A stretch of 64,000 bases of DNA from Coriobacteriales bacterium (GTDB taxonomy: Bacteria; Actinomycetota; Coriobacteriia; Coriobacteriales; UBA8131), in contig JAITDU010000045.1 of assembly GCA_031282405.1 (NCBI GenBank), positions 62,001 to 126,000 of the forward strand, read 5' to 3'. Made by a program: the position numbers and the translations under genes. Below are positions 1 through 64,000 of the stretch, one piece after another. A model generated the notes under the pieces. It made no database searches and was not told the origin of the DNA. It worked only from the letters and a program-made list of their open reading frames with translations. The first letter of the stretch is position 1. Each line of letters begins with the position of its first letter.

Positions 1-372
1 AAGCGAGGAATACTACACTACCATCTATTAAAGTTTAATGAACCAATACTAGCCGTCTGGGAACATGGTTACTATGAGTGTGTGGTAGTACCGTCCTGCG
101 CTGATGCAGTTCAGACTTCTTTGTATCTTTGCAAATATTTGGTTAAAGATGGATATGTTGATCGGCCGGTTAATTCGAAAGCATATATCTGTTCTAAAGA
201 TATTACACGACCTGTTGATGTGGATTTTACAACTGCAGTGGACGTTGAGGAACTCGGGTTAATTCCTCTGTACTATAGTGATAAAATTGTTGAAATACCT
301 ACGCTTGATATACAGAAAGTGTCGCATGCAATTTATGATTTGGCTAATTTGACGGAGGTAAATAATGCCTAA
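1..372 (+). CDS. Rolling-circle replication initiator (HUH Rep), C-terminal part, cut by window edge
   Basis: The reading frame is open from base 1, so the gene begins outside the window; the ORF-track start at 82 (GTG) is only internal. The visible part encodes an HYH triplet (bases 16-24) in a GILHYHLL context, which fits the metal-binding HUH motif. About 40 residues later comes YLCKYLVKD, which fits the catalytic Tyr/Lys motif, and then KAYICSKDITRP, which resembles the K-Y-W-x-S-x-x-L-x-x-P segment of phage and plasmid Rep proteins. The family nicks one strand at the origin and stays covalently bound through tyrosine. Composition is AT-rich compared with the core genes. The assignment rests on motif order only; a relaxase-like relative is possible. 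Confidence 0.6.
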   Translation, partial: KRGILHYHLLKFNEPILAVWEHGYYECVVVPSCADAVQTSLYLCKYLVKDGYVDRPVNSKAYICSKDITRPVDVDFTTAVDVEELGLIPLYYSDKIVEIPTLDIQKVSHAIYDLANLTEVNNA

Positions 373-595
373 ATTTTATTTAACAAAGTCACAACAGCGC
401 CGTGCTCAAGCCATCGAGGAAGCGCGTAAAATTGCTAAGTTAACTGATGGAGAGGATTTGCCAAATATTGTAGTCACATATGATGTAAATCAGATAAAGA
501 AGCGTTCCCGTAAAGGTTCTTTGGTTTCTCTTATCATATTTGGCATTTTGGTTGCTTTGTTCTTGTATGTAGTTTTGTACGGTGAGTTCCTTTGA
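365..595 (+). CDS. Small single-pass membrane protein of the mobile element
   Basis: A 76-residue protein whose ATG overlaps the Rep stop codon by 8 bases, so the two are probably translationally coupled. The N-terminal 50 residues are charged and basic (QQRRAQAIEEARKIAK, KKRSRKGS). One hydrophobic helix spans about residues 52-71 (LVSLIIFGILVALFLYVVLY), predicted with the basic part in the cytoplasm. I do not recognise a family. In filamentous-phage and small rolling-circle elements, short one-helix proteins next to rep are common (coat or assembly proteins), but nothing here proves such a role. Confidence 0.55.
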   Translation: MPKFYLTKSQQRRAQAIEEARKIAKLTDGEDLPNIVVTYDVNQIKKRSRKGSLVSLIIFGILVALFLYVVLYGEFL

Positions 596-673
596 TTCAT
601 ACTGGCAAGATTTTTTAGTGTGAGGTGGAGCGGTTTTGCAGCTTGTTTTGGTGGTGATGGTGGTACCGTTAGC

Positions 674-709
674 GATGCTTATCAGGATGGGTGATGCTTA
701 TCAGGATGG
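674..709 (+). repeat. Two direct copies of a 17-bp unit (GATGCTTATCAGGATGG)
   Basis: Identical 17-base copies lie at 674-690 and 693-709 with a 19-base period, in the untranslated stretch between the small membrane protein and the repressor gene. Next to a Rep gene, closely spaced direct repeats could be iteron-like Rep or repressor sites; a chance local duplication is the alternative. Confidence 0.6.
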
Positions 710-730
710 CTGCAGTTCAAATTCTGTTCC

Positions 731-762
731 CGTGAGAAGATAATATCATATAACTTCTCATG
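731..762. repeat. Inverted repeat, 7-bp perfect arms (9 with one wobble)
   Basis: TGAGAAG (733-739) pairs with CTTCTCA (754-760) around a 14-base AT-rich loop; C731-G762 and a G-T wobble extend the stem. No T-run follows, so it is not a typical terminator. It may be an origin hairpin, an operator or a recombination site of the element. Confidence 0.5.
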
Positions 763-778
763 AGGTGTTACCACTTTA

Positions 779-831
779 TACGCCGGCATGCTATCTACGC
801 CGGCAATTGTCATATATGTTAATATATATGA
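779..831. promoter_or_regulatory. Direct repeat plus AT-rich palindrome upstream of the repressor gene (operator candidate)
   Basis: TACGCCGGCA occurs at 779-788 and again at 796-805, each copy containing the GCCGGC palindrome. Immediately after, TCATATAT (810-817) and ATATATGA (824-831) form an 8-bp dyad with a 6-base centre. The cluster sits 65-115 bases upstream of the HTH gene, where an autoregulatory operator would be expected. Function is inferred from position. Confidence 0.4.
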
Positions 832-895
832 TACTGATTAGGTTTGTTCCGTATTTGTGCTTATCCTGTTATCGCAGAGAGTTGAAAGGATTGCA

Positions 896-1099
896 ATGGA
901 AATTCAAATCCGAATGGCTTTGGTTTATGCTGGTATTACTCAAAAGCAACTAGGCAAACAGTTGGGCATGTCTCTCCCCTCTTTCAACGCAAAGCTAAAA
1001 CGCGATACATGGACAGTTTCGGAATTGCAGCAGATTGCCAAGGCTTTGAATTGTGAGTTTGTCTCATTTTTTCGCTTCAAGGATGATAAAATTATTTAA
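896..1099 (+). CDS. Cro/CI (XRE)-type helix-turn-helix repressor
   Basis: The ORF track begins at 857, but ATG 896 is preferred: GAAAGGA lies 5 bases upstream and the HTH domain then starts at once. The 67-residue product has the pattern MALVYAGITQKQLGKQLGMS followed by a recognition-helix segment PSFNAKLKRD and a short tail ending in FRFKDDKII. This is the size of a minimal phage Cro-like or plasmid copy-control repressor. Its position after Rep and the membrane protein, and downstream of repeated and dyad sequences, suggests it controls this mobile element. Confidence 0.7.
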   Translation: MEIQIRMALVYAGITQKQLGKQLGMSLPSFNAKLKRDTWTVSELQQIAKALNCEFVSFFRFKDDKII

Positions 1100-1364
1100 T
1101 ACCGTTTGCCGTTTTCTATGTTTTTCTTAAATTAATAGTTATGACTAGTTTTCAATATATATTGTTAAGATATTAATATAAATATTAACATATCATATAT
1201 TATCAGAATAGTGGGTTTGGTATTAAAAGGCTCATTACGGAGCACATAAGGCACTGTATACCGATTCGAGACCGTAGAAGCCTGCAGATGACGGCATAAT
1301 TGACAAAGTCTAAATATAAGACACGACAAGAACACCTTATTTCTCATATACTAGAATCGGAGTA
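1100..1364. other. AT-rich intergenic region, no gene seen
   Basis: The stretch between the repressor and the DUF362 gene is very AT-rich, with a perfect 12-bp palindrome CAATATATATTG at 1153-1164 and further AT dyads to about 1205. The 60-codon minus-strand ORF in the track has no supporting features. The region may hold the promoter of the next gene and the junction between mobile and core DNA. Confidence 0.4.
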
Positions 1365-1367
1365 ATG

Positions 1368-2534
1368 ATGACATGTTCAGCAACCACTACGCAATCAACC
1401 GTGCAGTCAAAAGTTTACTTTACAAACTTGCGCGTACGCGAAGGACAGTCGCAATTAAGTAAATTGCGTGATCTGGTTATGGCTGCCGGCATTGCAGACA
1501 TCAATTTTGACCGGAAATTCACGGCTATCAAAATGCATTTTGGTGAGGGCGAAAATATTGCTTACCTGCGGCCAAACTATGCCCGCGTGATTGTCGATGT
1601 GGTTAAAGAACTGGGTGGCAGACCCTACCTTGTGGATTGCAATACGCTGTATCCCGGTCGTCGTAAAAACGCCTTGGAGCATATTGATCTAGCCTACGAG
1701 CACGGTTTCTCGCCGTTTTCCACAGGCTGTAACATTCTCATCGGCGATGGTCTGACCGGCTCGGACGAGGCACTGGTACCAGTCAAGGGCGGCCGTTATA
1801 TTACCGAGGCTAAGGTTGGTCGGGCGGTCATGGACGCCGATGTCTTGATCTCGCTCAGCCACTTCAAAGGACATATTGAGACCGGTTTTGGCGGGGCTTT
1901 GAAAAACATTGGCATGGGTTGTGGCTCGCGGGCCGGGAAGATGTCGATACACTCCGCCTCGCGCCCCACCATCAACCAAAATACCTGTATTGGCTGTGGC
2001 AAGTGCTCAAAATATTGCGCTTCTGACGCCATCTATTATCAGACAAAGAAGGCTCATATTGACGCAGAAGCGTGTATCAGTTGCGGTCACTGTATCGCTG
2101 CCTGCCCTACCGATTCGATCCGCTCGGTACTCGACGAAAAATCCGAACTGGTGGACGCTAAAATTGTTGAGTATGCCAAGGCTATCTTAGATGTTTTGCC
2201 CAGCTTTCACGTGAGTCTCGTTATTGATGTTTCGCCCTTGTGCGACTGTTGGAGCGCCAACGACGCGCCCATCGTCCCCGATGTGGGTATGTTCGCATCT
2301 TTTGACCCAGTGGCCTTAGATCTGGCCTGTGCCGATGCGGTCAATGCCCAGCCGCCCTTTGAGGACTCAGCTTTGGGAGACGCACTGGCCAAACTAAAGC
2401 ACGAACACGACCATGATCACACCCAGATTGACTATTTCGACATTGTCAACACGTCATCACATTGGCGTGCCCAGATAGATTATGGGGTGGAAATTGGTCT
2501 GGGTAGTAACGATTACGAGCTTATTGAGGTTTAG
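1368..2534 (+). CDS. DUF362 family protein with two 4Fe-4S ferredoxin motifs
   Basis: A 388-residue protein. The second of two adjacent ATGs (1368) is chosen because GGAG ends 5 bases before it, whereas the first ATG is only 2 bases away. The N-terminal part (KMHFGEGENIAYLRP, LVDCNTLYPG, SLSHFKGH) matches the DUF362 domain. Residues about 207-217 (CIGCGKCSKYC) and 236-247 (CISCGHCIAACP) are two complete CxxCxxCxxxC iron-sulfur ligand sets. The family is common in anaerobes and its reaction is unknown; a role in electron transfer is inferred from the clusters. No signal peptide is seen, so it is probably cytoplasmic. It stands alone, transcribed away from the mobile remnant. Confidence 0.85.
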   Translation: MTCSATTTQSTVQSKVYFTNLRVREGQSQLSKLRDLVMAAGIADINFDRKFTAIKMHFGEGENIAYLRPNYARVIVDVVKELGGRPYLVDCNTLYPGRRKNALEHIDLAYEHGFSPFSTGCNILIGDGLTGSDEALVPVKGGRYITEAKVGRAVMDADVLISLSHFKGHIETGFGGALKNIGMGCGSRAGKMSIHSASRPTINQNTCIGCGKCSKYCASDAIYYQTKKAHIDAEACISCGHCIAACPTDSIRSVLDEKSELVDAKIVEYAKAILDVLPSFHVSLVIDVSPLCDCWSANDAPIVPDVGMFASFDPVALDLACADAVNAQPPFEDSALGDALAKLKHEHDHDHTQIDYFDIVNTSSHWRAQIDYGVEIGLGSNDYELIEV

Positions 2535-2548
2535 CACTCCCCTCTCTC

Positions 2549-2648
2549 GTCGCGTATCGGTTTGAATTGGACTGTGTTGTTCTCCGCCGATGCACTTGGT
2601 TGCAGATTTGAGGTCGCGTAGCGGTTTGAATTGGACTGTGTTGTTCTC
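2549..2648. repeat. 36-bp direct repeat, two copies 64 bp apart
   Basis: The segments 2549-2584 and 2613-2648 (core GCGGTTTGAATTGGACTG) differ at one base. They lie between the DUF362 gene and a gene remnant and look like a duplication scar or the junction of a rearrangement. Confidence 0.75.
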
Positions 2649-2654
2649 GGTTGA

Positions 2655-3004
2655 CTTATATTTGAGTATCATGGCATTGCTGCCAAAGACTCTGGTGCTA
2701 ACGCCGCTACGGCTGACGGGTTTTTTATTTTTATACAGCCCAAAATTTACGATGGTACTTGCACACTTGTTACCTACAAACTAACCCACGTTGACGGGAC
2801 AGAATATGACGAAGATTTTCGTGTAATCATATATGATGGAGCGGAACGCTACGGGTCCATCGCCTATGACGCTAGTGCCGGCTACGAGGTCTATCGCAAC
2901 ATCTGTATTGCCTGAGTGTCGCATGAATCTTGTCGGATCTGCCAGTGCGGTGCTAAACACAGTGCCAAAAAATCCAGTTGGGGCATGTTTGATGTTAAAA
3001 CGTA
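2655..3004 (+). pseudogene. Remnant of a surface-protein-like gene, lacking a start and interrupted by TGA
   Basis: An open frame runs from 2655 to an in-frame TGA at 2913-2915 and continues open in the same frame to the convergent rnj gene. It has no usable start, so it is absent from the ORF track. Its composition looks protein-like: ATADGFFIFIQPKIYDGT, THVDGTEYDEDFRVIIYDG, then CRICQCG after the stop. The alternation TADG-x-F-x-F ... Y-DGT ... VDG-x-x-YD resembles the isopeptide-forming pilin-type domains (Spy0128/FctA) of Gram-positive adhesins; this likeness is by eye and weak. The 36-bp duplication lies at its 5' side. Best read as a decayed or truncated gene. Confidence 0.45.
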
Positions 3005-4756
3005 TCAGACATCCATGATTATTGGGATGACCATCGGCCGGCGGCGTACACGTTCCCAAATAAGCTTGGACAGGCTCTCGCGCACGGCCCGTTTAAGACG
3101 ATTGGAATTGTTGCGGTGCTCATGGGCAAAAGCGGCGACGGTCCGCTCGACCACACTCACGGCATCGGCCAAAAGCTCCGGGTCGTCTCCCCCGCTGACC
3201 CCGCGCATGATGACTTCCGGTTGTCCGGACGGGCGTGAATCGCGGCGGCGCACCATCGCTACAACTGTGACGATGCCGTCTGAAGCCAGGGTCTGGCGGT
3301 CTTTGAGCACGACGTTGGACACATCGCCTACCGACAAACCATCTACATAGATGACCCCGCTGTCTACCGCATCGCCACGTTTGATACCGCGAGAATCCAT
3401 CACGAGGCTGTCGCCGTTCTCAAGAATAAATATGTTCTTCTTGGCGACACCAACATCCTCAGCCAATCGCGCGTGGGCTCTGAGATGCAACGATTCGCCA
3501 TGAACCGGCATGAAGTTACGAGGCCTGGTCATAGACAATACGAGCTTCAACTCTTCGGGTCCGGCATGACCGGACACATGTACGAGCGCGCGCTGTTTGT
3601 CGTAAATTTCGGCACCTACCTTGGAAAGCGCGTTTATGACCCGTGTTACGGCTTTTTCATTGCCGGGAACCGGTGTGGCCGAGATAATAACCGTGTCGCC
3701 CTCTTCAATCTCAACAGTGCGATGTTCACTGTTGGCCATTCTGGCCAGAGCGCTCAGTGGCTCACCCTGAGAACCGGTGCACAGTATCACCAGTTTGTCG
3801 GACGGTATGTTCTTGGCGGCGTAGGCATCAATAATGTCAGCGGATCCTACATCCAGATAGCCCAGGTCACGAGCTATCTCGGTGTTCGTGAGCATCGAGC
3901 GGCCGGTCACGGCCACCTTTCTGCCTGCGGCCTTGGCGGCAGCACAAACCTGTTGGATTCGATGGATATGACTGGAGAATGCAGCAACGATCACGCGCTT
4001 TTCGGCCCGTTCGATGATCTGGCGCAAGACCTTGCCTACCTCGGCCTCGGACTTAGTAAAGTTGGCGTTCGTAGCGTTAGTCGAATCTGACATCAAAAGA
4101 TCGATCCCCATCTCGCCATAGCGTGCCAACGCCGCGAAGTCGGTGTGGATGCCGTCTATCGGGGTCTGATCGAGTTTGAAGTCGCCGGTATGTACCACAT
4201 TTCCCACCGGAGTTTTAATCAGAAGACCCATGGCGGCCGGTATAGAGTGGTTGACTGAGAAGAACTCAAGATCATAAACACCTAGCTTCAAGTGGGTGCC
4301 GGGCTTGACTTCACGCAGGTCGGGGTTCTTAATGCGATGTTCTTTGAACTTCCCGTCGATAAAGCCCAACGTCAACTTTGAACTGAATATTGGCACTCTG
4401 CGATCCAAGTCTTTCAAGAGATATGGCAGAGCACCGGTGTGGTCCTCATGTCCGTGGGTGATGACGATACCTTTGAGCTTATCGGCCTTCTCAAGCAGAT
4501 AAGTATAGTCTGGCAAGATCAAATCCACACCCGGATGATCGTCGTCAGGAAACATCAACCCAGCGTCAACAACGATAGCATCATTGCCGTATTCGAACAC
4601 GGTCATGTTTTTGCCAATACCATCCAAGCCGCCCAGCGGGACTATTTTGAGTTGACCTTTAGATGTGCCCAATTGACCACGGTTGTGTTGTCGCTGCTGT
4701 TTTTGTTTGGAGTCGCCAGAGCCATTGCGAGAGCCGTTACCTCTAGCCTTGCCCAT
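3005..4756 (-). CDS. rnj: Ribonuclease J
   Basis: A metallo-beta-lactamase/beta-CASP RNase with 5'-exonuclease and endonuclease activity in mRNA decay and rRNA maturation. The start is placed at MGKARGNGS (4756) rather than 4855, because the extra 33 residues are not conserved-looking; this gives 583 residues. A basic, low-complexity N-tail (about 30 residues, rich in G, R, K, Q, N) precedes the catalytic domain, which begins near LKIVPLGGLDGIGKN. The zinc motif HGHEDHTGALPYLL is intact, as are the later SHIHR and HVSGHA segments. The C-terminal domain is present. It lies downstream of dapA on the same strand, about 350 bases away. Confidence 0.95.
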   Translation of the reverse strand: MGKARGNGSRNGSGDSKQKQQRQHNRGQLGTSKGQLKIVPLGGLDGIGKNMTVFEYGNDAIVVDAGLMFPDDDHPGVDLILPDYTYLLEKADKLKGIVITHGHEDHTGALPYLLKDLDRRVPIFSSKLTLGFIDGKFKEHRIKNPDLREVKPGTHLKLGVYDLEFFSVNHSIPAAMGLLIKTPVGNVVHTGDFKLDQTPIDGIHTDFAALARYGEMGIDLLMSDSTNATNANFTKSEAEVGKVLRQIIERAEKRVIVAAFSSHIHRIQQVCAAAKAAGRKVAVTGRSMLTNTEIARDLGYLDVGSADIIDAYAAKNIPSDKLVILCTGSQGEPLSALARMANSEHRTVEIEEGDTVIISATPVPGNEKAVTRVINALSKVGAEIYDKQRALVHVSGHAGPEELKLVLSMTRPRNFMPVHGESLHLRAHARLAEDVGVAKKNIFILENGDSLVMDSRGIKRGDAVDSGVIYVDGLSVGDVSNVVLKDRQTLASDGIVTVVAMVRRRDSRPSGQPEVIMRGVSGGDDPELLADAVSVVERTVAAFAHEHRNNSNRLKRAVRESLSKLIWERVRRRPMVIPIIMDV

Positions 4757-4956
4757 TGCCCTTGTCCTTTGTCTGTTTGATTGTGTGCTGTAGCGCAGCG
4801 ATGGGCAAAAAGATCGCGCGCACGTACACTGATGTCCCTGTGTGCAACAGGGCACCTCCTTACTTGTATTCTCACTCCCCTATTTCGCACTTCGCCGCAA
4901 GCGAAAAGAACGAAACAGGCCTTTATGCAGGCGCGGCATCGGCCAACACCTCTTAA

Positions 4957-4972
4957 GCCCTCGCCAGAGGGC
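4957..4972 (-). terminator. Weak hairpin between dapA and rnj
   Basis: GCCCTC and GAGGGC form a 6-bp GC stem with a 4-base loop, read on the minus strand after dapA, followed only by TTAAG. It could attenuate read-through into rnj. The lack of a T-run makes this tentative. Confidence 0.3.
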
Positions 4973-5104
4973 AGTCATTCAAATCTATATTAGTAGCTTA
5001 TTCTCACCATTATATATGAGTATTTTGGTGATAAAACCCTCTCTACAGCCATCAAACTATGACAAAAACGCTTGTCAAGGTTTAATTGCTAAGAAGTATA
5101 ACAA

Positions 5105-6007
5105 TTATAGCATATCCGCATCCTTGAGCACGGTCGCCAGGTGTGCACTTTGTTCTGGGGTGGCATCAACAAGCGGCAGACGTACACCTCCGCAGTCAAA
5201 GCTAAGCAAGCGCATAGCCTGTTTGACCATGATGGGGTTGGCGGTTACGAACAATTCGCGCATCAACGGCAACAGATGGTCGTGCGCCGAATGTGCCTTG
5301 TCCCATTTACCCGCAGCAGCCAGATCGACTATCTGCTTCATGTGCTCGGGGGCAACATTGCCAATGGTGGAAATAACGCCCCAACCGCCCAATTCCATGA
5401 GCTGTAGGGTGATCTCGTCATCGCCGGCGTAGACTTTAAAGCCCAGCGGTGCGTTGTCGACGATGGAGGCGATCTGTTCCAGATCACCGGAGGCTTCCTT
5501 GATGCCCACGATATTGTCCAGTTCATGTGCCAAACGCAGTGTGGTATGCGCCTCCATGTTGATAACGCATCTTCCCGGGATGTTGTAAAGGATGACCGGT
5601 AGGTCAATAGCCTGGGCGATCTCCTTAAAATGCCGGTAAAGACCTTCTTGCGGCGGCTTGTTGTAGTAGGGCACCACACACATAACGCCATCCACACCCA
5701 AACGGGCGACATCGCGGGCAAAATCCAAAGAATCGGCCGTGCAGTTATCCCCAACATTGGCAATCACGGGCACCCGGCCACTCACGGCCGACAAAACTGC
5801 TTTGAAGAGTTGGATCTTCTGGGGATAAAAGACAGTGGGAGACTCGCCGGTAGTGCCGTTGATCAACAGTGCGTCCGCCTTGGCTCGAATCAGTCGATCT
5901 GCCAGCTGTTGTGCTCTTTCTAAATCCAGTTCCAAGTCGGGCGTGAACGGTGTGATCATTGCCGGAATAAAACGGCCGAATGGGTATGCTGCATCAGTCT
6001 TGCTCAC
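5105..6007 (-). CDS. dapA: 4-hydroxy-tetrahydrodipicolinate synthase
   Basis: This enzyme condenses pyruvate with aspartate semialdehyde, the first committed step of lysine and diaminopimelate synthesis. The 300-residue protein has the expected TIM-barrel landmarks: GTTGESPT near residue 51, VVPYYNKP near 111, catalytic tyrosine in YNIPGR (about Tyr141) and the Schiff-base lysine in GIKEASGD (about Lys170). Its start overlaps the dapB stop by 4 bases, so dapB and dapA are translationally coupled. The ATG start needs no change. Confidence 0.96.
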   Translation of the reverse strand: MSKTDAAYPFGRFIPAMITPFTPDLELDLERAQQLADRLIRAKADALLINGTTGESPTVFYPQKIQLFKAVLSAVSGRVPVIANVGDNCTADSLDFARDVARLGVDGVMCVVPYYNKPPQEGLYRHFKEIAQAIDLPVILYNIPGRCVINMEAHTTLRLAHELDNIVGIKEASGDLEQIASIVDNAPLGFKVYAGDDEITLQLMELGGWGVISTIGNVAPEHMKQIVDLAAAGKWDKAHSAHDHLLPLMRELFVTANPIMVKQAMRLLSFDCGGVRLPLVDATPEQSAHLATVLKDADML

Positions 6008-6849
6008 AGGTTCATCAACTCCTCTAGCCCGATAATTAAGCCTCGCAGTTGTCCGACTTTGCGTATCGCCAAAAGCACTCCGGGCATGAAAGCGCTGCGA
6101 TTGATAGAGTCGTGACGAATAGTAAGAGTTTGCCCCGGCGAACCGAATATCACTTCTTGCGCCGCCACGAAACCATCAGAACGTATCGAATGTAAACGAA
6201 CATCGCCCAAGGCCGCCCCTCTGCTGCCGGCAAAATCTATGAGCTCAGCTTCAGGACCCGGTGCCGCAGTAGCAAGGTCTTGCTCAGCGCGCAGTCTGGC
6301 GATGGTCCGAGCAGTTGCGATGGCCGTGGCGCTGGGGGCATCGGCCTTGGCGTTGTGATGGAACTCTAACACCTCGACATCAGGAAAATATTTTGCTGCC
6401 TGTGCGGCAGCCATCATCATCACGACAGCACCGATGCTGAAGTTAGGCGCAACGAACAGCGCCGTTTCGTTTTTTGCATAGGTGCCAAGTCGCTCTAAAG
6501 TCGCGTGGTCCAGACCACTGGTACCTACCACACAATCGACTCGGTGCTCAAGTGCTGTTTTAATATTCTCGGGAGCGGCCACAGGCAGACTAAAATCGAC
6601 CAATACGTCGGGTTGAACAGCGGAAATAGCCTGGTCCAATTCGATAAAGGCTGGCGCAACGTGCTGTCCGCCGAGCGTTATTTCGGTCTGCGTGGCTTTC
6701 GGATCATAGCCCCCGGCCACACACATCCCGTCTGCATCCAAAACCGCACGGACGGTCTCTTGCCCCATGTTGCCCTTCCAACCTGAAACTAATACCTTAA
6801 GTGGGCGGGGCTCTGTGGACCCTGTGTATCCCTCGTTACTCACACTCAT
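6004..6849 (-). CDS. dapB: 4-hydroxy-tetrahydrodipicolinate reductase
   Basis: This enzyme reduces the DapA product with NAD(P)H in the lysine/diaminopimelate pathway. The 281-residue protein has a Rossmann N-terminus (VSGWKGNMGQETV, a GxxGxMG-type nucleotide loop) and the catalytic-region motif EFHHNAKADAPSATA, corresponding to the EAHHxxKxDAPSGTA signature with Ala in place of Gly. The C-terminal GxxLAIRKV segment is also present. It lies 3 bases from the M16 peptidase stop and overlaps dapA, so all three are probably one transcript. Confidence 0.95.
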   Translation of the reverse strand: MSVSNEGYTGSTEPRPLKVLVSGWKGNMGQETVRAVLDADGMCVAGGYDPKATQTEITLGGQHVAPAFIELDQAISAVQPDVLVDFSLPVAAPENIKTALEHRVDCVVGTSGLDHATLERLGTYAKNETALFVAPNFSIGAVVMMMAAAQAAKYFPDVEVLEFHHNAKADAPSATAIATARTIARLRAEQDLATAAPGPEAELIDFAGSRGAALGDVRLHSIRSDGFVAAQEVIFGSPGQTLTIRHDSINRSAFMPGVLLAIRKVGQLRGLIIGLEELMNL

Positions 6850-6852
6850 GTC

Positions 6853-8106
6853 CTAGCCAAACAGTTCTGACAGTTCCTTTTTGCCTAACGGGCTGATAAC
6901 AGCGATGGTCGGCTGTGCGGACAAGACGCGTTTAGCCACTCTCTGAATATCCGTCGGCTCAACCGCTCGATAGCGGTCGATGGTTTCCTCCAGCGAAAGC
7001 AACTCCAGACCCTGAACAGCGTGGGAACCGAGTTTGATCATCCTGTCGCGTGTCGATTCCATCGCCAATACCATGGTACCAATGAGGTATTCCTTGACCC
7101 GCTTGAGTTCTTCTGTGCTTATTCCACGTTCAAGCAGTTTGGCCGTCTCGGTCCTGATTAAACTGTAGACCTCTGCAAGGTTGGCGGGCCTGGTACCGCA
7201 GTAGATAAAAAACTGCGCAGCGTTCATATAGGGCACCGTAGCTGCGTAGATAGCATAGGCCAATCCGCGCTTTTCGCGCACCTCCTGAAACAGGCGCGAG
7301 GACATCGGCCCACCGAGAGTCGAATCCAGTATCCGGGCGGCATAGCGATCATCTTCACCAAGCGCCACGCCCGGCATTCCATAGACCAGGTGGGCTTGCT
7401 CAGTGTCTTTTTGTTCAAAGGTCAGACGTTCACGCGTGCCACCTTCAACACAACCTCGAGGGTTGACTTGGCCTGGGGCGACCGTGCTGAAATGTTTCTC
7501 GCACAGTTGAACCAAGGCAGCATGTTCGATGTTACCGGCTGCAGTCAGTACTGCGTTACCCGCGTGATAATGTTTTTGGTGATAAGCCACACAATCGCTA
7601 TGGGCGAAGCTGCCGACGATCTCGCGAGTACCAAGGATGGAGCGCCCCAGTTGATGGCGTGGAAACATGGCTTCGGTGAAGATATCACCAACGTGATCAT
7701 CGGGCGTGTCCTCATAACGGGCAATCTCTTCGATGACCACCTGACGTTCAGAGTCTATGGCCTCTTGGGCAAACAATGAGTGCTTGAGCATATCAGCCAG
7801 TATCGTCACAGCTTGTTCTAAGTGCTCGTCCAAAACCCGCGCATAATAGCAGGTATATTCCTTTGAGGTAAAGGCGTTTAGCTCCGCCCCCATAGCGTCA
7901 AAGGCTGTAGAGATGTCCAATGCACTACGCTGCTCTGTGCCCTTGAACATCATATGTTCCATGAAATGCGAGATGCCTGACTGCTCGGGCAGTTCATCTC
8001 TGGAACCGACTCTAAACCAGATGCCGAGTGTGACCGAGCGTACTCCTTGCACGCGCTCACTTACGATATCGAAACCATTGTTCAACTGCGATGTTTCGTA
8101 AAACAT
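6853..8106 (-). CDS. M16 family zinc peptidase (processing-peptidase/YmxG-like)
   Basis: A 417-residue protein with the inverted zinc motif HxxEH at about residues 47-51 (HFMEHMMFKGT) and the downstream acidic ligand region VVIEEIARYEDTPDDH. The second, inactive half (residues about 200-410) includes GGPMSSRLFQEVREKRGLAY, the R/Y signature typical of the family. In many Gram-positives this gene sits beside pnp and dapA-type genes, as here. The natural substrate is not known; it is likely a cytoplasmic oligopeptidase because no signal peptide is visible. It is packed between the TM2 gene and dapB. Confidence 0.93.
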   Translation of the reverse strand: MFYETSQLNNGFDIVSERVQGVRSVTLGIWFRVGSRDELPEQSGISHFMEHMMFKGTEQRSALDISTAFDAMGAELNAFTSKEYTCYYARVLDEHLEQAVTILADMLKHSLFAQEAIDSERQVVIEEIARYEDTPDDHVGDIFTEAMFPRHQLGRSILGTREIVGSFAHSDCVAYHQKHYHAGNAVLTAAGNIEHAALVQLCEKHFSTVAPGQVNPRGCVEGGTRERLTFEQKDTEQAHLVYGMPGVALGEDDRYAARILDSTLGGPMSSRLFQEVREKRGLAYAIYAATVPYMNAAQFFIYCGTRPANLAEVYSLIRTETAKLLERGISTEELKRVKEYLIGTMVLAMESTRDRMIKLGSHAVQGLELLSLEETIDRYRAVEPTDIQRVAKRVLSAQPTIAVISPLGKKELSELFG

Positions 8107-8108
8107 TG

Positions 8109-8681
8109 TTAGAACCAGCCCTTGTAGCCGATGACATATATGCGTTCAAAATCAGCTTGTGTAAGTATGACATAGCGTACGGCTTCGATCAGGGCAAATA
8201 TCCACATTACGAAGGTGCCCAGACCTAGGCATAGGCCGCCAATAGTCGCAATTAATAACATCGCAATACCTTCGTTTTTATAACCCAAATAGAACTTGTG
8301 AATGCCAAACATGCCCAGGGTAAAGGCCAAAACAACGGCTACCCATTTGTCTTTTTGCAAAGAGCCGATGCCGGCCCAACGGCCTTGCATCGGCTGATAG
8401 GAGTCGGACTGATAGTTGAAGCTACCGTAATAGTGATGGGATGATGGTGGAGGAGGCGTGCCCGGAGACGGGGTTGTTCCTTGTGGAGGTGGCGGTGGTG
8501 TAGTTGTGCCGACTGAACCCACACCAGGTGGAGGCGCCGCTGCAACAGGTGTCTGGGATGGGGCCGAATCAGATGTCTGAGCCGGAGGTATGGTTGCTAC
8601 AGATGGCGGTTGCGTGGCATTGGTAACACTGCCTTCCGGATTATCTGAGACGCTCTGGCCGGCATCGTTTTTCTCAGTCAT
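8109..8681 (-). CDS. TM2 domain membrane protein with Pro/Thr-rich N-terminus
   Basis: A 190-residue protein. The first 85 or so residues are low complexity (Pro, Thr, Gly, Ala, Ser). After a YYGSFNYQSDSYQP linker comes a TM2 domain from about residue 110: KDKWVAVVLAFTLGMFGIHKFYLG, followed by a Gly-rich second helix ATIGGLCLGLGTF and a C-terminal VRYVILTQADF. TM2 proteins are small two-helix membrane proteins of uncertain function. The gene begins 83 bases after pnp and stops 2 bases before the M16 peptidase gene, so it is probably co-transcribed. The Pro-rich part is likely cytoplasmic and disordered (inference). Confidence 0.85.
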   Translation of the reverse strand: MTEKNDAGQSVSDNPEGSVTNATQPPSVATIPPAQTSDSAPSQTPVAAAPPPGVGSVGTTTPPPPPQGTTPSPGTPPPPSSHHYYGSFNYQSDSYQPMQGRWAGIGSLQKDKWVAVVLAFTLGMFGIHKFYLGYKNEGIAMLLIATIGGLCLGLGTFVMWIFALIEAVRYVILTQADFERIYVIGYKGWF

Positions 8682-8764
8682 GATATCGTTTCCTTAATCA
8701 CATAAAGTCAGATCTGCTGTATCGTGAACCAGTCTGCTCTTTCGAATTGACCGGTTTTTTGCGA

Positions 8765-10954
8765 TCAATGACGCCGCCTGGGCTGGCGGCTCTGTTCACG
8801 GCCGCGGTTACCACTTGCGGGACGCGGTCTAAAGTCCTTGCTACCACCCGTGCCGGCACCGGAAGTGCCCTGGGGAGCCTCGGGTTTATCCAGACGGTCC
8901 AACGAAATTTTCTCTTTCTCATCAATATCGGTAATTTTTACGTGGACCTTGTCGCCAATGTTCAAGACATCCTCTACCTGGGCAACCCGGCCTCGCGCCA
9001 CCTTGCTGATGTGTAAAAGCCCGTCTTTGCCTGGCAGGAGTTCCACGAAAGCGCCAAAGGGTTGAATAGAGACTACGATGCCCATATATTCCTCGCCAAT
9101 TTCAGGCACTTTGACGATGGCTTCGATGCGCTCCTTTGCTGCATAGCCGCCGGTGTCTTTAGAGGCGATGTAGACCGTGCCGTCCTCGGTAACCTCAATC
9201 GTAGCACCGGTCTCCTCCTGTAGGCCTCGAATAACTTTGCCACCGGTACCGATGACATCGCGTATTTTATCAACAGGAATCTTAATAGATATGATTCGTG
9301 GAGCGAACTCGCTGAGTTCGCTGCGTGGAGCCCCAAGGGCTTCGAGCATCTTGCTTAAGATAAATGCGCGGCCACGTTTGGCCTGTTCTAACGCCTTGCT
9401 TAGGATATCAAGCGAGAGTCCTTTGGCCTTGTTATCCATCTGCAGGGCCGTAATGCCATTTTCGGTGCCGCAAACCTTAAAGTCCATGTCACCCAAAAAA
9501 TCCTCGACACCCTGGATGTCCGAGAGGATGGCTACGTCCTCGCCTTCTTTTATCAATCCCATGGCGATGCCGCTCACAGGTGCCTTAATAGGTACGCCGG
9601 CATCCATCAATGCCAGTGTAGAACCGCAAGCCGAAGCCATAGATGATGAACCGTTGGACTCCAGCACTTCACTGACGATGCGAACAGTGTAGGGAAAGTC
9701 ATCCTCATTGGGCAAAAGTGGCAACAAGGCCCGCTCGGCCAGTGCTCCGTGGCCTATCTCGCGGCGTTTGGGGGCACCCATACGGCCCGTTTCACCGGTA
9801 CTATAGGGCGGAAAGTTATACTGGTGAATATAGCGTCGACCCAGTGCGGGATCAATGGTGTCCAGGCGCTGCCATTCGTTAAGCATTCCCAAAGTCAAAA
9901 CACTCAATACCTGGGTTTGGCCGCGTGTAAACAATGCGCTCCCATGTGCCCGAGGCAGATAGCCTGCCGTAGCAGTGATTGGTCGAATTTCATCGGTACG
10001 TCGACCATCTACACGTTCGCCGGTGGCTATCACCATCTGTCGCATAGCTCTTTTTTCCAGAGCTTTGAGCTGGGCATGTATCTCTGCGTCCCACTCCTCT
10101 GTCTCTTCGGGTGTAAACGTCTCTTTGATACGCGCCTTTAAGGCAGCGACGTTATCCATGCGCGCTTGCTTATCCGGGTCTTTGAGCGCCACAGTCATAT
10201 CATCATAGTATGGGGCCACACGTTTGGCCACCTCAGGCACGGACTCATCAAGCTTCACATCGAGTTGAACAGGAGCAACCTGATCCACCAGACGTTGTAC
10301 CACGGCACAGAATTCGGCGATAGCTGCCTGGCCAAACTCCATGGCTGCCAACATATCATCCTCAGAGACCTCGTTGGCACCAGCTTCTACCATTGAGATG
10401 GAATCGGCCGTGCCGGCCATCGTCAATTCCAGATCGGATGCTGCCTCTTCGTCAAAGGTCGGATTGACAATGAACTCACCATTGTGCGGATCACGTGCTA
10501 TGCGCACTCCCGCTACGGGGCCCTCAAAGGGCACGCCGCCCAGTTGTAATGCCGCCGAAGCCGCCATGATCGCGATAACATCCGGCTGACTGACCTGATC
10601 AGCACTGAGTATCGTCGCCACTATCTGGGCGTCATTATGAAACCCTTCAGGAAATCCCGGGCGGATCGGCCGGTCTATCATGCGGGCCATCAAGGTACCC
10701 TTATCAGACGGGCGGGTCTCGCGCTTAAGATAGCCACCTGGTATTCGGCCAACAGCATACATACGTTCCACTACATCTACTGTTAACGGCAGAAAGTCCA
10801 GATCGCGTCGTTCCTTGGAGATAGTCGCAGTGACTAGAACAATCGTCTCTCCCTGCGATACGACTACTGCTCCTGTGGCCTGTTTGGCAATCTCGCCTGT
10901 AGTAAGACTATATTCCTTGCCAAATAATTCGAAATTTTGAGTAATTTTAGTCAT
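8765..10954 (-). CDS. pnp: Polyribonucleotide nucleotidyltransferase (PNPase)
   Basis: A phosphorolytic 3'-5' exoribonuclease of RNA decay. The 729-residue protein contains two RNase PH domains (first with GGYLKRETRPSDKGT, second with TRGQTQVLSVLTLG and the active-site region MDAGVPIKAPVSGIAMGL), then a KH domain with VIGTGGKVIRGLQEETG and an S1 domain (GAFVELLPGKDGLLHIS). A short Arg/Gly-rich tail (about 30 residues) ends the protein. The start ATG lies 9 bases past the rpsO stop, giving the usual rpsO-pnp pair, in which S15 and pnp expression are commonly linked. Confidence 0.97.
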   Translation of the reverse strand: MTKITQNFELFGKEYSLTTGEIAKQATGAVVVSQGETIVLVTATISKERRDLDFLPLTVDVVERMYAVGRIPGGYLKRETRPSDKGTLMARMIDRPIRPGFPEGFHNDAQIVATILSADQVSQPDVIAIMAASAALQLGGVPFEGPVAGVRIARDPHNGEFIVNPTFDEEAASDLELTMAGTADSISMVEAGANEVSEDDMLAAMEFGQAAIAEFCAVVQRLVDQVAPVQLDVKLDESVPEVAKRVAPYYDDMTVALKDPDKQARMDNVAALKARIKETFTPEETEEWDAEIHAQLKALEKRAMRQMVIATGERVDGRRTDEIRPITATAGYLPRAHGSALFTRGQTQVLSVLTLGMLNEWQRLDTIDPALGRRYIHQYNFPPYSTGETGRMGAPKRREIGHGALAERALLPLLPNEDDFPYTVRIVSEVLESNGSSSMASACGSTLALMDAGVPIKAPVSGIAMGLIKEGEDVAILSDIQGVEDFLGDMDFKVCGTENGITALQMDNKAKGLSLDILSKALEQAKRGRAFILSKMLEALGAPRSELSEFAPRIISIKIPVDKIRDVIGTGGKVIRGLQEETGATIEVTEDGTVYIASKDTGGYAAKERIEAIVKVPEIGEEYMGIVVSIQPFGAFVELLPGKDGLLHISKVARGRVAQVEDVLNIGDKVHVKITDIDEKEKISLDRLDKPEAPQGTSGAGTGGSKDFRPRPASGNRGREQSRQPRRRH

Positions 10955-10963
10955 GCATCATCC

Positions 10964-11239
10964 TTAGATATTGTCGCGAATGCCCAATTGGGCAATCAGC
11001 TTGCGGTATTTTATGACGTCGTTGCGTTTGATGTAGGTAAGCAGGCGGCGGCGCTTTCCTACCAACATCAACAGCCCACGGCGAGTATGATGATCCTTGC
11101 TGTGGACTTTAAGGTGTTCTGTCAACTCACGAATTCTTTCGGTAAAGAGGGCAACCTGTACCTCAGCCGAACCGGAGTCATTGGCATCCTTGCCAAACTC
11201 CGCAATTATCTCGGCTTTTCTCTCTTTGGTTAGTGGCAT
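10964..11239 (-). CDS. rpsO: 30S ribosomal protein S15
   Basis: The start is set at [11 protein letters not shown] (11239), giving 91 residues, close to the family length; the track's 32 extra residues are unlike S15. An AAAGGATGG stretch lies upstream. The family landmarks are all present: [22 protein letters not shown], the [18 protein letters not shown] loop and the C-terminal [14 protein letters not shown] segment. S15 binds the central domain of 16S rRNA early in assembly. It heads the rpsO-pnp unit. The 250-base leader may carry an S15 autoregulatory site, but I cannot identify one. Confidence 0.96.
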
Positions 11240-11494
11240 GATTTCCACCATCCTTTCTCGACCGTGGCTTGTGTGCCAGGCCTTTTGTTTGCCGCTGGCC
11301 GAGAAAAACGTCGGTGGGAGCGTGAATCCAAGCACAGGGCATTCGCATGAATAATCAATTCTAACATAGTGCGGCAGGATTATCCGAAACGAATCCCCTG
11401 CGTGGTCGGAATAACGTAGGTACCTGGTGGTGTGGTGTGGCCTTGAATTCCCTGTGAGAATAGCGAGAAGACCTTCATAGGTTTTGTGCGACGT

Positions 11495-12121
11495 TCATTT
11501 GACGGTTTTTTGAGTGCGCTCTTTGCGCTCCTTTGCCAGATAGTTATTCCAGACCATCAGGGAGTCCGGATGGATGAAGCGGTGACGTCGGATCAAGTGC
11601 TCCATCGTAGCCTGAAAACACTTAACAAACAATTCTTCTAACGGTACGTGGCCGGCGATGGAACGCAGTGGTTGCAGACTGCTTTGCGAGCGCAGTGGTT
11701 CAATCATATCAGCGACATAGATAATCATATCCAGATTGCTCATATCAGGAGCAGCCGAGGTATGACGCTCGATAGCCTGGATTACGCTCCGGGGCAATTC
11801 AGGGTATTTTTGAGCTACGGCATGAGCGCCTGTCTGAGCGTGAAGCAAGGCGGCCGTTTCGAGGGGATTTTCGGGCAGTTTAATGTCAAAACGTTTGGCT
11901 CGCTTAAGCAACTCTGCGTCGGAATAGTTTTTATCCCAATCGTGGAGCAACCCGGCAATTCGCGCTTGATTAACGTCAACGTCATAGACATTGGCCATAA
12001 GGGCAGCTATGTCAGAGACACTGATGGAATGCAACAGGCGCCACTGCGTAAGGCGACGCTGCAGTTGTTTGCGAGCGTCTTGATATATCGCATCATAATC
12101 AGGCATAGGTCTCGTGTTCAA
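11495..12121 (-). CDS. yqeK: YqeK-type HD hydrolase (symmetrical Ap4A hydrolase family)
   Basis: A 208-residue protein with the HD-domain pattern: LHSISVSDIAALMA, then LLHDWDKNYSDAELL (the His-Asp pair), LLHAQTGAHAVA, IERHTSAAPDMSNLDMIIYVADMIEP. YqeK proteins hydrolyse diadenosine tetraphosphate and usually follow nadD, as they do here (68 bases downstream). The ATG at 12121 is kept. The rsfS gene that often comes next is not present; rpsO-pnp follows instead. Confidence 0.9.
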   Translation of the reverse strand: MNTRPMPDYDAIYQDARKQLQRRLTQWRLLHSISVSDIAALMANVYDVDVNQARIAGLLHDWDKNYSDAELLKRAKRFDIKLPENPLETAALLHAQTGAHAVAQKYPELPRSVIQAIERHTSAAPDMSNLDMIIYVADMIEPLRSQSSLQPLRSIAGHVPLEELFVKCFQATMEHLIRRHRFIHPDSLMVWNNYLAKERKERTQKTVK

Positions 12122-12189
12122 ATAAGAAGTGCGGCGACATATAGCTTCTATGGCACAGTATAAGGTTTTTCGTTAATCAGCGGTTGAGT

Positions 12190-12918
12190 TCAGACATAGA
12201 GGCCGTGTTGTTCGATGTAACTCAAAACATCAGCTGGCATGAGACCATCCACCGACAAGCTATTACGCAGTCGACGGCGAATATCGCTGGAAGAGACAGG
12301 ATTTTCCGGCATGTCTACTTCAGTCACGTCAAAATCCTCATAGCGGACAATTGTGGGGTAGTCTTTAGGCACCTGCGTTACCGGTGTTTTTGTGTCTTCA
12401 CCACTATCCTGTTTTCCGTTCGAATCGCTACTCTCACCCGGTTCTTTCTCCAAATCGTCAGCAGTCCTGTGCGTCGCAACACTGCTGTTATCGGCGTTAT
12501 CGGTAGTGCGCGGCGCTGACAACACCTTGACCAGAGCGGCTATACGATCGGCCTCTTTCCAAGTGGGCAAATCAAGCGCGGCATCACTGCCACAAACTAA
12601 AAACAACGTGACAGTTGGACCAACGATGCGCCTGATCTCTTCCAGTGTATCAATGGTATAACTGGGTCCAGTTCGGTCTATCTCCAAAGGCGAGACCAGA
12701 TACTTCCCTACTCCGGTTGTAGCCAGATGCAACATCTCCATGCGATGGAAAGGAGGTGTCATCATACTGTTGTCCTTGCGTACTGAGTGACCACTGGGGA
12801 CAAATAACAGCCTGTCCAGGTCAAACTGGCGTACGGCCTGCTCAGCGAGCTCAAGATGACCGACATGCACCGGGTCAAAGGCACCACCGAGGATGCCGAG
12901 TTGCGTTACGCTCATCAA
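12190..12918 (-). CDS. nadD: Nicotinate-nucleotide adenylyltransferase
   Basis: This enzyme adenylates nicotinate mononucleotide in NAD synthesis. The N-terminus LGILGGAFDPVHVGHLELAE contains the GxFxPxHxGH nucleotidyltransferase motif, and ISATP-like SSDIRRRLR is found near the C-terminus. The 242 residues are longer than usual because an acidic, Ser/Asp/Glu-rich insert of about 45 residues (around 128-172, including KEPGESSDSNGKQDSGED) separates the core from the C-terminal part. The start could be the first or second Met. It lies between proA and yqeK on the same strand. Confidence 0.93.
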   Translation of the reverse strand: MMSVTQLGILGGAFDPVHVGHLELAEQAVRQFDLDRLLFVPSGHSVRKDNSMMTPPFHRMEMLHLATTGVGKYLVSPLEIDRTGPSYTIDTLEEIRRIVGPTVTLFLVCGSDAALDLPTWKEADRIAALVKVLSAPRTTDNADNSSVATHRTADDLEKEPGESSDSNGKQDSGEDTKTPVTQVPKDYPTIVRYEDFDVTEVDMPENPVSSSDIRRRLRNSLSVDGLMPADVLSYIEQHGLYV

Positions 12919-12973
12919 AATCGCCTCTCTCGCACTGAATCAGCAGGATGGGAATTGTCGCAAAGCGTGTGAT

Positions 12974-14260
12974 TCATCGAATCTGCCCGTCACCCTCCAA
13001 AATGAACTTCGTTGAGGTCAAGGCGCTCAGGCCCATCGGTCCTCTGGCATGCAACTTTTGGGTGGAGATACCTATCTCGGCTCCCAGGCCAAATTCGCCA
13101 CCATCGGTAAAGCGTGTAGAGGCGTTGGCGTAGACAGCTGCCGAGTCGACTTCGGCTAAAAAGCGATGTGTTGCCGTATAGTCCTGGCTGATAATGCTCT
13201 CGGAATGGTGAGTAGAATAGCGGTTGATATGACCAATAGCTTCGTCAAGACCACTGACGCACTTTACCGAGATCTCTAAATCCAGATATTCGCGTCCCCA
13301 GTCCTCATCTGTGGCCAAAACGAGCAGCTGTTCGGCACCATCCAGCGCCTGGCCCAGTTTCAGTGCCGACTCGTCGGCATGTACGAGCACGCCGGCATCC
13401 ATCAATGCACTCAGCATTTGAGGAAGATATTCTGCAGCGACGGCATCGTCCACGAGCAATGACTCGATGGCGTTGCAAACCCCGGGACGCTGCGTCTTGG
13501 CATTGAGCAGAATGGGCACGATAAGGTCGGCGCGGGCGGCACTGTGTACATAGAGGTGACAATTGCCTTCGCCGGTCTCGATGACCGGCACTTTGGAGTT
13601 CTCAACGGTGGCACGAATCAGCGAAGCCGAGCCGCGGGGGATAAGCACATCTATCAGTCCATGTAACTGCATCAATTCGTTCGTGGCGGCACGATCGGTG
13701 CTTTCTATCGATGAGAGCCAATTGTTGGGCAATCCACTATCCAGGCCAGCCGCGGCAATCACAGCGCTCATCGCCAGGTTTGAATGGACGGCTAACGAGC
13801 CACCACGCAGTATACAGGCGTTACCTGTCTTTAGGCACAGACCGGCGGCGTCGGCTGTAACATTTGGCCGAGCCTCATAAATCATCGCAACCACGCCCAG
13901 AGGTACACGTATTTGCCTCATGCGAATGCCGCTGGTCAGCGTATGTCCCTCGACTACCGTACCCAGAGGATCAGGGCTAGCCGCCAACTCTCTCAGCGAC
14001 GCAGCAATGGCAGCTATTCGTTCAGGATTAAGCAAGAGGCGGTCAATCAAAGGCTCGGCCGTACCTGCAGCGCGTGCTGCTAGCACGTCTTTGGTGTTCT
14101 CGGCAAGCAGATAGTCTTGTTGATCCACCAAGCTTTGCGCAAGAGCCAACAGGGCACTGTCGCGCTCTTGGGCACTGCATTTTGCCAACGCGAATGCGGC
14201 CACACGAGCCGCCTTAGCCTTGGCAAGAACCTCACTCACCCGCTCTTTGTCTGTAGCCAT
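12974..14260 (-). CDS. proA: Gamma-glutamyl phosphate reductase
   Basis: The second step of proline synthesis: NADPH-dependent reduction of gamma-glutamyl phosphate to the semialdehyde. The 428-residue protein has an aldehyde-dehydrogenase fold, with the catalytic cysteine in KTQRPGVCNAIESLLV (about residue 257) and the conserved GPMGLSALTSTKF region at the C-terminus. It follows proB by 19 bases on the same strand, so proB-proA form one operon downstream of obg. Confidence 0.96.
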   Translation of the reverse strand: MATDKERVSEVLAKAKAARVAAFALAKCSAQERDSALLALAQSLVDQQDYLLAENTKDVLAARAAGTAEPLIDRLLLNPERIAAIAASLRELAASPDPLGTVVEGHTLTSGIRMRQIRVPLGVVAMIYEARPNVTADAAGLCLKTGNACILRGGSLAVHSNLAMSAVIAAAGLDSGLPNNWLSSIESTDRAATNELMQLHGLIDVLIPRGSASLIRATVENSKVPVIETGEGNCHLYVHSAARADLIVPILLNAKTQRPGVCNAIESLLVDDAVAAEYLPQMLSALMDAGVLVHADESALKLGQALDGAEQLLVLATDEDWGREYLDLEISVKCVSGLDEAIGHINRYSTHHSESIISQDYTATHRFLAEVDSAAVYANASTRFTDGGEFGLGAEIGISTQKLHARGPMGLSALTSTKFILEGDGQIR

Positions 14261-14279
14261 GTTGGTGCCTCCCTAAAAT

Positions 14280-16987
<2,708 letters not shown>

Positions 16988-17061
16988 TTATCTTTTGGTA
17001 TCCCCTACATTTTGTTGGGGTGCGGATATGTCGGTCTATACCAGGCAGTTATGATGGCAAA

Positions 17062-17088
17062 GCCCTCTGTAGACTTCAAACAGAGGGC
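17062..17088 (-). terminator. Hairpin downstream of rpmA
   Basis: GCCCTCTG and CAGAGGGC form a perfect 8-bp stem with an 11-base loop, 25 bases after the rpmA stop on the minus strand and followed by TTT. It may partly terminate or process the rplU-rpmA transcript before obg. Confidence 0.45.
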
Positions 17089-17113
17089 CCAAACATCTGG
17101 ATTTACCTGTGAA

Positions 17114-17362
17114 TCAAGCAGTGCGCACGTGAACCTTGCGTTTAGTGCCATGCGTGAACTCCAGTGTGCCATCCGTCAGCGCAAACAAGGTGTCGTCACT
17201 GCCACGGCCAACATTATCACCGGGGTGGATATGGGTCCCACGCTGTCGCACAATGATGTTTCCTGTGTTGACCCGCTCACCCGCAAAACGTTTGACTCCC
17301 AGGCGTTTAGCCTTAGAATCGCGGCCGTTACGGGTGGAGCCTAAGCCTTTCTTATGTGCCAT
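17114..17362 (-). CDS. rpmA: 50S ribosomal protein L27
   Basis: An 82-residue protein matching L27 end to end: [16 protein letters not shown] at the N-terminus (no cleavable Firmicutes-type extension), [22 protein letters not shown] in the middle and a basic C-terminus. L27 reaches the peptidyl-transferase centre. It lies 67 bases after rplU. Confidence 0.97.
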
Positions 17363-17429
17363 ACTGTTCTAACCTCGCTTCTGTTGTCTCTGTGCTGCGC
17401 ATTGCGGTAGTTATCGTGCAGATGTTGTA

Positions 17430-18212
17430 TCACTCATCGGTTTCTTTAGTAGTTTTAGCGCTCCTTGCATCAGCATCAGGTGCAGCTTTTTTTGTAGTGG
17501 CCGCGCTTGTTTTGCGTGCCGGTTTTTTGGCCGGGGTTTTTTGCGTAGTATCTTTGTCTGACTTTTTGGGGGTGACTGCCCTGGTAGTACTCGATAGCTG
17601 AGCGCCTGTATCATCAGGTGTTACCTTGGCGGTTCTTGAAGTTCTTGTAGTCTTGGCAGCTGTGGTGGCCTTTTCTACCTTGGTAGATTTTGTTGACTGA
17701 GCGGTTCGCTCTGATGCTGTAGCTTTAGCGTCAGCAGTCGTTTCTTGAGCTTGAGCAGAGCTTTTGACACGTTTGGCCTTGATATCTTCTTCAGTCTTTG
17801 TATTCTTACCGGCAACGGCACTTCTGCTGCGCGCAGCGGTTTTTACCGTCGTGCTATGCTGTTTGAGCTTAGCATCCTTAGAGGGGGCTTTGGGCGGCGT
17901 GCCCTCCGGACTGATAGCGTCTATCGCAAGACGGGTAAGCATTTGACGGTGGCCCTTGAACCGTTTGTAGCCTTTACGTTTCTTGAACTTGAATATCAAC
18001 TGTTTCGTGCCCTTGAATTGCTCGACTATCGTTGCAAACACCTTGGCCGTGGCCAACTGTTCGCGCTCTGTAATGATTGTGCTGCCATCGGCCAAAAAGA
18101 CTACGTCCAGTGCCGTCTGTTCGCCCGGTCCTCCGGACAACTTTTCGACTTCTATCGTGTCGCCCTGCTCGACCTTGTACTGCTTGCCACCTGTAACCAC
18201 TATCGCATACAT
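17430..18212 (-). CDS. rplU: 50S ribosomal protein L21 with a long Lys/Ala/Thr-rich C-terminal tail
   Basis: The start is placed at MYAIVVTGGKQYKV (18212), the family N-terminus, not at 18236. Residues 1-103 or so are a normal L21 with KFKKRKGYKRFKGHRQ. About 155 further residues follow, made almost entirely of Lys, Ala, Thr, Ser, Arg and Asp (for example TTAAKTTRTSRTAK and KKPARKTSAATTKKA), similar to histone-like or AlgP-like basic repeats. Some actinobacterial L21 and other ribosomal proteins bear basic tails, but this one is more than half of the protein. It heads the rplU-rpmA-obg cluster. The tail is probably disordered and may bind RNA (inference). Confidence 0.95.
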   Translation of the reverse strand: MYAIVVTGGKQYKVEQGDTIEVEKLSGGPGEQTALDVVFLADGSTIITEREQLATAKVFATIVEQFKGTKQLIFKFKKRKGYKRFKGHRQMLTRLAIDAISPEGTPPKAPSKDAKLKQHSTTVKTAARSRSAVAGKNTKTEEDIKAKRVKSSAQAQETTADAKATASERTAQSTKSTKVEKATTAAKTTRTSRTAKVTPDDTGAQLSSTTRAVTPKKSDKDTTQKTPAKKPARKTSAATTKKAAPDADARSAKTTKETDE

Positions 18213-18289
18213 CTCGTGCCTCTCGCCTCTCGTCAACTAAGAAAACGCTATGATAACCTACTCGCCCGCTTGCGCGGGTTATATCCGTT

Positions 18290-18364
18290 TGGCTCCCCGG
18301 GTAGGACTCGAACCTACAACAAATCGGTTAACAGCCGATTGCTCTGCCATTGAGCTACCGAGGA
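18290..18364 (-). tRNA. tRNA-Asn(GTT)
   Basis: A 75-base cloverleaf on the minus strand. The acceptor TCCTCGG pairs with CCGGGGA (one G-U), the anticodon loop contains GTT, the T-loop is TTCGAGT, discriminator G, and CCA is encoded. Confidence 0.96.
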
Positions 18365-18493
18365 GTATGGCCTAACGGAAGCACAGTATAACAAACCCAC
18401 AGCTCCCTTGGCTTTTAGGTACACAAACACGGTACACAGGGTCGGTGAGAAAACCTTGTGCAAATTTGCCGGGTGCTCTCTCTGGGTATTGCG

Positions 18494-18568
18494 TGGTGGG
18501 CCCTGCAGGATTCGAACCTGCAACCAAGGGATTATGAGTCCCCTGCTCCACCGTTGAGCTAAGGGCCC
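18494..18568 (-). tRNA. tRNA-Ile2(CAT), predicted lysidine-modified
   Basis: A 75-base cloverleaf on the minus strand with loop CTCATAA and encoded CCA. The anticodon CAT would fit Met or the AUA-reading Ile tRNA. The acceptor GGGCCCT/AGGGCCC has C-G pairs at 4-69, 5-68 and 6-67, known TilS recognition features of Ile2, and the body closely resembles Escherichia coli tRNA-Ile2. It is therefore called Ile2 rather than elongator Met. Confidence 0.82.
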
Positions 18569-18748
18569 GCCGATTTAGCCAATGGATTGTATCACAAGAG
18601 CGCAGGAACGCAGCGAGTACAGCCTGAACGTGCGACAGGAATCAACACAGGTCGGCAGCAAAAGACCGGCAGTGCGAAAAAGGCCGGGTCAGCACACAGG
18701 TTCAGGAGGCCTCGAAGCTACCACGCCCTTGTTCGGTACCCGAGCATG

Positions 18749-20287
18749 TCATTCGAGCGGTGTAGGACCCAAGGTAACCTCGATAGTCTGTGTTGCGCTA
18801 CCGCGTTTAATAGTGAGTTTGACCACAGAGTCAATCTCTTTTGTGCGAATCTGGATAATCAGATCGGCCGAGGATGTTACGTTGGTATCGTCAACCGCCG
18901 TTATCACATCGCCCACTTGAAGCCCTGCCTTCTCGGCCGGAGAACCAGGAACCACCGATTCGACATAGGCGCCGGTTGTTGCAGTGGTCTTAAGTGAGCT
19001 GGCATTACTGGTGGTTACCGAAAGCAAAGTCACGCCCAGATACGGATGTTGGACCGGCTTGCCCTGCATAATCTGTTCTGCGATGTTGATGGCGTAGTTG
19101 CTGGGCAGAGCAAAACCAACACCGGAGTTCGAGCCGGATGTCGTCTGTACTAACGTGTTGATGCCGACGAGCTTTCCCTCACTGTCTACAAGGGCGCCAC
19201 CAGAGTTGCCTGGATTGATAGCGGCATCGGTCTGAATCATATTCGCGTAGATGCGTACACCGTCTGAGGACTGCATGGCGGTCGAGCGATACAGCGCAGA
19301 CACAATACCCGTAGAGACCGACTTTTCCAGCCCGAAGGGACTACCTACGGCCATGACCCACTCACCCACGTTCACCTGGTCGGAATCGCCGACCTCGATG
19401 GGTGTGAGTCCGGTGGCATCGACTTTAAGCACGGCCAAGTCGCTGGATTGATCTTCGCCTACGAGTTTGGCTTCGAGTTGTTTATCACCAAGGTTGACCA
19501 GAAATTGTTGGCCGCCGGAAACCACATGTCCATTAGTAAGGATATAGCCGCTGGAACTGATAATAACCCCAGATCCCAAGCCGGTCTTGCTCAAAGAATC
19601 GGCCTCGTCACCCGCGCTATCGTTGCGGTTATTGCCGAGTAAAGAGTCCAGTGGATTAGTCGATGGGGCGGTGTAGACATCGATGTTTACGACCGAAGGA
19701 GTAACTTTGGATGCAACAGCCTCGGCCAGCGAACTATCCTCGCTTATGGGTTGAATATTCAAGGTGGCAGCATCCACTGACCCCGAAAAGCTAAAACCGT
19801 TCGTAGCTATGAATAGAGCACCTACTGACAGCCCGGCACCGACAAGCACACCCAAAAGGCCCATCAGAAAAACCAGGCCACGGCTGGATTTTTTCGTCGT
19901 AGTTGCCTGCGCATGCTGAAACCCGCTGGCCTGAGAATCGCCAGGTGGTGGTTGGTGTTCAGCTGGATAAGGCTGCTCAAAATTGACAGAGGGCTGTTGA
20001 GCATTAGCAGGCCCATCAACATAGGCTTGCGTAGGGCTGGGGTAAGCCTGCGCAGGTGCCACGTAGGGTTGCTGTGGTTGAAGGGGCACCTGAGGGGGGG
20101 TCTGCGCGGGCACATACGTCGGCTGTGGTGCAGGTTGAGGGTTATTTGGGTAGGGTTGTGTTTGTAAAGCCGGTGAATTATCTATAGCAGCGGCGGGCCA
20201 AACTTGCTCTGGCTGATTGACCATCTGCTCCGACTCAGGTAAAGGGACAGAGGGCTGTCCGCTTGGCGTATGTGTCTTGTCTGTCAT
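18749..20287 (-). CDS. HtrA/DegP-type membrane serine protease with PDZ domain
   Basis: A 512-residue envelope protease that degrades or processes misfolded exported proteins. Order: a 135-residue cytoplasmic N-terminus rich in Pro, Gln and Ala; a transmembrane helix at about 137-160; a trypsin-like domain with His in LTNGHVV (about 253), Asp in SSDLAVLKV (about 283) and Ser in NPGNSGGALV (about 361); and one C-terminal PDZ domain (GAYVESVVPGSPAEKAGLQ, about 440-505). This is the single-PDZ membrane-anchored layout usual in actinobacteria. It is monocistronic, flanked by tRNA genes and a small glutaredoxin gene. Confidence 0.95.
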   Translation of the reverse strand: MTDKTHTPSGQPSVPLPESEQMVNQPEQVWPAAAIDNSPALQTQPYPNNPQPAPQPTYVPAQTPPQVPLQPQQPYVAPAQAYPSPTQAYVDGPANAQQPSVNFEQPYPAEHQPPPGDSQASGFQHAQATTTKKSSRGLVFLMGLLGVLVGAGLSVGALFIATNGFSFSGSVDAATLNIQPISEDSSLAEAVASKVTPSVVNIDVYTAPSTNPLDSLLGNNRNDSAGDEADSLSKTGLGSGVIISSSGYILTNGHVVSGGQQFLVNLGDKQLEAKLVGEDQSSDLAVLKVDATGLTPIEVGDSDQVNVGEWVMAVGSPFGLEKSVSTGIVSALYRSTAMQSSDGVRIYANMIQTDAAINPGNSGGALVDSEGKLVGINTLVQTTSGSNSGVGFALPSNYAINIAEQIMQGKPVQHPYLGVTLLSVTTSNASSLKTTATTGAYVESVVPGSPAEKAGLQVGDVITAVDDTNVTSSADLIIQIRTKEIDSVVKLTIKRGSATQTIEVTLGPTPLE

Positions 20288-20347
20288 ACTCTAAAATTCC
20301 TATCGTTATGCGCTGTTATTTCCTGATACTGCCTATGGGCGTTGGTG

Positions 20348-20584
20348 TCAGTTCAGGTATTTCTCACTTAAATAATCGATGATGTCATCGGACTCATAGA
20401 GTGGACGATCACCGATGAACAGGCACGGCACCTGGTTTTTGCCGCCATGCTTTAAGAGATACTCTTTGTTGGCAGGCTCAGTCGTCGAATGCAGATCAAG
20501 CACGATGCTGTTGCTCTCGAGAAAACGCAACACTTTGAGCGAAAACGGGCAGGTCGGCAGGTAATAGAGCTTGAGTTCGTCCAT
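20348..20584 (-). CDS. Small glutaredoxin/GST-N-like thioredoxin-fold protein
   Basis: A 78-residue protein with the thioredoxin-fold pattern LKLYYLPTCPFSLKVLRFLE (active-site CPFS, a monothiol-type CxxS), then NQVPCLFIGDRPLYESDDIIDYL with the cis-proline VPCL and the ESDDI motif seen in glutathione-S-transferase N-terminal domains and glutaredoxins. It covers just the N-terminal fold. The reductant is not evident; it becomes interesting given the gamma-glutamyl ligase pair 3 kb away. ATG follows AGGAACA about 5 bases upstream. Confidence 0.88.
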   Translation of the reverse strand: MDELKLYYLPTCPFSLKVLRFLESNSIVLDLHSTTEPANKEYLLKHGGKNQVPCLFIGDRPLYESDDIIDYLSEKYLN

Positions 20585-21061
20585 GATTGTTCCTTTCTAT
20601 AGAACATCTGAATCGCCATCAAACATCCAAAATGGACGGTGGGCCTGATGGCGACTTTGTATATTATAACCTCCACAGCTTAAAAGAAGCTTAAAGATGA
20701 AGTCGGTTTTCCGGTCGTTACTTTCTCAATAACAGGCGCATGATCCTCCCCTTTTTACACTTGGTTATGCTCTATCGAGTACATTTGCCACGACCTTTTG
20801 ATAATTCCTTTTATGTACTTGGTTATGCTTATTGACAAAGGGTACTCGTTATGCGACCCGAGGTCCTTTCCTCGTGGTGTCGGTTGAGCTACCATAAAGT
20901 TAAATCAGGTTAACCTTCAGACATTGAATCAGTGGAGCGCGAGTGGTGTATCACTCTAGCCAGGAAAAACCGTTCCATCCTATCAGTTGGTCCGGGCCGC
21001 TCTTTATGGATAACTGCTGATTTGCTATTCTATAGAGTATTATCGATCGTTAGGAGCAGGT
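20585..21061. other. Intergenic region between the glutaredoxin gene and acpP
   Basis: No convincing gene is seen in about 475 bases. ACTTGGTTATGCT occurs twice (20759-20771 and 20818-20830). The last 50 bases before acpP are AT-rich (TATTCTATAGAGTATTAT) and probably hold its promoter. Confidence 0.5.
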
Positions 21062-21310
21062 ATGACAAAATCAACTCTGGAAATCGTCCGAGAAGTATTC
21101 GTAGAAAAGCTCGAAAGCGACCCGGAGACTGTGGTCTTACAAGCCAGTCTGAGCGAGGATTTGGGCGCAGACAGCTTGGATGCCATTGAGGTTATTATGG
21201 CTTTAGAAGAGATCTACGGCAGGGAATTTGAAGGCGAGGACATTGAGAATCTCAAAACTGTAGGTGATGTGGTCGAACTCATCGACAGACTTACACACCA
21301 GGAAGGTTGA
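21062..21310 (+). CDS. acpP: Acyl carrier protein
   Basis: An 82-residue acidic protein with the phosphopantetheine site GADSLDAIEVIMALE (Ser about 38) in the helix-II context. It carries growing acyl chains for fatty-acid synthesis. TAGGAGCAGGT lies directly upstream of ATG 21062. Unlike many genomes, no fab genes lie beside it; the downstream gene is broken. Confidence 0.94.
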   Translation: MTKSTLEIVREVFVEKLESDPETVVLQASLSEDLGADSLDAIEVIMALEEIYGREFEGEDIENLKTVGDVVELIDRLTHQEG

Positions 21311-21313
21311 CGG

Positions 21314-21573
21314 GTGCATGATTTTACGAGAAACACACGCACGGACCAACCGGAAAGTCAAAGTATCAAAGACGATGCCACTGTCGCTTCGATCTCGGTC
21401 AATGCTTTGGCTATCGGCGTATTTGTGATCTCGGCTACCATCGGCATGAATACCGACGTTGACAGCTATTCACCGACATCAATGTGACCCTGAGTGTCAT
21501 ACTCTGTGTGCTGATGGGCGCTTTATATATTCGCCTCGTGCGTTCAGTTTTGTGTACCCGCTGTGTATTTTGA
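21314..21573 (+). pseudogene. Frameshifted small membrane protein gene after acpP
   Basis: A GTG start 3 bases after the acpP stop opens a frame encoding a hydrophilic N-terminus and a hydrophobic helix (SVNALAIGVFVISATIGMN) that ends at TGA 21485-21487. From about 21470 the next helix continues in another frame (NVTLSVILCVLMGALYIRLV) to TGA 21571. Together they would make a two-helix protein of about 85 residues, so a single frameshift best explains the pattern. A sequencing error could give the same result. Confidence 0.5.
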
Positions 21574-21580
21574 AGCGTTT

Positions 21581-21859
21581 TTACAAAGTCTGTTCCAGAA
21601 TATTACGCAGTGCGCTACCACTGCTGCAGTGCGATTGCACAAGTTTGATGTCGCCACACTGTGCTTTTTTCTTGGCGATCTTAACCATTTCGTGTGAGAC
21701 TGGCTTTGTGAACAGAACAATCAGATCGGGGCTACCAATTTGACACTCCAGATTTTTGGACGGCTGCGTATAGACCTTGGCTTTACAGGAATATTCCTTG
21801 CAGATACTTTTATATTGACATTCCATCCGGCAGTGTCCACCGATAATCACTACGCTCAT
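21581..21859 (-). CDS. DUF2325 domain protein
   Basis: A 92-residue protein (ATG 21859; the upstream GTG at 21871 is adjacent to the ribosome site and less likely). It shows the DUF2325 pattern: MSVVIIGGHCRMECQYKSIC, the later SPDLIVLFTKPVSHEMVKIAKKKA and HCSSGSAL. Five cysteines in the first half and one in the last third suggest metal or redox chemistry (inference). The family has no established function. It has its own strong promoter and a dyad operator and runs convergent with the broken gene after acpP. Confidence 0.8.
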   Translation of the reverse strand: MSVVIIGGHCRMECQYKSICKEYSCKAKVYTQPSKNLECQIGSPDLIVLFTKPVSHEMVKIAKKKAQCGDIKLVQSHCSSGSALRNILEQTL

Positions 21860-21887
21860 ATGTCCCAGCACTCCTCTACTTTAGTCG

Positions 21888-21921
21888 GTTAGACGATTCA
21901 AGAAAGTTTACTTTGTCTAAC
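21888..21921 (-). promoter_or_regulatory. Dyad operator candidate upstream of the DUF2325 gene
   Basis: GTTAGAC (21888-21894) and GTCTAAC (21915-21921) are perfect inverted arms, and between them AAAGTTTACTTT (21903-21914) is a second dyad. They lie just downstream of the -10 box on the minus strand, the place of a repressor site. TTAGAC-type arms recall metal-dependent DtxR/MntR-family operators, but this is only a resemblance. Confidence 0.5.
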
Positions 21922-21924
21922 TTA

Positions 21925-21955
21925 ATTATAAAGCATCAATAGAGGGAGCTGTCAA
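21925..21955 (-). promoter_or_regulatory. Strong sigma-70-type promoter for the DUF2325 gene
   Basis: On the minus strand TTGACA (21955-21950) and TATAAT (21930-21925) both match the consensus, with a 19-base spacer (longer than the ideal 17; a TTTATA alternative gives 17). Transcription would enter the dyad and the gene. Confidence 0.6.
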
Positions 21956-22073
21956 GGGTTTAGGGAGAAAATTTTTAAAAATCGAGAGAGAAGGAGCGGG
22001 TGACCAAGAAGCGCTACAGCCCACCATGCGTATCGTCAAGCGAAAGAAGGGACAAGGTGTATCAAAATATCTC

Positions 22074-22149
22074 TGGAGCCAACGACCGGACTCGAACCGG
22101 TGGCCTGCTGATTACGAATCAGCTGCTCTACCAACTGAGCTACGTTGGC
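22074..22149 (-). tRNA. tRNA-Thr(CGT)
   Basis: A 76-base cloverleaf on the minus strand: acceptor GCCAACG/CGTTGGC, anticodon CGT in loop TTCGTAA, T-loop TTCGAGT, discriminator T, CCA encoded. Confidence 0.95.
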
Positions 22150-22230
22150 CCAACTCTTATATTATGCAAAAAACTTGTCCAGTATACCATCCACAGATCA
22201 GATGAGGGGAAGTAATGGCCTGCCTGCGTA

Positions 22231-23514
22231 CTATGCATTAGCGGCGGTCAATAACGCATGGGTCCGATTTACGGCTTCCCATGTGAACTCAGGTAGCTCA
22301 CGGCCAAAGTGACCATACGTCGCAGTCTTCAAAAATATCGGCCTGAGCAAGTCCAGATCTCGAATAATGGCCGCCGGCCTCAAATCGAAGACCTGCTCTA
22401 CGGCTGTGGTTATCTGCCGCTCCTCAACTGTGTTAGTACCCATGCAGTCAACCATCAAAGACAGTGGACGGGCCATGCCGATACCATAGGCAATCTGCAC
22501 TTCTGCGCGCTGAGCCAAACCGCTGGCGACAATATTTTTGGCTATCCAACGGGCAGCATATGATGCTGAGCGGTCGACCTTCGTGCAGTCCTTGCCCGAA
22601 AATGCACCGCCACCGTGGCGGGAATAACCGCCATAGGTATCGGCGATGATCTTGCGTCCGGTTAGTCCCGTATCTGCCGCTGGTCCACCAGCCACGAAAC
22701 GCCCCGTGGGATTGACATACACTTCGGCATCTTGCCAGGGCAGTCCGGATTCATCAAGCACCGGCCGTATTACCTGCCTAATCAGGTCAGTCTTGATGTA
22801 ACGTTCGATATCGGCTCGATCTTCGTGCTGACTGGAGAGGAGCACGGTTTCGACTGCAACAGGACGACCACTGCGGTAGCGCACACCTACTTGAGTTTTG
22901 CCGTCTGGCCTCAGGTAATCCAGGTTGCCGTCCTTGCGTACCTGAGCCAGGCGTTGAGACAGCCGTTGCGCCAGATAAATTGGCACAGGCATCAATGTTG
23001 AGGTCTCCGTGCAGGCAAAGCCAAACATGAGGCCTTGGTCGCCGGCACCGATGCGCTCTAGGGGATCGCTTGTGGCATTGCCATGTTGAACCTCGAAAGA
23101 CTCATCGACCCCTCGGGCAATATCGGGGCTTTGTTCATGGATGGAATTGGTTATACCGATAGAACGATAGTGGAAGCCTGAGTCTGGATCAGTGTAGCCA
23201 ATATCTGCTACGACATCGCGCACAAGCCGGTCGATATCCACGTAGGCCGCAGTGCGAATCTCGCCCGCCAGGAACACCTGACCTTCGGTTACCATGACCT
23301 CGCAGGCCACCCGTGCTTCGCTGACCTCAGTATGCTTGCCTGCAGGAGTCTTGTAGCCACCGAGCATAAGCTCAATCTCCTTGGCAATAATGCTGTCGAG
23401 AATAGCATCGGATATCTGATCGCAGACCTTGTCCGGGTGCCCTTCGGTCACACTCTCGGAAGTGAACACATAATCACCGCGACCTGCGGACGTGTATCTG
23501 TTATCTGCTGGCAT
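22231..23514 (-). CDS. metK: S-adenosylmethionine synthase
   Basis: This enzyme makes SAM from methionine and ATP. The start is MPADNRYTS (23514), preceded by GGGAGAAACG; the 19 residues upstream in the track are not family-like. The 427-residue protein has ESVTEGHPDKVCDQISDAIL, the P-loop-like GAGDQGLMFGFA, and GGGAFSGKDCTKVDRSASY. I looked for a SAM riboswitch in the 120-base leader and saw none. Confidence 0.96.
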   Translation of the reverse strand: MPADNRYTSAGRGDYVFTSESVTEGHPDKVCDQISDAILDSIIAKEIELMLGGYKTPAGKHTEVSEARVACEVMVTEGQVFLAGEIRTAAYVDIDRLVRDVVADIGYTDPDSGFHYRSIGITNSIHEQSPDIARGVDESFEVQHGNATSDPLERIGAGDQGLMFGFACTETSTLMPVPIYLAQRLSQRLAQVRKDGNLDYLRPDGKTQVGVRYRSGRPVAVETVLLSSQHEDRADIERYIKTDLIRQVIRPVLDESGLPWQDAEVYVNPTGRFVAGGPAADTGLTGRKIIADTYGGYSRHGGGAFSGKDCTKVDRSASYAARWIAKNIVASGLAQRAEVQIAYGIGMARPLSLMVDCMGTNTVEERQITTAVEQVFDLRPAAIIRDLDLLRPIFLKTATYGHFGRELPEFTWEAVNRTHALLTAANA

Positions 23515-23633
23515 CGTTTCTCCCTGATTTCTCTGGTTTCTTTGACCTGGGTGCTCATCCCTTGGCAGCACATATTATGCATATATCTTAAAAAGGTGAT
23601 AGGTGCACACAAGCAATACGCTACAATAACAGA

Positions 23634-25142
23634 ATGAACATCTTTTTTGAACAGAACGGGCCGGCCGTCAGTATCACCGGCTTTTTGGATAAGGCCGCCT
23701 ATTCTGAATGCTCCGACTGTCTGGGTTTTGAACTTGAGCATTTCATCGTAACACAGGAAACAGGTCAGCCCGTAGGCTATTTATCCGAAGACACCAAAGA
23801 CGAAGCCTGCGTTGAGCAGATCATGTTGACGCTGGCATCGTCATACGAGCAAAGCATCTACGAACGGGGCAGCGATGGAAAAGATCATTTATTTGGTTTG
23901 ACACGCGGGTATACGGCGCTTTCTCTGGAACCAGGCGCACAGTTAGAGATAAGCATTGGCCCGCTGCGTCGCCTGAGAGAAATAGAACAGGAATATCACC
24001 GCTTCAGATCGGAACTGGACCCTGTTATAGAAGCCCTGGGGCTCAAACTTGCGCTTGTGGGGTATCACCCTACCGCCCAGGCACACAACATCCCGCTCAT
24101 TCCCAAATTGCGTTATCAGTTTATGGACCAACACTTTGCTTCTACCGGTCGCCACGGCATCTGCATGATGCGGGCCACGGCATCCACCCAGGTATCGGTG
24201 GACTACCTCGATCAGGATGATGCCATACAAAAGCTCAGAGTGGCTACGGCACTCGGCCCGCTGCTCGCCTTTCTTACCGACAACTCGCCAGTGTTTGAAT
24301 CGGCGCAAATAGGAGCTCTGGGGGCTTCTCTCCCAACTGACAGGACGGTAGATAGCGCTACAGATGAGATTACCGGCGCTGCGACTGTGACAAACAACGC
24401 AAGGGTGACTTCTCTTAATCGTTCAATTGATAAGACGAACAGCGAGTTGGTAACTCCCAGCGGTCTGGCGCTACCAAATAGAATGGCCCGCATGGCCTGT
24501 TGGGATGACACCGACCCCGATAGAAGCCTTGTGCCTCCGGGCCTATTCGATGATGACTTTGACTTTTACCACTATGCCCAAGGCTTGCTCAGAGCACCGG
24601 CTATATTCACACCTGCCGGTCAGACTGCCACTGCGGCAGCAGCACAGATGCTTGATTCAGAAAAACCGCTGGAATATACCGGCTTTCGCAGCTTTAATGA
24701 ACTTCTTTCTTCAGAGGCCCTTGACGACGCAGCTATCTTGCATATCTTGTCGATGTTTTTCTATGATGCCCGCTTTAAATCCTATGTAGAAATCCGCCAA
24801 GCCGACGCTCTGCCTTTTGAGTATGCGTTGGCTTACACGGCGTTGATCAAAGGAGTGTTTTATAACCCGGCCGCCGTTGAGTATTACTCGACACGGTTTA
24901 CGTTCATGGATGCCACTCAGGTGGCCTTTGCCAAGACCGCACTGCGCAAGAGCGGCTACGATGCGCTTGTCTATCGACGAGCGGTCCACGAATGGCTTGA
25001 CGAACTCTTGGAGTTCGCGCGGGCGGGCCTACCCAAAGGCGAGCTGGAGTATCTTGCGCCCTTGGCACAGCTGATCGAGACCAGACGGACAGTTTTGGAT
25101 TTACACTACGAAAAGTGCCCTTTTGCCCCTCACGCAAGGTGA
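23634..25142 (+). CDS. Glutamate-cysteine ligase family (GCS2-like) enzyme
   Basis: A 502-residue ATP-dependent gamma-glutamyl ligase. LGFELEHFIV (about residues 30-40) matches the glutamate-binding start of the family, EPGAQLEISIGP (about 99-110) is the metal/ATP loop, and HGICMMRATASTQVSVDY (about 182-200) matches the R-x-x-STQVN-like segment of plant-type and EgtA-type enzymes. Residues about 225-280 are a Thr/Ala/Asn-rich insert. The expected product is gamma-Glu-Cys or another gamma-glutamyl amide. A 9-base gap joins it to the ATP-grasp gene, so the two should act in sequence. It is divergent from metK, which may be relevant to sulfur metabolism. Confidence 0.85.
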   Translation: MNIFFEQNGPAVSITGFLDKAAYSECSDCLGFELEHFIVTQETGQPVGYLSEDTKDEACVEQIMLTLASSYEQSIYERGSDGKDHLFGLTRGYTALSLEPGAQLEISIGPLRRLREIEQEYHRFRSELDPVIEALGLKLALVGYHPTAQAHNIPLIPKLRYQFMDQHFASTGRHGICMMRATASTQVSVDYLDQDDAIQKLRVATALGPLLAFLTDNSPVFESAQIGALGASLPTDRTVDSATDEITGAATVTNNARVTSLNRSIDKTNSELVTPSGLALPNRMARMACWDDTDPDRSLVPPGLFDDDFDFYHYAQGLLRAPAIFTPAGQTATAAAAQMLDSEKPLEYTGFRSFNELLSSEALDDAAILHILSMFFYDARFKSYVEIRQADALPFEYALAYTALIKGVFYNPAAVEYYSTRFTFMDATQVAFAKTALRKSGYDALVYRRAVHEWLDELLEFARAGLPKGELEYLAPLAQLIETRRTVLDLHYEKCPFAPHAR

Positions 25143-25151
25143 TAGCGACGA

Positions 25152-26942
25152 ATGATGCGACACAAGCAACACCAACAAGATAACGGGGGAGAAAAGCCGG
25201 ACGACCCTGTCTTTGACAGTGCCGGTCATACGTATCACGCACATTTTTCCTCCTCTCGAATAGACGCGCTGCAACGGGCTTATCGCGAGGTCTTTTCGTC
25301 ACTAAAGGGTGATGTGACTGGGCGGATTACTGCGGCGACGTATCTCAATACCTCCAGCGCCTTTTATCACGATCGCGTCATTGGCATGGGCTTTCTCCCT
25401 AAACTCTATGATGAAGCTGCACTTAGCTATTTTGATACTATAGTAGCAACAACCTACCGTATTCTGGATAAGATAACCCAGCACTACCTTCGAGACGACG
25501 AGTATCGACGACTATTCAGATTCTCGCCGTTGTTGGAGTCGTTGATTTGCCTGCCCAGCAGTTACGCTGCTACGATACCGATCGCCCGGTTCGATATCTT
25601 TTTGGATGAACAGAGCGGCGATTTCATGTTCTGTGAATTCAATACCGATGGTTCCAGTGCTATGAATGAAGATCGCGAAGTCTGTAATGCTCTTGCAACC
25701 ACACCGAGCCTTGCCAACTTCTCGGCTACGCACCGGGTTTGTGCTCAGGAACTGTTCGACAACTGGATCGACGCTTTTTTACGCATATACGAGAGCTCAA
25801 GCGCCGCTCGTCCCAACCCGACCGTAGCCATAGTTGATTATCGTCGTAGCGCCACTATGACCGAGCATCGGGAGTTTTGCAGGCGTTTTATGGCTCGCGG
25901 CGTTAATTGTCTCATCGCCGATATAGCAGACCTGGCCTTTATTGATGGCGCGCTGTACGCCACTAACACCGAGCCGGATACTCGCGATTTTGACCCTGCA
26001 GATAAGGATGTTGCGTCTCGTCACCTTGAATCCAGACAGCCCATACGAGTGGACGCTATCTACCGGCGAGCGGTAACACACGAAATCGTTGCGGAACTGG
26101 AACAGGAACTGGAGCAAGAGTCGCAGCCTACCGGCCAGGCGCGCCGCCAAATTTTTGAGCGACTTTTAAGTGGTAATTCAGTGTGCTCAGATCCAAGCGA
26201 TTGTACAGGAGCTCGCGCCTTGCTTGTGGCGGTCGCTACAGGAAGCGTCTGTATGCTGGGCGACTTTAAGACTCAGGTCGCCCATTCCAAAGCGGTTTTC
26301 GTTGTGCTGCATCTGCCTGAGACCCAGGCTATCCTGAGCGCCTCAGAGCGTGATTTTATCCGTCGGCACGTGCCCTACACTACCTGGTTAGATGCCGACA
26401 GCATTGATCTGAACGCGGCCAAAGCGAATAAGGATCGCTGGATTATCAAGCCGGTGGATGGCTATGCCACCATGGGGGTATTTGCAGGAAGGGGGCTTGG
26501 TGCTGAGGAGTGGGAGCGACTCATAGATGAACACAGTAACGATGGCTATGTCATTCAAGAATACTGTCAGCAATATGCGACGCTTAACACACTGCCCCTA
26601 CCTCTGGATTCTCAGGGCCAGCCGATGTTCTCTCGTCCCAACGACATTCAAAGGGCCGTCAGGGCCGGACGCTTTGATGCCCAACACCTTGAGCCGTATC
26701 ATACGCTTACCGGACTGTTTAGTTACGATGGCCGTTTTTCCGGAGTCTATGTTCGTGCCGGCCAAGATGCCCTGATTGTCGGTTTTCGCGGCGGCATTAC
26801 TCTGGGCTCATTACTTTGCGATGTCTCTGAATTCTGTGATTTGGCGATAGTCCCTCGGCATCTCGATGTTGCTTCGTCTCGACTTTATGAGTGTCGCAAC
26901 GATTATCTGCCGCCTGCGTCGGACGCATCTGAATTAAAATAG
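25152..26942 (+). CDS. ATP-grasp ligase resembling the glutathionylspermidine-synthase family
   Basis: A 596-residue protein. FMFCEFNTDGSSAMNEDRE (about residues 158-176) resembles the E-x-N-x-D-T/G metal/ATP motif of glutathionylspermidine-synthase-like ATP-grasp enzymes. DRWIIKPVDGYATMGVF (about 428-444) supplies the nucleotide-binding lysine and flexible loop, and a C-terminal LFSYDGRFSGVYVRAGQ...GGITLG segment completes the fold. It is not a normal GshB. As the partner of the GCS-like enzyme it probably joins the gamma-glutamyl dipeptide carboxylate to an amine, giving glutathione or a related peptide or amide; the acceptor cannot be told from sequence. A Glu/Gln/Arg-rich linker lies near residues 315-340. 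Confidence 0.7.
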   Translation: MMRHKQHQQDNGGEKPDDPVFDSAGHTYHAHFSSSRIDALQRAYREVFSSLKGDVTGRITAATYLNTSSAFYHDRVIGMGFLPKLYDEAALSYFDTIVATTYRILDKITQHYLRDDEYRRLFRFSPLLESLICLPSSYAATIPIARFDIFLDEQSGDFMFCEFNTDGSSAMNEDREVCNALATTPSLANFSATHRVCAQELFDNWIDAFLRIYESSSAARPNPTVAIVDYRRSATMTEHREFCRRFMARGVNCLIADIADLAFIDGALYATNTEPDTRDFDPADKDVASRHLESRQPIRVDAIYRRAVTHEIVAELEQELEQESQPTGQARRQIFERLLSGNSVCSDPSDCTGARALLVAVATGSVCMLGDFKTQVAHSKAVFVVLHLPETQAILSASERDFIRRHVPYTTWLDADSIDLNAAKANKDRWIIKPVDGYATMGVFAGRGLGAEEWERLIDEHSNDGYVIQEYCQQYATLNTLPLPLDSQGQPMFSRPNDIQRAVRAGRFDAQHLEPYHTLTGLFSYDGRFSGVYVRAGQDALIVGFRGGITLGSLLCDVSEFCDLAIVPRHLDVASSRLYECRNDYLPPASDASELK

Positions 26943-27032
26943 TCTGAATATCGCGAGAAATGCCAAAGTGTACCGTGCGGCAGCACTGTCGGCCTATTGA
27001 ACTATTGAACATCAGGAAACGGAGCCAGGAGA

Positions 27033-28601
27033 ATGGACGACACTCCCGTCAGGGTGCGCTTTGCGCCCTCGCCCACCGGATATTTGCATATCGGTGGTGC
27101 CAGGACAGCTATCTATAATTGGGCGTATGCCAAAAATCAGGGCGGCAGCTTTATTTTGCGCATTGAGGATACCGACCGTCAAAGATCTTTGCCGGAACAC
27201 ACTGCGCAGATACTGCGCTCGTTGCGCTGGTTGGGCTTGGATTGGGATGAAGGACCCGACGTAGGCGGTGCCTTTGGACCATATCTGCAATCCCAACAAC
27301 GCTTAGTCTACGACCAGGCTTTGACAAAATTGCGCCAAAACGACAGTGTCTACCCCTGCTTTTGTACGTCCGCAGAGCTAAAGGCCAAACGGGAGGCTGC
27401 ATTGGCGGCTCGGACTTACACTGGCTACGACCGCACCTGTCGTTTTGTCGACGCGGACGAGGCCGCCCGGCGGATAGCCGCGGGCGAGGCACATACCTGG
27501 CGCATTAAGCTGCCTTTGGATCGTGACGCTGTAGCCTTTGACGATCTGGTATTTGGTCATATCAAGGTTGGTCTTGAGCAACTAGATGATTTTATCTTGG
27601 TACGGGCAGACGGCTCACCCACCTATAACTTTGCTGTGAGTGTGGATGATTCCCATATGCGCATCAGCCACGTCATTCGTGGCGATGATCATCTGAGCAA
27701 CACCCCCAAACAGATACTCGTTTTTGAAGCGCTGGAAAGCAAGGTGCCTGCCTTTGCACATCTATCGATGATCTTGGGCAACGATGGTAAGCGGCTTTCG
27801 AAACGTCACGGTGCCACCTCACTTGAGTTCTATCGAGACACGGGCGTACTACCCGAGGCACTGCTGAACTATCTGGCACTTTTGGGTTGGTCGTTAGATG
27901 GACAGACTACCTTATTTGACGCTGAGTGTCTGAAAAGCGCATTTTCGTTGCAACGGGTATCAAAAAACCCGGCGATATTCGATACAGAAAAGTTATTATG
28001 GGTGAACCAGGCTTATCTCAAAAGACTGAGTCCGCAAGCTTTTCTCGATGTCTGGCAACCCTATCTGCTGGAGGCTGGATTGCTGCGCGGCAAGACCTCG
28101 GTGGCCCAGGCCTTAGCGTTGCACAATAACGCAGAGGAGAGCGCTGTCTGTCCGGCATCCAAGCCGATCCAGGAGGCTGTCCAAGCTGACATCGAGGCCA
28201 ACCGTGAATGGTATCTGCAGATACCACCACTGGTTGTCGAACGCGTCAAGCTGCTGGCCGAAGTCAATGGCATCTGTGCCTATCTGTTTTGCGGCGACGA
28301 GGTGCCCTTCGACGAGCGCTCGATTCAAAAATGTTTGAAGCCAGAGGGGACGACTCAGTTGTTGAATGCTGCGATAGACTGTCTTGATACGGCTGAAGTG
28401 CCTTGGCGACTTGAAGCTATCGAACAGGCATTACGCCACCTGCCACAAACCCTGGACGTTAAACCTAAACTGTTGTTCCAGGCGATACGGGTAGCTCTCT
28501 GTGGCACTATGATCTCCCCTCCCCTGTTTGAATCGCTTATCTTGGTGGGTCGAGAGTTCACCTTGAACCGTCTGCGGCGCGCAGCAGCGATTGCAGGTTA
28601 A
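27033..28601 (+). CDS. gltX: Glutamyl-tRNA synthetase
   Basis: A class I aminoacyl-tRNA synthetase of 522 residues. RFAPSPTGYLHIGGARTAIYN contains the HIGH-type motif (HIGG, about residue 18), and KRLSKRHGATS (about residue 251) is the KMSKS equivalent. GDDHLSNTPKQI is also characteristic. The gene starts 90 bases after the ATP-grasp gene with GGAG nearby; co-transcription is possible. Whether it is discriminating depends on gatCAB elsewhere. Confidence 0.96.
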   Translation: MDDTPVRVRFAPSPTGYLHIGGARTAIYNWAYAKNQGGSFILRIEDTDRQRSLPEHTAQILRSLRWLGLDWDEGPDVGGAFGPYLQSQQRLVYDQALTKLRQNDSVYPCFCTSAELKAKREAALAARTYTGYDRTCRFVDADEAARRIAAGEAHTWRIKLPLDRDAVAFDDLVFGHIKVGLEQLDDFILVRADGSPTYNFAVSVDDSHMRISHVIRGDDHLSNTPKQILVFEALESKVPAFAHLSMILGNDGKRLSKRHGATSLEFYRDTGVLPEALLNYLALLGWSLDGQTTLFDAECLKSAFSLQRVSKNPAIFDTEKLLWVNQAYLKRLSPQAFLDVWQPYLLEAGLLRGKTSVAQALALHNNAEESAVCPASKPIQEAVQADIEANREWYLQIPPLVVERVKLLAEVNGICAYLFCGDEVPFDERSIQKCLKPEGTTQLLNAAIDCLDTAEVPWRLEAIEQALRHLPQTLDVKPKLLFQAIRVALCGTMISPPLFESLILVGREFTLNRLRRAAAIAG

Positions 28602-28771
28602 TAGAGTTCATATGCGAATTGATTTTAGAATGCTTCTGTCGCGGTTATAGGATAATATTTGCTAATATATTGATATATTAATTATTTTAAGAGTGCAATC
28701 GCCACGCACATGAGTATCATTCGAAACCAAATTACTTTAAGCAGTATTTTTGGAGGGTTGTCGTCTGTCAT

Positions 28772-29563
28772 CTAACTGATTTTACGTTGCTGTGATGTTT
28801 CCTCACCCAGAAGTTGAACCTGTTCATTGCGGCTACGGGCATGCGCTCTGTGCGGCACAAGTTGAATGACCGGCTGGGCGCTGGAAGGATCACTGTCGCA
28901 TCTGAAATGTGCTCCATTCGCATATCCTTGTATCTCTTTGGAATGCGGCGTTACGCTGTTGATGTTGTTGTGAGTGATCTGGTGTCGCTCAATGACCTGC
29001 TTGATCATTTCCAAAGTAAAATCTCCGGTATTGCCAGGATGGGCCTGTTCAAACGGTGCCTGTCCATAGAACGGCTGTGCAGGAGAAGTCTGAGCGTGAA
29101 TGGTCTGGGTTTGGATGACCTGATGCGATGCGGGATGCGTAAGAATCGCCTGCAGGGGTTGCGCTTGCGTAAGTTGTTGGATCGCAGGCTGTTGCAACTG
29201 TTGACAGGAGATCTGTTCAGAATGATGCTGAGTTGTAAATTCGTTGGGAGTCTCAAAATCACGATAGTCAAACGTACCCTCGCAGTCCAATTTTGCTTGT
29301 GGATTGTTAGTGCACCGGTAGTTATTACAGATCAGTTGTTGCTGATCTCTCATACGTTTGGAGGCTACCAACGCCACTGCGACCGAACAGAGCATGCAGA
29401 CTGTGATGACTGCCGTTACGTAGATCAACGGATCAAAACTCATCGTCTCCTGAGCGTTGACATCGCCCACCACAGCGGCAAAAGCTACCGCAGGCAAAGC
29501 CCACAGACTCAGTACAAAGAACGTGAAAAAAAGACCATATGCCAAGCTTCGTTTAAGTTTCAT
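28772..29563 (-). CDS. Membrane-anchored Gln/His-rich protein of unknown function
   Basis: The start MKLKRSLAYG (29563) is preferred, as AGGATG lies 5 bases upstream; length 263. Residues 1-30 form a signal-like helix ending ALPAVAFAAV, and a second helix spans about 48-68 (YVTAVITVCMLCSVAVALVAS). The rest is low complexity, very rich in Gln, His, Pro and Thr (QQLQQPAIQQLTQAQPLQ), and probably cytoplasmic. Some Cys (CNNYRCTNNPQAKLDC) follow the second helix. No family is recognised. It is divergent from the hybrid kinase, 530 bases away. Confidence 0.65.
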   Translation of the reverse strand: MKLKRSLAYGLFFTFFVLSLWALPAVAFAAVVGDVNAQETMSFDPLIYVTAVITVCMLCSVAVALVASKRMRDQQQLICNNYRCTNNPQAKLDCEGTFDYRDFETPNEFTTQHHSEQISCQQLQQPAIQQLTQAQPLQAILTHPASHQVIQTQTIHAQTSPAQPFYGQAPFEQAHPGNTGDFTLEMIKQVIERHQITHNNINSVTPHSKEIQGYANGAHFRCDSDPSSAQPVIQLVPHRAHARSRNEQVQLLGEETSQQRKIS

Positions 29564-29578
29564 GTGGCATCCTGTCAT

Positions 29579-30011
29579 CGAAATTGCTTATTGATATGAC
29601 TAATTGTAGCGCAAATTTTTTGAACATACAACCCCCTATTAAATTATTCTGGATTTTTTTCAACACAAGAGCCCTTGTACACATCCGATCATAAACACAA
29701 GAGGGGCGATGATACTGGCTTGGAACAGCCTCGCTCGCGCAGTGTTTTCAGAACCCTGCTGCTCCGTAAGATCGCCTTACGGGCTTAAGTCAGCAAGAGC
29801 AAACTGTCATGCCATCACTCTGAAGAGGCAGGCAAGGTGTGATCAATAAAACAATGTTCTTTTCCCCGATGGTTCATCCGTTGTAGTATCATTATGGTTC
29901 ATGAATCTGAGGAACCCATATTACGACATTGTCGCGCTCGATTCGTTTTCTAGGACGGATTTAGATTGAACACTGCACTTTACACAATAGTCGCCAACTG
30001 CCGCCCGGCGT
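29579..30011. other. Intergenic region with a short hairpin
   Basis: About 430 bases without a convincing gene. CCGTAAG (29764-29770) and CTTACGG (29776-29782) form a perfect 7-bp hairpin with a 5-base loop, with no T-run after it. I could not match a known riboswitch. Confidence 0.45.
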
Positions 30012-30095
30012 GTGATTCGGTGTGGTTATTTTCGATCGATTGTTCTTCTCCCCAAAACCGAGATTCAGGCAACTTTGAGTTTGGGTGGTGCGCCC

Positions 30096-32396
30096 GTGGC
30101 TAAGCTGCAGCGACTCATTAATCGTTTTATATTCTCCGAAAACTTATCTTTGGATGCGCGGACGACGAACATGATATGTATTGTCGGGGTAGCTGCGGTC
30201 ATTGTCGCCATCATAACCCGGATAATCATGCAGAGTCCGCCTATCCTTATTGTCGTTTTGATAGGAATTGTGATTTCTGTCTCGGGCCTGTTTGTATTTT
30301 GTAATGTCTACAATAAACACAGAATTGGGGCCTGGCTGGTTTTGTTTTCTCTCTGCGACGTGTTGCTGCCCGCCGCGTTGTTCGCCTTAGGCGGTCTGGC
30401 AAGCGGTGCTTCGTCGTATTTTACGATGTCTATTGTGCTGATCTTCTTTATGTCAAAGGGTCGGGCACGCATCGTCATCCTTATCACACATATCATTTGG
30501 GTAATCATCTGCTATATCGCTTTGACGATGTCTCCCTTTGATTCGCTGGTTGCAGAACTTTCCGGGCCCGCACAGATTGTTGATCATATCCAATCTATCC
30601 TTATCACGGGATTTTTCATCGCTGCAATCGTTGTCTTTCAAAATCGCATATTCAAAAATGAGCAAGAAAAGTCGGATCGCATGATCTCTTCAATGAATGC
30701 CTTCTCGACCGCACTGCTCGACCTGGATGTCGAGAGTCCAAAAAACGTCTTATTGGATGGTATGAATGACATCGCTAACTATTTCAGCGTCGAGTGCATT
30801 GCCATTTGGAAAAACTTCTACCAAGAGGGCGATCAGGCAGGTGAGCTTTTCTTCGAGCTTTATATGTTTGAGTACTATAATACTTTGAAAGATGTCGTTA
30901 GTCCAAAAACAACCAGGAGGGAGATCACATTTCCCTACGCATCGACGCTGCCGGGCTGGGAGGAAAAACTATCTCAAGGTGTGCCCCTTAACCTTACCAA
31001 AGATGAATATTCTCCCGAGGAACGTGTCTTTCTCTCACAATTCAAACCGCAGTCGATTTTTGTGATTCCGGTCATCTTCGGGGGGAAATTTTGGGGAACG
31101 GTAGCGTTTAACAGGATTCACAACGACCGAGTTTTTTCGGATTTTGAACAACGCAGTTTACAGGTGTGGGGTGCTTTGTTGGCAAATGCCCTGATTCGCA
31201 ACGAAATCACCCAGGATCTTACCCTAGCGCAAAGCGAGGCTCAGGCCGCATCGCAGGCAAAGAGCGCTTTTCTCTCAAATATGAGTCACGAGATGCGTAC
31301 CCCCATGAATGCCATCATCGGTATGAGCACAATAGGACGTCTGGCCACCAACACAGAAAGAAAGGATTATGCTTTCGATAAGATAACCGATGCCTCCACG
31401 CATTTGCTTGGCGTCATCAACGATATTCTGGATATGTCAAAAATCGAAGCCGGGAAGCTTGAGCTCTCCCCTACCGAATTTGACTTTGCCCAAGCATTGC
31501 AAACAGCCGTTGACGTTGTCTCGTTTCGAGCGGTGGAAAAACAACAGGATTTGAGGATGAGGATAGATGAACAGATTCCTTGTGTCCTGATAGGCGATGC
31601 GCAAAGATTGACTCAGGTAATTGCCAATCTACTTGCAAACGCGGTCAAGTTCACACCAGAGAAGGGCTCAATACGCCTCGACGCGTTTTTTGAGGGCGAG
31701 GAAAAGGGCCTGTGTGTCATCCGCATCGAGGTAAGCGATACAGGGATCGGCATCAGCAAAGAACAGCAAGAACATTTATTCACCTCTTTTCAGCAGGCCG
31801 AGAGCAGTACTTCGCGCACCTATGGTGGCACGGGACTTGGGCTTGCTATCTCCAAACGCATCGTAGAGATGATGGGCGGCCGGATATGGATCGAGTCAAA
31901 GCCTAATGTAGGCTCGACGTTCTTTTTTACCTTGCAGGCCCAGCGAGTAAAACAGCCGGAGCAAGACTCCCTTTCAGCTTCTTCTGACACGGGTGAATCC
32001 TCAGCAATGAGAAATGATTTTAGCAATTATCGATTGCTACTCGTTGAGGACATTGAGATCAATCGCGAGATTGTAATGGCGTTACTCGAACCCACGGGCC
32101 TCGCCATAGAATGTGCGGAAAACGGCGCAGAGGCGCTTCGCCTGTTCGATGCGAACCCCGAGCGCTACAATATTATCTTCATGGATATACAGATGCCGGA
32201 GATGGATGGATACGAAGCAACGCGTCGCATCCGAGCACTGGATGCCCCTCACGCCAAGACGATTCCGATCATAGCTATGACCGCCAATGTTTTCAAGGAA
32301 GACATTGAAGAAAGTAAAAGGGCGGGTATGGATGCGCACATTGGCAAACCTCTTGATCTGGATAATGTGTTAACTAAGCTCCAGACATATCTGTAA
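30096..32396 (+). CDS. Orphan hybrid sensor histidine kinase with receiver domain
   Basis: The start is uncertain: the track begins at 30012, but GTG 30096 (VAKLQRLIN) has GGTGG upstream and directly precedes the membrane domain; length then 766. Six helices lie within about residues 25-190. A GAF-like domain follows (EYNTLK...SIFVIPVIFGGKFWGTV), then the HisKA helix with the phospho-acceptor in SNMSHEMRTPMN (about 397), an ATPase domain (NLLANAVKFTPEKG, SDTGIGIS, GGTGLGLAISKRIVE), and a receiver with the acceptor Asp in IIFMDIQMPEMDG (about 697). No output regulator or HPt gene is adjacent, so the downstream partner is unknown. Confidence 0.9.
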   Translation: MAKLQRLINRFIFSENLSLDARTTNMICIVGVAAVIVAIITRIIMQSPPILIVVLIGIVISVSGLFVFCNVYNKHRIGAWLVLFSLCDVLLPAALFALGGLASGASSYFTMSIVLIFFMSKGRARIVILITHIIWVIICYIALTMSPFDSLVAELSGPAQIVDHIQSILITGFFIAAIVVFQNRIFKNEQEKSDRMISSMNAFSTALLDLDVESPKNVLLDGMNDIANYFSVECIAIWKNFYQEGDQAGELFFELYMFEYYNTLKDVVSPKTTRREITFPYASTLPGWEEKLSQGVPLNLTKDEYSPEERVFLSQFKPQSIFVIPVIFGGKFWGTVAFNRIHNDRVFSDFEQRSLQVWGALLANALIRNEITQDLTLAQSEAQAASQAKSAFLSNMSHEMRTPMNAIIGMSTIGRLATNTERKDYAFDKITDASTHLLGVINDILDMSKIEAGKLELSPTEFDFAQALQTAVDVVSFRAVEKQQDLRMRIDEQIPCVLIGDAQRLTQVIANLLANAVKFTPEKGSIRLDAFFEGEEKGLCVIRIEVSDTGIGISKEQQEHLFTSFQQAESSTSRTYGGTGLGLAISKRIVEMMGGRIWIESKPNVGSTFFFTLQAQRVKQPEQDSLSASSDTGESSAMRNDFSNYRLLLVEDIEINREIVMALLEPTGLAIECAENGAEALRLFDANPERYNIIFMDIQMPEMDGYEATRRIRALDAPHAKTIPIIAMTANVFKEDIEESKRAGMDAHIGKPLDLDNVLTKLQTYL

Positions 32397-32689
32397 ACAA
32401 GGGGTACTGACATAGCACAAGCGCAGCACGTTACCGATTGATCTAGTGTCGGTAATGTCGGCACAAACGCGCTGTTGGCACAAACGCGCCAGGAGAAGGG
32501 CCTGCATCGCATTCCAGCGACTTGTAGCGTGTTTGCTATCTCTATTTTGACACGAGGATTGATGGGGCGTGCCAACGGTAGCAGTGCACCTGCCAGCTGC
32601 GCCTGTCAGTCCGGAAGAGATTTGACGCATACGGATTTGCCGGTTACCATATACACTCGCGTCCTTTGTGGTGCGCTGATTTATTGCCC
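32397..32689. other. Gap before the tRNA pair, no gene seen
   Basis: About 290 bases holding GGCACAAACGCGC twice (near 32460 and 32477). The track ORFs here have no support. The tRNA promoter presumably lies between 32600 and 32680. Confidence 0.4.
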
Positions 32690-32763
32690 TGGGATGTCGT
32701 CTAATGGTAGGACAGCGGATTCTGGTTCCGTCAGTGAGGGTTCAACTCCTTCCATCCCAGCCA
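32690..32763 (+). tRNA. tRNA-Gln(CTG)
   Basis: A 74-base cloverleaf: acceptor TGGGATG/CATCCCA with the U1-A72 pair typical of tRNA-Gln, anticodon CTG in loop TTCTGGT, T-loop TTCAACT, discriminator G, CCA encoded. Confidence 0.94.
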
Positions 32764-32821
32764 TTGGCCCTGCTGGCCTGCCGGATCATCGGTAGCCGGA
32801 CACAAACCAGGACTATTGCAT

Positions 32822-32898
32822 GGCCCGTTCGTCTAGCGGTTTAGGACACCGCCCTCTCAAGGCGGAGGTCACGGGTTCGAATCCCGTACGGGCTACCA
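32822..32898 (+). tRNA. tRNA-Glu(CTC)
   Basis: A 77-base cloverleaf with D-arm TCGTCTAGCGGTTTAGGAC, anticodon CTC in loop CTCTCAA, T-arm GGGTTCGAATCCC, discriminator A and encoded CCA. It follows tRNA-Gln by 58 bases, probably in one transcript ended by the hairpin just downstream. Confidence 0.95.
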
Positions 32899-32906
32899 AC
32901 AATTAC

Positions 32907-32943
32907 AGCCCCGCTGGGCCAATCGGCCCGGCAGGGCTTTTTT
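32907..32943 (+). terminator. Strong intrinsic terminator after tRNA-Glu
   Basis: A 14-position stem (AGCCCCGCTGGGCC / GGCCCGGCAGGGCT, one mismatch and one wobble) with AATC loop, directly followed by a run of seven Ts. It ends the tRNA-Gln/Glu transcript. Confidence 0.88.
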
Positions 32944-32955
32944 GCTCAGATCAAA

Positions 32956-32973
32956 ACGGGAGTCGAACCCGTG
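32956..32973 (-). repeat. T-arm-like fragment, inverted relative to tRNA-Glu
   Basis: On the minus strand, CACGGGTTCGACTCCCGT matches the T-arm of the adjacent tRNA-Glu at 17 of 18 bases. No other part of a tRNA is seen here. It may be a relic of a deleted tRNA gene or of an integration event. Confidence 0.45.
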
Positions 32974-33061
32974 AGGGGTCAACGATCCAACGGACTGTTT
33001 GCGGCGAAGCGAGCGCAAGCGAGCAAAAGCCTGTTGAATACGAGGCGCGAAGCAACGCGGG

Positions 33062-34402
33062 TCAAGTCGCTCGCTTCCACGTTTGGGCCTCTCCCAAAAG
33101 TTCGTGGATTTCAACAAAGGCTGCCAGGGCTCTATCCAGGTGACCGGATGTGGCCAAAGCCGAATTTTCTGCAAGGTCGCCTCGCTCGGGAATGACCGTA
33201 TGCACCGGTCGTGTGCCATCAGAGTAGCGATCCACCCAAAGTGGCAGGTAATCCATATGGATTTCATCAATTTGTTGGTGTTGGGAGTTATAGCTAATAC
33301 GCACATCGGCCATGATACCCTGCTCATTTTCTGCGTCCATGCCTGATTCCAACCTCTGGTTGGACACATAGTTGCCCATGGCCCAAAATACCGGAACCGG
33401 CACTTCGCCCTCAGCGGGCATAAGGAATTCCATAGGTTGGAGTACATGCGGATGAGAGGCAAAAATGACATCAGCACCGGCATCGGCGGCATATTGGGCC
33501 ATTTCACGCTGGTCGTCATTGGGCGCTTGCGCATACTCGGTGCCGTTATGAAAATAACAAACAAGCAACTCCGCTCCGGCGGCTCGTGCAGCATCGAATG
33601 TCCGGCGTAGTTCATCTTTGTCTGCAGCAGAACCGCTGGTATAGGAGTTTATCAGGGGATCCAAATCCTCAGCCATGGGAATACCGTTTATGGAACGTGT
33701 GGAGCCCAAGGTTGTGGTTTCGTATGTATAGGCCACAACCGCTATGTCCAAGCCCTTGGTGTTGTAGAGAACAAACGCGGGCTCGTTTTCTTCCAGACGG
33801 CTGCCGGCCACCAAAAGGCCACTCTCGCGCAACAGGCTTACCGTACGCAGTACGCCTTCTGAACCCTGATCCAGCATATGGTTATTTGTGGTATAGACAA
33901 CGTCGAATCCGGCCGCAGCCACTGCTGGTGCCATCTCATCGGCCATGTTGAAGATTGGATAGCCGGCGGGAGTACCGCCGCCAAACGGTGCCTCGATATT
34001 GCAAAGCGCGATGTCGGCAGTCTGCACTACCTCTGCAGTAAACCTGAAGTAATCAGCGAAGACCGGCTGACCATCGCTGTCGTATTGACGTTGGTCGGGA
34101 TAGTGCAGCATAATATCGCCCACCGAGACTATACGCAATTCAACGGGTGGCGCAGGTCGAGCGAGCTGCATATCATCTGGGTTGAATGGGCGGCTGGTAC
34201 TTGTCAGGTCCTCAAGACGCTTATCAACACTACGCGGTTGCGCAGCACAGGCACTGCTCAGTACCGACAATGCAAAAAACACCAACAACAGCGCGCGTAG
34301 TATCACAGGGAGCGCGCGTCTCCTCAATGATGCGTTAAGATCTCTATCTAACATCACGTTGGAGCCAGCGTTTATCCTCTGTTTTATGCGCATCAATCTC
34401 AT
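33062..34402 (-). CDS. CapA-family (PGA_cap) metallophosphoesterase-like exported protein
   Basis: The start MRLMRIKQ (34402) avoids overlap with the upstream DUF885 gene; ATG 34354 is an alternative; length 446. A signal-like helix (LPVILRALLLVFFALSVLSSACAA) is followed by the CapA domain: SVGDIMLHYP, LCNIEAPFGG, TTNNHMLDQG, YFHNGTEYAQ and ASHPHVLQPMEF, the Asp/Asn/His set of the metallophosphatase fold. The family was named after poly-gamma-glutamate capsule synthesis, but no other capsule genes are nearby, so the role here is open. It follows the DUF885 lipoprotein gene on the same strand with a 52-base gap. Confidence 0.87.
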   Translation of the reverse strand: MRLMRIKQRINAGSNVMLDRDLNASLRRRALPVILRALLLVFFALSVLSSACAAQPRSVDKRLEDLTSTSRPFNPDDMQLARPAPPVELRIVSVGDIMLHYPDQRQYDSDGQPVFADYFRFTAEVVQTADIALCNIEAPFGGGTPAGYPIFNMADEMAPAVAAAGFDVVYTTNNHMLDQGSEGVLRTVSLLRESGLLVAGSRLEENEPAFVLYNTKGLDIAVVAYTYETTTLGSTRSINGIPMAEDLDPLINSYTSGSAADKDELRRTFDAARAAGAELLVCYFHNGTEYAQAPNDDQREMAQYAADAGADVIFASHPHVLQPMEFLMPAEGEVPVPVFWAMGNYVSNQRLESGMDAENEQGIMADVRISYNSQHQQIDEIHMDYLPLWVDRYSDGTRPVHTVIPERGDLAENSALATSGHLDRALAAFVEIHELLGEAQTWKRAT

Positions 34403-34454
34403 TTCATGATTCTCGGGGAGAAAAGCTCTCCTGTCTCGCCCCTGTCTATGAGGA

Positions 34455-36365
34455 TTAGGTTGCCAATGCGATCTCGTGCTGCAACCAGGTCTCAAGATGG
34501 GGTTCCAGGAGTGCAAAGGGCACAGGCCCTATGTCTATCAGACATTGGTGAAAACGTTTGGCATCAAAAGTAGAACCCAGATACTCCTCGGCCCGCGCCC
34601 TGAGGTCAAAAAACTCCATCAGGCCAAGACCATACGGCAAATATGCCGTAGGTTGCTTGATAGCTGTGTCATACAGACTTTCGGCAGAACCCTCTAAACC
34701 CCACATTTCGAGATAGCGTTGGAGCGCGACCTTATCCCAATTCTGAAAATTCACACCGATGTCGACCCTGGCCTGTAGACCATAGACGAACTTAAGGTAG
34801 GCGGCGTAAGCCTCGGTGGCCACAGAATCGCCGTTAAGGTATTCAAGCGATAGTATCTGAGTGTACATCGCCCAACCTTCCATATATGCTAAATAATTTA
34901 GCAATTTACGAAGAGGAGCGGGATTGCCCTGCTCAAAGGCGTTAGTCTGATACATATGCCCAGGAATACCCTCGTGCGCCATCGTGGTATAGAACTCGAG
35001 TTTATCGCTGATGTTCTTGGGAAGATAGTAGATAACATTGTGTCCTGGGTTATCCACGGGAGGGAGCAGATAATATGCCATCGCATAATCATTAGGCATG
35101 TTCTCTGGCACCTGCTTAACGAGATACTCAATAGTGTCAAAACGCGGAAAATCAGCCTTGGCCCGTTCGGCCAAAAAAACCAGTATATTCTCAGGTGTTT
35201 GCGTGAGTTCTGTAAAGCCCTGACCCAAATCAGCACCATCAAGTACCTCGGGCGCGTTGACTATTGTCTCCCAATACTCGTCCAGTCTGTCATCAAGCAC
35301 AACTGCTGCTGCGCTGGCGTCCTGATTGAATCCTGCTGCGCGCATTTCCAGCTCATAATAGGCCTTGCCTTTGGGATAAGCAGCCAAAGACATCAAGGGT
35401 TGACTTTGTTGCGCCAGCGCAAGCATCTGTTCGTGCAGCTGGGCGTAAGCCGGTGCGACCGTAGTGGCCAGTGTGATATCTAACTGGGCGCGATACTGCT
35501 GTTTTTGCGCCATTGACAACTGTTCAAAAGGAGGTGTATTGCTGTCAAGTTGGGCATTGAAATTATCAATAAGGCCTTGCAATGCCTCCACGGAGGTATA
35601 CTGTTGAATTTCGGACAGGGTGTCGTCAAACGCCTCTTGAGACATCAGGAGGTGTTTTTGAGCTTTTTCAGTTTCAAAGGCAGCGATTTCGTTAAAAAAG
35701 CGCGGAATATCCTCCAGCGCCTCCATATAGATATCGATATCCTCACCAGTTCGGAAGTTGAACTCCAACAAACTCAACGGCAACGTGGCATGGATTCCTG
35801 TCGAGGGCAAAAGTGGCTCGTCATAATAAAAATATTCTTCCCTGGCCAACGTGTCCTCAATGGCTTGTGTCAATAACTTCTTCGTCAGTTGCTGGTCAGT
35901 ATCAAGTTCATCTTCAGCGAAGTTTGCGAGCAGACCCAGCACTTCGCGGTAGTAATCGTTTCCTTGCTGGGTTAGTGTCAAATCGATGCTCCCCAGGGTT
36001 GCCGGCCGAGGAACTTCGATACCCCGTGCCTGCGGATCAGCAACCATCTGGTTCAACGTCAGACTATCGACGCTCACTTCATAGATAAGCACCTGTTCAC
36101 ACAGCTCATCAAAGCTGGTGTCTGCGCTCAAGGTGGATGTGGTCGGCCGCTCAGGAGACAAAAAACGCTGAACAATGTCCGCAAATGGCTGACAACCGGT
36201 TAACGATAAGGTCATTAAAAGTGTCAGAATAAAAGCCAGAATCCTGGTGAGAAGGACGCCGAGCGCCTTGCCTTCCTCAGGCGAGTTGGAAACGGTACGC
36301 GACGTGTCATCTGCCTTGACATTTGTGAGCGTATCGTCGCTGTGCCGATTTGAGTAAGTATGCAA
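34455..36365 (-). CDS. DUF885 family lipoprotein, putative metallopeptidase
   Basis: The track starts at GTG 36404, without a ribosome site. A perfect AGGAGG lies inside the first codons, 13 bases before TTG 36365, so that start (636 residues) is proposed, with moderate confidence. A transmembrane segment ends in the lipobox LSLTGC. The body is helical and carries MAHEGIPGHMYQ, the HExxxxH signature of DUF885 proteins, and EGWAMYTQIL downstream, which may supply a third ligand. Predicted: a lipid-anchored extracellular peptidase acting on short peptides (inference from family). Next gene: CapA-like. Confidence 0.85.
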   Translation of the reverse strand: MHTYSNRHSDDTLTNVKADDTSRTVSNSPEEGKALGVLLTRILAFILTLLMTLSLTGCQPFADIVQRFLSPERPTTSTLSADTSFDELCEQVLIYEVSVDSLTLNQMVADPQARGIEVPRPATLGSIDLTLTQQGNDYYREVLGLLANFAEDELDTDQQLTKKLLTQAIEDTLAREEYFYYDEPLLPSTGIHATLPLSLLEFNFRTGEDIDIYMEALEDIPRFFNEIAAFETEKAQKHLLMSQEAFDDTLSEIQQYTSVEALQGLIDNFNAQLDSNTPPFEQLSMAQKQQYRAQLDITLATTVAPAYAQLHEQMLALAQQSQPLMSLAAYPKGKAYYELEMRAAGFNQDASAAAVVLDDRLDEYWETIVNAPEVLDGADLGQGFTELTQTPENILVFLAERAKADFPRFDTIEYLVKQVPENMPNDYAMAYYLLPPVDNPGHNVIYYLPKNISDKLEFYTTMAHEGIPGHMYQTNAFEQGNPAPLRKLLNYLAYMEGWAMYTQILSLEYLNGDSVATEAYAAYLKFVYGLQARVDIGVNFQNWDKVALQRYLEMWGLEGSAESLYDTAIKQPTAYLPYGLGLMEFFDLRARAEEYLGSTFDAKRFHQCLIDIGPVPFALLEPHLETWLQHEIALAT

Positions 36366-36454
36366 CGTGTTTCTTTCGCCTCCTGTGCCTTGCCGCACGG
36401 TCACTGATTTGGTTATGGTGTCATTCTAGCATGAGGCTGTGGTAGAATCGTCCT

Positions 36455-36838
36455 GAGTGGGCCTTATGACCGCGCGCCTGGTCTATTTTAGACCAAGTGT
36501 GAGGAAAGTCCGGACTCCAGAGGGCAGGATGCCAGTTAACGACTGGGCGGGGCGACCTGACGGAAAGTGCCACAGAAAAGAAAACTCTGAGGAGCGTGGC
36601 TGTCGGCTTTTGCCGATCAGAGCGTTTGAGCGCATCTCAGAAAAGCTGAAACGGTGTGGTAAGAGCGCACCAGCGTTGCGGAGACGCGACGGCTTGGCAA
36701 ACCCCATCCGGAGCAATGGCAAATAGGAGAGTAAGCGGCCGGCCCGGTCGACTCTCGGGTTGCCAGCAAGAGGATGTTGGCGACAACATTCCCAGATAAA
36801 TGGTCATACGCGACAGAATCCGGCTTACCGGCCCACTC
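36455..36838 (+). ncRNA. rnpB: RNase P RNA (type A)
   Basis: The catalytic RNA that matures tRNA 5' ends. GAGTGGGCC (36455-36463) and GGCCCACTC (36830-36838) form helix P1. The universal cores are present: GAGGAAAGTCCGGACTCC near 36490, GGTAAGAGCGCACCAG near 36659, GGCAAACCCC near 36697, and AGATAAATGGTCA with ACAGAATCCGGCTTA near the 3' end. TAGAAT 7 bases upstream is a probable -10 box. The gene is convergent with gpmI. Confidence 0.96.
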
Positions 36839-36875
36839 AACTCTTTACATCGTGTGTTGTTATCTTGCAGATTAT

Positions 36876-38471
36876 CTACGCGCGGCGCGCCAGTAACGAT
36901 CGTCCTGTGAACTCCTGGGGTACGGGTAGTTCCATCAGGTCCAGTAATGTAGGTGCAACATCGGCCAGACGCGCATCGTCGGCGGTAGCCAGATGAAGGC
37001 CCGTCGTAGCAGCCATGGGATCTATCAAAACCAATGGCACCCGGTGGGTAGTATGGGCGGTCCACGGATTATTATCCTCGTCTAACATTTTCTCGCTGTT
37101 GCCATGGTCAGCCGTAACCAGTCCAACACCGCCTTTAGCCAGTAAAGCGTCAACCACAGCCTCCAGACCTGCGTCTACCGCCTCAATAGCTTGGATTGCC
37201 GCCTTGAGTACTCCGGTATGTCCGACCATATCGCCGTTTGCGTAATTGACGATGTAAACATCGGCCGTATCTGTGGCAATCGCGTGAACCAGCTCTGCCG
37301 TAAGTTCTTCAGCGCTCATCTGCGGCTTCAGGTCATAGGTAGCGACATGAGGGCTGGGGATAAGAATGCGCTCCTCCCCCGCTTTGACGGCTTCTTCTCC
37401 CCCATTAAAGAAAAACGTAACATGAGCGTATTTTTCTGTTTCGGCAATATGAAGCTGTCTGAGGCCCAGCGTGGCAAAGTAGTCTGCCAATGTGTTAGGA
37501 ACAGTGGTTTTAGGAAAAGCAACACGAGCTCCAAAATCCGAAGCAAAGCGAGGGTCGTATTCGGTCATACAGACGAAGTTGACCCTGGGCAACGAGGGCC
37601 GTTCAAAGCCGTAGCCATCAAAATCAGGATCAATGAAAGCCTGAGTTAGTTCACGCGCACGATCCGGTCTGAAGTTGAAAAAGATAACACTGTCGCCGTC
37701 GATAATCGCATCGTCTCCCAATGCTATCGGTTCGACGAACTCATCAGTTATACCTTTTGTATAGGACTGTTGGATGAGAGTATGTGGATCTTCATTGGAA
37801 AAAACCACGCGGACATCTGGCTCAAAGGGCACAACCATAGCGCGCCAGGCCCTTTCGATACGTTCCCAGCGCTTATCTCGATCCATGGCGTAGTAACGTC
37901 CGCACATCGTACCAATGCGCAGATCAAGCCCCATATGCTGCATGACCAGACCAGCGCAAAAGTCATCCAGTCTCTTGGCAAAAGCACGCGCACTCATAGG
38001 CGGAGTATCACGGCCATCTAAAAAGACGTGCACGCGGATACGCTTATTTCCGGCGCGAGCGGCCATGGCCAGCAGTGCTTCCAGATGTTCGTCTGTGGCA
38101 TGAATACCGCCCGTGCCCAAAAGTCCCATAATGTGTACGGTCGTCTTGGCCAAACGTGCAGAATCAAAAGCATGGGCAAGCGCGACATTGGTAAAGAACG
38201 AACCGTCATCAATCGCGCTGTTGATGCGACTCAACTCCTGTTCCACTACCCTGCCGGCACCGATGTTCAGATGTCCTACCTCCGAGTTGCCCATTTGACC
38301 TACGGGCAGTCCTACATCACGACCCGAGGCACCCAAGCTGCAACACGGATACGCTTCGTTGGAAAACAGGCGCTTTAAAAACGGAGCGTTTGCCTGGGCC
38401 AGCGCGTTTCCGACACTGCACTCACTCAGTCCAACGCCATCAAGTATGGCAAGTAATGCCGGCGTCCTCAT
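36876..38471 (-). CDS. gpmI: 2,3-bisphosphoglycerate-independent phosphoglycerate mutase
   Basis: A manganese-dependent mutase of lower glycolysis. The 531-residue protein opens with LLAILDGVGLSE and has the catalytic serine in MGNSEVGHLNIGAGR (about Ser62), the insert motifs GLLGTGGIHA and FLDGRDTPP, and the C-terminal metal site TADHGNSEKM. Its stop is 37 bases from the end of rnpB. The start overlaps the tpiA stop by 4 bases. Confidence 0.96.
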   Translation of the reverse strand: MRTPALLAILDGVGLSECSVGNALAQANAPFLKRLFSNEAYPCCSLGASGRDVGLPVGQMGNSEVGHLNIGAGRVVEQELSRINSAIDDGSFFTNVALAHAFDSARLAKTTVHIMGLLGTGGIHATDEHLEALLAMAARAGNKRIRVHVFLDGRDTPPMSARAFAKRLDDFCAGLVMQHMGLDLRIGTMCGRYYAMDRDKRWERIERAWRAMVVPFEPDVRVVFSNEDPHTLIQQSYTKGITDEFVEPIALGDDAIIDGDSVIFFNFRPDRARELTQAFIDPDFDGYGFERPSLPRVNFVCMTEYDPRFASDFGARVAFPKTTVPNTLADYFATLGLRQLHIAETEKYAHVTFFFNGGEEAVKAGEERILIPSPHVATYDLKPQMSAEELTAELVHAIATDTADVYIVNYANGDMVGHTGVLKAAIQAIEAVDAGLEAVVDALLAKGGVGLVTADHGNSEKMLDEDNNPWTAHTTHRVPLVLIDPMAATTGLHLATADDARLADVAPTLLDLMELPVPQEFTGRSLLARRA

Positions 38472-39235
38472 GCGAACGCCTTTACCAATTCCAAGAAGTC
38501 TGTAGCCGTCAGAGAAGCTGCGCCGATAAGGCCACCATCGATGTTGGGCATTGCAGAAAACAACCCTACATTGCCGATGTTCACAGAACCGCCATAGAGT
38601 ATGCGAGTGTCGTCCGCCACGGCATAGCCGTAAAGTTCGGCTAAGACCTCGCGCAGCGCCGATGCTACCTCGTCAGCTTGCTCTGGCGTGGGTGTGATGC
38701 CGGTACCTATGGCCCAGATTGGTTCATAGGCAATTACCAGTCGCTCAGCAGCCGCAGCATCAATTTGGACCAATGCAGATCTGAGTTGTTGCGCTACAAA
38801 GTCCACCGCCGTGCGCTGCTCATGTATCTCCAGACTCTCTCCGCAACACAGGATCGGCGCAATACCAGCGCTCAACAGTGCCTGGGCCTTTCGATTGACA
38901 TCCGCGTCCGTCTCACCAAAATAAGATCGACGCTCCGAATGTCCTACAATACAATAGGCACAGCCCAGATCAGCAAGCATCGAAACCGACACCGCTCCCG
39001 TGTAGGCACCTTCTGGTTGCCAGTAGACATCCTGGGCACCGAGCTTTATCTGAGGGCTGTCAAAGCCGAGTGTTACCTGGACGCTACGCAATGCCGTGAA
39101 CGGTGGGCAAACCACGACATCTACGCTACTGTAGTTATCAAGATAACCATAGGCGAGTTGCTGAGCCAGCTTTGTGGCCTCGGTATTCGTTTTGTTCATC
39201 TTCCAGTTTCCTGCCACGAGCGATCTACGACTCAT
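38468..39235 (-). CDS. tpiA: Triosephosphate isomerase
   Basis: Interconverts dihydroxyacetone phosphate and glyceraldehyde 3-phosphate. The 255-residue TIM barrel starts AGNWKMNKT (Lys12-type catalytic residue), with the electrophilic His in VGHSERR and the catalytic Glu in AYEPIWAIGTG, plus phosphate loop YGGSVN. It lies 3 bases after pgk and overlaps gpmI, so pgk-tpiA-gpmI form a glycolytic operon. Confidence 0.97.
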   Translation of the reverse strand: MSRRSLVAGNWKMNKTNTEATKLAQQLAYGYLDNYSSVDVVVCPPFTALRSVQVTLGFDSPQIKLGAQDVYWQPEGAYTGAVSVSMLADLGCAYCIVGHSERRSYFGETDADVNRKAQALLSAGIAPILCCGESLEIHEQRTAVDFVAQQLRSALVQIDAAAAERLVIAYEPIWAIGTGITPTPEQADEVASALREVLAELYGYAVADDTRILYGGSVNIGNVGLFSAMPNIDGGLIGAASLTATDFLELVKAFA

Positions 39236-39238
39236 CCT

Positions 39239-40513
39239 CTACTCCGATCTACTATCTGCGGCCTGTTGCAGTGCCACGAGGGCCGCAAGTGGGTTACCCT
39301 CGATGAGGCGAAGAGAAGCGCCGCCACCTGTCGAGACAAAACTAAAATGATCCTCCAGGGCAAATTTTTTGGCTGCAGCAACACTGTCACCACCGCCGAC
39401 TACAGTTACCGCGTCTTGATTGCGAGCAATCGCCGTAGCTATGACGCGAGTGCCGTTTTCAAAGGGAACCAGCTCGAATACCCCCATAGGGCCGTTCCAG
39501 AATACTGTTGCCGCTTTTGCAATCTCGCGAGAGAACAGCTCGGCGCTCGCCGGGCCTATGTCTAGTCCTGTCATATCGGCTTTCATGTCCGAGGTGGCCA
39601 CGACACTGGTCTGAACATCGGCAGAAAGAAAAGGAGCCACTACCAAATCGAGCGGCAGGAGCAATCTGACCCCCTTGGTCTGAGCCAGTGCCAGAAGCTC
39701 GCCAGCCGGCCCAATCCAATCTTTTTGTACGACAGACTTCCCCACATCATAGCCTTTGGCCGCGAGAAAAGTGAAGCACATGCCGCCACCGATTATCAGC
39801 GAATCCACAACATTCAGCAACGAGGCGATAGTTTTAATCTTGTCTGAAACCTTGGAACCACCTAAAACGGCGACGAACGGTCGTCGTGGATCGCGCATGA
39901 TACTATCGAGAAAAGCAATTTCTTTTGCCAACAACAGACCGGCATAGGCCGGCATGAGGTGAGCTATGGCTTCTACCGAAGCATGAGCACGATGCGCAGC
40001 TCCAAAAGCGTCATTGACGTAGATATCGGCCAAATTAGCCAGCTCGGCAGCAAATTCACAGGAGTTTTGCTTCTCGCGCTTATCAAAACGCAGGTTTTCC
40101 AACATCATAATAGCGCCGTCTTGCAGTTGCGCAGCCATGCTACGAGCCTTAGGGCCGCAAAGCCCGATCGTCACAGTGGTTGATGCCTCGGTGCTCAAAA
40201 CACGGTCGTGTGGACAGTCGGAGTCCTCCTCTGTTGATAACGGCGCCACCGGTACTTCTTGACCCAAAAGACGGCCCAGTACGCGGGCAACCGGCACTAA
40301 GGACGCCTCAGGCTCAAAACCAGTGCCAGCAGGTCGACCCAAATGACTGATGAGAATTACGCGAGCCTTGTTATCCAAAAGATAGCGGATAGTGGGAAGC
40401 GCAGCCCTAATACGCGTGTCGTCGGTGACAGTGCCCCGGTCGAGCGGCACATTGAAATCTGCCCGTAAGAGTATTTTCTTGCCGGCAACATCCACATCAT
40501 CGATTGTTCGCAT
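39239..40513 (-). CDS. pgk: Phosphoglycerate kinase
   Basis: The start MRTIDDVDV (40513) has a perfect AGGAGG 4 bases upstream; length 424. RADFNVPLD and the N-domain substrate basic patch (LISHLGRP) are clear, as are the hinge GGSKVSDKI and the ATP loop GGGDSVAAAKKF. A short Glu/Asp/Ser-rich stretch near residue 98 (STEEDSDCPHDRVL) is an insert relative to common versions. It follows whiA by 14 bases. Confidence 0.96.
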   Translation of the reverse strand: MRTIDDVDVAGKKILLRADFNVPLDRGTVTDDTRIRAALPTIRYLLDNKARVILISHLGRPAGTGFEPEASLVPVARVLGRLLGQEVPVAPLSTEEDSDCPHDRVLSTEASTTVTIGLCGPKARSMAAQLQDGAIMMLENLRFDKREKQNSCEFAAELANLADIYVNDAFGAAHRAHASVEAIAHLMPAYAGLLLAKEIAFLDSIMRDPRRPFVAVLGGSKVSDKIKTIASLLNVVDSLIIGGGMCFTFLAAKGYDVGKSVVQKDWIGPAGELLALAQTKGVRLLLPLDLVVAPFLSADVQTSVVATSDMKADMTGLDIGPASAELFSREIAKAATVFWNGPMGVFELVPFENGTRVIATAIARNQDAVTVVGGGDSVAAAKKFALEDHFSFVSTGGGASLRLIEGNPLAALVALQQAADSRSE

Positions 40514-40527
40514 AGTGCCTCCTGTTA

Positions 40528-41454
40528 TCATTCGTCAATATCCAATGCCCGCCTGGCAAACTCATCTATACGACGGACGCGATGATAGACAGCTGATTTT
40601 GACAGCGGTGGTTTGGCTAATTCTCCCAATTCCCTCAGTGAGACATCGGGATGAGAAAGGCGTAGCATCGCCAGTTCCTGCAAAGCCTTGGGCAGACTGT
40701 CCAAACCAAAACGATCGATCAACAGTTGTATGTTACGCACCTGTGCCAGTGAGGCTTCTACGGATTTAGCCTGGTTGGCCATCTCGGCATTGACACGGCG
40801 ATTCTCGTCGTTACGGATCGACTTTGTGACCCGGACATCTTGGATAGCCAGTACCGCCCGATGCGCGCCTACAAGAGCAAGGAAGTCCAGTATCGGCTCG
40901 GCACCCTTGATGTAGACAATCCAGGTGCCACGCCGTTCACTGGCTTTGGCCATTATCGAATTTTGTGCCAGCAGGGCCACGAGGCCATTAGCGAGCGCCT
41001 CATGTCCGCAGGTTAACTCAAAATGAAAATCACGACGAGGATTTGCAATGAAGCCACCCCCCAAAAATGCTCCACGCAAATAAGACACAAGACAGCATTG
41101 TTCTGTGACCAAACGAGGCACGATACCTAACTCTATACCGCTTGCCGATAGTATCCCCATATCCAACAATGCCTCTTTGAGCCCCACCTGCGCGGGCACG
41201 GTTATCAAATAATTATAGGTCTTATGCAGCACACTACGCCGCGTGGTTATCTCGGTCTTGAGATGATAGACGTCATGCAGGAGTCGTACAGCCACCCGCG
41301 CGACCGGCGCAATGTCAATGACCAATTCCAGACGATATTTGCCCAGAAGATGTCCTTCAATACGCACGAGGGCACTCAGCTCGGCTTTCTTGCAAAGCTC
41401 ATGGCTGGGGATAAGATGCGAGAGTTCGTCTTTTACCTCTGCTGTGAATGACAT
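40528..41454 (-). CDS. whiA: WhiA-type DNA-binding regulator
   Basis: A 308-residue protein with the WhiA N-terminus (SFTAEVKDELSHL), a LAGLIDADG-homing-endonuclease-like middle (GAFLGGGFIANPRRDFHFEL) and a C-terminal helix-turn-helix (SLRELGELAKPPLSKSAVYHRVRR). In actinobacteria WhiA controls cell-division and sporulation genes; in non-sporulating relatives it is linked to division and metabolism. The position next to yvcK and rapZ is conserved. There is a 150-base gap from yvcK. Confidence 0.95.
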   Translation of the reverse strand: MSFTAEVKDELSHLIPSHELCKKAELSALVRIEGHLLGKYRLELVIDIAPVARVAVRLLHDVYHLKTEITTRRSVLHKTYNYLITVPAQVGLKEALLDMGILSASGIELGIVPRLVTEQCCLVSYLRGAFLGGGFIANPRRDFHFELTCGHEALANGLVALLAQNSIMAKASERRGTWIVYIKGAEPILDFLALVGAHRAVLAIQDVRVTKSIRNDENRRVNAEMANQAKSVEASLAQVRNIQLLIDRFGLDSLPKALQELAMLRLSHPDVSLRELGELAKPPLSKSAVYHRVRRIDEFARRALDIDE

Positions 41455-41604
41455 CCTGTCCTCACCTCGTCCGGGTACCGCTCAAAACGGACGGGCCGGC
41501 TTGAGCCTGTCGGTCATGGGGCCTACTTATAACTTGATAGCGCAGGTCGTACTTACGTGAGCACTCAGCTAATTCTAGCCTAAAGTATCTAAAGCAGCGA
41601 CCAA

Positions 41605-42651
41605 TTACCGTGACAGGCGGTTACTGTCTTGCAAAATGCTCGCCAACGCCTCGCCAAGGGCACCGCTGCTATGCCAGGTCGGCCGCTTGGGATCTATAAG
41701 ATCGCGTACGACCAGCTTGACACCACTGCTTCTTATCCGTCGCTCAATATCCTGGTCAAAATCTACATAACGCACGGACGGCAAGGTCGTTTTAAGAGTG
41801 CCGGATTCTGGTAGACTATCTGAACTGATGGCCGTGAACACACCAGTAACATTCCCACCGACTGTGGGGTGTGCGGCCTCGGGCGGCCGGTTGACGATTA
41901 CATAGTCCAGATACTCTGCAAGTCCATGCTTCAACACCGCCTCGGTCAGTTCCGCAGCATCTAAACCCCAGGTCTCGCCCTGTATATCGGTCAGCGAACA
42001 AACAAAGACTTTAAGGGCATTGCTGGCTTTTATCGCCTGCACAATATCGTCGATAAGTAAGTTTGCAATAACCGACGTGAACAATGAGCCGGGGCCCAAC
42101 ACCAACAAGTCAGCCTGAGTTATGGCAAAAACGGCAGGCGGATTGGCCCGGATATTCGCCGGACTCAGGCTGACGCTTGCCAGCGCGGTCTTGGATTTAC
42201 AGATGTTGCTCTGGCCGCTCAAGGTGACACCGTCGAGCGTGATGCCGTCGATGACCACACTTGATAAAGCGGCTGGGTAAACATGTCCAACACAGCCAAG
42301 CAACTGTTCGCACAGTGAAACGGCCTGCTGGAGGTCACCGGAGCTTTCCTGGAGTGCCGTAATAACAAGATTCCCCAAGGTGTGGTTGTGAGCGTACTCA
42401 AAGCGCTGTTTAAATGCGACCGGCCAGATACTGGATTCGTCTGCCGCCAGTGCTACCAGGCACTTGCGTAAATCTCCCGGTGGAACGTAGCCGGTATGCG
42501 ACCTGAGGAGGCCTGAGGAGCCGCCATCATCGGCCACTGCCACGATCGCATCGGTGTAGATGCCTGCTTGGCGCAAGGCTCGAATACTCACCGGGGTTCC
42601 GGTGCCACCGCCGATGCATACCGCCTTGGGTGATGTGTCATATCTACTCAT
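41605..42651 (-). CDS. yvcK: YvcK/CofD-like protein (gluconeogenesis factor)
   Basis: The start MSRYDTSPKAV (42651) overlaps the rapZ stop as ATGA, leaving 348 residues; the 51 upstream residues in the track read across rapZ and are discarded. The nucleotide loop CIGGGTGTPVSIRAL and VADDGGSSGLLR match the family. The protein binds UDP-sugars in Bacillus and affects cell-wall metabolism and growth on gluconeogenic carbon. Confidence 0.93.
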   Translation of the reverse strand: MSRYDTSPKAVCIGGGTGTPVSIRALRQAGIYTDAIVAVADDGGSSGLLRSHTGYVPPGDLRKCLVALAADESSIWPVAFKQRFEYAHNHTLGNLVITALQESSGDLQQAVSLCEQLLGCVGHVYPAALSSVVIDGITLDGVTLSGQSNICKSKTALASVSLSPANIRANPPAVFAITQADLLVLGPGSLFTSVIANLLIDDIVQAIKASNALKVFVCSLTDIQGETWGLDAAELTEAVLKHGLAEYLDYVIVNRPPEAAHPTVGGNVTGVFTAISSDSLPESGTLKTTLPSVRYVDFDQDIERRIRSSGVKLVVRDLIDPKRPTWHSSGALGEALASILQDSNRLSR

Positions 42652-43712
42652 AGCGTATTGTGTGTGGACACGGTCCTGTCCGGCACCTGGACAACGGCCA
42701 GTGGTAGATGCCGGTGGGACAAGGAGACGGAATATCCCAAGTTGTTCAGAAAGCGAGCAGTTTCGTCGGCTATAACAACACTGCGATGTTGTCCGCCGGT
42801 ACACCCCACTGCCAAAGATAGATAGCGCTTTCCCTCTTGGACATAACCTGGCATGATTGTCTCTAACAGGTGTTCCCAGCTTTGCATAAACTGCCTGGTC
42901 TGTTCACTTTCTAAAACGAACGCGCGTACCGGCTCATCAATGCCGGTCAACGGTCGTAATTCCTCTTCATAATAGGGATTTGGTAGGAAGCGTACATCGA
43001 TGACAATGTCGGCATCATGCGGAAACCCATGTTTGAAACCAAATGAGAACACTGAGACACGCAGACCGTCAGTTTCGCTGGAATCGGCAAACAATGATCG
43101 TATGTGTCGGCGCAATTCTCTGGTATCCAGATTGGTAGTGTCGATGACGTAATGGGCAGTCTCACGAATACTGGCAAGGGCCTCGCGCTCCTTGCTGATG
43201 CCGTCGAGCAACGTCATAGCGCCTTCACAGAGGGGGTGGCGGCGGCGGCTTTCTTTGTAACGCTTGAGCAATGACTCGTCGGTTGCGTCTAAAAAGATGA
43301 CAGAGAAGCTGACCTCAAGTTCAGAAAGATGATTGAGTTCAGCTTGCAATTCAGAGAATAATTCCTGGGAGCGCAAATCGCAGACCACGGCCAGGCGCCG
43401 CTCAGTCTTAGTGGGTAGCCCCGAGAGCGTTACAAGGTTGAGCAGAAGCGAAGGCGGCAGGTTATCAATACAGAAATAACCGATGTCTTCAAACGTGTGG
43501 AGAGCCTGTGTCTTGCCCGCCCCGGCCATACCGGTAATCACCACGAGGCTCGGCCCGGTCCCCTCTCCTGCAGCAAGTGTATCTTTATTCTCCGAGACAG
43601 GTACCTGTCCAGCAGGTTCTGACCCGGGTTTCTCCCCGCCAGTACCTATGCCCGAGAGTATCTTGGGTTCTTGAGTAATGGCCGAGGGGTTACTTTGTGC
43701 CTTATGTGCCAT
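42648..43712 (-). CDS. rapZ: RapZ family nucleotide-binding protein
   Basis: The start at MAHKAQSNP (43712) is chosen because AAGGAG lies 6 bases upstream; the Met two codons earlier touches the ribosome site. Length 354. About 55 low-complexity residues (Gly, Glu, Pro, Ser) precede the P-loop VITGMAGAGKTQALHTFED. GYFCIDNLPP and the C-terminal AVGCTGGQHRSVVIA are hallmark motifs. In E. coli RapZ is an RNA adaptor for glmS control; in actinobacteria the function is less clear. It overlaps uvrC by 11 bases. Confidence 0.94.
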   Translation of the reverse strand: MAHKAQSNPSAITQEPKILSGIGTGGEKPGSEPAGQVPVSENKDTLAAGEGTGPSLVVITGMAGAGKTQALHTFEDIGYFCIDNLPPSLLLNLVTLSGLPTKTERRLAVVCDLRSQELFSELQAELNHLSELEVSFSVIFLDATDESLLKRYKESRRRHPLCEGAMTLLDGISKEREALASIRETAHYVIDTTNLDTRELRRHIRSLFADSSETDGLRVSVFSFGFKHGFPHDADIVIDVRFLPNPYYEEELRPLTGIDEPVRAFVLESEQTRQFMQSWEHLLETIMPGYVQEGKRYLSLAVGCTGGQHRSVVIADETARFLNNLGYSVSLSHRHLPLAVVQVPDRTVSTHNTL

Positions 43713-45621
43713 ATTCATCTCCTTGCGGCTGTTCTTGTAGGGTGATAAAAACGCTTTTGGCGACCGCCTTTGGTATGCCGGCGACCTGTTCTAACTGCTC
43801 TAATGTAGCGCTGCGGAGCGCTTTTTGCGTCTTGAACGCTCGGCGCAACAGTCGCTTGCGCTTAGGCCCCAATCCTTCGATGCTATCAAGAATACTGTTT
43901 GTCTGGCCCTGGCCGCGCAACTTACGATGATAACTGATTGCGAAGCGATGTGCTTCGTCGCGTATCTGTTTAACCAGATAAAGGCTGACCGAGCCCGCAG
44001 GCAAGATGACGGGGGTATCTTGCCAGGTTACGTAGAGTTCCTCGTCGGCCTTAGCCAATCCGGCAACATCAATACCGTTGATGCCCTGTTGCTCCAATTG
44101 GCGCACGACAGCATTGAGCTGTGGCTTGCCGCCGTCAATGATGAGCAAGTCAGGGTGTTTGCCAAAGCGTGTGTCATTTTGATTCTTTTGCGAGAAACGC
44201 CGCTGAATCAACTCGGTCATCATAGCCACATCGTTGGCCTCGGGGCTGTCAAGTCGTATCTTGAAACGCCGGTAGTGTGACTTGTCTGCGCGACCACCCG
44301 AAAACACAACCATAGAGGCCACAGAGTAGCTGCCGTGCAGCGTGGAGATGTCATAGCACTCTATGCGCATCGGTGCCTCGGGCAGGGCCAGGGCGCTTTC
44401 CAATTCCAAGAGTGCTCGATTGCAGCGTTCTTCATGATAACTGGTGCGTATCATGTAACGCGAAAGAGCATGTCGAGCATTTAGTTCGGCCAGTTTGAGA
44501 AGTTGACTGCGTTGGCCTTTACTGGGGCGGTTGAGACGAACTTTGGCACCGTGCTTGGAGGCCAACTTGCGCGTGAGCCATACCTCTAAAGCGCCGGCAT
44601 CATTTGGAATCTCTCGCATTATTAGTTCGCGCGGTATCTGTGAAGCTTGGTCATAGTAGCGCAACAAAAAACCGCGAATCAAGTCGTCATCGGACACATC
44701 GCGACCTTTATCTAAAATGAATTCGTTGCTGATGAGGACGATACCTTCGCGTACACTCAATACCTGGACTCCCGTGATAGTCTCCTCACGGAAAAACCCG
44801 ATAACATCGGCGTTGAGGCGCGGACTTAACACGACATTTTGCCGATCGTTGAGCGAAGTCAATGTGTCCAGACGTTTTTTTGCTCGGGCTGCCCGTTCAA
44901 AATCAAGTTCTTTGGCCGCCACGGCAATCTCATGTTTGAGAGTCCGGATAAACTCCTGTCGATGCCCAGAGAGGAAGCGCACCAGTCGTTTGACATTGCC
45001 GGCATACTCCGCCTGCGTACAAACGCCGGCACAAGGCCCTGGCCCCAGGCCGACATGGTAGTCAAAACAGGCTTTGACGCTACTGTCCACAGGCAGTTCT
45101 TGTTCCAATCGCCGCCGCAGACGCTTCCACTCAACACAACTTGCTATACAGATGGGCACGATCATTCGTGCTGTATCAATTGTCTGACGGGCGGCACGCG
45201 AATCGGTATAGGGGCCAAAATAGCGGGTGTCGCTCCGGGGTTTCTCGCGTGTGAACTTGATCGCCGGAAAATCATCGCCCAAGCTGAGCGCGATGAACGG
45301 GTAGCTTTTGTCATCCTTGAAATCAACATTGAACGGTGGCGAAAATTGGTTGATAAGATTGCGCTCCAGTATTAACGATTCGTGCTCACTGGCAACCACA
45401 AAGTAATCAAAGCTGCGAACGCCAGCCATTAAAGCTGGGATCATCGCACGTTCGTCTTGAAAATTGACATACTGGCGCATCCTGCTGCGTAGCTGCTTGG
45501 CCTTACCTACGTACAGCACGTCTCCTGTGGCGTCCTTCCATAAGTAGACACCGGGTTCCTGTGGTACAGCTACCAGTTGTTCCTTGAGTTTTTGCAAGTT
45601 CGATGTGGGCTTGGTTTTCAT
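43702..45621 (-). CDS. uvrC: Excinuclease ABC subunit C
   Basis: The dual-incision nuclease of nucleotide-excision repair. The start MKTKPTSNL (45621) gives 639 residues. Domains in order: GIY-YIG nuclease (GVYLWKDATGDVLYVGKA, about 23-40), a Cys-rich segment (VGLGPGPCAGVC), UVR motif region (about 205-240), RNase-H-like C-terminal nuclease (ECYDISTLHGSYSVASMVVF, LLIIDGGKPQLN) and two helix-hairpin-helix motifs at the end (GLGPKRKRLLRRAF, VAGIPKAVA). TATAAT only 6 bases before ATG suggests a leaderless transcript. Confidence 0.96.
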   Translation of the reverse strand: MKTKPTSNLQKLKEQLVAVPQEPGVYLWKDATGDVLYVGKAKQLRSRMRQYVNFQDERAMIPALMAGVRSFDYFVVASEHESLILERNLINQFSPPFNVDFKDDKSYPFIALSLGDDFPAIKFTREKPRSDTRYFGPYTDSRAARQTIDTARMIVPICIASCVEWKRLRRRLEQELPVDSSVKACFDYHVGLGPGPCAGVCTQAEYAGNVKRLVRFLSGHRQEFIRTLKHEIAVAAKELDFERAARAKKRLDTLTSLNDRQNVVLSPRLNADVIGFFREETITGVQVLSVREGIVLISNEFILDKGRDVSDDDLIRGFLLRYYDQASQIPRELIMREIPNDAGALEVWLTRKLASKHGAKVRLNRPSKGQRSQLLKLAELNARHALSRYMIRTSYHEERCNRALLELESALALPEAPMRIECYDISTLHGSYSVASMVVFSGGRADKSHYRRFKIRLDSPEANDVAMMTELIQRRFSQKNQNDTRFGKHPDLLIIDGGKPQLNAVVRQLEQQGINGIDVAGLAKADEELYVTWQDTPVILPAGSVSLYLVKQIRDEAHRFAISYHRKLRGQGQTNSILDSIEGLGPKRKRLLRRAFKTQKALRSATLEQLEQVAGIPKAVAKSVFITLQEQPQGDEYGT

Positions 45622-45627
45622 GATCAG

Positions 45628-45633
45628 ATTATA
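45628..45633 (-). promoter_or_regulatory. -10 box placing the uvrC transcript start at its ATG
   Basis: A perfect TATAAT on the minus strand is separated from ATG 45621 by 6 bases (CTGATC), the usual distance from -10 to the first transcribed base. Only a poor -35 is visible. AAGG 12 bases before the ATG is a weak alternative ribosome site. Confidence 0.45.
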
Positions 45634-45775
45634 CCTTGGGAGAAAGACCAACGCTTGGGAGCCCTTGAAGTGTAGGATCACCTGTGGGGTTCTTAGAGGG
45701 CATCGTTGCGTCTCGGAGAAGTATCGCCGTGTCGCATTTTCGTCACTTTGAGCCCCTGGTTAGAAAAACCTACGC

Positions 45776-45803
45776 TTGCGCTCAGAATTTGTTTTGCTAT
45801 ACT
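45776..45803 (+). promoter_or_regulatory. Promoter of tRNA-Ala
   Basis: TTGCGC (45776-45781) and TATACT (45798-45803) with a 16-base spacer, 17 bases before the tRNA. Confidence 0.5.
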
Positions 45804-45820
45804 TTGCTAACTGCTTCTGT

Positions 45821-45896
45821 GGGGCCTTAGCTCAGCTGGGAGAGCGCATGGCTGGCAGCCATGAGGTCAGGGGTTCGATCCCCCTAGGCTCCACCA
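45821..45896 (+). tRNA. tRNA-Ala(GGC)
   Basis: A 76-base cloverleaf: acceptor GGGGCCT/AGGCTCC with the G3-U70 identity pair of alanine tRNAs, anticodon GGC in loop CTGGCAG, T-loop TTCGATC, discriminator A, CCA encoded. Confidence 0.97.
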
Positions 45897-45985
45897 AACC
45901 ACAGTTGCCGAGAAGAGCAATCGGAAACCGCCTTCAGGATTTATCTGACGGGCAGGGCTACTTCGATGACATAGCCGTACGCGCA

Positions 45986-46402
45986 CTATTCTAGCTCAAA
46001 CAGCGCTTTGCCAGCAGTTTCTCCTGGCGTGACAGAGTATATCTCCTCAACATGAATAAAACAGACTCCCTTACTTGTGTAGTCGTAACCCATCGAGGTG
46101 AGAATGCTCTTCACCTGAGCTGCTACAGCCTCATAGCGCGGCCCCTCGTTTTCGTAGGTAGCTACACCCTTAACCTGATAGCCGCCTTGCTCATCCCAAA
46201 CAGTGAGAGCCACAAAGGGGTTCGACCTGATGTTGAGGAGGGTCTTTCTCATGTACTGGTCGGACACCATGACCGTCTCGCTGTCAACGACCTGCTTCAT
46301 GCTGACTGGAACGACATTCACCCTATTATCTGAGCATGTCGCGAAAGCGGCAGCGTAGGTGTTGTTGATCATCTCCTGCACTTCCAGGGGCATTGTAGCC
46401 AT
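45986..46402 (-). CDS. Pyridoxamine-5'-phosphate-oxidase-like flavin-binding protein
   Basis: A 138-residue split-barrel protein. The start ATG 46402 has GGAGGACACCACT upstream. NVVPVSMKQVVDSETVMVSDQYMRKTLLNIRSNP is the flavin/cofactor-binding side of the barrel (quoted from a longer block), then VALTVWDEQGGYQVKG and a C-terminal FIHVEEIYSVTPG strand. The family includes FMN- or F420-binding oxidoreductases and heme-binding proteins; the substrate is unknown. It follows the OsmC gene by 94 bases on the same strand. Confidence 0.82.
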   Translation of the reverse strand: MATMPLEVQEMINNTYAAAFATCSDNRVNVVPVSMKQVVDSETVMVSDQYMRKTLLNIRSNPFVALTVWDEQGGYQVKGVATYENEGPRYEAVAAQVKSILTSMGYDYTSKGVCFIHVEEIYSVTPGETAGKALFELE

Positions 46403-46496
46403 AGTGGTGTCCTCCAGATCTGTGTTGCTGACACATGACAGAATCAGTCGTTATACTTGGGTCTCTGCTCTGCTTATATATCTTAAGAATATATTT

Positions 46497-46943
46497 TTAT
46501 TGTCTCACGGTGATACTTTGGCAGGTGATGGGCACGCCACCTGATAGGGTGTCGCCAACTGGGCAGCGACTCTCAACAAAACGGGCGAAAGCCTCTACCT
46601 CGGACGGGTCTCCGTCAGCCACCAGTTGGATGCTTAATCTTATCTCGCTAAATCCTTTGCGTACATCTTCATTGATACCAAGGAAGCCATCAGGGTCAAG
46701 ATCGCCCTCAATGTCTACTGAAAAGTCTTTGAGGATGATACTCTTTTGACCGGCGAGGATAAAGGCGGCTATGGTCATACAGCTTCCGAGGCTGCCGAGG
46801 AGCGCTTCAACCGGGGTCATTCCCTCATCCGTACCCCCTGAGTCCGTCGGCTCATCGCAAATGAGTGTGAACGAGCGGGCCTTCGTATCCACCTTGAGCC
46901 CGCCTGGAACTTTTTTTGTCGATGCCCGGACAGTCTGCTTCAT
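46497..46943 (-). CDS. OsmC-family peroxiredoxin-like protein
   Basis: The start MKQTVRAST (46943) has GGAGG 8 bases upstream; length 148. Two cysteines occupy the family positions: GSLGSCMTIAAFILA (about Cys57) and ESRCPVGDTL (about Cys130). OsmC/Ohr proteins reduce organic peroxides through this pair. It is divergent from the HxlR regulator, which probably controls it. Confidence 0.88.
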   Translation of the reverse strand: MKQTVRASTKKVPGGLKVDTKARSFTLICDEPTDSGGTDEGMTPVEALLGSLGSCMTIAAFILAGQKSIILKDFSVDIEGDLDPDGFLGINEDVRKGFSEIRLSIQLVADGDPSEVEAFARFVESRCPVGDTLSGGVPITCQSITVRQ

Positions 46944-47082
46944 TTCATATCCTCCAGTCCTGTAAAATGAGTAAACGCACTTTCTATGTTGGAAGTCTAA
47001 CAAAGTTAATACCAAAGGCGGATAAGTGAGTTTTTTCCAAGTAACTACGATTTACCATAGCAATCACATGAAGATATGAACC

Positions 47083-47460
47083 ATGAGTGAGAAGCCGAGG
47101 CTGGAAAAAGACATGATGTGCCCGCTTGAGTTCGGTCTGGAGAAATTCGGCGGGAGGTGGAAGGCCAGGATTATCTGCGCCCTGTCAATTCACGATGCCT
47201 TGCGCTTCGGAGCTATAAGGGATGAACTACGCTACATCACTGATTCGGTGCTGACGGCCATGCTAAAGGAACTGATTGCCGATGGCCTGGTGAGCCGCAA
47301 GCAGTTCGAAGCGGTGCCACCGAGAGTGGAATACTCATTGACGGACAAAGGCAGGTCTGTCCTGCCAGTGCTGCAAAGCATCTGCCAATGGTCGCTCGAC
47401 TCGTCCGAAGAAGAGCTTGAAAGAAAACTGTCTTCCTGTCAAACGTGTCCTCAAATGTAG
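47083..47460 (+). CDS. HxlR-family winged-helix regulator
   Basis: A 125-residue protein with the HxlR pattern: CPLEFGLEKFGGRWKARIIC, then LRFGAIRDELRYITDSVLTAMLKEL and the wing VEYSLTDKG. Cysteines at about residue 12 and in the C-terminal SCQTCPQ could sense redox-active compounds (inference from the HypR/QorR group). The gene diverges from osmC with a 140-base shared control region. Confidence 0.9.
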   Translation: MSEKPRLEKDMMCPLEFGLEKFGGRWKARIICALSIHDALRFGAIRDELRYITDSVLTAMLKELIADGLVSRKQFEAVPPRVEYSLTDKGRSVLPVLQSICQWSLDSSEEELERKLSSCQTCPQM

Positions 47461-47493
47461 CCCCAGCCAGTACTTATAGCATGTTCTTCCACC

Positions 47494-47533
47494 AACACAC
47501 CCTTGAGAACCACTATGTTCTCAAGGGTGTGTT
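47494..47533. terminator. Perfect 17-bp inverted repeat after the HxlR gene
   Basis: AACACACCCTTGAGAAC pairs with GTTCTCAAGGGTGTGTT around the loop CACTAT, 33 bases after the stop. There is no clean T-run, so it may be a terminator with weak release, an RNA processing stem, or an element relic. Confidence 0.6.
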
Positions 47534-47648
47534 GCATTCAGCCGCTCACTTTCCGTTCGACAGCTCTCTTTGATGATGGTCGGCGAACGGCCGATTCCTG
47601 ACATCAGATTTGCGCATGATGCTGTGATAGAATCAGAAAGCATACGTT

Positions 47649-47712
47649 ACCGGGAATGAAGTTCTCCCTGTGTCCTTTGGGCCAAACCGCAGCCGTGCTG
47701 ATGACTTCTATA
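47649..47712 (+). promoter_or_regulatory. Fluoride riboswitch (crcB motif) upstream of crcB
   Basis: The leader holds the motif order of the fluoride aptamer: GGGAATGAAGTTCTCCC at 47652-47668, AACCGC at 47685-47690, and GCTGATGACTTCTAT at 47697-47711. The common form is GGxGATGGAGTTCGCC ... GCTGATGACTCCTAC; here GAAG and CTTC change together where GGAG and CTCC are usual, preserving complementarity. CrcB is encoded 47 bases downstream. TAGAAT at 47628-47633 is a possible -10. Confidence 0.82.
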
Positions 47713-47758
47713 CAACAGAAGCAGGCGCAGATGTCAACTATTGGCACAGGGAGGCTCT

Positions 47759-48142
47759 ATGTTTGAAGTATTATCAGTCGGGGCGGGCGGCGCATTAGGT
47801 TGCATAATCCGCTATCTCACTACTAAGATATCATGTGAACTGATGCCGGGATTCCCCTGGGGCACTCTCTTCGTTAATGCCGCAGCAGGATTGGCTATGG
47901 GGATGCTGATGGGTCTGACTGCACAGACAGACTCGTTGTCTGAACGAACACGCCTGTTCGTCGTCGTTGGCATAATCGGTGGGATGAGTACTTACTCGGC
48001 ATTCAGTGCCGAGACCTTCTCGATGCTTCAGGAGCATCAATATCTGCTCGCGCTTGGCAACATTTTCCTTAACACAAGCCTCTCACTTAGCATGGTTGCC
48101 TTGGGATGGTGGCTTATGACAAGTTTAGTTGAGGCTAGATAG
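47759..48142 (+). CDS. crcB: Fluoride exporter CrcB/Fluc
   Basis: The start MFEVLSVGAGG (47759) has GGGAGG 4 bases upstream; length 127. Four helices are visible, with the signature GGALGCIIRYLTT, GTLFVNAAAGLAMG (the conserved Asn) and GIIGGMSTYSAFSAETF (the Thr/Ser-Phe fluoride path). Fluc proteins form dual-topology dimeric channels that let F- out. Controlled by the fluoride riboswitch just upstream. Confidence 0.95.
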   Translation: MFEVLSVGAGGALGCIIRYLTTKISCELMPGFPWGTLFVNAAAGLAMGMLMGLTAQTDSLSERTRLFVVVGIIGGMSTYSAFSAETFSMLQEHQYLLALGNIFLNTSLSLSMVALGWWLMTSLVEAR

Positions 48143-48205
48143 GCACCTGTGAGTCTGTCTATCTACGGCTCTGCACGCTCGGCAGCTTGTCCACATCCGC
48201 CAGTC

Positions 48206-48892
48206 TCAGTAGTTTACGATAGCTGACAAGCGCTTGCCTGAACCCTTAAGCGAAATCTCATTCAAAGTTTTGTCTTCGTGCATAAGTGCCAGCTCGATAT
48301 GCTTGAGGACAATACCGGTATCGAACAGCCATAGTTTACCCGGAAGTACCCTACCAACACCGCGCACCTTTACCTTTACCTCAACCTGACCCTCAGAGAA
48401 AGTCAGGAACCACGGCTGAAAGTTTACCGCTGAAGGCGCGAGTCTCGCCGCATGAGCGATAGGATTATCCTCGTTGCTCATCTCTGTGATTTCTTTGCGC
48501 TTGAAGTCATCTTCACCCGTGCGAAGCGGCACGTTCGTCTGACCGAAACCAAGAAGAATGCGATACTCGGGGTTCTTTTCCAGCGGCGTTGCCATGCCGC
48601 ACCACACACTTCCAAAGCCCTGGCTCTGTAACCACAGATCAACACCTTGAAGCATGTAGCCAATATTAACCCATGATTTTTCATCTTCATTGGAATACGC
48701 CAGAATCGCATACGGCGCAAAGCCGCCTTTGAGTTTATCTTTACCTACGATTTCAAAGCGCGCTGATTGTCCCGGTAACTGTTTTAAACCATCGAGATAC
48801 CCTTGAATCTCAGAAAGCTCTGTAGTTGTAAGTGGTGTTTCGTCGTATTGACGCACGCTCCGCCGGACAAATATTGTTTCATAAAGTGTCAT
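48206..48892 (-). CDS. Nitroreductase-family protein
   Basis: A 228-residue protein (start MTLYETIFVRRS, 48892). ETIFVRRSVRQYDETPL is the FMN-binding N-terminus (R-R-S-x-R). The body contains NIGYMLQGVDLWLQSQGFGSVW and the C-terminal half begins AHAARLAPSAVNFQPW, a second copy of the family's flavin-site segment. This two-part arrangement resembles the TM1586-type nitroreductases. Substrate unknown. It is convergent with crcB. Confidence 0.85.
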   Translation of the reverse strand: MTLYETIFVRRSVRQYDETPLTTTELSEIQGYLDGLKQLPGQSARFEIVGKDKLKGGFAPYAILAYSNEDEKSWVNIGYMLQGVDLWLQSQGFGSVWCGMATPLEKNPEYRILLGFGQTNVPLRTGEDDFKRKEITEMSNEDNPIAHAARLAPSAVNFQPWFLTFSEGQVEVKVKVRGVGRVLPGKLWLFDTGIVLKHIELALMHEDKTLNEISLKGSGKRLSAIVNY

Positions 48893-48898
48893 TTGCAA

Positions 48899-49251
48899 GT
48901 CTCATCTACTTATTTTCAACGGGCAAAGATAGTGTTCCTTGAGCTTCTCACGCATAAAATTGGTCTTTTGTGAGCGCTGTGTTCTCCATACCGTTCGCGC
49001 ACCTCTTAGGTTGCATGGCCTCAGTACATGAATAGTAGAACACAGTGTGCAGTAAAAACGCAAGCAAAATGTGCCTTGGTAAAGAAAATCAAGACAGAAC
49101 ACAAATGAGGTGCACTAGTGAATAGCGAGTGTCGACGACGTGTTAGACTAACGTTTATCCCAACAACGTATTTTGATTGGCAAAAACGAGGTGGCGCTAT
49201 ATCCTCAAGCCGTTACAGAGATTCTAGGTGTGACTCTAGTTCGTCGGATCG
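48899..49251. other. Gap between ftsX and the nitroreductase gene
   Basis: About 350 bases. No gene is supported. A 45-codon plus-strand frame (from GTG near 49119) is Arg/Ser-rich and has no ribosome site. In many actinobacteria smpB follows ftsX; it is not here. Confidence 0.5.
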
Positions 49252-50157
49252 TTAGACCTTAAGATAGCGCCGCATGGCCCAAGCCGAGCCAAACAGTCCA
49301 ATGATCAAGCCCACACCAACTAATATCAGGTAGACCGCCCAAAGCTGCATATTGGCATAGTCGATGGGTAGCCAGGTGAGAAGAGCATTGAGCTGCGGCA
49401 GAAACGTAGCACAAAGCAGCGAGATGCAAAGAATCGCCAGGCCCGCGCCGACCAAGGATTGTAGGGCACCTTCCATCAAGAAAGGTCCACGGATAAAGCC
49501 GTTGGAAGCGCCTACGAGGCGCATGATGGCGATTTCCTTGCGTCGGGCCAGGATGGCCAGTCGTATCGTGTTATTGATGAACACGAGGGCCACGAATATC
49601 AGCATTGCCACCAGTATCAAACAGACCAGGCGGATAATATCGGTAACGGCGAACATCTGTTTGACGATCTTTTGGCCGTAGCGCACAGAATCATCGGGAT
49701 TGTCAGGGTTTTCGATAACCTGGTTGAATACATCCAGTGCCATCATCGCATCTACGACATCTTGCACCTTCTCCGGTTCACTTAACTCAACTTCTAATGA
49801 AGCCGGCAAAGGATTGCCATCAAGCTGTTCGGCGATATCCGGGCTTACCATCTCCTTAAAGCGCTCCATCGCCATGTCTTTATCAATGTAGGTAACGCTT
49901 GCTACTTCTGAACGCGATTCTACGAACGATTCAAGTGCGCCTATCTCGGAATTAACAGCATCGTCGGACAGGTATATAGAAATTGTGACCTGGCTCTCAA
50001 CACCTTGAACGATGCGGTCGATAATCAGACTCGTAACCATAAATACTCCGATCACCAAAAGTGATAGGAATATTGTGACCACAGCACCAAAGGTGGTACC
50101 AAAGTTTTTTCGGGAATTAGATAGTGCCTCTCTGATGAAATAAAGGAGACTACGCAT
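49252..50157 (-). CDS. ftsX: Cell-division protein FtsX
   Basis: The start [12 protein letters not shown] (50157) lies inside the end of ftsE (8-base overlap); length 301. One N-terminal helix (about 25-50), an extracellular domain of about 130 residues, then three helices near the C-terminus, with MRLVGASNGFIRGPFLMEG as the conserved FtsX cytoplasmic loop. With FtsE it activates peptidoglycan hydrolases at the septum. Confidence 0.95.
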   Translation of the reverse strand: MRSLLYFIREALSNSRKNFGTTFGAVVTIFLSLLVIGVFMVTSLIIDRIVQGVESQVTISIYLSDDAVNSEIGALESFVESRSEVASVTYIDKDMAMERFKEMVSPDIAEQLDGNPLPASLEVELSEPEKVQDVVDAMMALDVFNQVIENPDNPDDSVRYGQKIVKQMFAVTDIIRLVCLILVAMLIFVALVFINNTIRLAILARRKEIAIMRLVGASNGFIRGPFLMEGALQSLVGAGLAILCISLLCATFLPQLNALLTWLPIDYANMQLWAVYLILVGVGLIIGLFGSAWAMRRYLKV

Positions 50158-51280
50158 CGATACCGTACACCCCCTTGTCTTCATCGCGGACCAAATAACC
50201 GTTCTCCAACGCAACGACCCGCTTGCGCATCGAATCGACCATCTCGCGATCGTGGGTGGCCACCACTATTGTTGTACCTGTGCGATTAATGCGGTCAAGC
50301 AGGCGCATGATGCCCAGCGATGTTTGAGGGTCAAGATTGCCCGTAGGTTCGTCGCATATCAGCATGGGCGGTCGGTTGACAATAGCTCGAGCAATAGAAA
50401 CCCGTTGCTGTTCACCACCCGAGAGCTGGTCGGGATATTTAGTCGTTTTATCCTCCAGGCCCACAAGTCGTAACACTTCGGGTACCTGCGTACGAATGAT
50501 ATGTTTGGACTTACCGATAACCTCCAAGGCAAAGGCTACATTTTGAAAGGCTGTTTTATTGGGCAGAAGCTTAAAATCCTGAAATACGCAGCCGATGTTG
50601 CGTCTGAGATAAGGTACCCGCCAGCGACGGATGGTCGATAAGTCCTCGCCAGCAACGACCAATCGCCCGGAGGACGTCACGAATTCATGATTGATCAGGC
50701 GAATGAAGGTGGATTTACCCGAACCGGAATGCCCGACTAAAAATACGAATTCACCTGAGGAGATAGTCATCGATATATTGTTCAGCGCCGGCTTATCCGG
50801 CTGGGCCGCGTAGACCTTGCTCACTCGATCGAACAAAATCACCGGCCGGGCATTAGCGACCAGTCCCTGGGGACGGGCGGTTTGAGTATGTGCAGTCTGT
50901 TGGGCAGTCACCTGGTTTGGAACAGGTGCCACCTGTGGGATCGAGCCTGTGCTGTAAGGAGCGGGAGAAACCTGCGGAATCGAACCTGTGTTCTGCGGGG
51001 AGACCTGTGGGATCGAGCCTGTGTTCTGCGGAGAGACCTGTGGGATCGAACCTGTCTGCCCTATCGAATTGCCGACGACCGGCAAAGCTCCGAACTGTGG
51101 CGCAGCTCCAACACTTTGCACGCGAGCATGAGCAGGGTCGGTAGTCGAATCGTAGGACTGTGTAAGCTGTGGGTCTATCGGGGTCTTCTCTGTATCAGGA
51201 GATGTTGGAGGATATCCCAAGCCAAGAGTGGTCTGTGCAGGCACAGGCACAGAGCCATCTGGCACTTTTGTCTCATCCAC
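50150..51280 (-). CDS. ftsE: Cell-division ATP-binding protein FtsE with a long repetitive N-terminus
   Basis: The start GTG 51280 has GGAG 5 bases upstream. The ABC domain (about residues 147-376) is standard: [15 protein letters not shown] (Walker A), [15 protein letters not shown] (signature), [12 protein letters not shown] (Walker B). About 145 residues come first, rich in Pro, Gln, Thr and Ser, including four copies of TGSIPQV. Most FtsE proteins start at the ABC domain, so the extension is unusual. No start codon with a good ribosome site is obvious nearer the ABC domain. Confidence 0.94.
50931..51056. repeat. Tandem 33-bp repeats within ftsE
   Basis: Four imperfect units encoding TGSIPQV; the last three have a 33-base period and the first is spaced 39 bases. 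Such an array can change copy number by slippage in multiples of 11 codons without breaking the frame. Confidence 0.8.
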
Positions 51281-51376
51281 TTCTACTCCGTTCGTTTATG
51301 TCGCAATTAGGGCTGGAGTTATTGCACGAATCGCTCGAATCTAAGCAAAAAGCTCATCTGAGCAAATTCATTGCGA

Positions 51377-52309
51377 CTAGTTTACCACAACATCATAGAT
51401 AGATCGGGCGTCCAGCCGGAATTTTGCAAACAGTTCGTCAATTTGTCCTGAGGTTCCAAAGCAATCCGCAACACCGATAAAGCGTTGTCCGCGACGGGCT
51501 ATACCCGGGTGGGCGGCCAGCAATTCGGCAACAGCCGCACCCAGACCGCCGATAATCGAGTGTTCCTCGCAACTCACTGCCCAACCGGTCTTTGAGACAC
51601 TGTCCAAAATCGTCTCGTCATCTAACGGCTTAAGAGAAAACGCGTCTATAACTTCGGCAGAAACGCCTGCACCTTCCAACATTTCTGCAGCAGCCAATGC
51701 CTGTTCCACTTCTGCACCGCAGGCTATTAGGCTAACGTCATTGCCTGAACGCAAGACGTTTGCCCTACCGAGACGCACAGAACTGCGGTCGCTGTAAACC
51801 GGCCCTGTGGCCGCCCTGCCCAGACGCACATAGAAGGGGCCCGAGGTATGCGCCGCAATATGCAGCGCCGCAGATGCCGCCACGTAGTCGGCCGGCACGA
51901 GCACGCGCATATTAGGCAACACGCGCATCAGGGCAATGTCTTCGAGCATTTGATGCGAGCCACCATCGGCGCCAACGCTGATACCGGCATGCGAGGGCGC
52001 TACCTTCACATCAAGCTGCGCATAGCAGACGGTATTACGTATCTGATCATAAGCCCGCCCTGTACCAAACACCGCGAACGAACCACTGAAGGCTATCTTG
52101 CCACTCAGGGCCAATCCAGCGGCAACCCCTATCATATTCTGCTCGGCAACGCCCACGTTGAACAGACGCTCCGGATAGCTTTTGCCTAACACAGCAGTGG
52201 TGGTAGAACCAGACAGATCAGCGTCAACAGCAACAACATCCAGACCTTCTTGCACCAGCTCTACGAGTGTAGGTCCATAGGCAGCTCGTGTAGCCCGCTT
52301 CTCAGACAT
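51377..52309 (-). CDS. Transketolase, C-terminal subunit
   Basis: The start MSEKRATRAAYG (52309) has AAAGGGTGAC upstream and overlaps the N-subunit stop by 8 bases; length 310. It covers the pyrimidine-binding and C-terminal domains: DADLSGSTTT, FNVGVAEQNMIGVAAGLALSG (the catalytic Glu in VAEQN), and VISCE-like AVSCEEHSIIGGLG. Split transketolases act as heterotetramers in the pentose-phosphate pathway. Confidence 0.93.
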   Translation of the reverse strand: MSEKRATRAAYGPTLVELVQEGLDVVAVDADLSGSTTTAVLGKSYPERLFNVGVAEQNMIGVAAGLALSGKIAFSGSFAVFGTGRAYDQIRNTVCYAQLDVKVAPSHAGISVGADGGSHQMLEDIALMRVLPNMRVLVPADYVAASAALHIAAHTSGPFYVRLGRAATGPVYSDRSSVRLGRANVLRSGNDVSLIACGAEVEQALAAAEMLEGAGVSAEVIDAFSLKPLDDETILDSVSKTGWAVSCEEHSIIGGLGAAVAELLAAHPGIARRGQRFIGVADCFGTSGQIDELFAKFRLDARSIYDVVVN

Positions 52310-53315
52310 TGTCACCCTTTGACCCCGTTGGCTGTATTTCGGTGGCTCCCAACTCTGCCAGCGCGACCGCACATTGCTGTCGATCGGCAGCCCTACCATG
52401 CCAGGCGCAGCTATTCTCCATAAAACTCACACCCTTACCTTTGACCGTTTTTGCCACAACGACGCTCGGGCCCTGTTCAAAGGAGATGGCCTCGGCGAGA
52501 GCTCGACTGATATCATGGGGATCGTGACCGTCACAGCTCACCGCATGCCACCCAAAAGCCGCGAATTTGGCCATTATCGAATGTGGGTTGCAGATGTCGC
52601 GGATAGCGCCGTCTATCTGTAATTCGTTGTTATCGACGATGGCGACAAGCCGACTCAAGCGTCTGTGGGCGGCATACATAGCAGCCTCCCAGATTTGGCC
52701 CTCCTGGAGTTCGCCGTCACCCAGTAGGACAAATACACGTACGGACGATCCAATCGGCTGTTCAGATGTGGCAGTATCCGCACTTACTGTGCCATCCATA
52801 CACGCGGCATTGCTCGTACCTACAGCACTGTCATCATCTACGGCGCGATCCATATCCGAAGCGTTACCTGCACTCCCGGCACTGCCGGCACCCGACATAT
52901 CAAGTCCCAGGGCCAAACCCACCGCAATGGACAGTCCTTGTCCCAAAGAACCCGTCGATACTTCTACACCGGGCAACTTGCGCATATCCGGATGCCCTTG
53001 CAAGCGAGAACCCAGCTGGCGCAATGTCACGAGCTCTGTCGGAGGGATATAACCGATCTCGGCAAAGGTGGCATAGAGTACAGGTGCCGCATGCCCTTTG
53101 CTGAGAATGAAGCGGTCACGTCCGGGCCAGAGCGGATCCATGGGGTCGTAGTGCAAGTGTCCACCAAAAAATAGCGTGGCCATGATATCGACAGCAGAAA
53201 GCGAGCCACCCGGATGTCCACTGCCCGCCGCGGTGGTCATGCGCAGGATTGAGCGGCGCAGTCGGGCCGCTCTTGTCGCTATGTCAATGCTGTCGATGTT
53301 CAGGGCTTCTTTCAT
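52302..53315 (-). CDS. Transketolase, N-terminal (thiamine-diphosphate) subunit with insert
   Basis: A 337-residue subunit. GSGHPGGSLSAVDIMATLFF, SKGHAAPVLYATF and GSLGQGLSIAVGLALG are standard; the thiamine/metal motif is GDGELQEGQIWEAAMYA, followed by DNNELQIDG. Between residues about 140 and 195 there is a Ser/Ala/Gly/Asp-rich insert (GAGSAGSAGNASDMDRAVDD) placed right before the ThDP motif. It lies between prfB and its partner subunit, all overlapping or nearly so. Confidence 0.93.
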   Translation of the reverse strand: MKEALNIDSIDIATRAARLRRSILRMTTAAGSGHPGGSLSAVDIMATLFFGGHLHYDPMDPLWPGRDRFILSKGHAAPVLYATFAEIGYIPPTELVTLRQLGSRLQGHPDMRKLPGVEVSTGSLGQGLSIAVGLALGLDMSGAGSAGSAGNASDMDRAVDDDSAVGTSNAACMDGTVSADTATSEQPIGSSVRVFVLLGDGELQEGQIWEAAMYAAHRRLSRLVAIVDNNELQIDGAIRDICNPHSIMAKFAAFGWHAVSCDGHDPHDISRALAEAISFEQGPSVVVAKTVKGKGVSFMENSCAWHGRAADRQQCAVALAELGATEIQPTGSKGDNV

Positions 53316-53325
53316 GTGGTTAAAC

Positions 53326-54540
53326 TCAATTCGCCATGTCCGACTCCGGAGCCTGTGCCTGACGTGACCCCTTGGATTGTGCCTGAGGTAAACCCTGGGG
53401 TTGTCCTGCGCCCACTTTCCAACGATGGTACGCGATGACGAAGCGGTCCAGGTCGCCCTCTTCTAATACGGCATCTACATTGCCGGTCTCGACATTACTG
53501 CGCACATCTTTAATCTGACGATACGGATACAGCACATAGTTGCGTATTTGGTTTCCCCAGGAGGCTTCGGCCTTGCTGCCGCGCAGTTTGGCTAATTCCT
53601 CCTCACGTTTGGCTTTTTCCAGTTCGTACAGTCGCGAGCGCAAGATACGCATCGCCGATTCACGGTTTTGTATCTGCGATTTTTCATTCTGACAGCTCAC
53701 TACGGTACCCGTGGGCAGATGTGTGATGCGCACCGCAGAATCTGTAGTGTTTACACTCTGGCCGCCGGGTCCACTGGAACGAAAGACATCCACGCGAATA
53801 TCCTCATCTTTGATGTCGACTGCGATGTCATCGGGCAATACCGGGAGAACCTCAACGCCGGCAAAAGTCGTCTGCCTGCGCTTTTTATCATCTGTGGGGG
53901 AAATACGCACAAGGCGATGAGTGCCCTGTTCAGCTTTAAGCATACCGTAGGCATTGTATCCAGAGACGATAAACGTGGCGCTGTCGATGCCGATAACCTC
54001 GCCGGTAGGAGCATCGAGCACTTCGACATCCCAACCTCGACGAGCGGCATAGCGAAGATACATCTTGAACAGCATCTCTGCCCAGTCCTGAGCCTCCAGA
54101 CCACCTTGGCCGGGATTGATAGAGACAATAGCATCGCCGTGATCATACTCGCCATTGAACCAGGTAGCCAATTCAATCTCGTCCAGGGCCGCTGTAATCT
54201 CCTCAATCAGCCTTTGCGCTTCGCGGTCTAAGGCCGCGTCTACGATGGTTCCATCACTACTTTGCGTTTCATCACCATCACGGCTGAGATCATAAGCAGC
54301 CTGGGCATCGGCCAACAATGCAGAGCTGCGCTCAAAAGCAGCGATCTCATCGCGTAGAGCCGACACCTGACGACTTATGTGTTGAGCCGCAGCCCGGTCG
54401 TCCCAAAAATCAGGCTTACTGAACTCGGCTTCCAAGTCTTTCAGCTTTGAGCGCTTCTGATCAAGATGCAGATACGTCCGAGCCTGCTCCAGACGCTCTT
54501 GCAGTGTCAAGAGTTGTTCTTTGGTATCCTCAGTGGCCAT
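53326..54540 (-). CDS. prfB: Peptide chain release factor 2
   Basis: A 404-residue factor that reads UGA and UAA. The GGQ loop (SSGPGGQSVNTTDSAVRITH, about 260-280) is intact. The codon-recognition tripeptide is SPT (RISPTDDKKRRQTTFAG), not the usual SPF. There is no programmed +1 frameshift: the LHLDQK region reads straight through. The ATG directly follows the secA TAG. Length is a little over the E. coli form because of a C-terminal Gln/Ala/Ser tail. Confidence 0.95.
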   Translation of the reverse strand: MATEDTKEQLLTLQERLEQARTYLHLDQKRSKLKDLEAEFSKPDFWDDRAAAQHISRQVSALRDEIAAFERSSALLADAQAAYDLSRDGDETQSSDGTIVDAALDREAQRLIEEITAALDEIELATWFNGEYDHGDAIVSINPGQGGLEAQDWAEMLFKMYLRYAARRGWDVEVLDAPTGEVIGIDSATFIVSGYNAYGMLKAEQGTHRLVRISPTDDKKRRQTTFAGVEVLPVLPDDIAVDIKDEDIRVDVFRSSGPGGQSVNTTDSAVRITHLPTGTVVSCQNEKSQIQNRESAMRILRSRLYELEKAKREEELAKLRGSKAEASWGNQIRNYVLYPYRQIKDVRSNVETGNVDAVLEEGDLDRFVIAYHRWKVGAGQPQGLPQAQSKGSRQAQAPESDMAN

Positions 54541-57306
54541 CTAAACGCGCGCTCCGCAACATTTTTTATACTTCTTGCCAGAACCACAGGGGCAATCATC
54601 ATTGCGTCCAACGTTGGCAAACGGATCGCTCTTATCCTTAGTTACGGTGGCCGCCTTGCGTGGCGCTTCTTGAACCCGAGGCGCGGCAGCGCCACCCGCA
54701 CCGGCGCGGGCTGCCTGTTGTCGCTGTTGAGCCGCCGCCGCCCGTGCCTCAGAGGTGATGGAGGGAACATCCTCTGAAGGGCCCGAGTAGTTAGCACTGC
54801 GCAAAGCCGGCGTATCCTGTTCTTCGGGTACTACGATACTGATACGCAGAATCGTGCGGAGATAATCCTCATACATTACGTCGCGCAACTCGCTGAAGGC
54901 GGCAAAGGCCTCATTTTTATACTCGGTGAGGGGATCACGCTGGCCAAATGCCCTCAGGCCGATACCGGTTTTGAGGTAATCCATCTCCTGCATGTGGTTC
55001 ATCCAGCGAGTATCCATGATACGCAGCATCACCTGAGCTTCAAGTTTGCGCATCTGCTCAACACCGATACTCGCCTCTTTTTGCTTGAAAAGTTCCAGGA
55101 GATAATCGAACATTTGTTCGGCAAAGGCTGACTCGTCACCGTCGGAACCAAAACGCGCACGCGCGTCAAGGTCAGCCACACCTGTAAGCTCTTCCAGCCA
55201 CTTGTTCAGTCCATCCCAGTCCCAGTCATCCATGACGCCATCGCAGTAGAGTGCCAAATTCTTATCCAGCGTGTCGTTCATAATGCTTAACACCTGCTCA
55301 TGGATGTCCTTACCATCCAATATAGCGTTGCGCTCCTTGTAAATCGTCGCACGCTGTAGATTAAGAACATCGTCATATTCCAGCACGTGTTTACGCGAAT
55401 CGTAGTGCATGGCCTCGACCTGGCGCTGTGCGCTCTCAATGCCCTTGGCTATCATGCCACTCTCTAAAGGCATGTCCTCATCAAAACCGGTACGCTCCAT
55501 GACCGAAGCGATCCTGTCCATCCGATCACCACCGAACAGACGCATCAGATCATCTTCCAAAGAGAGATAGAACTGCGAGACGCCCGGATCGCCCTGGCGG
55601 CCCGAGCGCCCTCTGAGCTGGTTGTCGATACGTCGGGACTCGTGTCGTTCGGTGCCGATGACCGCCAAGCCCCCGGCGTTCAATACAAGTTGGTGTTCTT
55701 CGGCGGTGACAGCCCGGGCCTTCTCTCCAGCTTTTTTGCGTTCTTGTTCGGTGGCCTCTGCAGGGTCAATGCCCTCATTCACCAGGAGCTCTGTGGCAAG
55801 AAAATCAGGGCTGCCACCCAGGAGGATGTCGGTACCACGCCCGGCCATATTTGTGGCGATAGTCACCGCTCCGACACGACCCGCCTGGGCGACGATATGC
55901 GCCTCGCGCTCATGGTGTTTGGCGTTGAGTACCTCGTGAGGAATGCCTCGCATGTCTAACAGGCGCGACAGCAGCTCGGAGTTCTCGATAGACACAGTGC
56001 CGACCAGCGTAGGTTGACCGGCGTGGTGACGCGCGGCAATGTCATCGGCAACAGCCTTGTATTTTGCTTTGAGATTGCGATAGACCAAATCGATGCGATC
56101 GTCGCGGATGACGGTCTTATTGGGAGGTATGGCCATGACGGCCAGCTTGTAGATCTGTCTGAACTCGGCGTCCTCGGTCATCGCCGTACCGGTCATGCCG
56201 CTGAGCTTCTCATAGAGCCTGAAGTAGTTCTGCAGCGTGATTGTGGCCAAGGTCTGATTCTCTTCTTTGACCAGCACCCTTTCTTTGGCCTCCAGCGCCT
56301 GGTGCAGTCCTTCGCTGTAGCGCCTGCCCTCCATGATGCGGCCTGTGAACTCGTCGACGATCTTAACCTCGCCGTCAATAACCACATAGTCAACATCTTT
56401 CTTGAACAGAAATTGTGCCTTGAGTGCCTGCTGCAGATGGTTAACCAGCATACCCGAGGGGTCAGCGTACAAATCAGGAATGGCCAGTAGGGTCTCCATC
56501 TTGTGCAGGCCGGCCTCGGTCGCGAATATCGTGCGCTTGGCCTCGTCCATCTCAAAATCAACCGCAGGGCGTAAGTTGGCAATAGCCCGAGCAAATTTAT
56601 TATAGGTGTCTGCTGCCCTTGTGCCGATACCGCTGATGATCAGCGGGGTGCGCGCCTCGTCAATAAGGATAGAGTCAACCTCGTCAACAATCGCAAAAGC
56701 GTGCCCGTTTTGTACGCGATCTTCAGCACGCATGACCATGTTATCTCTCAGATAGTCAAAGCCAAATTCGGAGTTGGTGCCATAGGTAATGTCGGCCGCA
56801 TACGCCGGGTGCTTGGCGGTGGGTTTCATACCATTTTGCAAAAGCCCCACTTCCATGCCTAAGAAACGATAGATACGGCCCATCCATTCGCTGTCGCGCT
56901 TGGCCAGATAGTCGTTAACGGTCACTATATGCACGCCGGTACCGGCAATGGCATTGAGATAGCCCGCCAGTGTGGACACCAGCGTCTTGCCCTCGCCGGT
57001 CTTCATCTCGGCGATCTGTCCAGCATGGAGAGCCATGCCACCAATCAGCTGCACGTCAAAATGGCGCATTCCCAGCGTACGGATTGAGGCTTCGCGTACG
57101 GTGGCAAAGGCTTCGGGGAGAATATCGTCGAACACAGCGCCGTTAGCATGGCGTTCTCTAAAGCGCACCGTTCGTTCGGCCAGCTGCGCGTCGTCAAGTG
57201 TTTGGGTTTCGCTCTCAAGGGCGTTAATACGCTCAACGATGGCCGTGAACTGCTTGAGTTGTTTGTCCTCGCCGGAGCGGAGTATCTTTGAAAGGAAACC
57301 TGCCAT
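54541..57306 (-). CDS. secA: Preprotein translocase ATPase SecA
   Basis: The start MAGFLSKILR (57306) is the family N-terminus; the track's 34 extra residues are dropped; length 921. Walker A is in EMKTGEGKTLVSTL, DEAD-type DEVDSILIDEARTPLIISG follows, the preprotein cross-linking domain and the helical scaffold are complete, and the zinc-binding tail CPCGSGKKYKKCCG ends the protein after an Ala/Gln-rich linker. It drives export through SecYEG. Confidence 0.97.
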   Translation of the reverse strand: MAGFLSKILRSGEDKQLKQFTAIVERINALESETQTLDDAQLAERTVRFRERHANGAVFDDILPEAFATVREASIRTLGMRHFDVQLIGGMALHAGQIAEMKTGEGKTLVSTLAGYLNAIAGTGVHIVTVNDYLAKRDSEWMGRIYRFLGMEVGLLQNGMKPTAKHPAYAADITYGTNSEFGFDYLRDNMVMRAEDRVQNGHAFAIVDEVDSILIDEARTPLIISGIGTRAADTYNKFARAIANLRPAVDFEMDEAKRTIFATEAGLHKMETLLAIPDLYADPSGMLVNHLQQALKAQFLFKKDVDYVVIDGEVKIVDEFTGRIMEGRRYSEGLHQALEAKERVLVKEENQTLATITLQNYFRLYEKLSGMTGTAMTEDAEFRQIYKLAVMAIPPNKTVIRDDRIDLVYRNLKAKYKAVADDIAARHHAGQPTLVGTVSIENSELLSRLLDMRGIPHEVLNAKHHEREAHIVAQAGRVGAVTIATNMAGRGTDILLGGSPDFLATELLVNEGIDPAEATEQERKKAGEKARAVTAEEHQLVLNAGGLAVIGTERHESRRIDNQLRGRSGRQGDPGVSQFYLSLEDDLMRLFGGDRMDRIASVMERTGFDEDMPLESGMIAKGIESAQRQVEAMHYDSRKHVLEYDDVLNLQRATIYKERNAILDGKDIHEQVLSIMNDTLDKNLALYCDGVMDDWDWDGLNKWLEELTGVADLDARARFGSDGDESAFAEQMFDYLLELFKQKEASIGVEQMRKLEAQVMLRIMDTRWMNHMQEMDYLKTGIGLRAFGQRDPLTEYKNEAFAAFSELRDVMYEDYLRTILRISIVVPEEQDTPALRSANYSGPSEDVPSITSEARAAAAQQRQQAARAGAGGAAAPRVQEAPRKAATVTKDKSDPFANVGRNDDCPCGSGKKYKKCCGARV

Positions 57307-57456
57307 CGTCTGCTCTCTGTTGTCGGGTCTGCTCTGGCCGGGCTTTTTTCGTGGTTGACCGGCTTGCAAGGGGCTTATGACAAGAGCCCTTCGTAGATTG
57401 TACAACAAGCCGGGCGTACTGACGAGGACGAAGCGGTTCGTAAGACTATTGTCACA

Positions 57457-57945
57457 TTAAAGCGCAGTCAGCTTGGTCTCCAGGGCGCGCTGTACACGAG
57501 GTGTTACCCAATCCGATATATTGCCATTTAAAATAGCAATTTCTTTGACCATGGAAGAAGACAAATACATATATTGAGGCGTGGCCATGATGAACACGGT
57601 CTCCAACTCAGGGTTAAGATGATAGTTGAGCGAAGCCTGCTGGAACTCGGATTCAAAATCCGTAACTGCCCTCAGTCCTTTGACAATAGCATTGGCTTTG
57701 ACCTCGCTGGCAAAATCTACGAGCAGTTTGCTAAACGGCACAACTTCCACATTGGGTAAATGCGCTACACCGTCTGCTACAAAGGCCACGCGTTCTGCCA
57801 CCGTAAACAAGGGCCCTGAGCCCTTCTGGGCAGAAGCGGCGACCCCAACGATGATGTGCGTGAATATCTGAGCAGAGCGCTCAATGACATCAATGTGTCC
57901 CAGGGTGATGGGATCATAGGTACCGGGGACAAGAGCTACAGACAT
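57457..57945 (-). CDS. coaD: Phosphopantetheine adenylyltransferase
   Basis: Penultimate step of coenzyme A synthesis. The 162-residue protein has LVPGTYDPITLGHIDVIERS (TxGH-type nucleotide motif with His18), KGLRAVTDFESEFQ and SSSMVKEIA near the C-terminus. It stands 42 bases after rsmD, the usual rsmD-coaD pair. Confidence 0.96.
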   Translation of the reverse strand: MSVALVPGTYDPITLGHIDVIERSAQIFTHIIVGVAASAQKGSGPLFTVAERVAFVADGVAHLPNVEVVPFSKLLVDFASEVKANAIVKGLRAVTDFESEFQQASLNYHLNPELETVFIMATPQYMYLSSSMVKEIAILNGNISDWVTPRVQRALETKLTAL

Positions 57946-57987
57946 ATCATTCTCCCTTGCTGGTCGTTACCACGAAAAGCACCATTT

Positions 57988-58590
57988 TTATCGGCACTGA
58001 TAATAGTCGATACCGATCGTACCGTATGTTTTGCGTAAAACCAAGCGCAATGCCAGCGGCGTGCAGGCCCTGGCCAGGACAAAACCGTCCATATCCTCGG
58101 TTTGCCGGGCACGGTGCTCCAGGCTCACGAGGGTCTGACTGCGCACAAAACCAGAGCGTCCCAGCGTTGCCATCAGGCCTTTGATACGCTCTAATCCCAG
58201 ATCGTAGGGTGGATCCAAAACCACGATATCAAAAGGTACGATACCTTTCAAGCCACTCAGCAGCTGGGGAGAAAGGCTGTCTACACGAAGAACCTGGGCC
58301 TGTGGCTCATCCATGCCAAGCGCGGAGATATTATGAGAGAGCACGGCTTGAACCTGAGCATCTCTTTCGCAAAACACGCACTGGGCAGCGCCACGCGACA
58401 GCAGTTCCAGCCCTAATGCGCCACTACCGGCAAAGGCATCGAGCACCTTTGTGCCCGTGAGACCACTGGCACAAAGGCTCCAAAGGCTGGATGCCCAGGC
58501 TTCTTTGACCCTGTCTGTCGTCGGTCTGGTCTTGTTGCCCGGTACTGTTTCCAGTACGCGACCTTTGAAGGTACCGGCAATTATCCTCAT
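57988..58590 (-). CDS. rsmD: 16S rRNA (guanine966-N2)-methyltransferase
   Basis: A 200-residue SAM-dependent methyltransferase. MRIIAGTFKGRVL is the family start, KVLDAFAGSGALGLELLSRGA the SAM loop and VVLDPPYDLGL the catalytic DPPY motif. The start overlaps the recG stop by 4 bases. Confidence 0.95.
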   Translation of the reverse strand: MRIIAGTFKGRVLETVPGNKTRPTTDRVKEAWASSLWSLCASGLTGTKVLDAFAGSGALGLELLSRGAAQCVFCERDAQVQAVLSHNISALGMDEPQAQVLRVDSLSPQLLSGLKGIVPFDIVVLDPPYDLGLERIKGLMATLGRSGFVRSQTLVSLEHRARQTEDMDGFVLARACTPLALRLVLRKTYGTIGIDYYQCR

Positions 58591-60950
58591 GTGTTTTCCT
58601 GCTTCGTCGACGGCACCGTTTCGTCGTTATTTTCGACTTTGGCACTGGGATAGATTGTCTCTAGCTCATAGCGCAGGTGTTGATGATCGTACTGTTCCAG
58701 CGACGCGTCTGTCTCCAGCAGCGCTACCACGTCGTCATGGGCCTGGCTTATCAGTTCGCTGTCTCTGATTACATTGACCAGGCTCAACCGTCCTTTTCCA
58801 TGTTGGCGAACTCCGGTGATATCGCCCTCACGCCTGAGCTTCAGGTCCAACTCGGCCAACTTGAGCCCATCTGTGGTCTGCTCCAGCAGTTTCAAACGTT
58901 CCAGGGCCGTCTCAGTGCGTGAATAAGTACTGAGGAAGACCTCGCCGGGGGCTTTACCCCTGCCGACCCGTCCGCGCAGTTGATGTAGTTGCGCCAGCCC
59001 AAACCTGTCGGCATCCTCAATGAGCATCACAGTCGCGTTGGGCACATCCACACCGACTTCAATCACGGTCGTCGAAACCAGGATATCGATACGGCCTTGG
59101 CGAAACTCCTCCATAACCTCTCTTTTCTGCTCTGGAGGCAGTTTTGAGGTGAGTAGTTCAAGTCGATAGTGAGGAAATACTCGCCGGCTCAGGTATTCTA
59201 CTTGCTCGGCGGCTGCTGCCACATGATGCTCATCATCAAAGTCAAAAAGACTGTCGATAAAATGCTCCGTATCGTCACCATCAGAAGAGGTGGCACCGCT
59301 TTCAAAATCTATACGGGTATTCTGGCCCGAGAAAACACCCCGTCGTTTTGCGACCTGTGCAGTAGATGTGGACGATGAGCCGGTTGCCTCCCCTGCCGGC
59401 TCACCCGCAACCTTCCGTTCACCTATGAGTGGACAGACAATATAGCATTGCTGAGCATTCGTCACAGCGTGACGCATTGCCTCATAGGCGACAGCTCGCT
59501 CAGATCCGTGGATAATTCGGGTGGTAATCGTGGTCGACAGCGGCCGGGAGTCCAAATAGCTGGTCTGGACATCGCCATAAGCTACCAGCGCCAACGATCG
59601 TGGGATAGGGGTAGCCGTCATGCTCAACGTATCACAGCCCGCGCTTTTTGCCACCAATCGTCTGCGCTGGTCAACGCCAAAACGCTGCTGCTCGTCGATG
59701 ACGACCAGTGACAGGCGTTTGAAGCATACATTATCCTCCAACAGTGCGTGAGTACCGAATACGACCTGGATGTCACCGGTGCTCAGACCAGTGCGTATTC
59801 GCATGCGTTCTGGGGCAGAGGTTGCGGAGGTCAAAGATGCCCATGAGATGCTCAGTTGGTCAAGCAGCCCGCCCAGACTGGCGCTAAACTGGTTGGCCAG
59901 TACCTCGGTGGGTGCCATCATGGCCGCCTGCCAACCGCTCTGTGCCGCCGCGGTCAAAGCAAAAGCCGCCACAATGGTCTTTCCGGAGCCAACATCGCCC
60001 AGCAACATCCGCTTCATCCGTTTGGGTGCTGCCATGTCAGCCAGTATCTCATCTATGGCACGTTGCTGGCTCGCCGTCAGCGTGAAAGGCAGGATGTCAT
60101 TAAGCGCAACCACAGCGCCACCGTCAATGATGTGCGAAAAACAGTCGTCCTTACGATGAGCAACGCTATCGTCGCGAGCCAGGCCCAATTGTACCCAAAA
60201 AACCTCTTCATAGGTCAGCCGCCGTAGCGCGGCCGCAAGCGACTGTTGACTATCCGGGAAATGCACCTGTCTCAAGGCAGTTTGCCGGCTTATCAACCCT
60301 CTGCGCAGGCGCAACGTAACGGGCAATGGGTCCAACGGATCACTCACCAGCTTCAGAGCCTCTATCACCAAACGCCTGATCCAGTTAGAACTGAGATCGC
60401 CGCTTGAGCGGTAGACCGGCGAGATACCCGTGGTAGGTATGTCGCTTTCTCCCGGACGGTTTTCTCTCAAGCGATTGCCAGGCGCGGTTTTCTCTCCGTT
60501 AGTCGGCGTGGCAGCGGCGACAATGGTATACAGCGGACTTGAGAGTGATTTATAACCGTTAAAATGATCCAGTTTACCGAGCAACAGCACGGTCTGTCCC
60601 ACTTGGAAGCGCTCGGCTAGCCATGGTTGGTTGAACCAGGCAGCCTTTAACAGGCCGCTGTCATCAAAGACGGAGATTTCTACAACCGTTGCACCCTTGG
60701 CAGTCCTGCGCTTTTTGACGGCATCAATACGGCCCAAAACAACCACTTTTTGGGCGATATGTGCATGAGCAATACTCGTGATATCAGAAAAGTCGTTATA
60801 GCGAAACGGATAATAATTGAGCAGACCGCGGATGTCCTCAATGCCCAGCTTGCGAAGGCTCGAGAGGCGCTTTCCAAAGACATAACGCACAGATTCGACC
60901 GGCGTATCTAAAGCAGCTGTCTGGGCCAATCGCGACTTCATCTCGACCAC
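58587..60950 (-). CDS. recG: ATP-dependent DNA helicase RecG
   Basis: A branch-migrating helicase for stalled forks. GTG 60950 is kept, but ATG 60941 (MKSRL) is possible. The 787-residue protein has the wedge/OB domain (residues about 70-170), then helicase motifs LLGDVGSGKTIVAAFAL (I), VIDEQQRFG (II, with DEQQ for the common DEQH), MTATPIPRSLAL (III), VSTTVIEVGVDVPNA (V) and QLRGRVGRG (VI). Thr/Ser/Gly-rich stretches near residues 152-170 and 510-545 are inserts. Confidence 0.95.
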   Translation of the reverse strand: MVEMKSRLAQTAALDTPVESVRYVFGKRLSSLRKLGIEDIRGLLNYYPFRYNDFSDITSIAHAHIAQKVVVLGRIDAVKKRRTAKGATVVEISVFDDSGLLKAAWFNQPWLAERFQVGQTVLLLGKLDHFNGYKSLSSPLYTIVAAATPTNGEKTAPGNRLRENRPGESDIPTTGISPVYRSSGDLSSNWIRRLVIEALKLVSDPLDPLPVTLRLRRGLISRQTALRQVHFPDSQQSLAAALRRLTYEEVFWVQLGLARDDSVAHRKDDCFSHIIDGGAVVALNDILPFTLTASQQRAIDEILADMAAPKRMKRMLLGDVGSGKTIVAAFALTAAAQSGWQAAMMAPTEVLANQFSASLGGLLDQLSISWASLTSATSAPERMRIRTGLSTGDIQVVFGTHALLEDNVCFKRLSLVVIDEQQRFGVDQRRRLVAKSAGCDTLSMTATPIPRSLALVAYGDVQTSYLDSRPLSTTITTRIIHGSERAVAYEAMRHAVTNAQQCYIVCPLIGERKVAGEPAGEATGSSSTSTAQVAKRRGVFSGQNTRIDFESGATSSDGDDTEHFIDSLFDFDDEHHVAAAAEQVEYLSRRVFPHYRLELLTSKLPPEQKREVMEEFRQGRIDILVSTTVIEVGVDVPNATVMLIEDADRFGLAQLHQLRGRVGRGKAPGEVFLSTYSRTETALERLKLLEQTTDGLKLAELDLKLRREGDITGVRQHGKGRLSLVNVIRDSELISQAHDDVVALLETDASLEQYDHQHLRYELETIYPSAKVENNDETVPSTKQENT

Positions 60951-60981
60951 GCTATATTCAAGCCGCCCTACCCCACCGCAC

Positions 60982-62748
60982 TCATTCCGCTGACATGATC
61001 AGCGGATAGAGTGGCTGTTCGCCACGGTGGGGATCGACTTCCAGATCGTCGAATCTCTGCTCTATCTGCGCAAGCAGGACCTCGAACTGCGTCTGGTCAA
61101 GGTCCTGGCCAGCCAAAAGTGTCAATACATCGGCATCGGTGGAAATCAATGCGATCAGTTCCAACGACACCGTAATGACATCTTGGCCCACAACCTCAAG
61201 GGAACCGTCCGCAAGACCGATAACATCACCAGCCTTTATGGCTGTGCCGTTGGCTGTTTTCGCATCTTTGATGGCCGTCGTTATCTCACCGCTGCGCACC
61301 TGGGAAATAGCCTCGGTCATAAGTTCTATGTTTTCCTCGAGTTCGGCCTTGTCATCGGCCGCAAGCAAGGCTGAAAAAGACTGAAGCACACTGGTTGTGG
61401 GCACGACAGCTGCGGGTTTATCAGCACTGGATACAGCCGCATTGGCTGCCAGAATGACATTCTTGTTATTAGGGAAAATAATGACCGCCTCGGCATTGAC
61501 AGCATTGATGGCATCAACAAAGTCTTTCGTGGCAGGATTCATTGTCTGGCCACCGGAAACGATAACGTCCACACCCTGAGAGCGTAACAGCTTAGCTGTG
61601 CCTGCACCGGAACACACGGCCACATAGCCAAATGGCTTGGGAGCAGCACCCGCGGCAGATGAAAGAGGCGAGCCAGCTTCTGTGACAGCAGCGTCCCAAG
61701 ACAAGATAGTACCGGTCTTACCAAGGTCAACATCAGCACTATCTTGTGTTGATGTGCTCAAGACAGGAGCGCCAAATGCCCCGCTTGGGCTTGCCTGCAA
61801 ACCCTCCAGACGCTGGACACTCTGCTCTTGCATATTATGAATGTGTACCTCGGCCACCTGACCACGCTCGGTCATATAACTCAATACGCTGCCGGGCTCA
61901 TTGGTGTGCACATGCACCTTATAGTGGGGAGAAGCACCCACGAGAAGCTCACAGTCGCCTAACGAACCAAGAAAGTCTCGCGCGTCTGCCTCGCTTAGAT
62001 CTGTAGCATTGAACAGAAATTCCGTACAATACAAATAGTCACTGTCCTCCCAATCATTTATTTGCTCAATGGCTACCTTAGGTGCCGTGTCAATAACGGG
62101 CAAAGAAGTCTGCATCGGTGTAAGCTCGTTACCGCTCACTGCCGCCGTAAAGCCCTCCAGCAATAGGGCCAGGCCATAGCCGCCGGCATCAACAACGCCA
62201 TTGTCTTTGAGCACCGGCAAAAGCTCAGGGGTACGTCGCACCGAGGCCATAGCTTCGGTCGAGATTCGCTGCAGACTTTCGACAAGGTCAAGACCTTCCT
62301 CAGCGGCCTCAGCGGCAGCATTGGCACAGTCCTTGAGTACGGTAAGAATCGTACCTTCAACAGGCTTTCTTACAGCATTAAAGGCCACCTCAACAGCCCG
62401 CATCGCCGCCAGGGCGACAGTGGTCGAATCAAATTCTTCGGCATCGGCCAAACCCTCGCAGGCCCCTCGGAAGATCTGTGAGGTTATCACACCGGAATTG
62501 CCCCGGGCTCCCATCAGCGAACCGTGTGTGATAGCCTTGCGCACCTCCTCTAAGCTGGCCTCGGCCGGTAGTGCCTCGAGTTCCTTGACCACAGACTGCA
62601 GGGTCAAAGACATGTTTGTACCGGTATCGCCATCGGGCACGGGAAAGACATTCAGCCTGTTTATCTCCTCCACGCGCTCGTGCAAAGCACGAGCGGCTTG
62701 AGAAACATAGGAACAAGCGGCAAGGGCAAGCGGCGGCATCTGAGACAT
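60982..62748 (-). CDS. DAK2-domain protein, FakA/YloV-like kinase subunit
   Basis: A 588-residue protein. The Dak2 kinase domain is at the N-terminus (NVFPVPDGDTGTNMSLTL, ATP/Mg motif; GARGNSGVITSQIFRG), and a middle and C-terminal FakA-type region follows (GSVLSYMTERGQVAEVHIHNM, NNKNVILAANAA). FakA phosphorylates fatty acids bound to FakB (DegV) partners. No DegV gene is in the window. A Ser/Ala/Thr-rich linker occupies about residues 325-375. It lies between the Gls24 gene and recG, as is common in Gram-positives. Confidence 0.9.
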   Translation of the reverse strand: MSQMPPLALAACSYVSQAARALHERVEEINRLNVFPVPDGDTGTNMSLTLQSVVKELEALPAEASLEEVRKAITHGSLMGARGNSGVITSQIFRGACEGLADAEEFDSTTVALAAMRAVEVAFNAVRKPVEGTILTVLKDCANAAAEAAEEGLDLVESLQRISTEAMASVRRTPELLPVLKDNGVVDAGGYGLALLLEGFTAAVSGNELTPMQTSLPVIDTAPKVAIEQINDWEDSDYLYCTEFLFNATDLSEADARDFLGSLGDCELLVGASPHYKVHVHTNEPGSVLSYMTERGQVAEVHIHNMQEQSVQRLEGLQASPSGAFGAPVLSTSTQDSADVDLGKTGTILSWDAAVTEAGSPLSSAAGAAPKPFGYVAVCSGAGTAKLLRSQGVDVIVSGGQTMNPATKDFVDAINAVNAEAVIIFPNNKNVILAANAAVSSADKPAAVVPTTSVLQSFSALLAADDKAELEENIELMTEAISQVRSGEITTAIKDAKTANGTAIKAGDVIGLADGSLEVVGQDVITVSLELIALISTDADVLTLLAGQDLDQTQFEVLLAQIEQRFDDLEVDPHRGEQPLYPLIMSAE

Positions 62749-62762
62749 CGTCTGGTTCCTCC

Positions 62763-63209
62763 TCAGCGCTTGGAAACGTCGGATGAAGCGGCCTGATCAC
62801 CTTTGACTGACGTCTCTTTGATCGGAGTCTTGGCGCAGGTACGAGCCGTCATATGAACTCCCTGTACATGCACCGAGACATCCTTGACTTTGAGGTTGGC
62901 AAATGATTCCAAAACGAAGCGCACCCTATCAGCCAGATTTTTTGACACGGTAGATAGGTTCATACCGTGCTCGATGACCACATAGAGATTAGCGTTGATG
63001 CCGTCGGGATCTTTACTGATAGTCACGCCTCGGCTAAGGGCACGGGCGGGCAACAACTTTGCAATACCGTCCTGGAGCGACGGAGCTGCCATGCCTACCA
63101 CACCATAGCTTTCCATGGCGGCATAGCCCACCAGGTCGGTGAGCACGTCGTCGGTGACGTGCACGTCTCCCCCTATGGTTATCTGTTGATGTTCCGGGTT
63201 AGTCGTCAT
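62763..63209 (-). CDS. Asp23/Gls24-family envelope-stress protein
   Basis: The start MTTNPEHQQ (63209) has AGGAGAGAC upstream; length 148. VTDDVLTDLVGYAAMESYGVVGMAA and VVIEHGMNLSTVSKNLADRVRFVLE are typical of the DUF322/Asp23 domain. Partner of the DAK2 gene 14 bases away in many genomes. Confidence 0.9.
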   Translation of the reverse strand: MTTNPEHQQITIGGDVHVTDDVLTDLVGYAAMESYGVVGMAAPSLQDGIAKLLPARALSRGVTISKDPDGINANLYVVIEHGMNLSTVSKNLADRVRFVLESFANLKVKDVSVHVQGVHMTARTCAKTPIKETSVKGDQAASSDVSKR

Positions 63210-63305
63210 GTCTCTCCTAGCGTTTATGATAGTGGCGACCAAGGACAAGGGTCAAGGGTCGTGGCCAAAATCTGATTATAACAAAGCTCGGCACATGGGG
63301 ATTAT

Positions 63306-63334
63306 TTGTAATCTTCGCGGCGATATGGTAGCAT
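63306..63334 (+). promoter_or_regulatory. Promoter of rpsT
   Basis: TTGTAA (63306-63311) and TAGCAT (63329-63334) with a 17-base spacer, 69 bases before the rpsT start. Confidence 0.45.
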
Positions 63335-63403
63335 TCTCCTCCGATTTAATACTACCTTGACCTGTGACTGGCACCACAACACGACAGAAAGGCACACAGC
63401 ACC

Positions 63404-63670
63404 GTGGCAAACATCAAAAGTCAAAAGAAGCGCAACAAAACCAACGAAAAGGCCCGCCTTAAAAACCGCTCAACAAGAAGCGAACTTAAGACTTTGACCC
63501 GCCAGGTTCAGGCAGCCGTTGATGGCGGCGACGCAGAGAAAGCTCACGAGCATGCTGATCTGGCCTGTAAGATGTTGGACAAGGCCGCCTCTAAGGGCAT
63601 CATTCACAAAAACCAGGCCGCCAACCGCAAGTCGGGTATAGCCAAACTGGTCGCCTCGGTAGAATCGTAA
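63404..63670 (+). CDS. rpsT: 30S ribosomal protein S20
   Basis: An 88-residue basic protein starting at GTG 63404 ([20 protein letters not shown]), with the helical hairpin [18 protein letters not shown] and the C-terminal [19 protein letters not shown]20 binds 16S rRNA in early 30S assembly. AAAGG lies 13 bases upstream, a long spacing. It is divergent from the Gls24 operon. Confidence 0.97.
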
Positions 63671-63741
63671 CAGAGCGTCTCTATCTTCACATCTCTCGCT
63701 GCTTAGTCATCCCGCAAAATAACACTGAGGTTAGAGGATAA

Positions 63742-63818
<77 letters not shown>

Positions 63819-64000
63819 ACCTGTCGATATGCCCTGTGCCGAGAAAGAACACCCAGCAGTACCTTGGCAGCATACTTCTGGGTCATCGCGCGCAACGTCA
63901 ATGTAGATGTGAGCGCTTATCGGCAAACAGCATGCGGAAACTATACCACACCACTACCATAGAAATCGTCACACAGGAACTCGGTGGAAGAGCCTGCTCG

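Follow-up and report, generated by a model that had tools for sequence, protein, structure and literature searches.

What product does an anaerobic coriobacterium obtain from a GCS2-family ligase gene that stands directly in front of an atypical ATP-grasp gene? The two open reading frames (ORFs) lie in a 64,000-nucleotide stretch of DNA from a Coriobacteriales bacterium, referred to here as the window. A reading of the sequence alone had suggested that the encoded enzymes make gamma-Glu-X and then couple it to a second amine. According to reviews, mycothiol is the thiol of actinomycetes and bacillithiol that of many Firmicutes, and glutathione is not made by most Gram-positive bacteria (PMC4360819).

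The gene pair and its surroundings

Both ORFs of the pair are intact and encoded on the same strand, with 9 bases between the stop codon of the first and the start codon of the second. The order, spacing, coordinates, and frames given in the sequence-only reading were verified (Table 1), and the two ATP-grasp motifs that it had quoted, CEFNTDGSSAMNED and WIIKPVDG, are present in the second ORF.

Table 1. Features of the window that are referred to in the text
Feature	Position	Strand	Length or basis	Remark
Ribosomal protein L21-like ORF	17430-18236	-	by eye	low-complexity Lys/Ala/Thr-rich C-terminal tail of ~150 residues
Mini-glutaredoxin, CPFS motif	20348-20584	-		
metK-like S-adenosylmethionine synthetase	22231-23571	-	by eye from sequence	divergent, upstream of the pair
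GCS2-family glutamate-cysteine ligase gene	23634-25142	+	502 aa	proposed first step
Circularly permuted ATP-grasp ligase gene	25152-26942	+	596 aa	proposed second-step ligase
gltX-like glutamyl-tRNA synthetase	27033-28601	+	by eye from sequence	downstream of the ATP-grasp gene

A scan of the genome collection with the ATP-grasp profile yielded 555 relatives, 80 of which were kept for locus comparison. In many Coriobacteriales loci (L062, L071, L072, and L079 among them), the ATP-grasp gene has a homologue of the gltX-like gene next to it; this conserved neighbor is probably a matter of synteny rather than a pathway component. A metK-like homologue occurs near the pair in L061, L062, and L063 and in 25 of the 80 loci; it is an upstream neighbor within the window's own family and serves as context only. 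The mini-glutaredoxin that had been pointed out near the pair is a real gene, but it is located 3 kb away on the opposite strand and tracks the pair weakly. It was found in 180 of 300 Coriobacteriia genomes (77% of genomes with the pair versus 51% of those without). We rejected it as a sign of glutathione use, for it is unspecific and common without the pair too.

The first enzyme is a plant-type glutamate-cysteine ligase by profile and model

The 502-aa ORF matched the GCS2 family (PF04107) with an E value of 2.5e-23. Its best curated model was TIGR01436, which describes the plant/proteobacterial glutamate-cysteine ligase (GCL; E = 5.9e-41). Since its score of 140 bits falls below the equivalog cut-off of 463 bits, the protein is considered a relative rather than an equivalog of that model. 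The GCS2 profile (A4) aligned with plant GCL (6gmo/2gwc) over its full length (10 to 415 of 419 positions), with an E value of 6e-76. When the AlphaFold model of the protein (pLDDT 88.8) was searched with Foldseek, plant GCL 2gwc was closest (E = 1.8e-29; TM-score for the target, 0.85 to 0.86), followed by YbdK (3e-12) and E. coli GshA (7e-7). By profile and model, the first enzyme is a plant-type GCL, clearly above YbdK or GshA. It has the GCS2 fold and the E-x-E, LEPG-Q-E, PK-x-RY, and E-x-R-x-A-D motifs in common with Brassica juncea GCL (2gwc), although the structural alignment shows 22% identity. A disordered insert at residues ~230 to 270 is missing from most relatives.

In some relatives, the GCS2 protein carries a C-terminal Peptidase_C26 domain. 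This fusion was suspected in eight long GCS2 proteins and confirmed in three of the four that were examined, all from Eggerthellaceae-like bacteria (loci L034, L036, and L046; E = 6e-57 to 4e-63); no such domain was found in the long protein of L057. Peptidase_C26 is the family of the gamma-Glu-GABA hydrolase PuuD, a gamma-glutamyl hydrolase. The domain content of these chains suggests that a gamma-glutamyl compound is both made and broken down under control, which would be compatible with thiol turnover. A different domain, of ~90 aa and unknown function, was observed upstream of GCS2 or fused to its N terminus in Anaerofustis and a Eubacteriaceae bacterium (L119, 79-1605; L115, 6338-6658; L148, 6379-6657).

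The two genes are adjacent, and sometimes fused, across two phyla

A GCS2 gene is present in 46 of the 80 ATP-grasp loci, adjacent in 45 and 3 kb off in one. The start and stop of the adjacent genes lie within about 111 nt of each other in 41 cases, and the other four are single-ORF fusions (L093, L102, L123, and L134). A fifth fusion was identified in genome G275, where both matches fall inside one 851-aa frame. Bacillota account for 20 of the 45 adjacent loci. The pair is also adjacent in the window's own family (G261 and G293) and in a family from another order of Coriobacteriia (f9), and adjacency spans dozens of Coriobacteriia and Clostridia. Chance adjacency is ruled out by the fusions and by this recurrence. 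The pairing that had been noticed in a single anaerobe therefore holds, but it is not peculiar to that organism, being widespread in Coriobacteriia and Clostridia.

Protein distances of the two enzymes co-vary, with a Mantel r of 0.83 overall, 0.89 in Bacillota, and 0.86 in Coriobacteriia, part of which would be expected from shared descent alone. On plasmid pSRC2 of Selenomonas ruminantium TAM6421, a GCL gene, a MATE-family efflux gene, and the ATP-grasp gene, annotated as a hypothetical protein, form an apparent operon (L178, 2867-7209). This plasmid-borne, split pair suggests that the genes were transferred laterally and, possibly, that their product is exported.

A classical glutamate-cysteine ligase often stands in for a missing GCS2

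Co-occurrence across Coriobacteriia, a check suggested together with the original proposal, is pronounced. The ATP-grasp gene was found in 147 of 300 genomes, GCS2 in 116, and both in 103, giving an odds ratio of 25 (P = 4e-30) from raw counts that ignore shared ancestry. GCS2 occurs without ATP-grasp in 13 genomes. Type-1 GshA (PF04262) is present in 14 of the 300 genomes. Nine of these proteins are standalone, and all nine belong to Eggerthellaceae-like genomes in which the ATP-grasp gene is present and GCS2 is absent. The remaining five genomes lack both GCS2 and ATP-grasp, and their frames are mostly of GshF length (720 to 780 aa). Within the Eggerthellaceae-like family, exactly one GCL accompanies the ATP-grasp gene in 76 of 77 genomes (67 GCS2 and nine type-1). 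Likewise, all eight Bacillota with ATP-grasp and without GCS2 match PF04262, two of them only as short fragmentary frames. Both the co-occurrence and the swap thus recur in two phyla. Because type-1 GshA takes the place of GCS2, the shared intermediate is most readily explained as gamma-Glu-Cys, on which the ATP-grasp enzyme would act; this is the strongest single argument for both points. Neither GCL class was found in 35 of the 147 Coriobacteriia genomes with ATP-grasp; these organisms may import gamma-Glu-Cys or rely on an enzyme that has diverged.

Strong matches to GshB were detected in 24 of the 300 Coriobacteriia genomes and never together with GCS2 or ATP-grasp. In 21 pair-bearing genomes, searches returned no GshB over the cut-off, no EgtD (PF10017), and no MshC over the cut-off. 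Matches to MshC below the threshold appeared in every control genome, as expected because of cysteinyl-tRNA synthetase. A mycothiol pathway was rejected on the absence of this marker. A GshB elsewhere in the window's genome was likewise rejected as the second-step enzyme, none being found in an assembly that is 88% complete, and PF04262, searched in G000 as a test for GshF, gave no match. Since EgtD and GshB were not found, ergothioneine does not account for gamma-Glu-Cys, and there is no other recognised glutathione synthase.

The second enzyme belongs to no curated family

The only curated match of the 596-aa ORF is CP_ATPgrasp_2 (PF14403), at 25.1 bits against a cut-off of 32, so that this circularly permuted ATP-grasp protein falls in no curated family. 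A single-sequence search of the PDB with the ORF gave no match, and the GshB models (GSH-S_ATP, PF02955, and TIGR01380) were not matched over their cut-offs; weak GshB matches were seen only in some relatives. GSP_synth (PF03738) matched weakly as well: only 6 of 55 relatives reached E <= 0.1. The distant fused relative L102 exceeds the cut-offs of both PF14403 and PF04174.

In Foldseek searches with the AlphaFold model (pLDDT 88.5), 3n6x, Cp1B, E. coli GspS, YgiC, and the human, yeast, and plant glutathione synthetases (GSS) came out at about the same distance. 3n6x, one of the top matches, is annotated as a putative GspS. The predicted fold thus groups with GSS, GspS, and YgiC, and since the model is about equally near to GSS and GspS, fold alone does not choose between these two. 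The original suggestion, that this protein is not GshB and resembles GspS-type enzymes, agrees with these neighbors and with the missing GshB match. At the sequence level, resemblance to any characterised ligase is very weak: identity to GSS is ~12%, and GSS was not among the matches of the ATP-grasp profile. Direct alignment with hhalign gave an E value of 3e-5 for human GSS (probability 73%, partial coverage) and a weaker one of 0.011 for E. coli GspS, which was represented by a single sequence.

According to a paper on trypanosome GSS (PMC2845819), Arg267, Ser151, Glu214, and Asn216 of the human enzyme contact the gamma-Glu moiety, Arg125 and Ser149 the Cys residue, and Arg450 the Gly carboxylate; Mg is bound by conserved acidic residues. 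The hhalign alignment places R306 of the window protein at R267, where the GspS alignment has a residue other than Arg. By motif, R146-x-D148 corresponds to Arg125-x-Asp of GSS, with its Mg-binding Asp; E162-x-N164 corresponds to the metal motif, with E162 as the Mg-binding Glu; and R535 corresponds to R450. Residues R146, D148, E162, N164, R306, K433, and R535 are invariant among 55 relatives, and S169, the counterpart of Ser151, is kept in 53 of them. As modeled, the protein would combine the features of a GSS-type enzyme (circularly permuted ATP-grasp fold, predicted gamma-Glu-Cys-binding Arg, and Mg ligands), but the GGVAAG A-loop, which binds glycine in eukaryotic GSS, was not recognisable in the ATP-grasp alignment (A1), nor was full-length sequence similarity detectable.

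Some genomes hold more than one copy of the ATP-grasp gene. It is tandemly duplicated in one Eggerthellaceae-like genome (G103; L075, 981-3909), and two copies are present in several others of this group. Loci of family f2 (L078, L080, and similar) contain divergent copies with GSAGM replacing GSSxMNE; searches of the host genomes yielded no glutamate-cysteine ligase.

Proposed pathway and alternatives

We consider it very likely that the pair encodes a conserved two-step pathway to gamma-Glu-Cys-X. The GCS2 enzyme would use ATP to join the gamma-carboxyl group of Glu to Cys; formation of gamma-Glu-Cys by this enzyme is suggested by its replacement with type-1 GshA. The ATP-grasp enzyme would then phosphorylate the Cys carboxylate of gamma-Glu-Cys and couple the activated intermediate to another amine, glycine being the most likely one. 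Given the GCL swap, the single GCL in 76 of 77 Eggerthellaceae-like genomes with ATP-grasp, and the exclusion of GshB and GshF, the first step probably yields gamma-Glu-Cys, and the ATP-grasp protein is the likely second-step ligase. The general scheme of the sequence-only reading is supported by the same observations together with adjacency across phyla, fusions, and co-occurrence, and its X is very probably cysteine. The elements of this proposal obtained by computation are the identities of the genes, their conserved pairing and fusions, the first-enzyme swap, the absence of GshB, the fold, and the active-site residues. They point strongly to cysteine as the first acceptor and moderately to glycine as the second, and we infer that the product would act as a cytosolic thiol in anaerobes. 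Overall, we favor, with some reserve, a glutathione operon in which X is glycine and the synthetase is non-orthologous to GshB, GshF, and eukaryotic GSS. No glutathione-specific consumer enzyme was found to track the pair, the mini-glutaredoxin doing so weakly.

The choice of glycine has one serious competitor. The second acceptor could be another amino acid, an amine, or a polyamine, in which case gut Coriobacteriia and Clostridia would share an undescribed gamma-Glu-Cys-X thiol, analogous to homoglutathione and made by GCS2 or type-1 GshA with the new class of ATP-grasp enzyme. We regard this as rather unlikely. The model is as near to GspS and YgiC, which have polyamine acceptors, as it is to GSS; the E-x-N-x-D motif is GspS-like; and the glycine loop of GSS is unrecognisable. 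Weighing against this, invariant R535 occupies the glycine-carboxylate site of GSS, although GspS and YgiC also have Arg there, and glycine is the commonest choice among known two-step pathways.

A route without a thiol appears improbable. Here, GCS2 would act like YbdK and make a gamma-Glu-amine or gamma-Glu-amino acid, which the ATP-grasp enzyme would extend, and the resulting gamma-glutamyl peptide or amide would be stored or exported. Such a role would fit the promiscuity that members of the GCS2 superfamily can show, the fusion of some GCS2 proteins to a domain of the PuuD-like hydrolase family, and the MATE exporter gene within the Selenomonas operon. However, type-1 GshA, of the classical Glu-Cys ligase family, replaces GCS2 as the partner of the same ATP-grasp enzyme, and plant GCL is a far better match to the GCS2 model than YbdK is.

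It is more doubtful still that the ATP-grasp protein is a glutathionylspermidine/trypanothione-type synthetase amidating imported glutathione while GCS2 acts separately. GspS and 3n6x are among the top structural matches, and a few family members weakly match GSP_synth, but GspS requires glutathione, and these genomes lack GshB. The family is, moreover, bound to a GCL through operon, fusion, and swap, and its hhalign match to E. coli GspS is the weaker one, albeit to a single sequence. Finally, the idea that GCS2 is EgtA supplying ergothioneine synthesis next to an unrelated ATP-grasp gene is largely refuted: the protein does match the EgtA model TIGR03444, but at 80 bits against a cut-off of 371 and against 140 for plant-type GCL, EgtD-family methyltransferases are missing from all 21 pair-bearing genomes, and fusions and the swap link GCL to ATP-grasp.

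If the proposal is correct, about one-third of the Coriobacteriia genomes sampled, together with many Clostridia, would possess a complete gamma-Glu-Cys-X pathway. Evolution would then have solved glutathione-type synthesis in one more way, through a second enzyme that is unnamed in curated databases. Predictions of thiol production and consumption among gut anaerobes would change, with a bearing on oxygen tolerance and on electrophile and drug metabolism in, e.g., Gordonibacter and Slackia. No description of such a pathway was found in the open-access literature; an earlier description outside it is possible.

Comparison with known systems

GshF of Listeria, Streptococcus, and Pasteurella makes glutathione with GshA and a non-GshB ATP-grasp domain in one chain (PMC10295655). 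The pair described here similarly combines a GCL with an ATP-grasp enzyme other than GshB. In GshF, however, a type-1 GCL is joined to a D-Ala-D-Ala-ligase-like ATP-grasp domain, whereas here GCS2 is joined to a circularly permuted one, mostly as two genes, and the second domain is not common to both. GshF-length frames in Coriobacteriia never co-occur with the pair. Plant GCL differs from the first enzyme in that the latter is partnered with the new ATP-grasp protein and, in some relatives, with a Peptidase_C26 domain.

Eukaryotic GSS (human, yeast, and plant, including homoglutathione synthetase) resembles the second enzyme in its circularly permuted fold, aligned substrate-binding Arg, Mg ligands, and predicted reaction. 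The second enzyme is set apart by its low identity and unrecognisable A-loop, its bacterial origin, and its operon with a GCL. The substrates of E. coli GspS (glutathionylspermidine synthetase) and YgiC (peptide-spermidine ligase) are finished peptides and polyamines. Both enzymes share with the window protein the circularly permuted ATP-grasp fold, the E-x-N-x-D metal motif, and an Arg near the C terminus. Linkage to a GCL, in contrast, is no part of their definition, and the counterpart of GSS R267, which is not Arg in the GspS alignment, is invariant in the window's ATP-grasp family.
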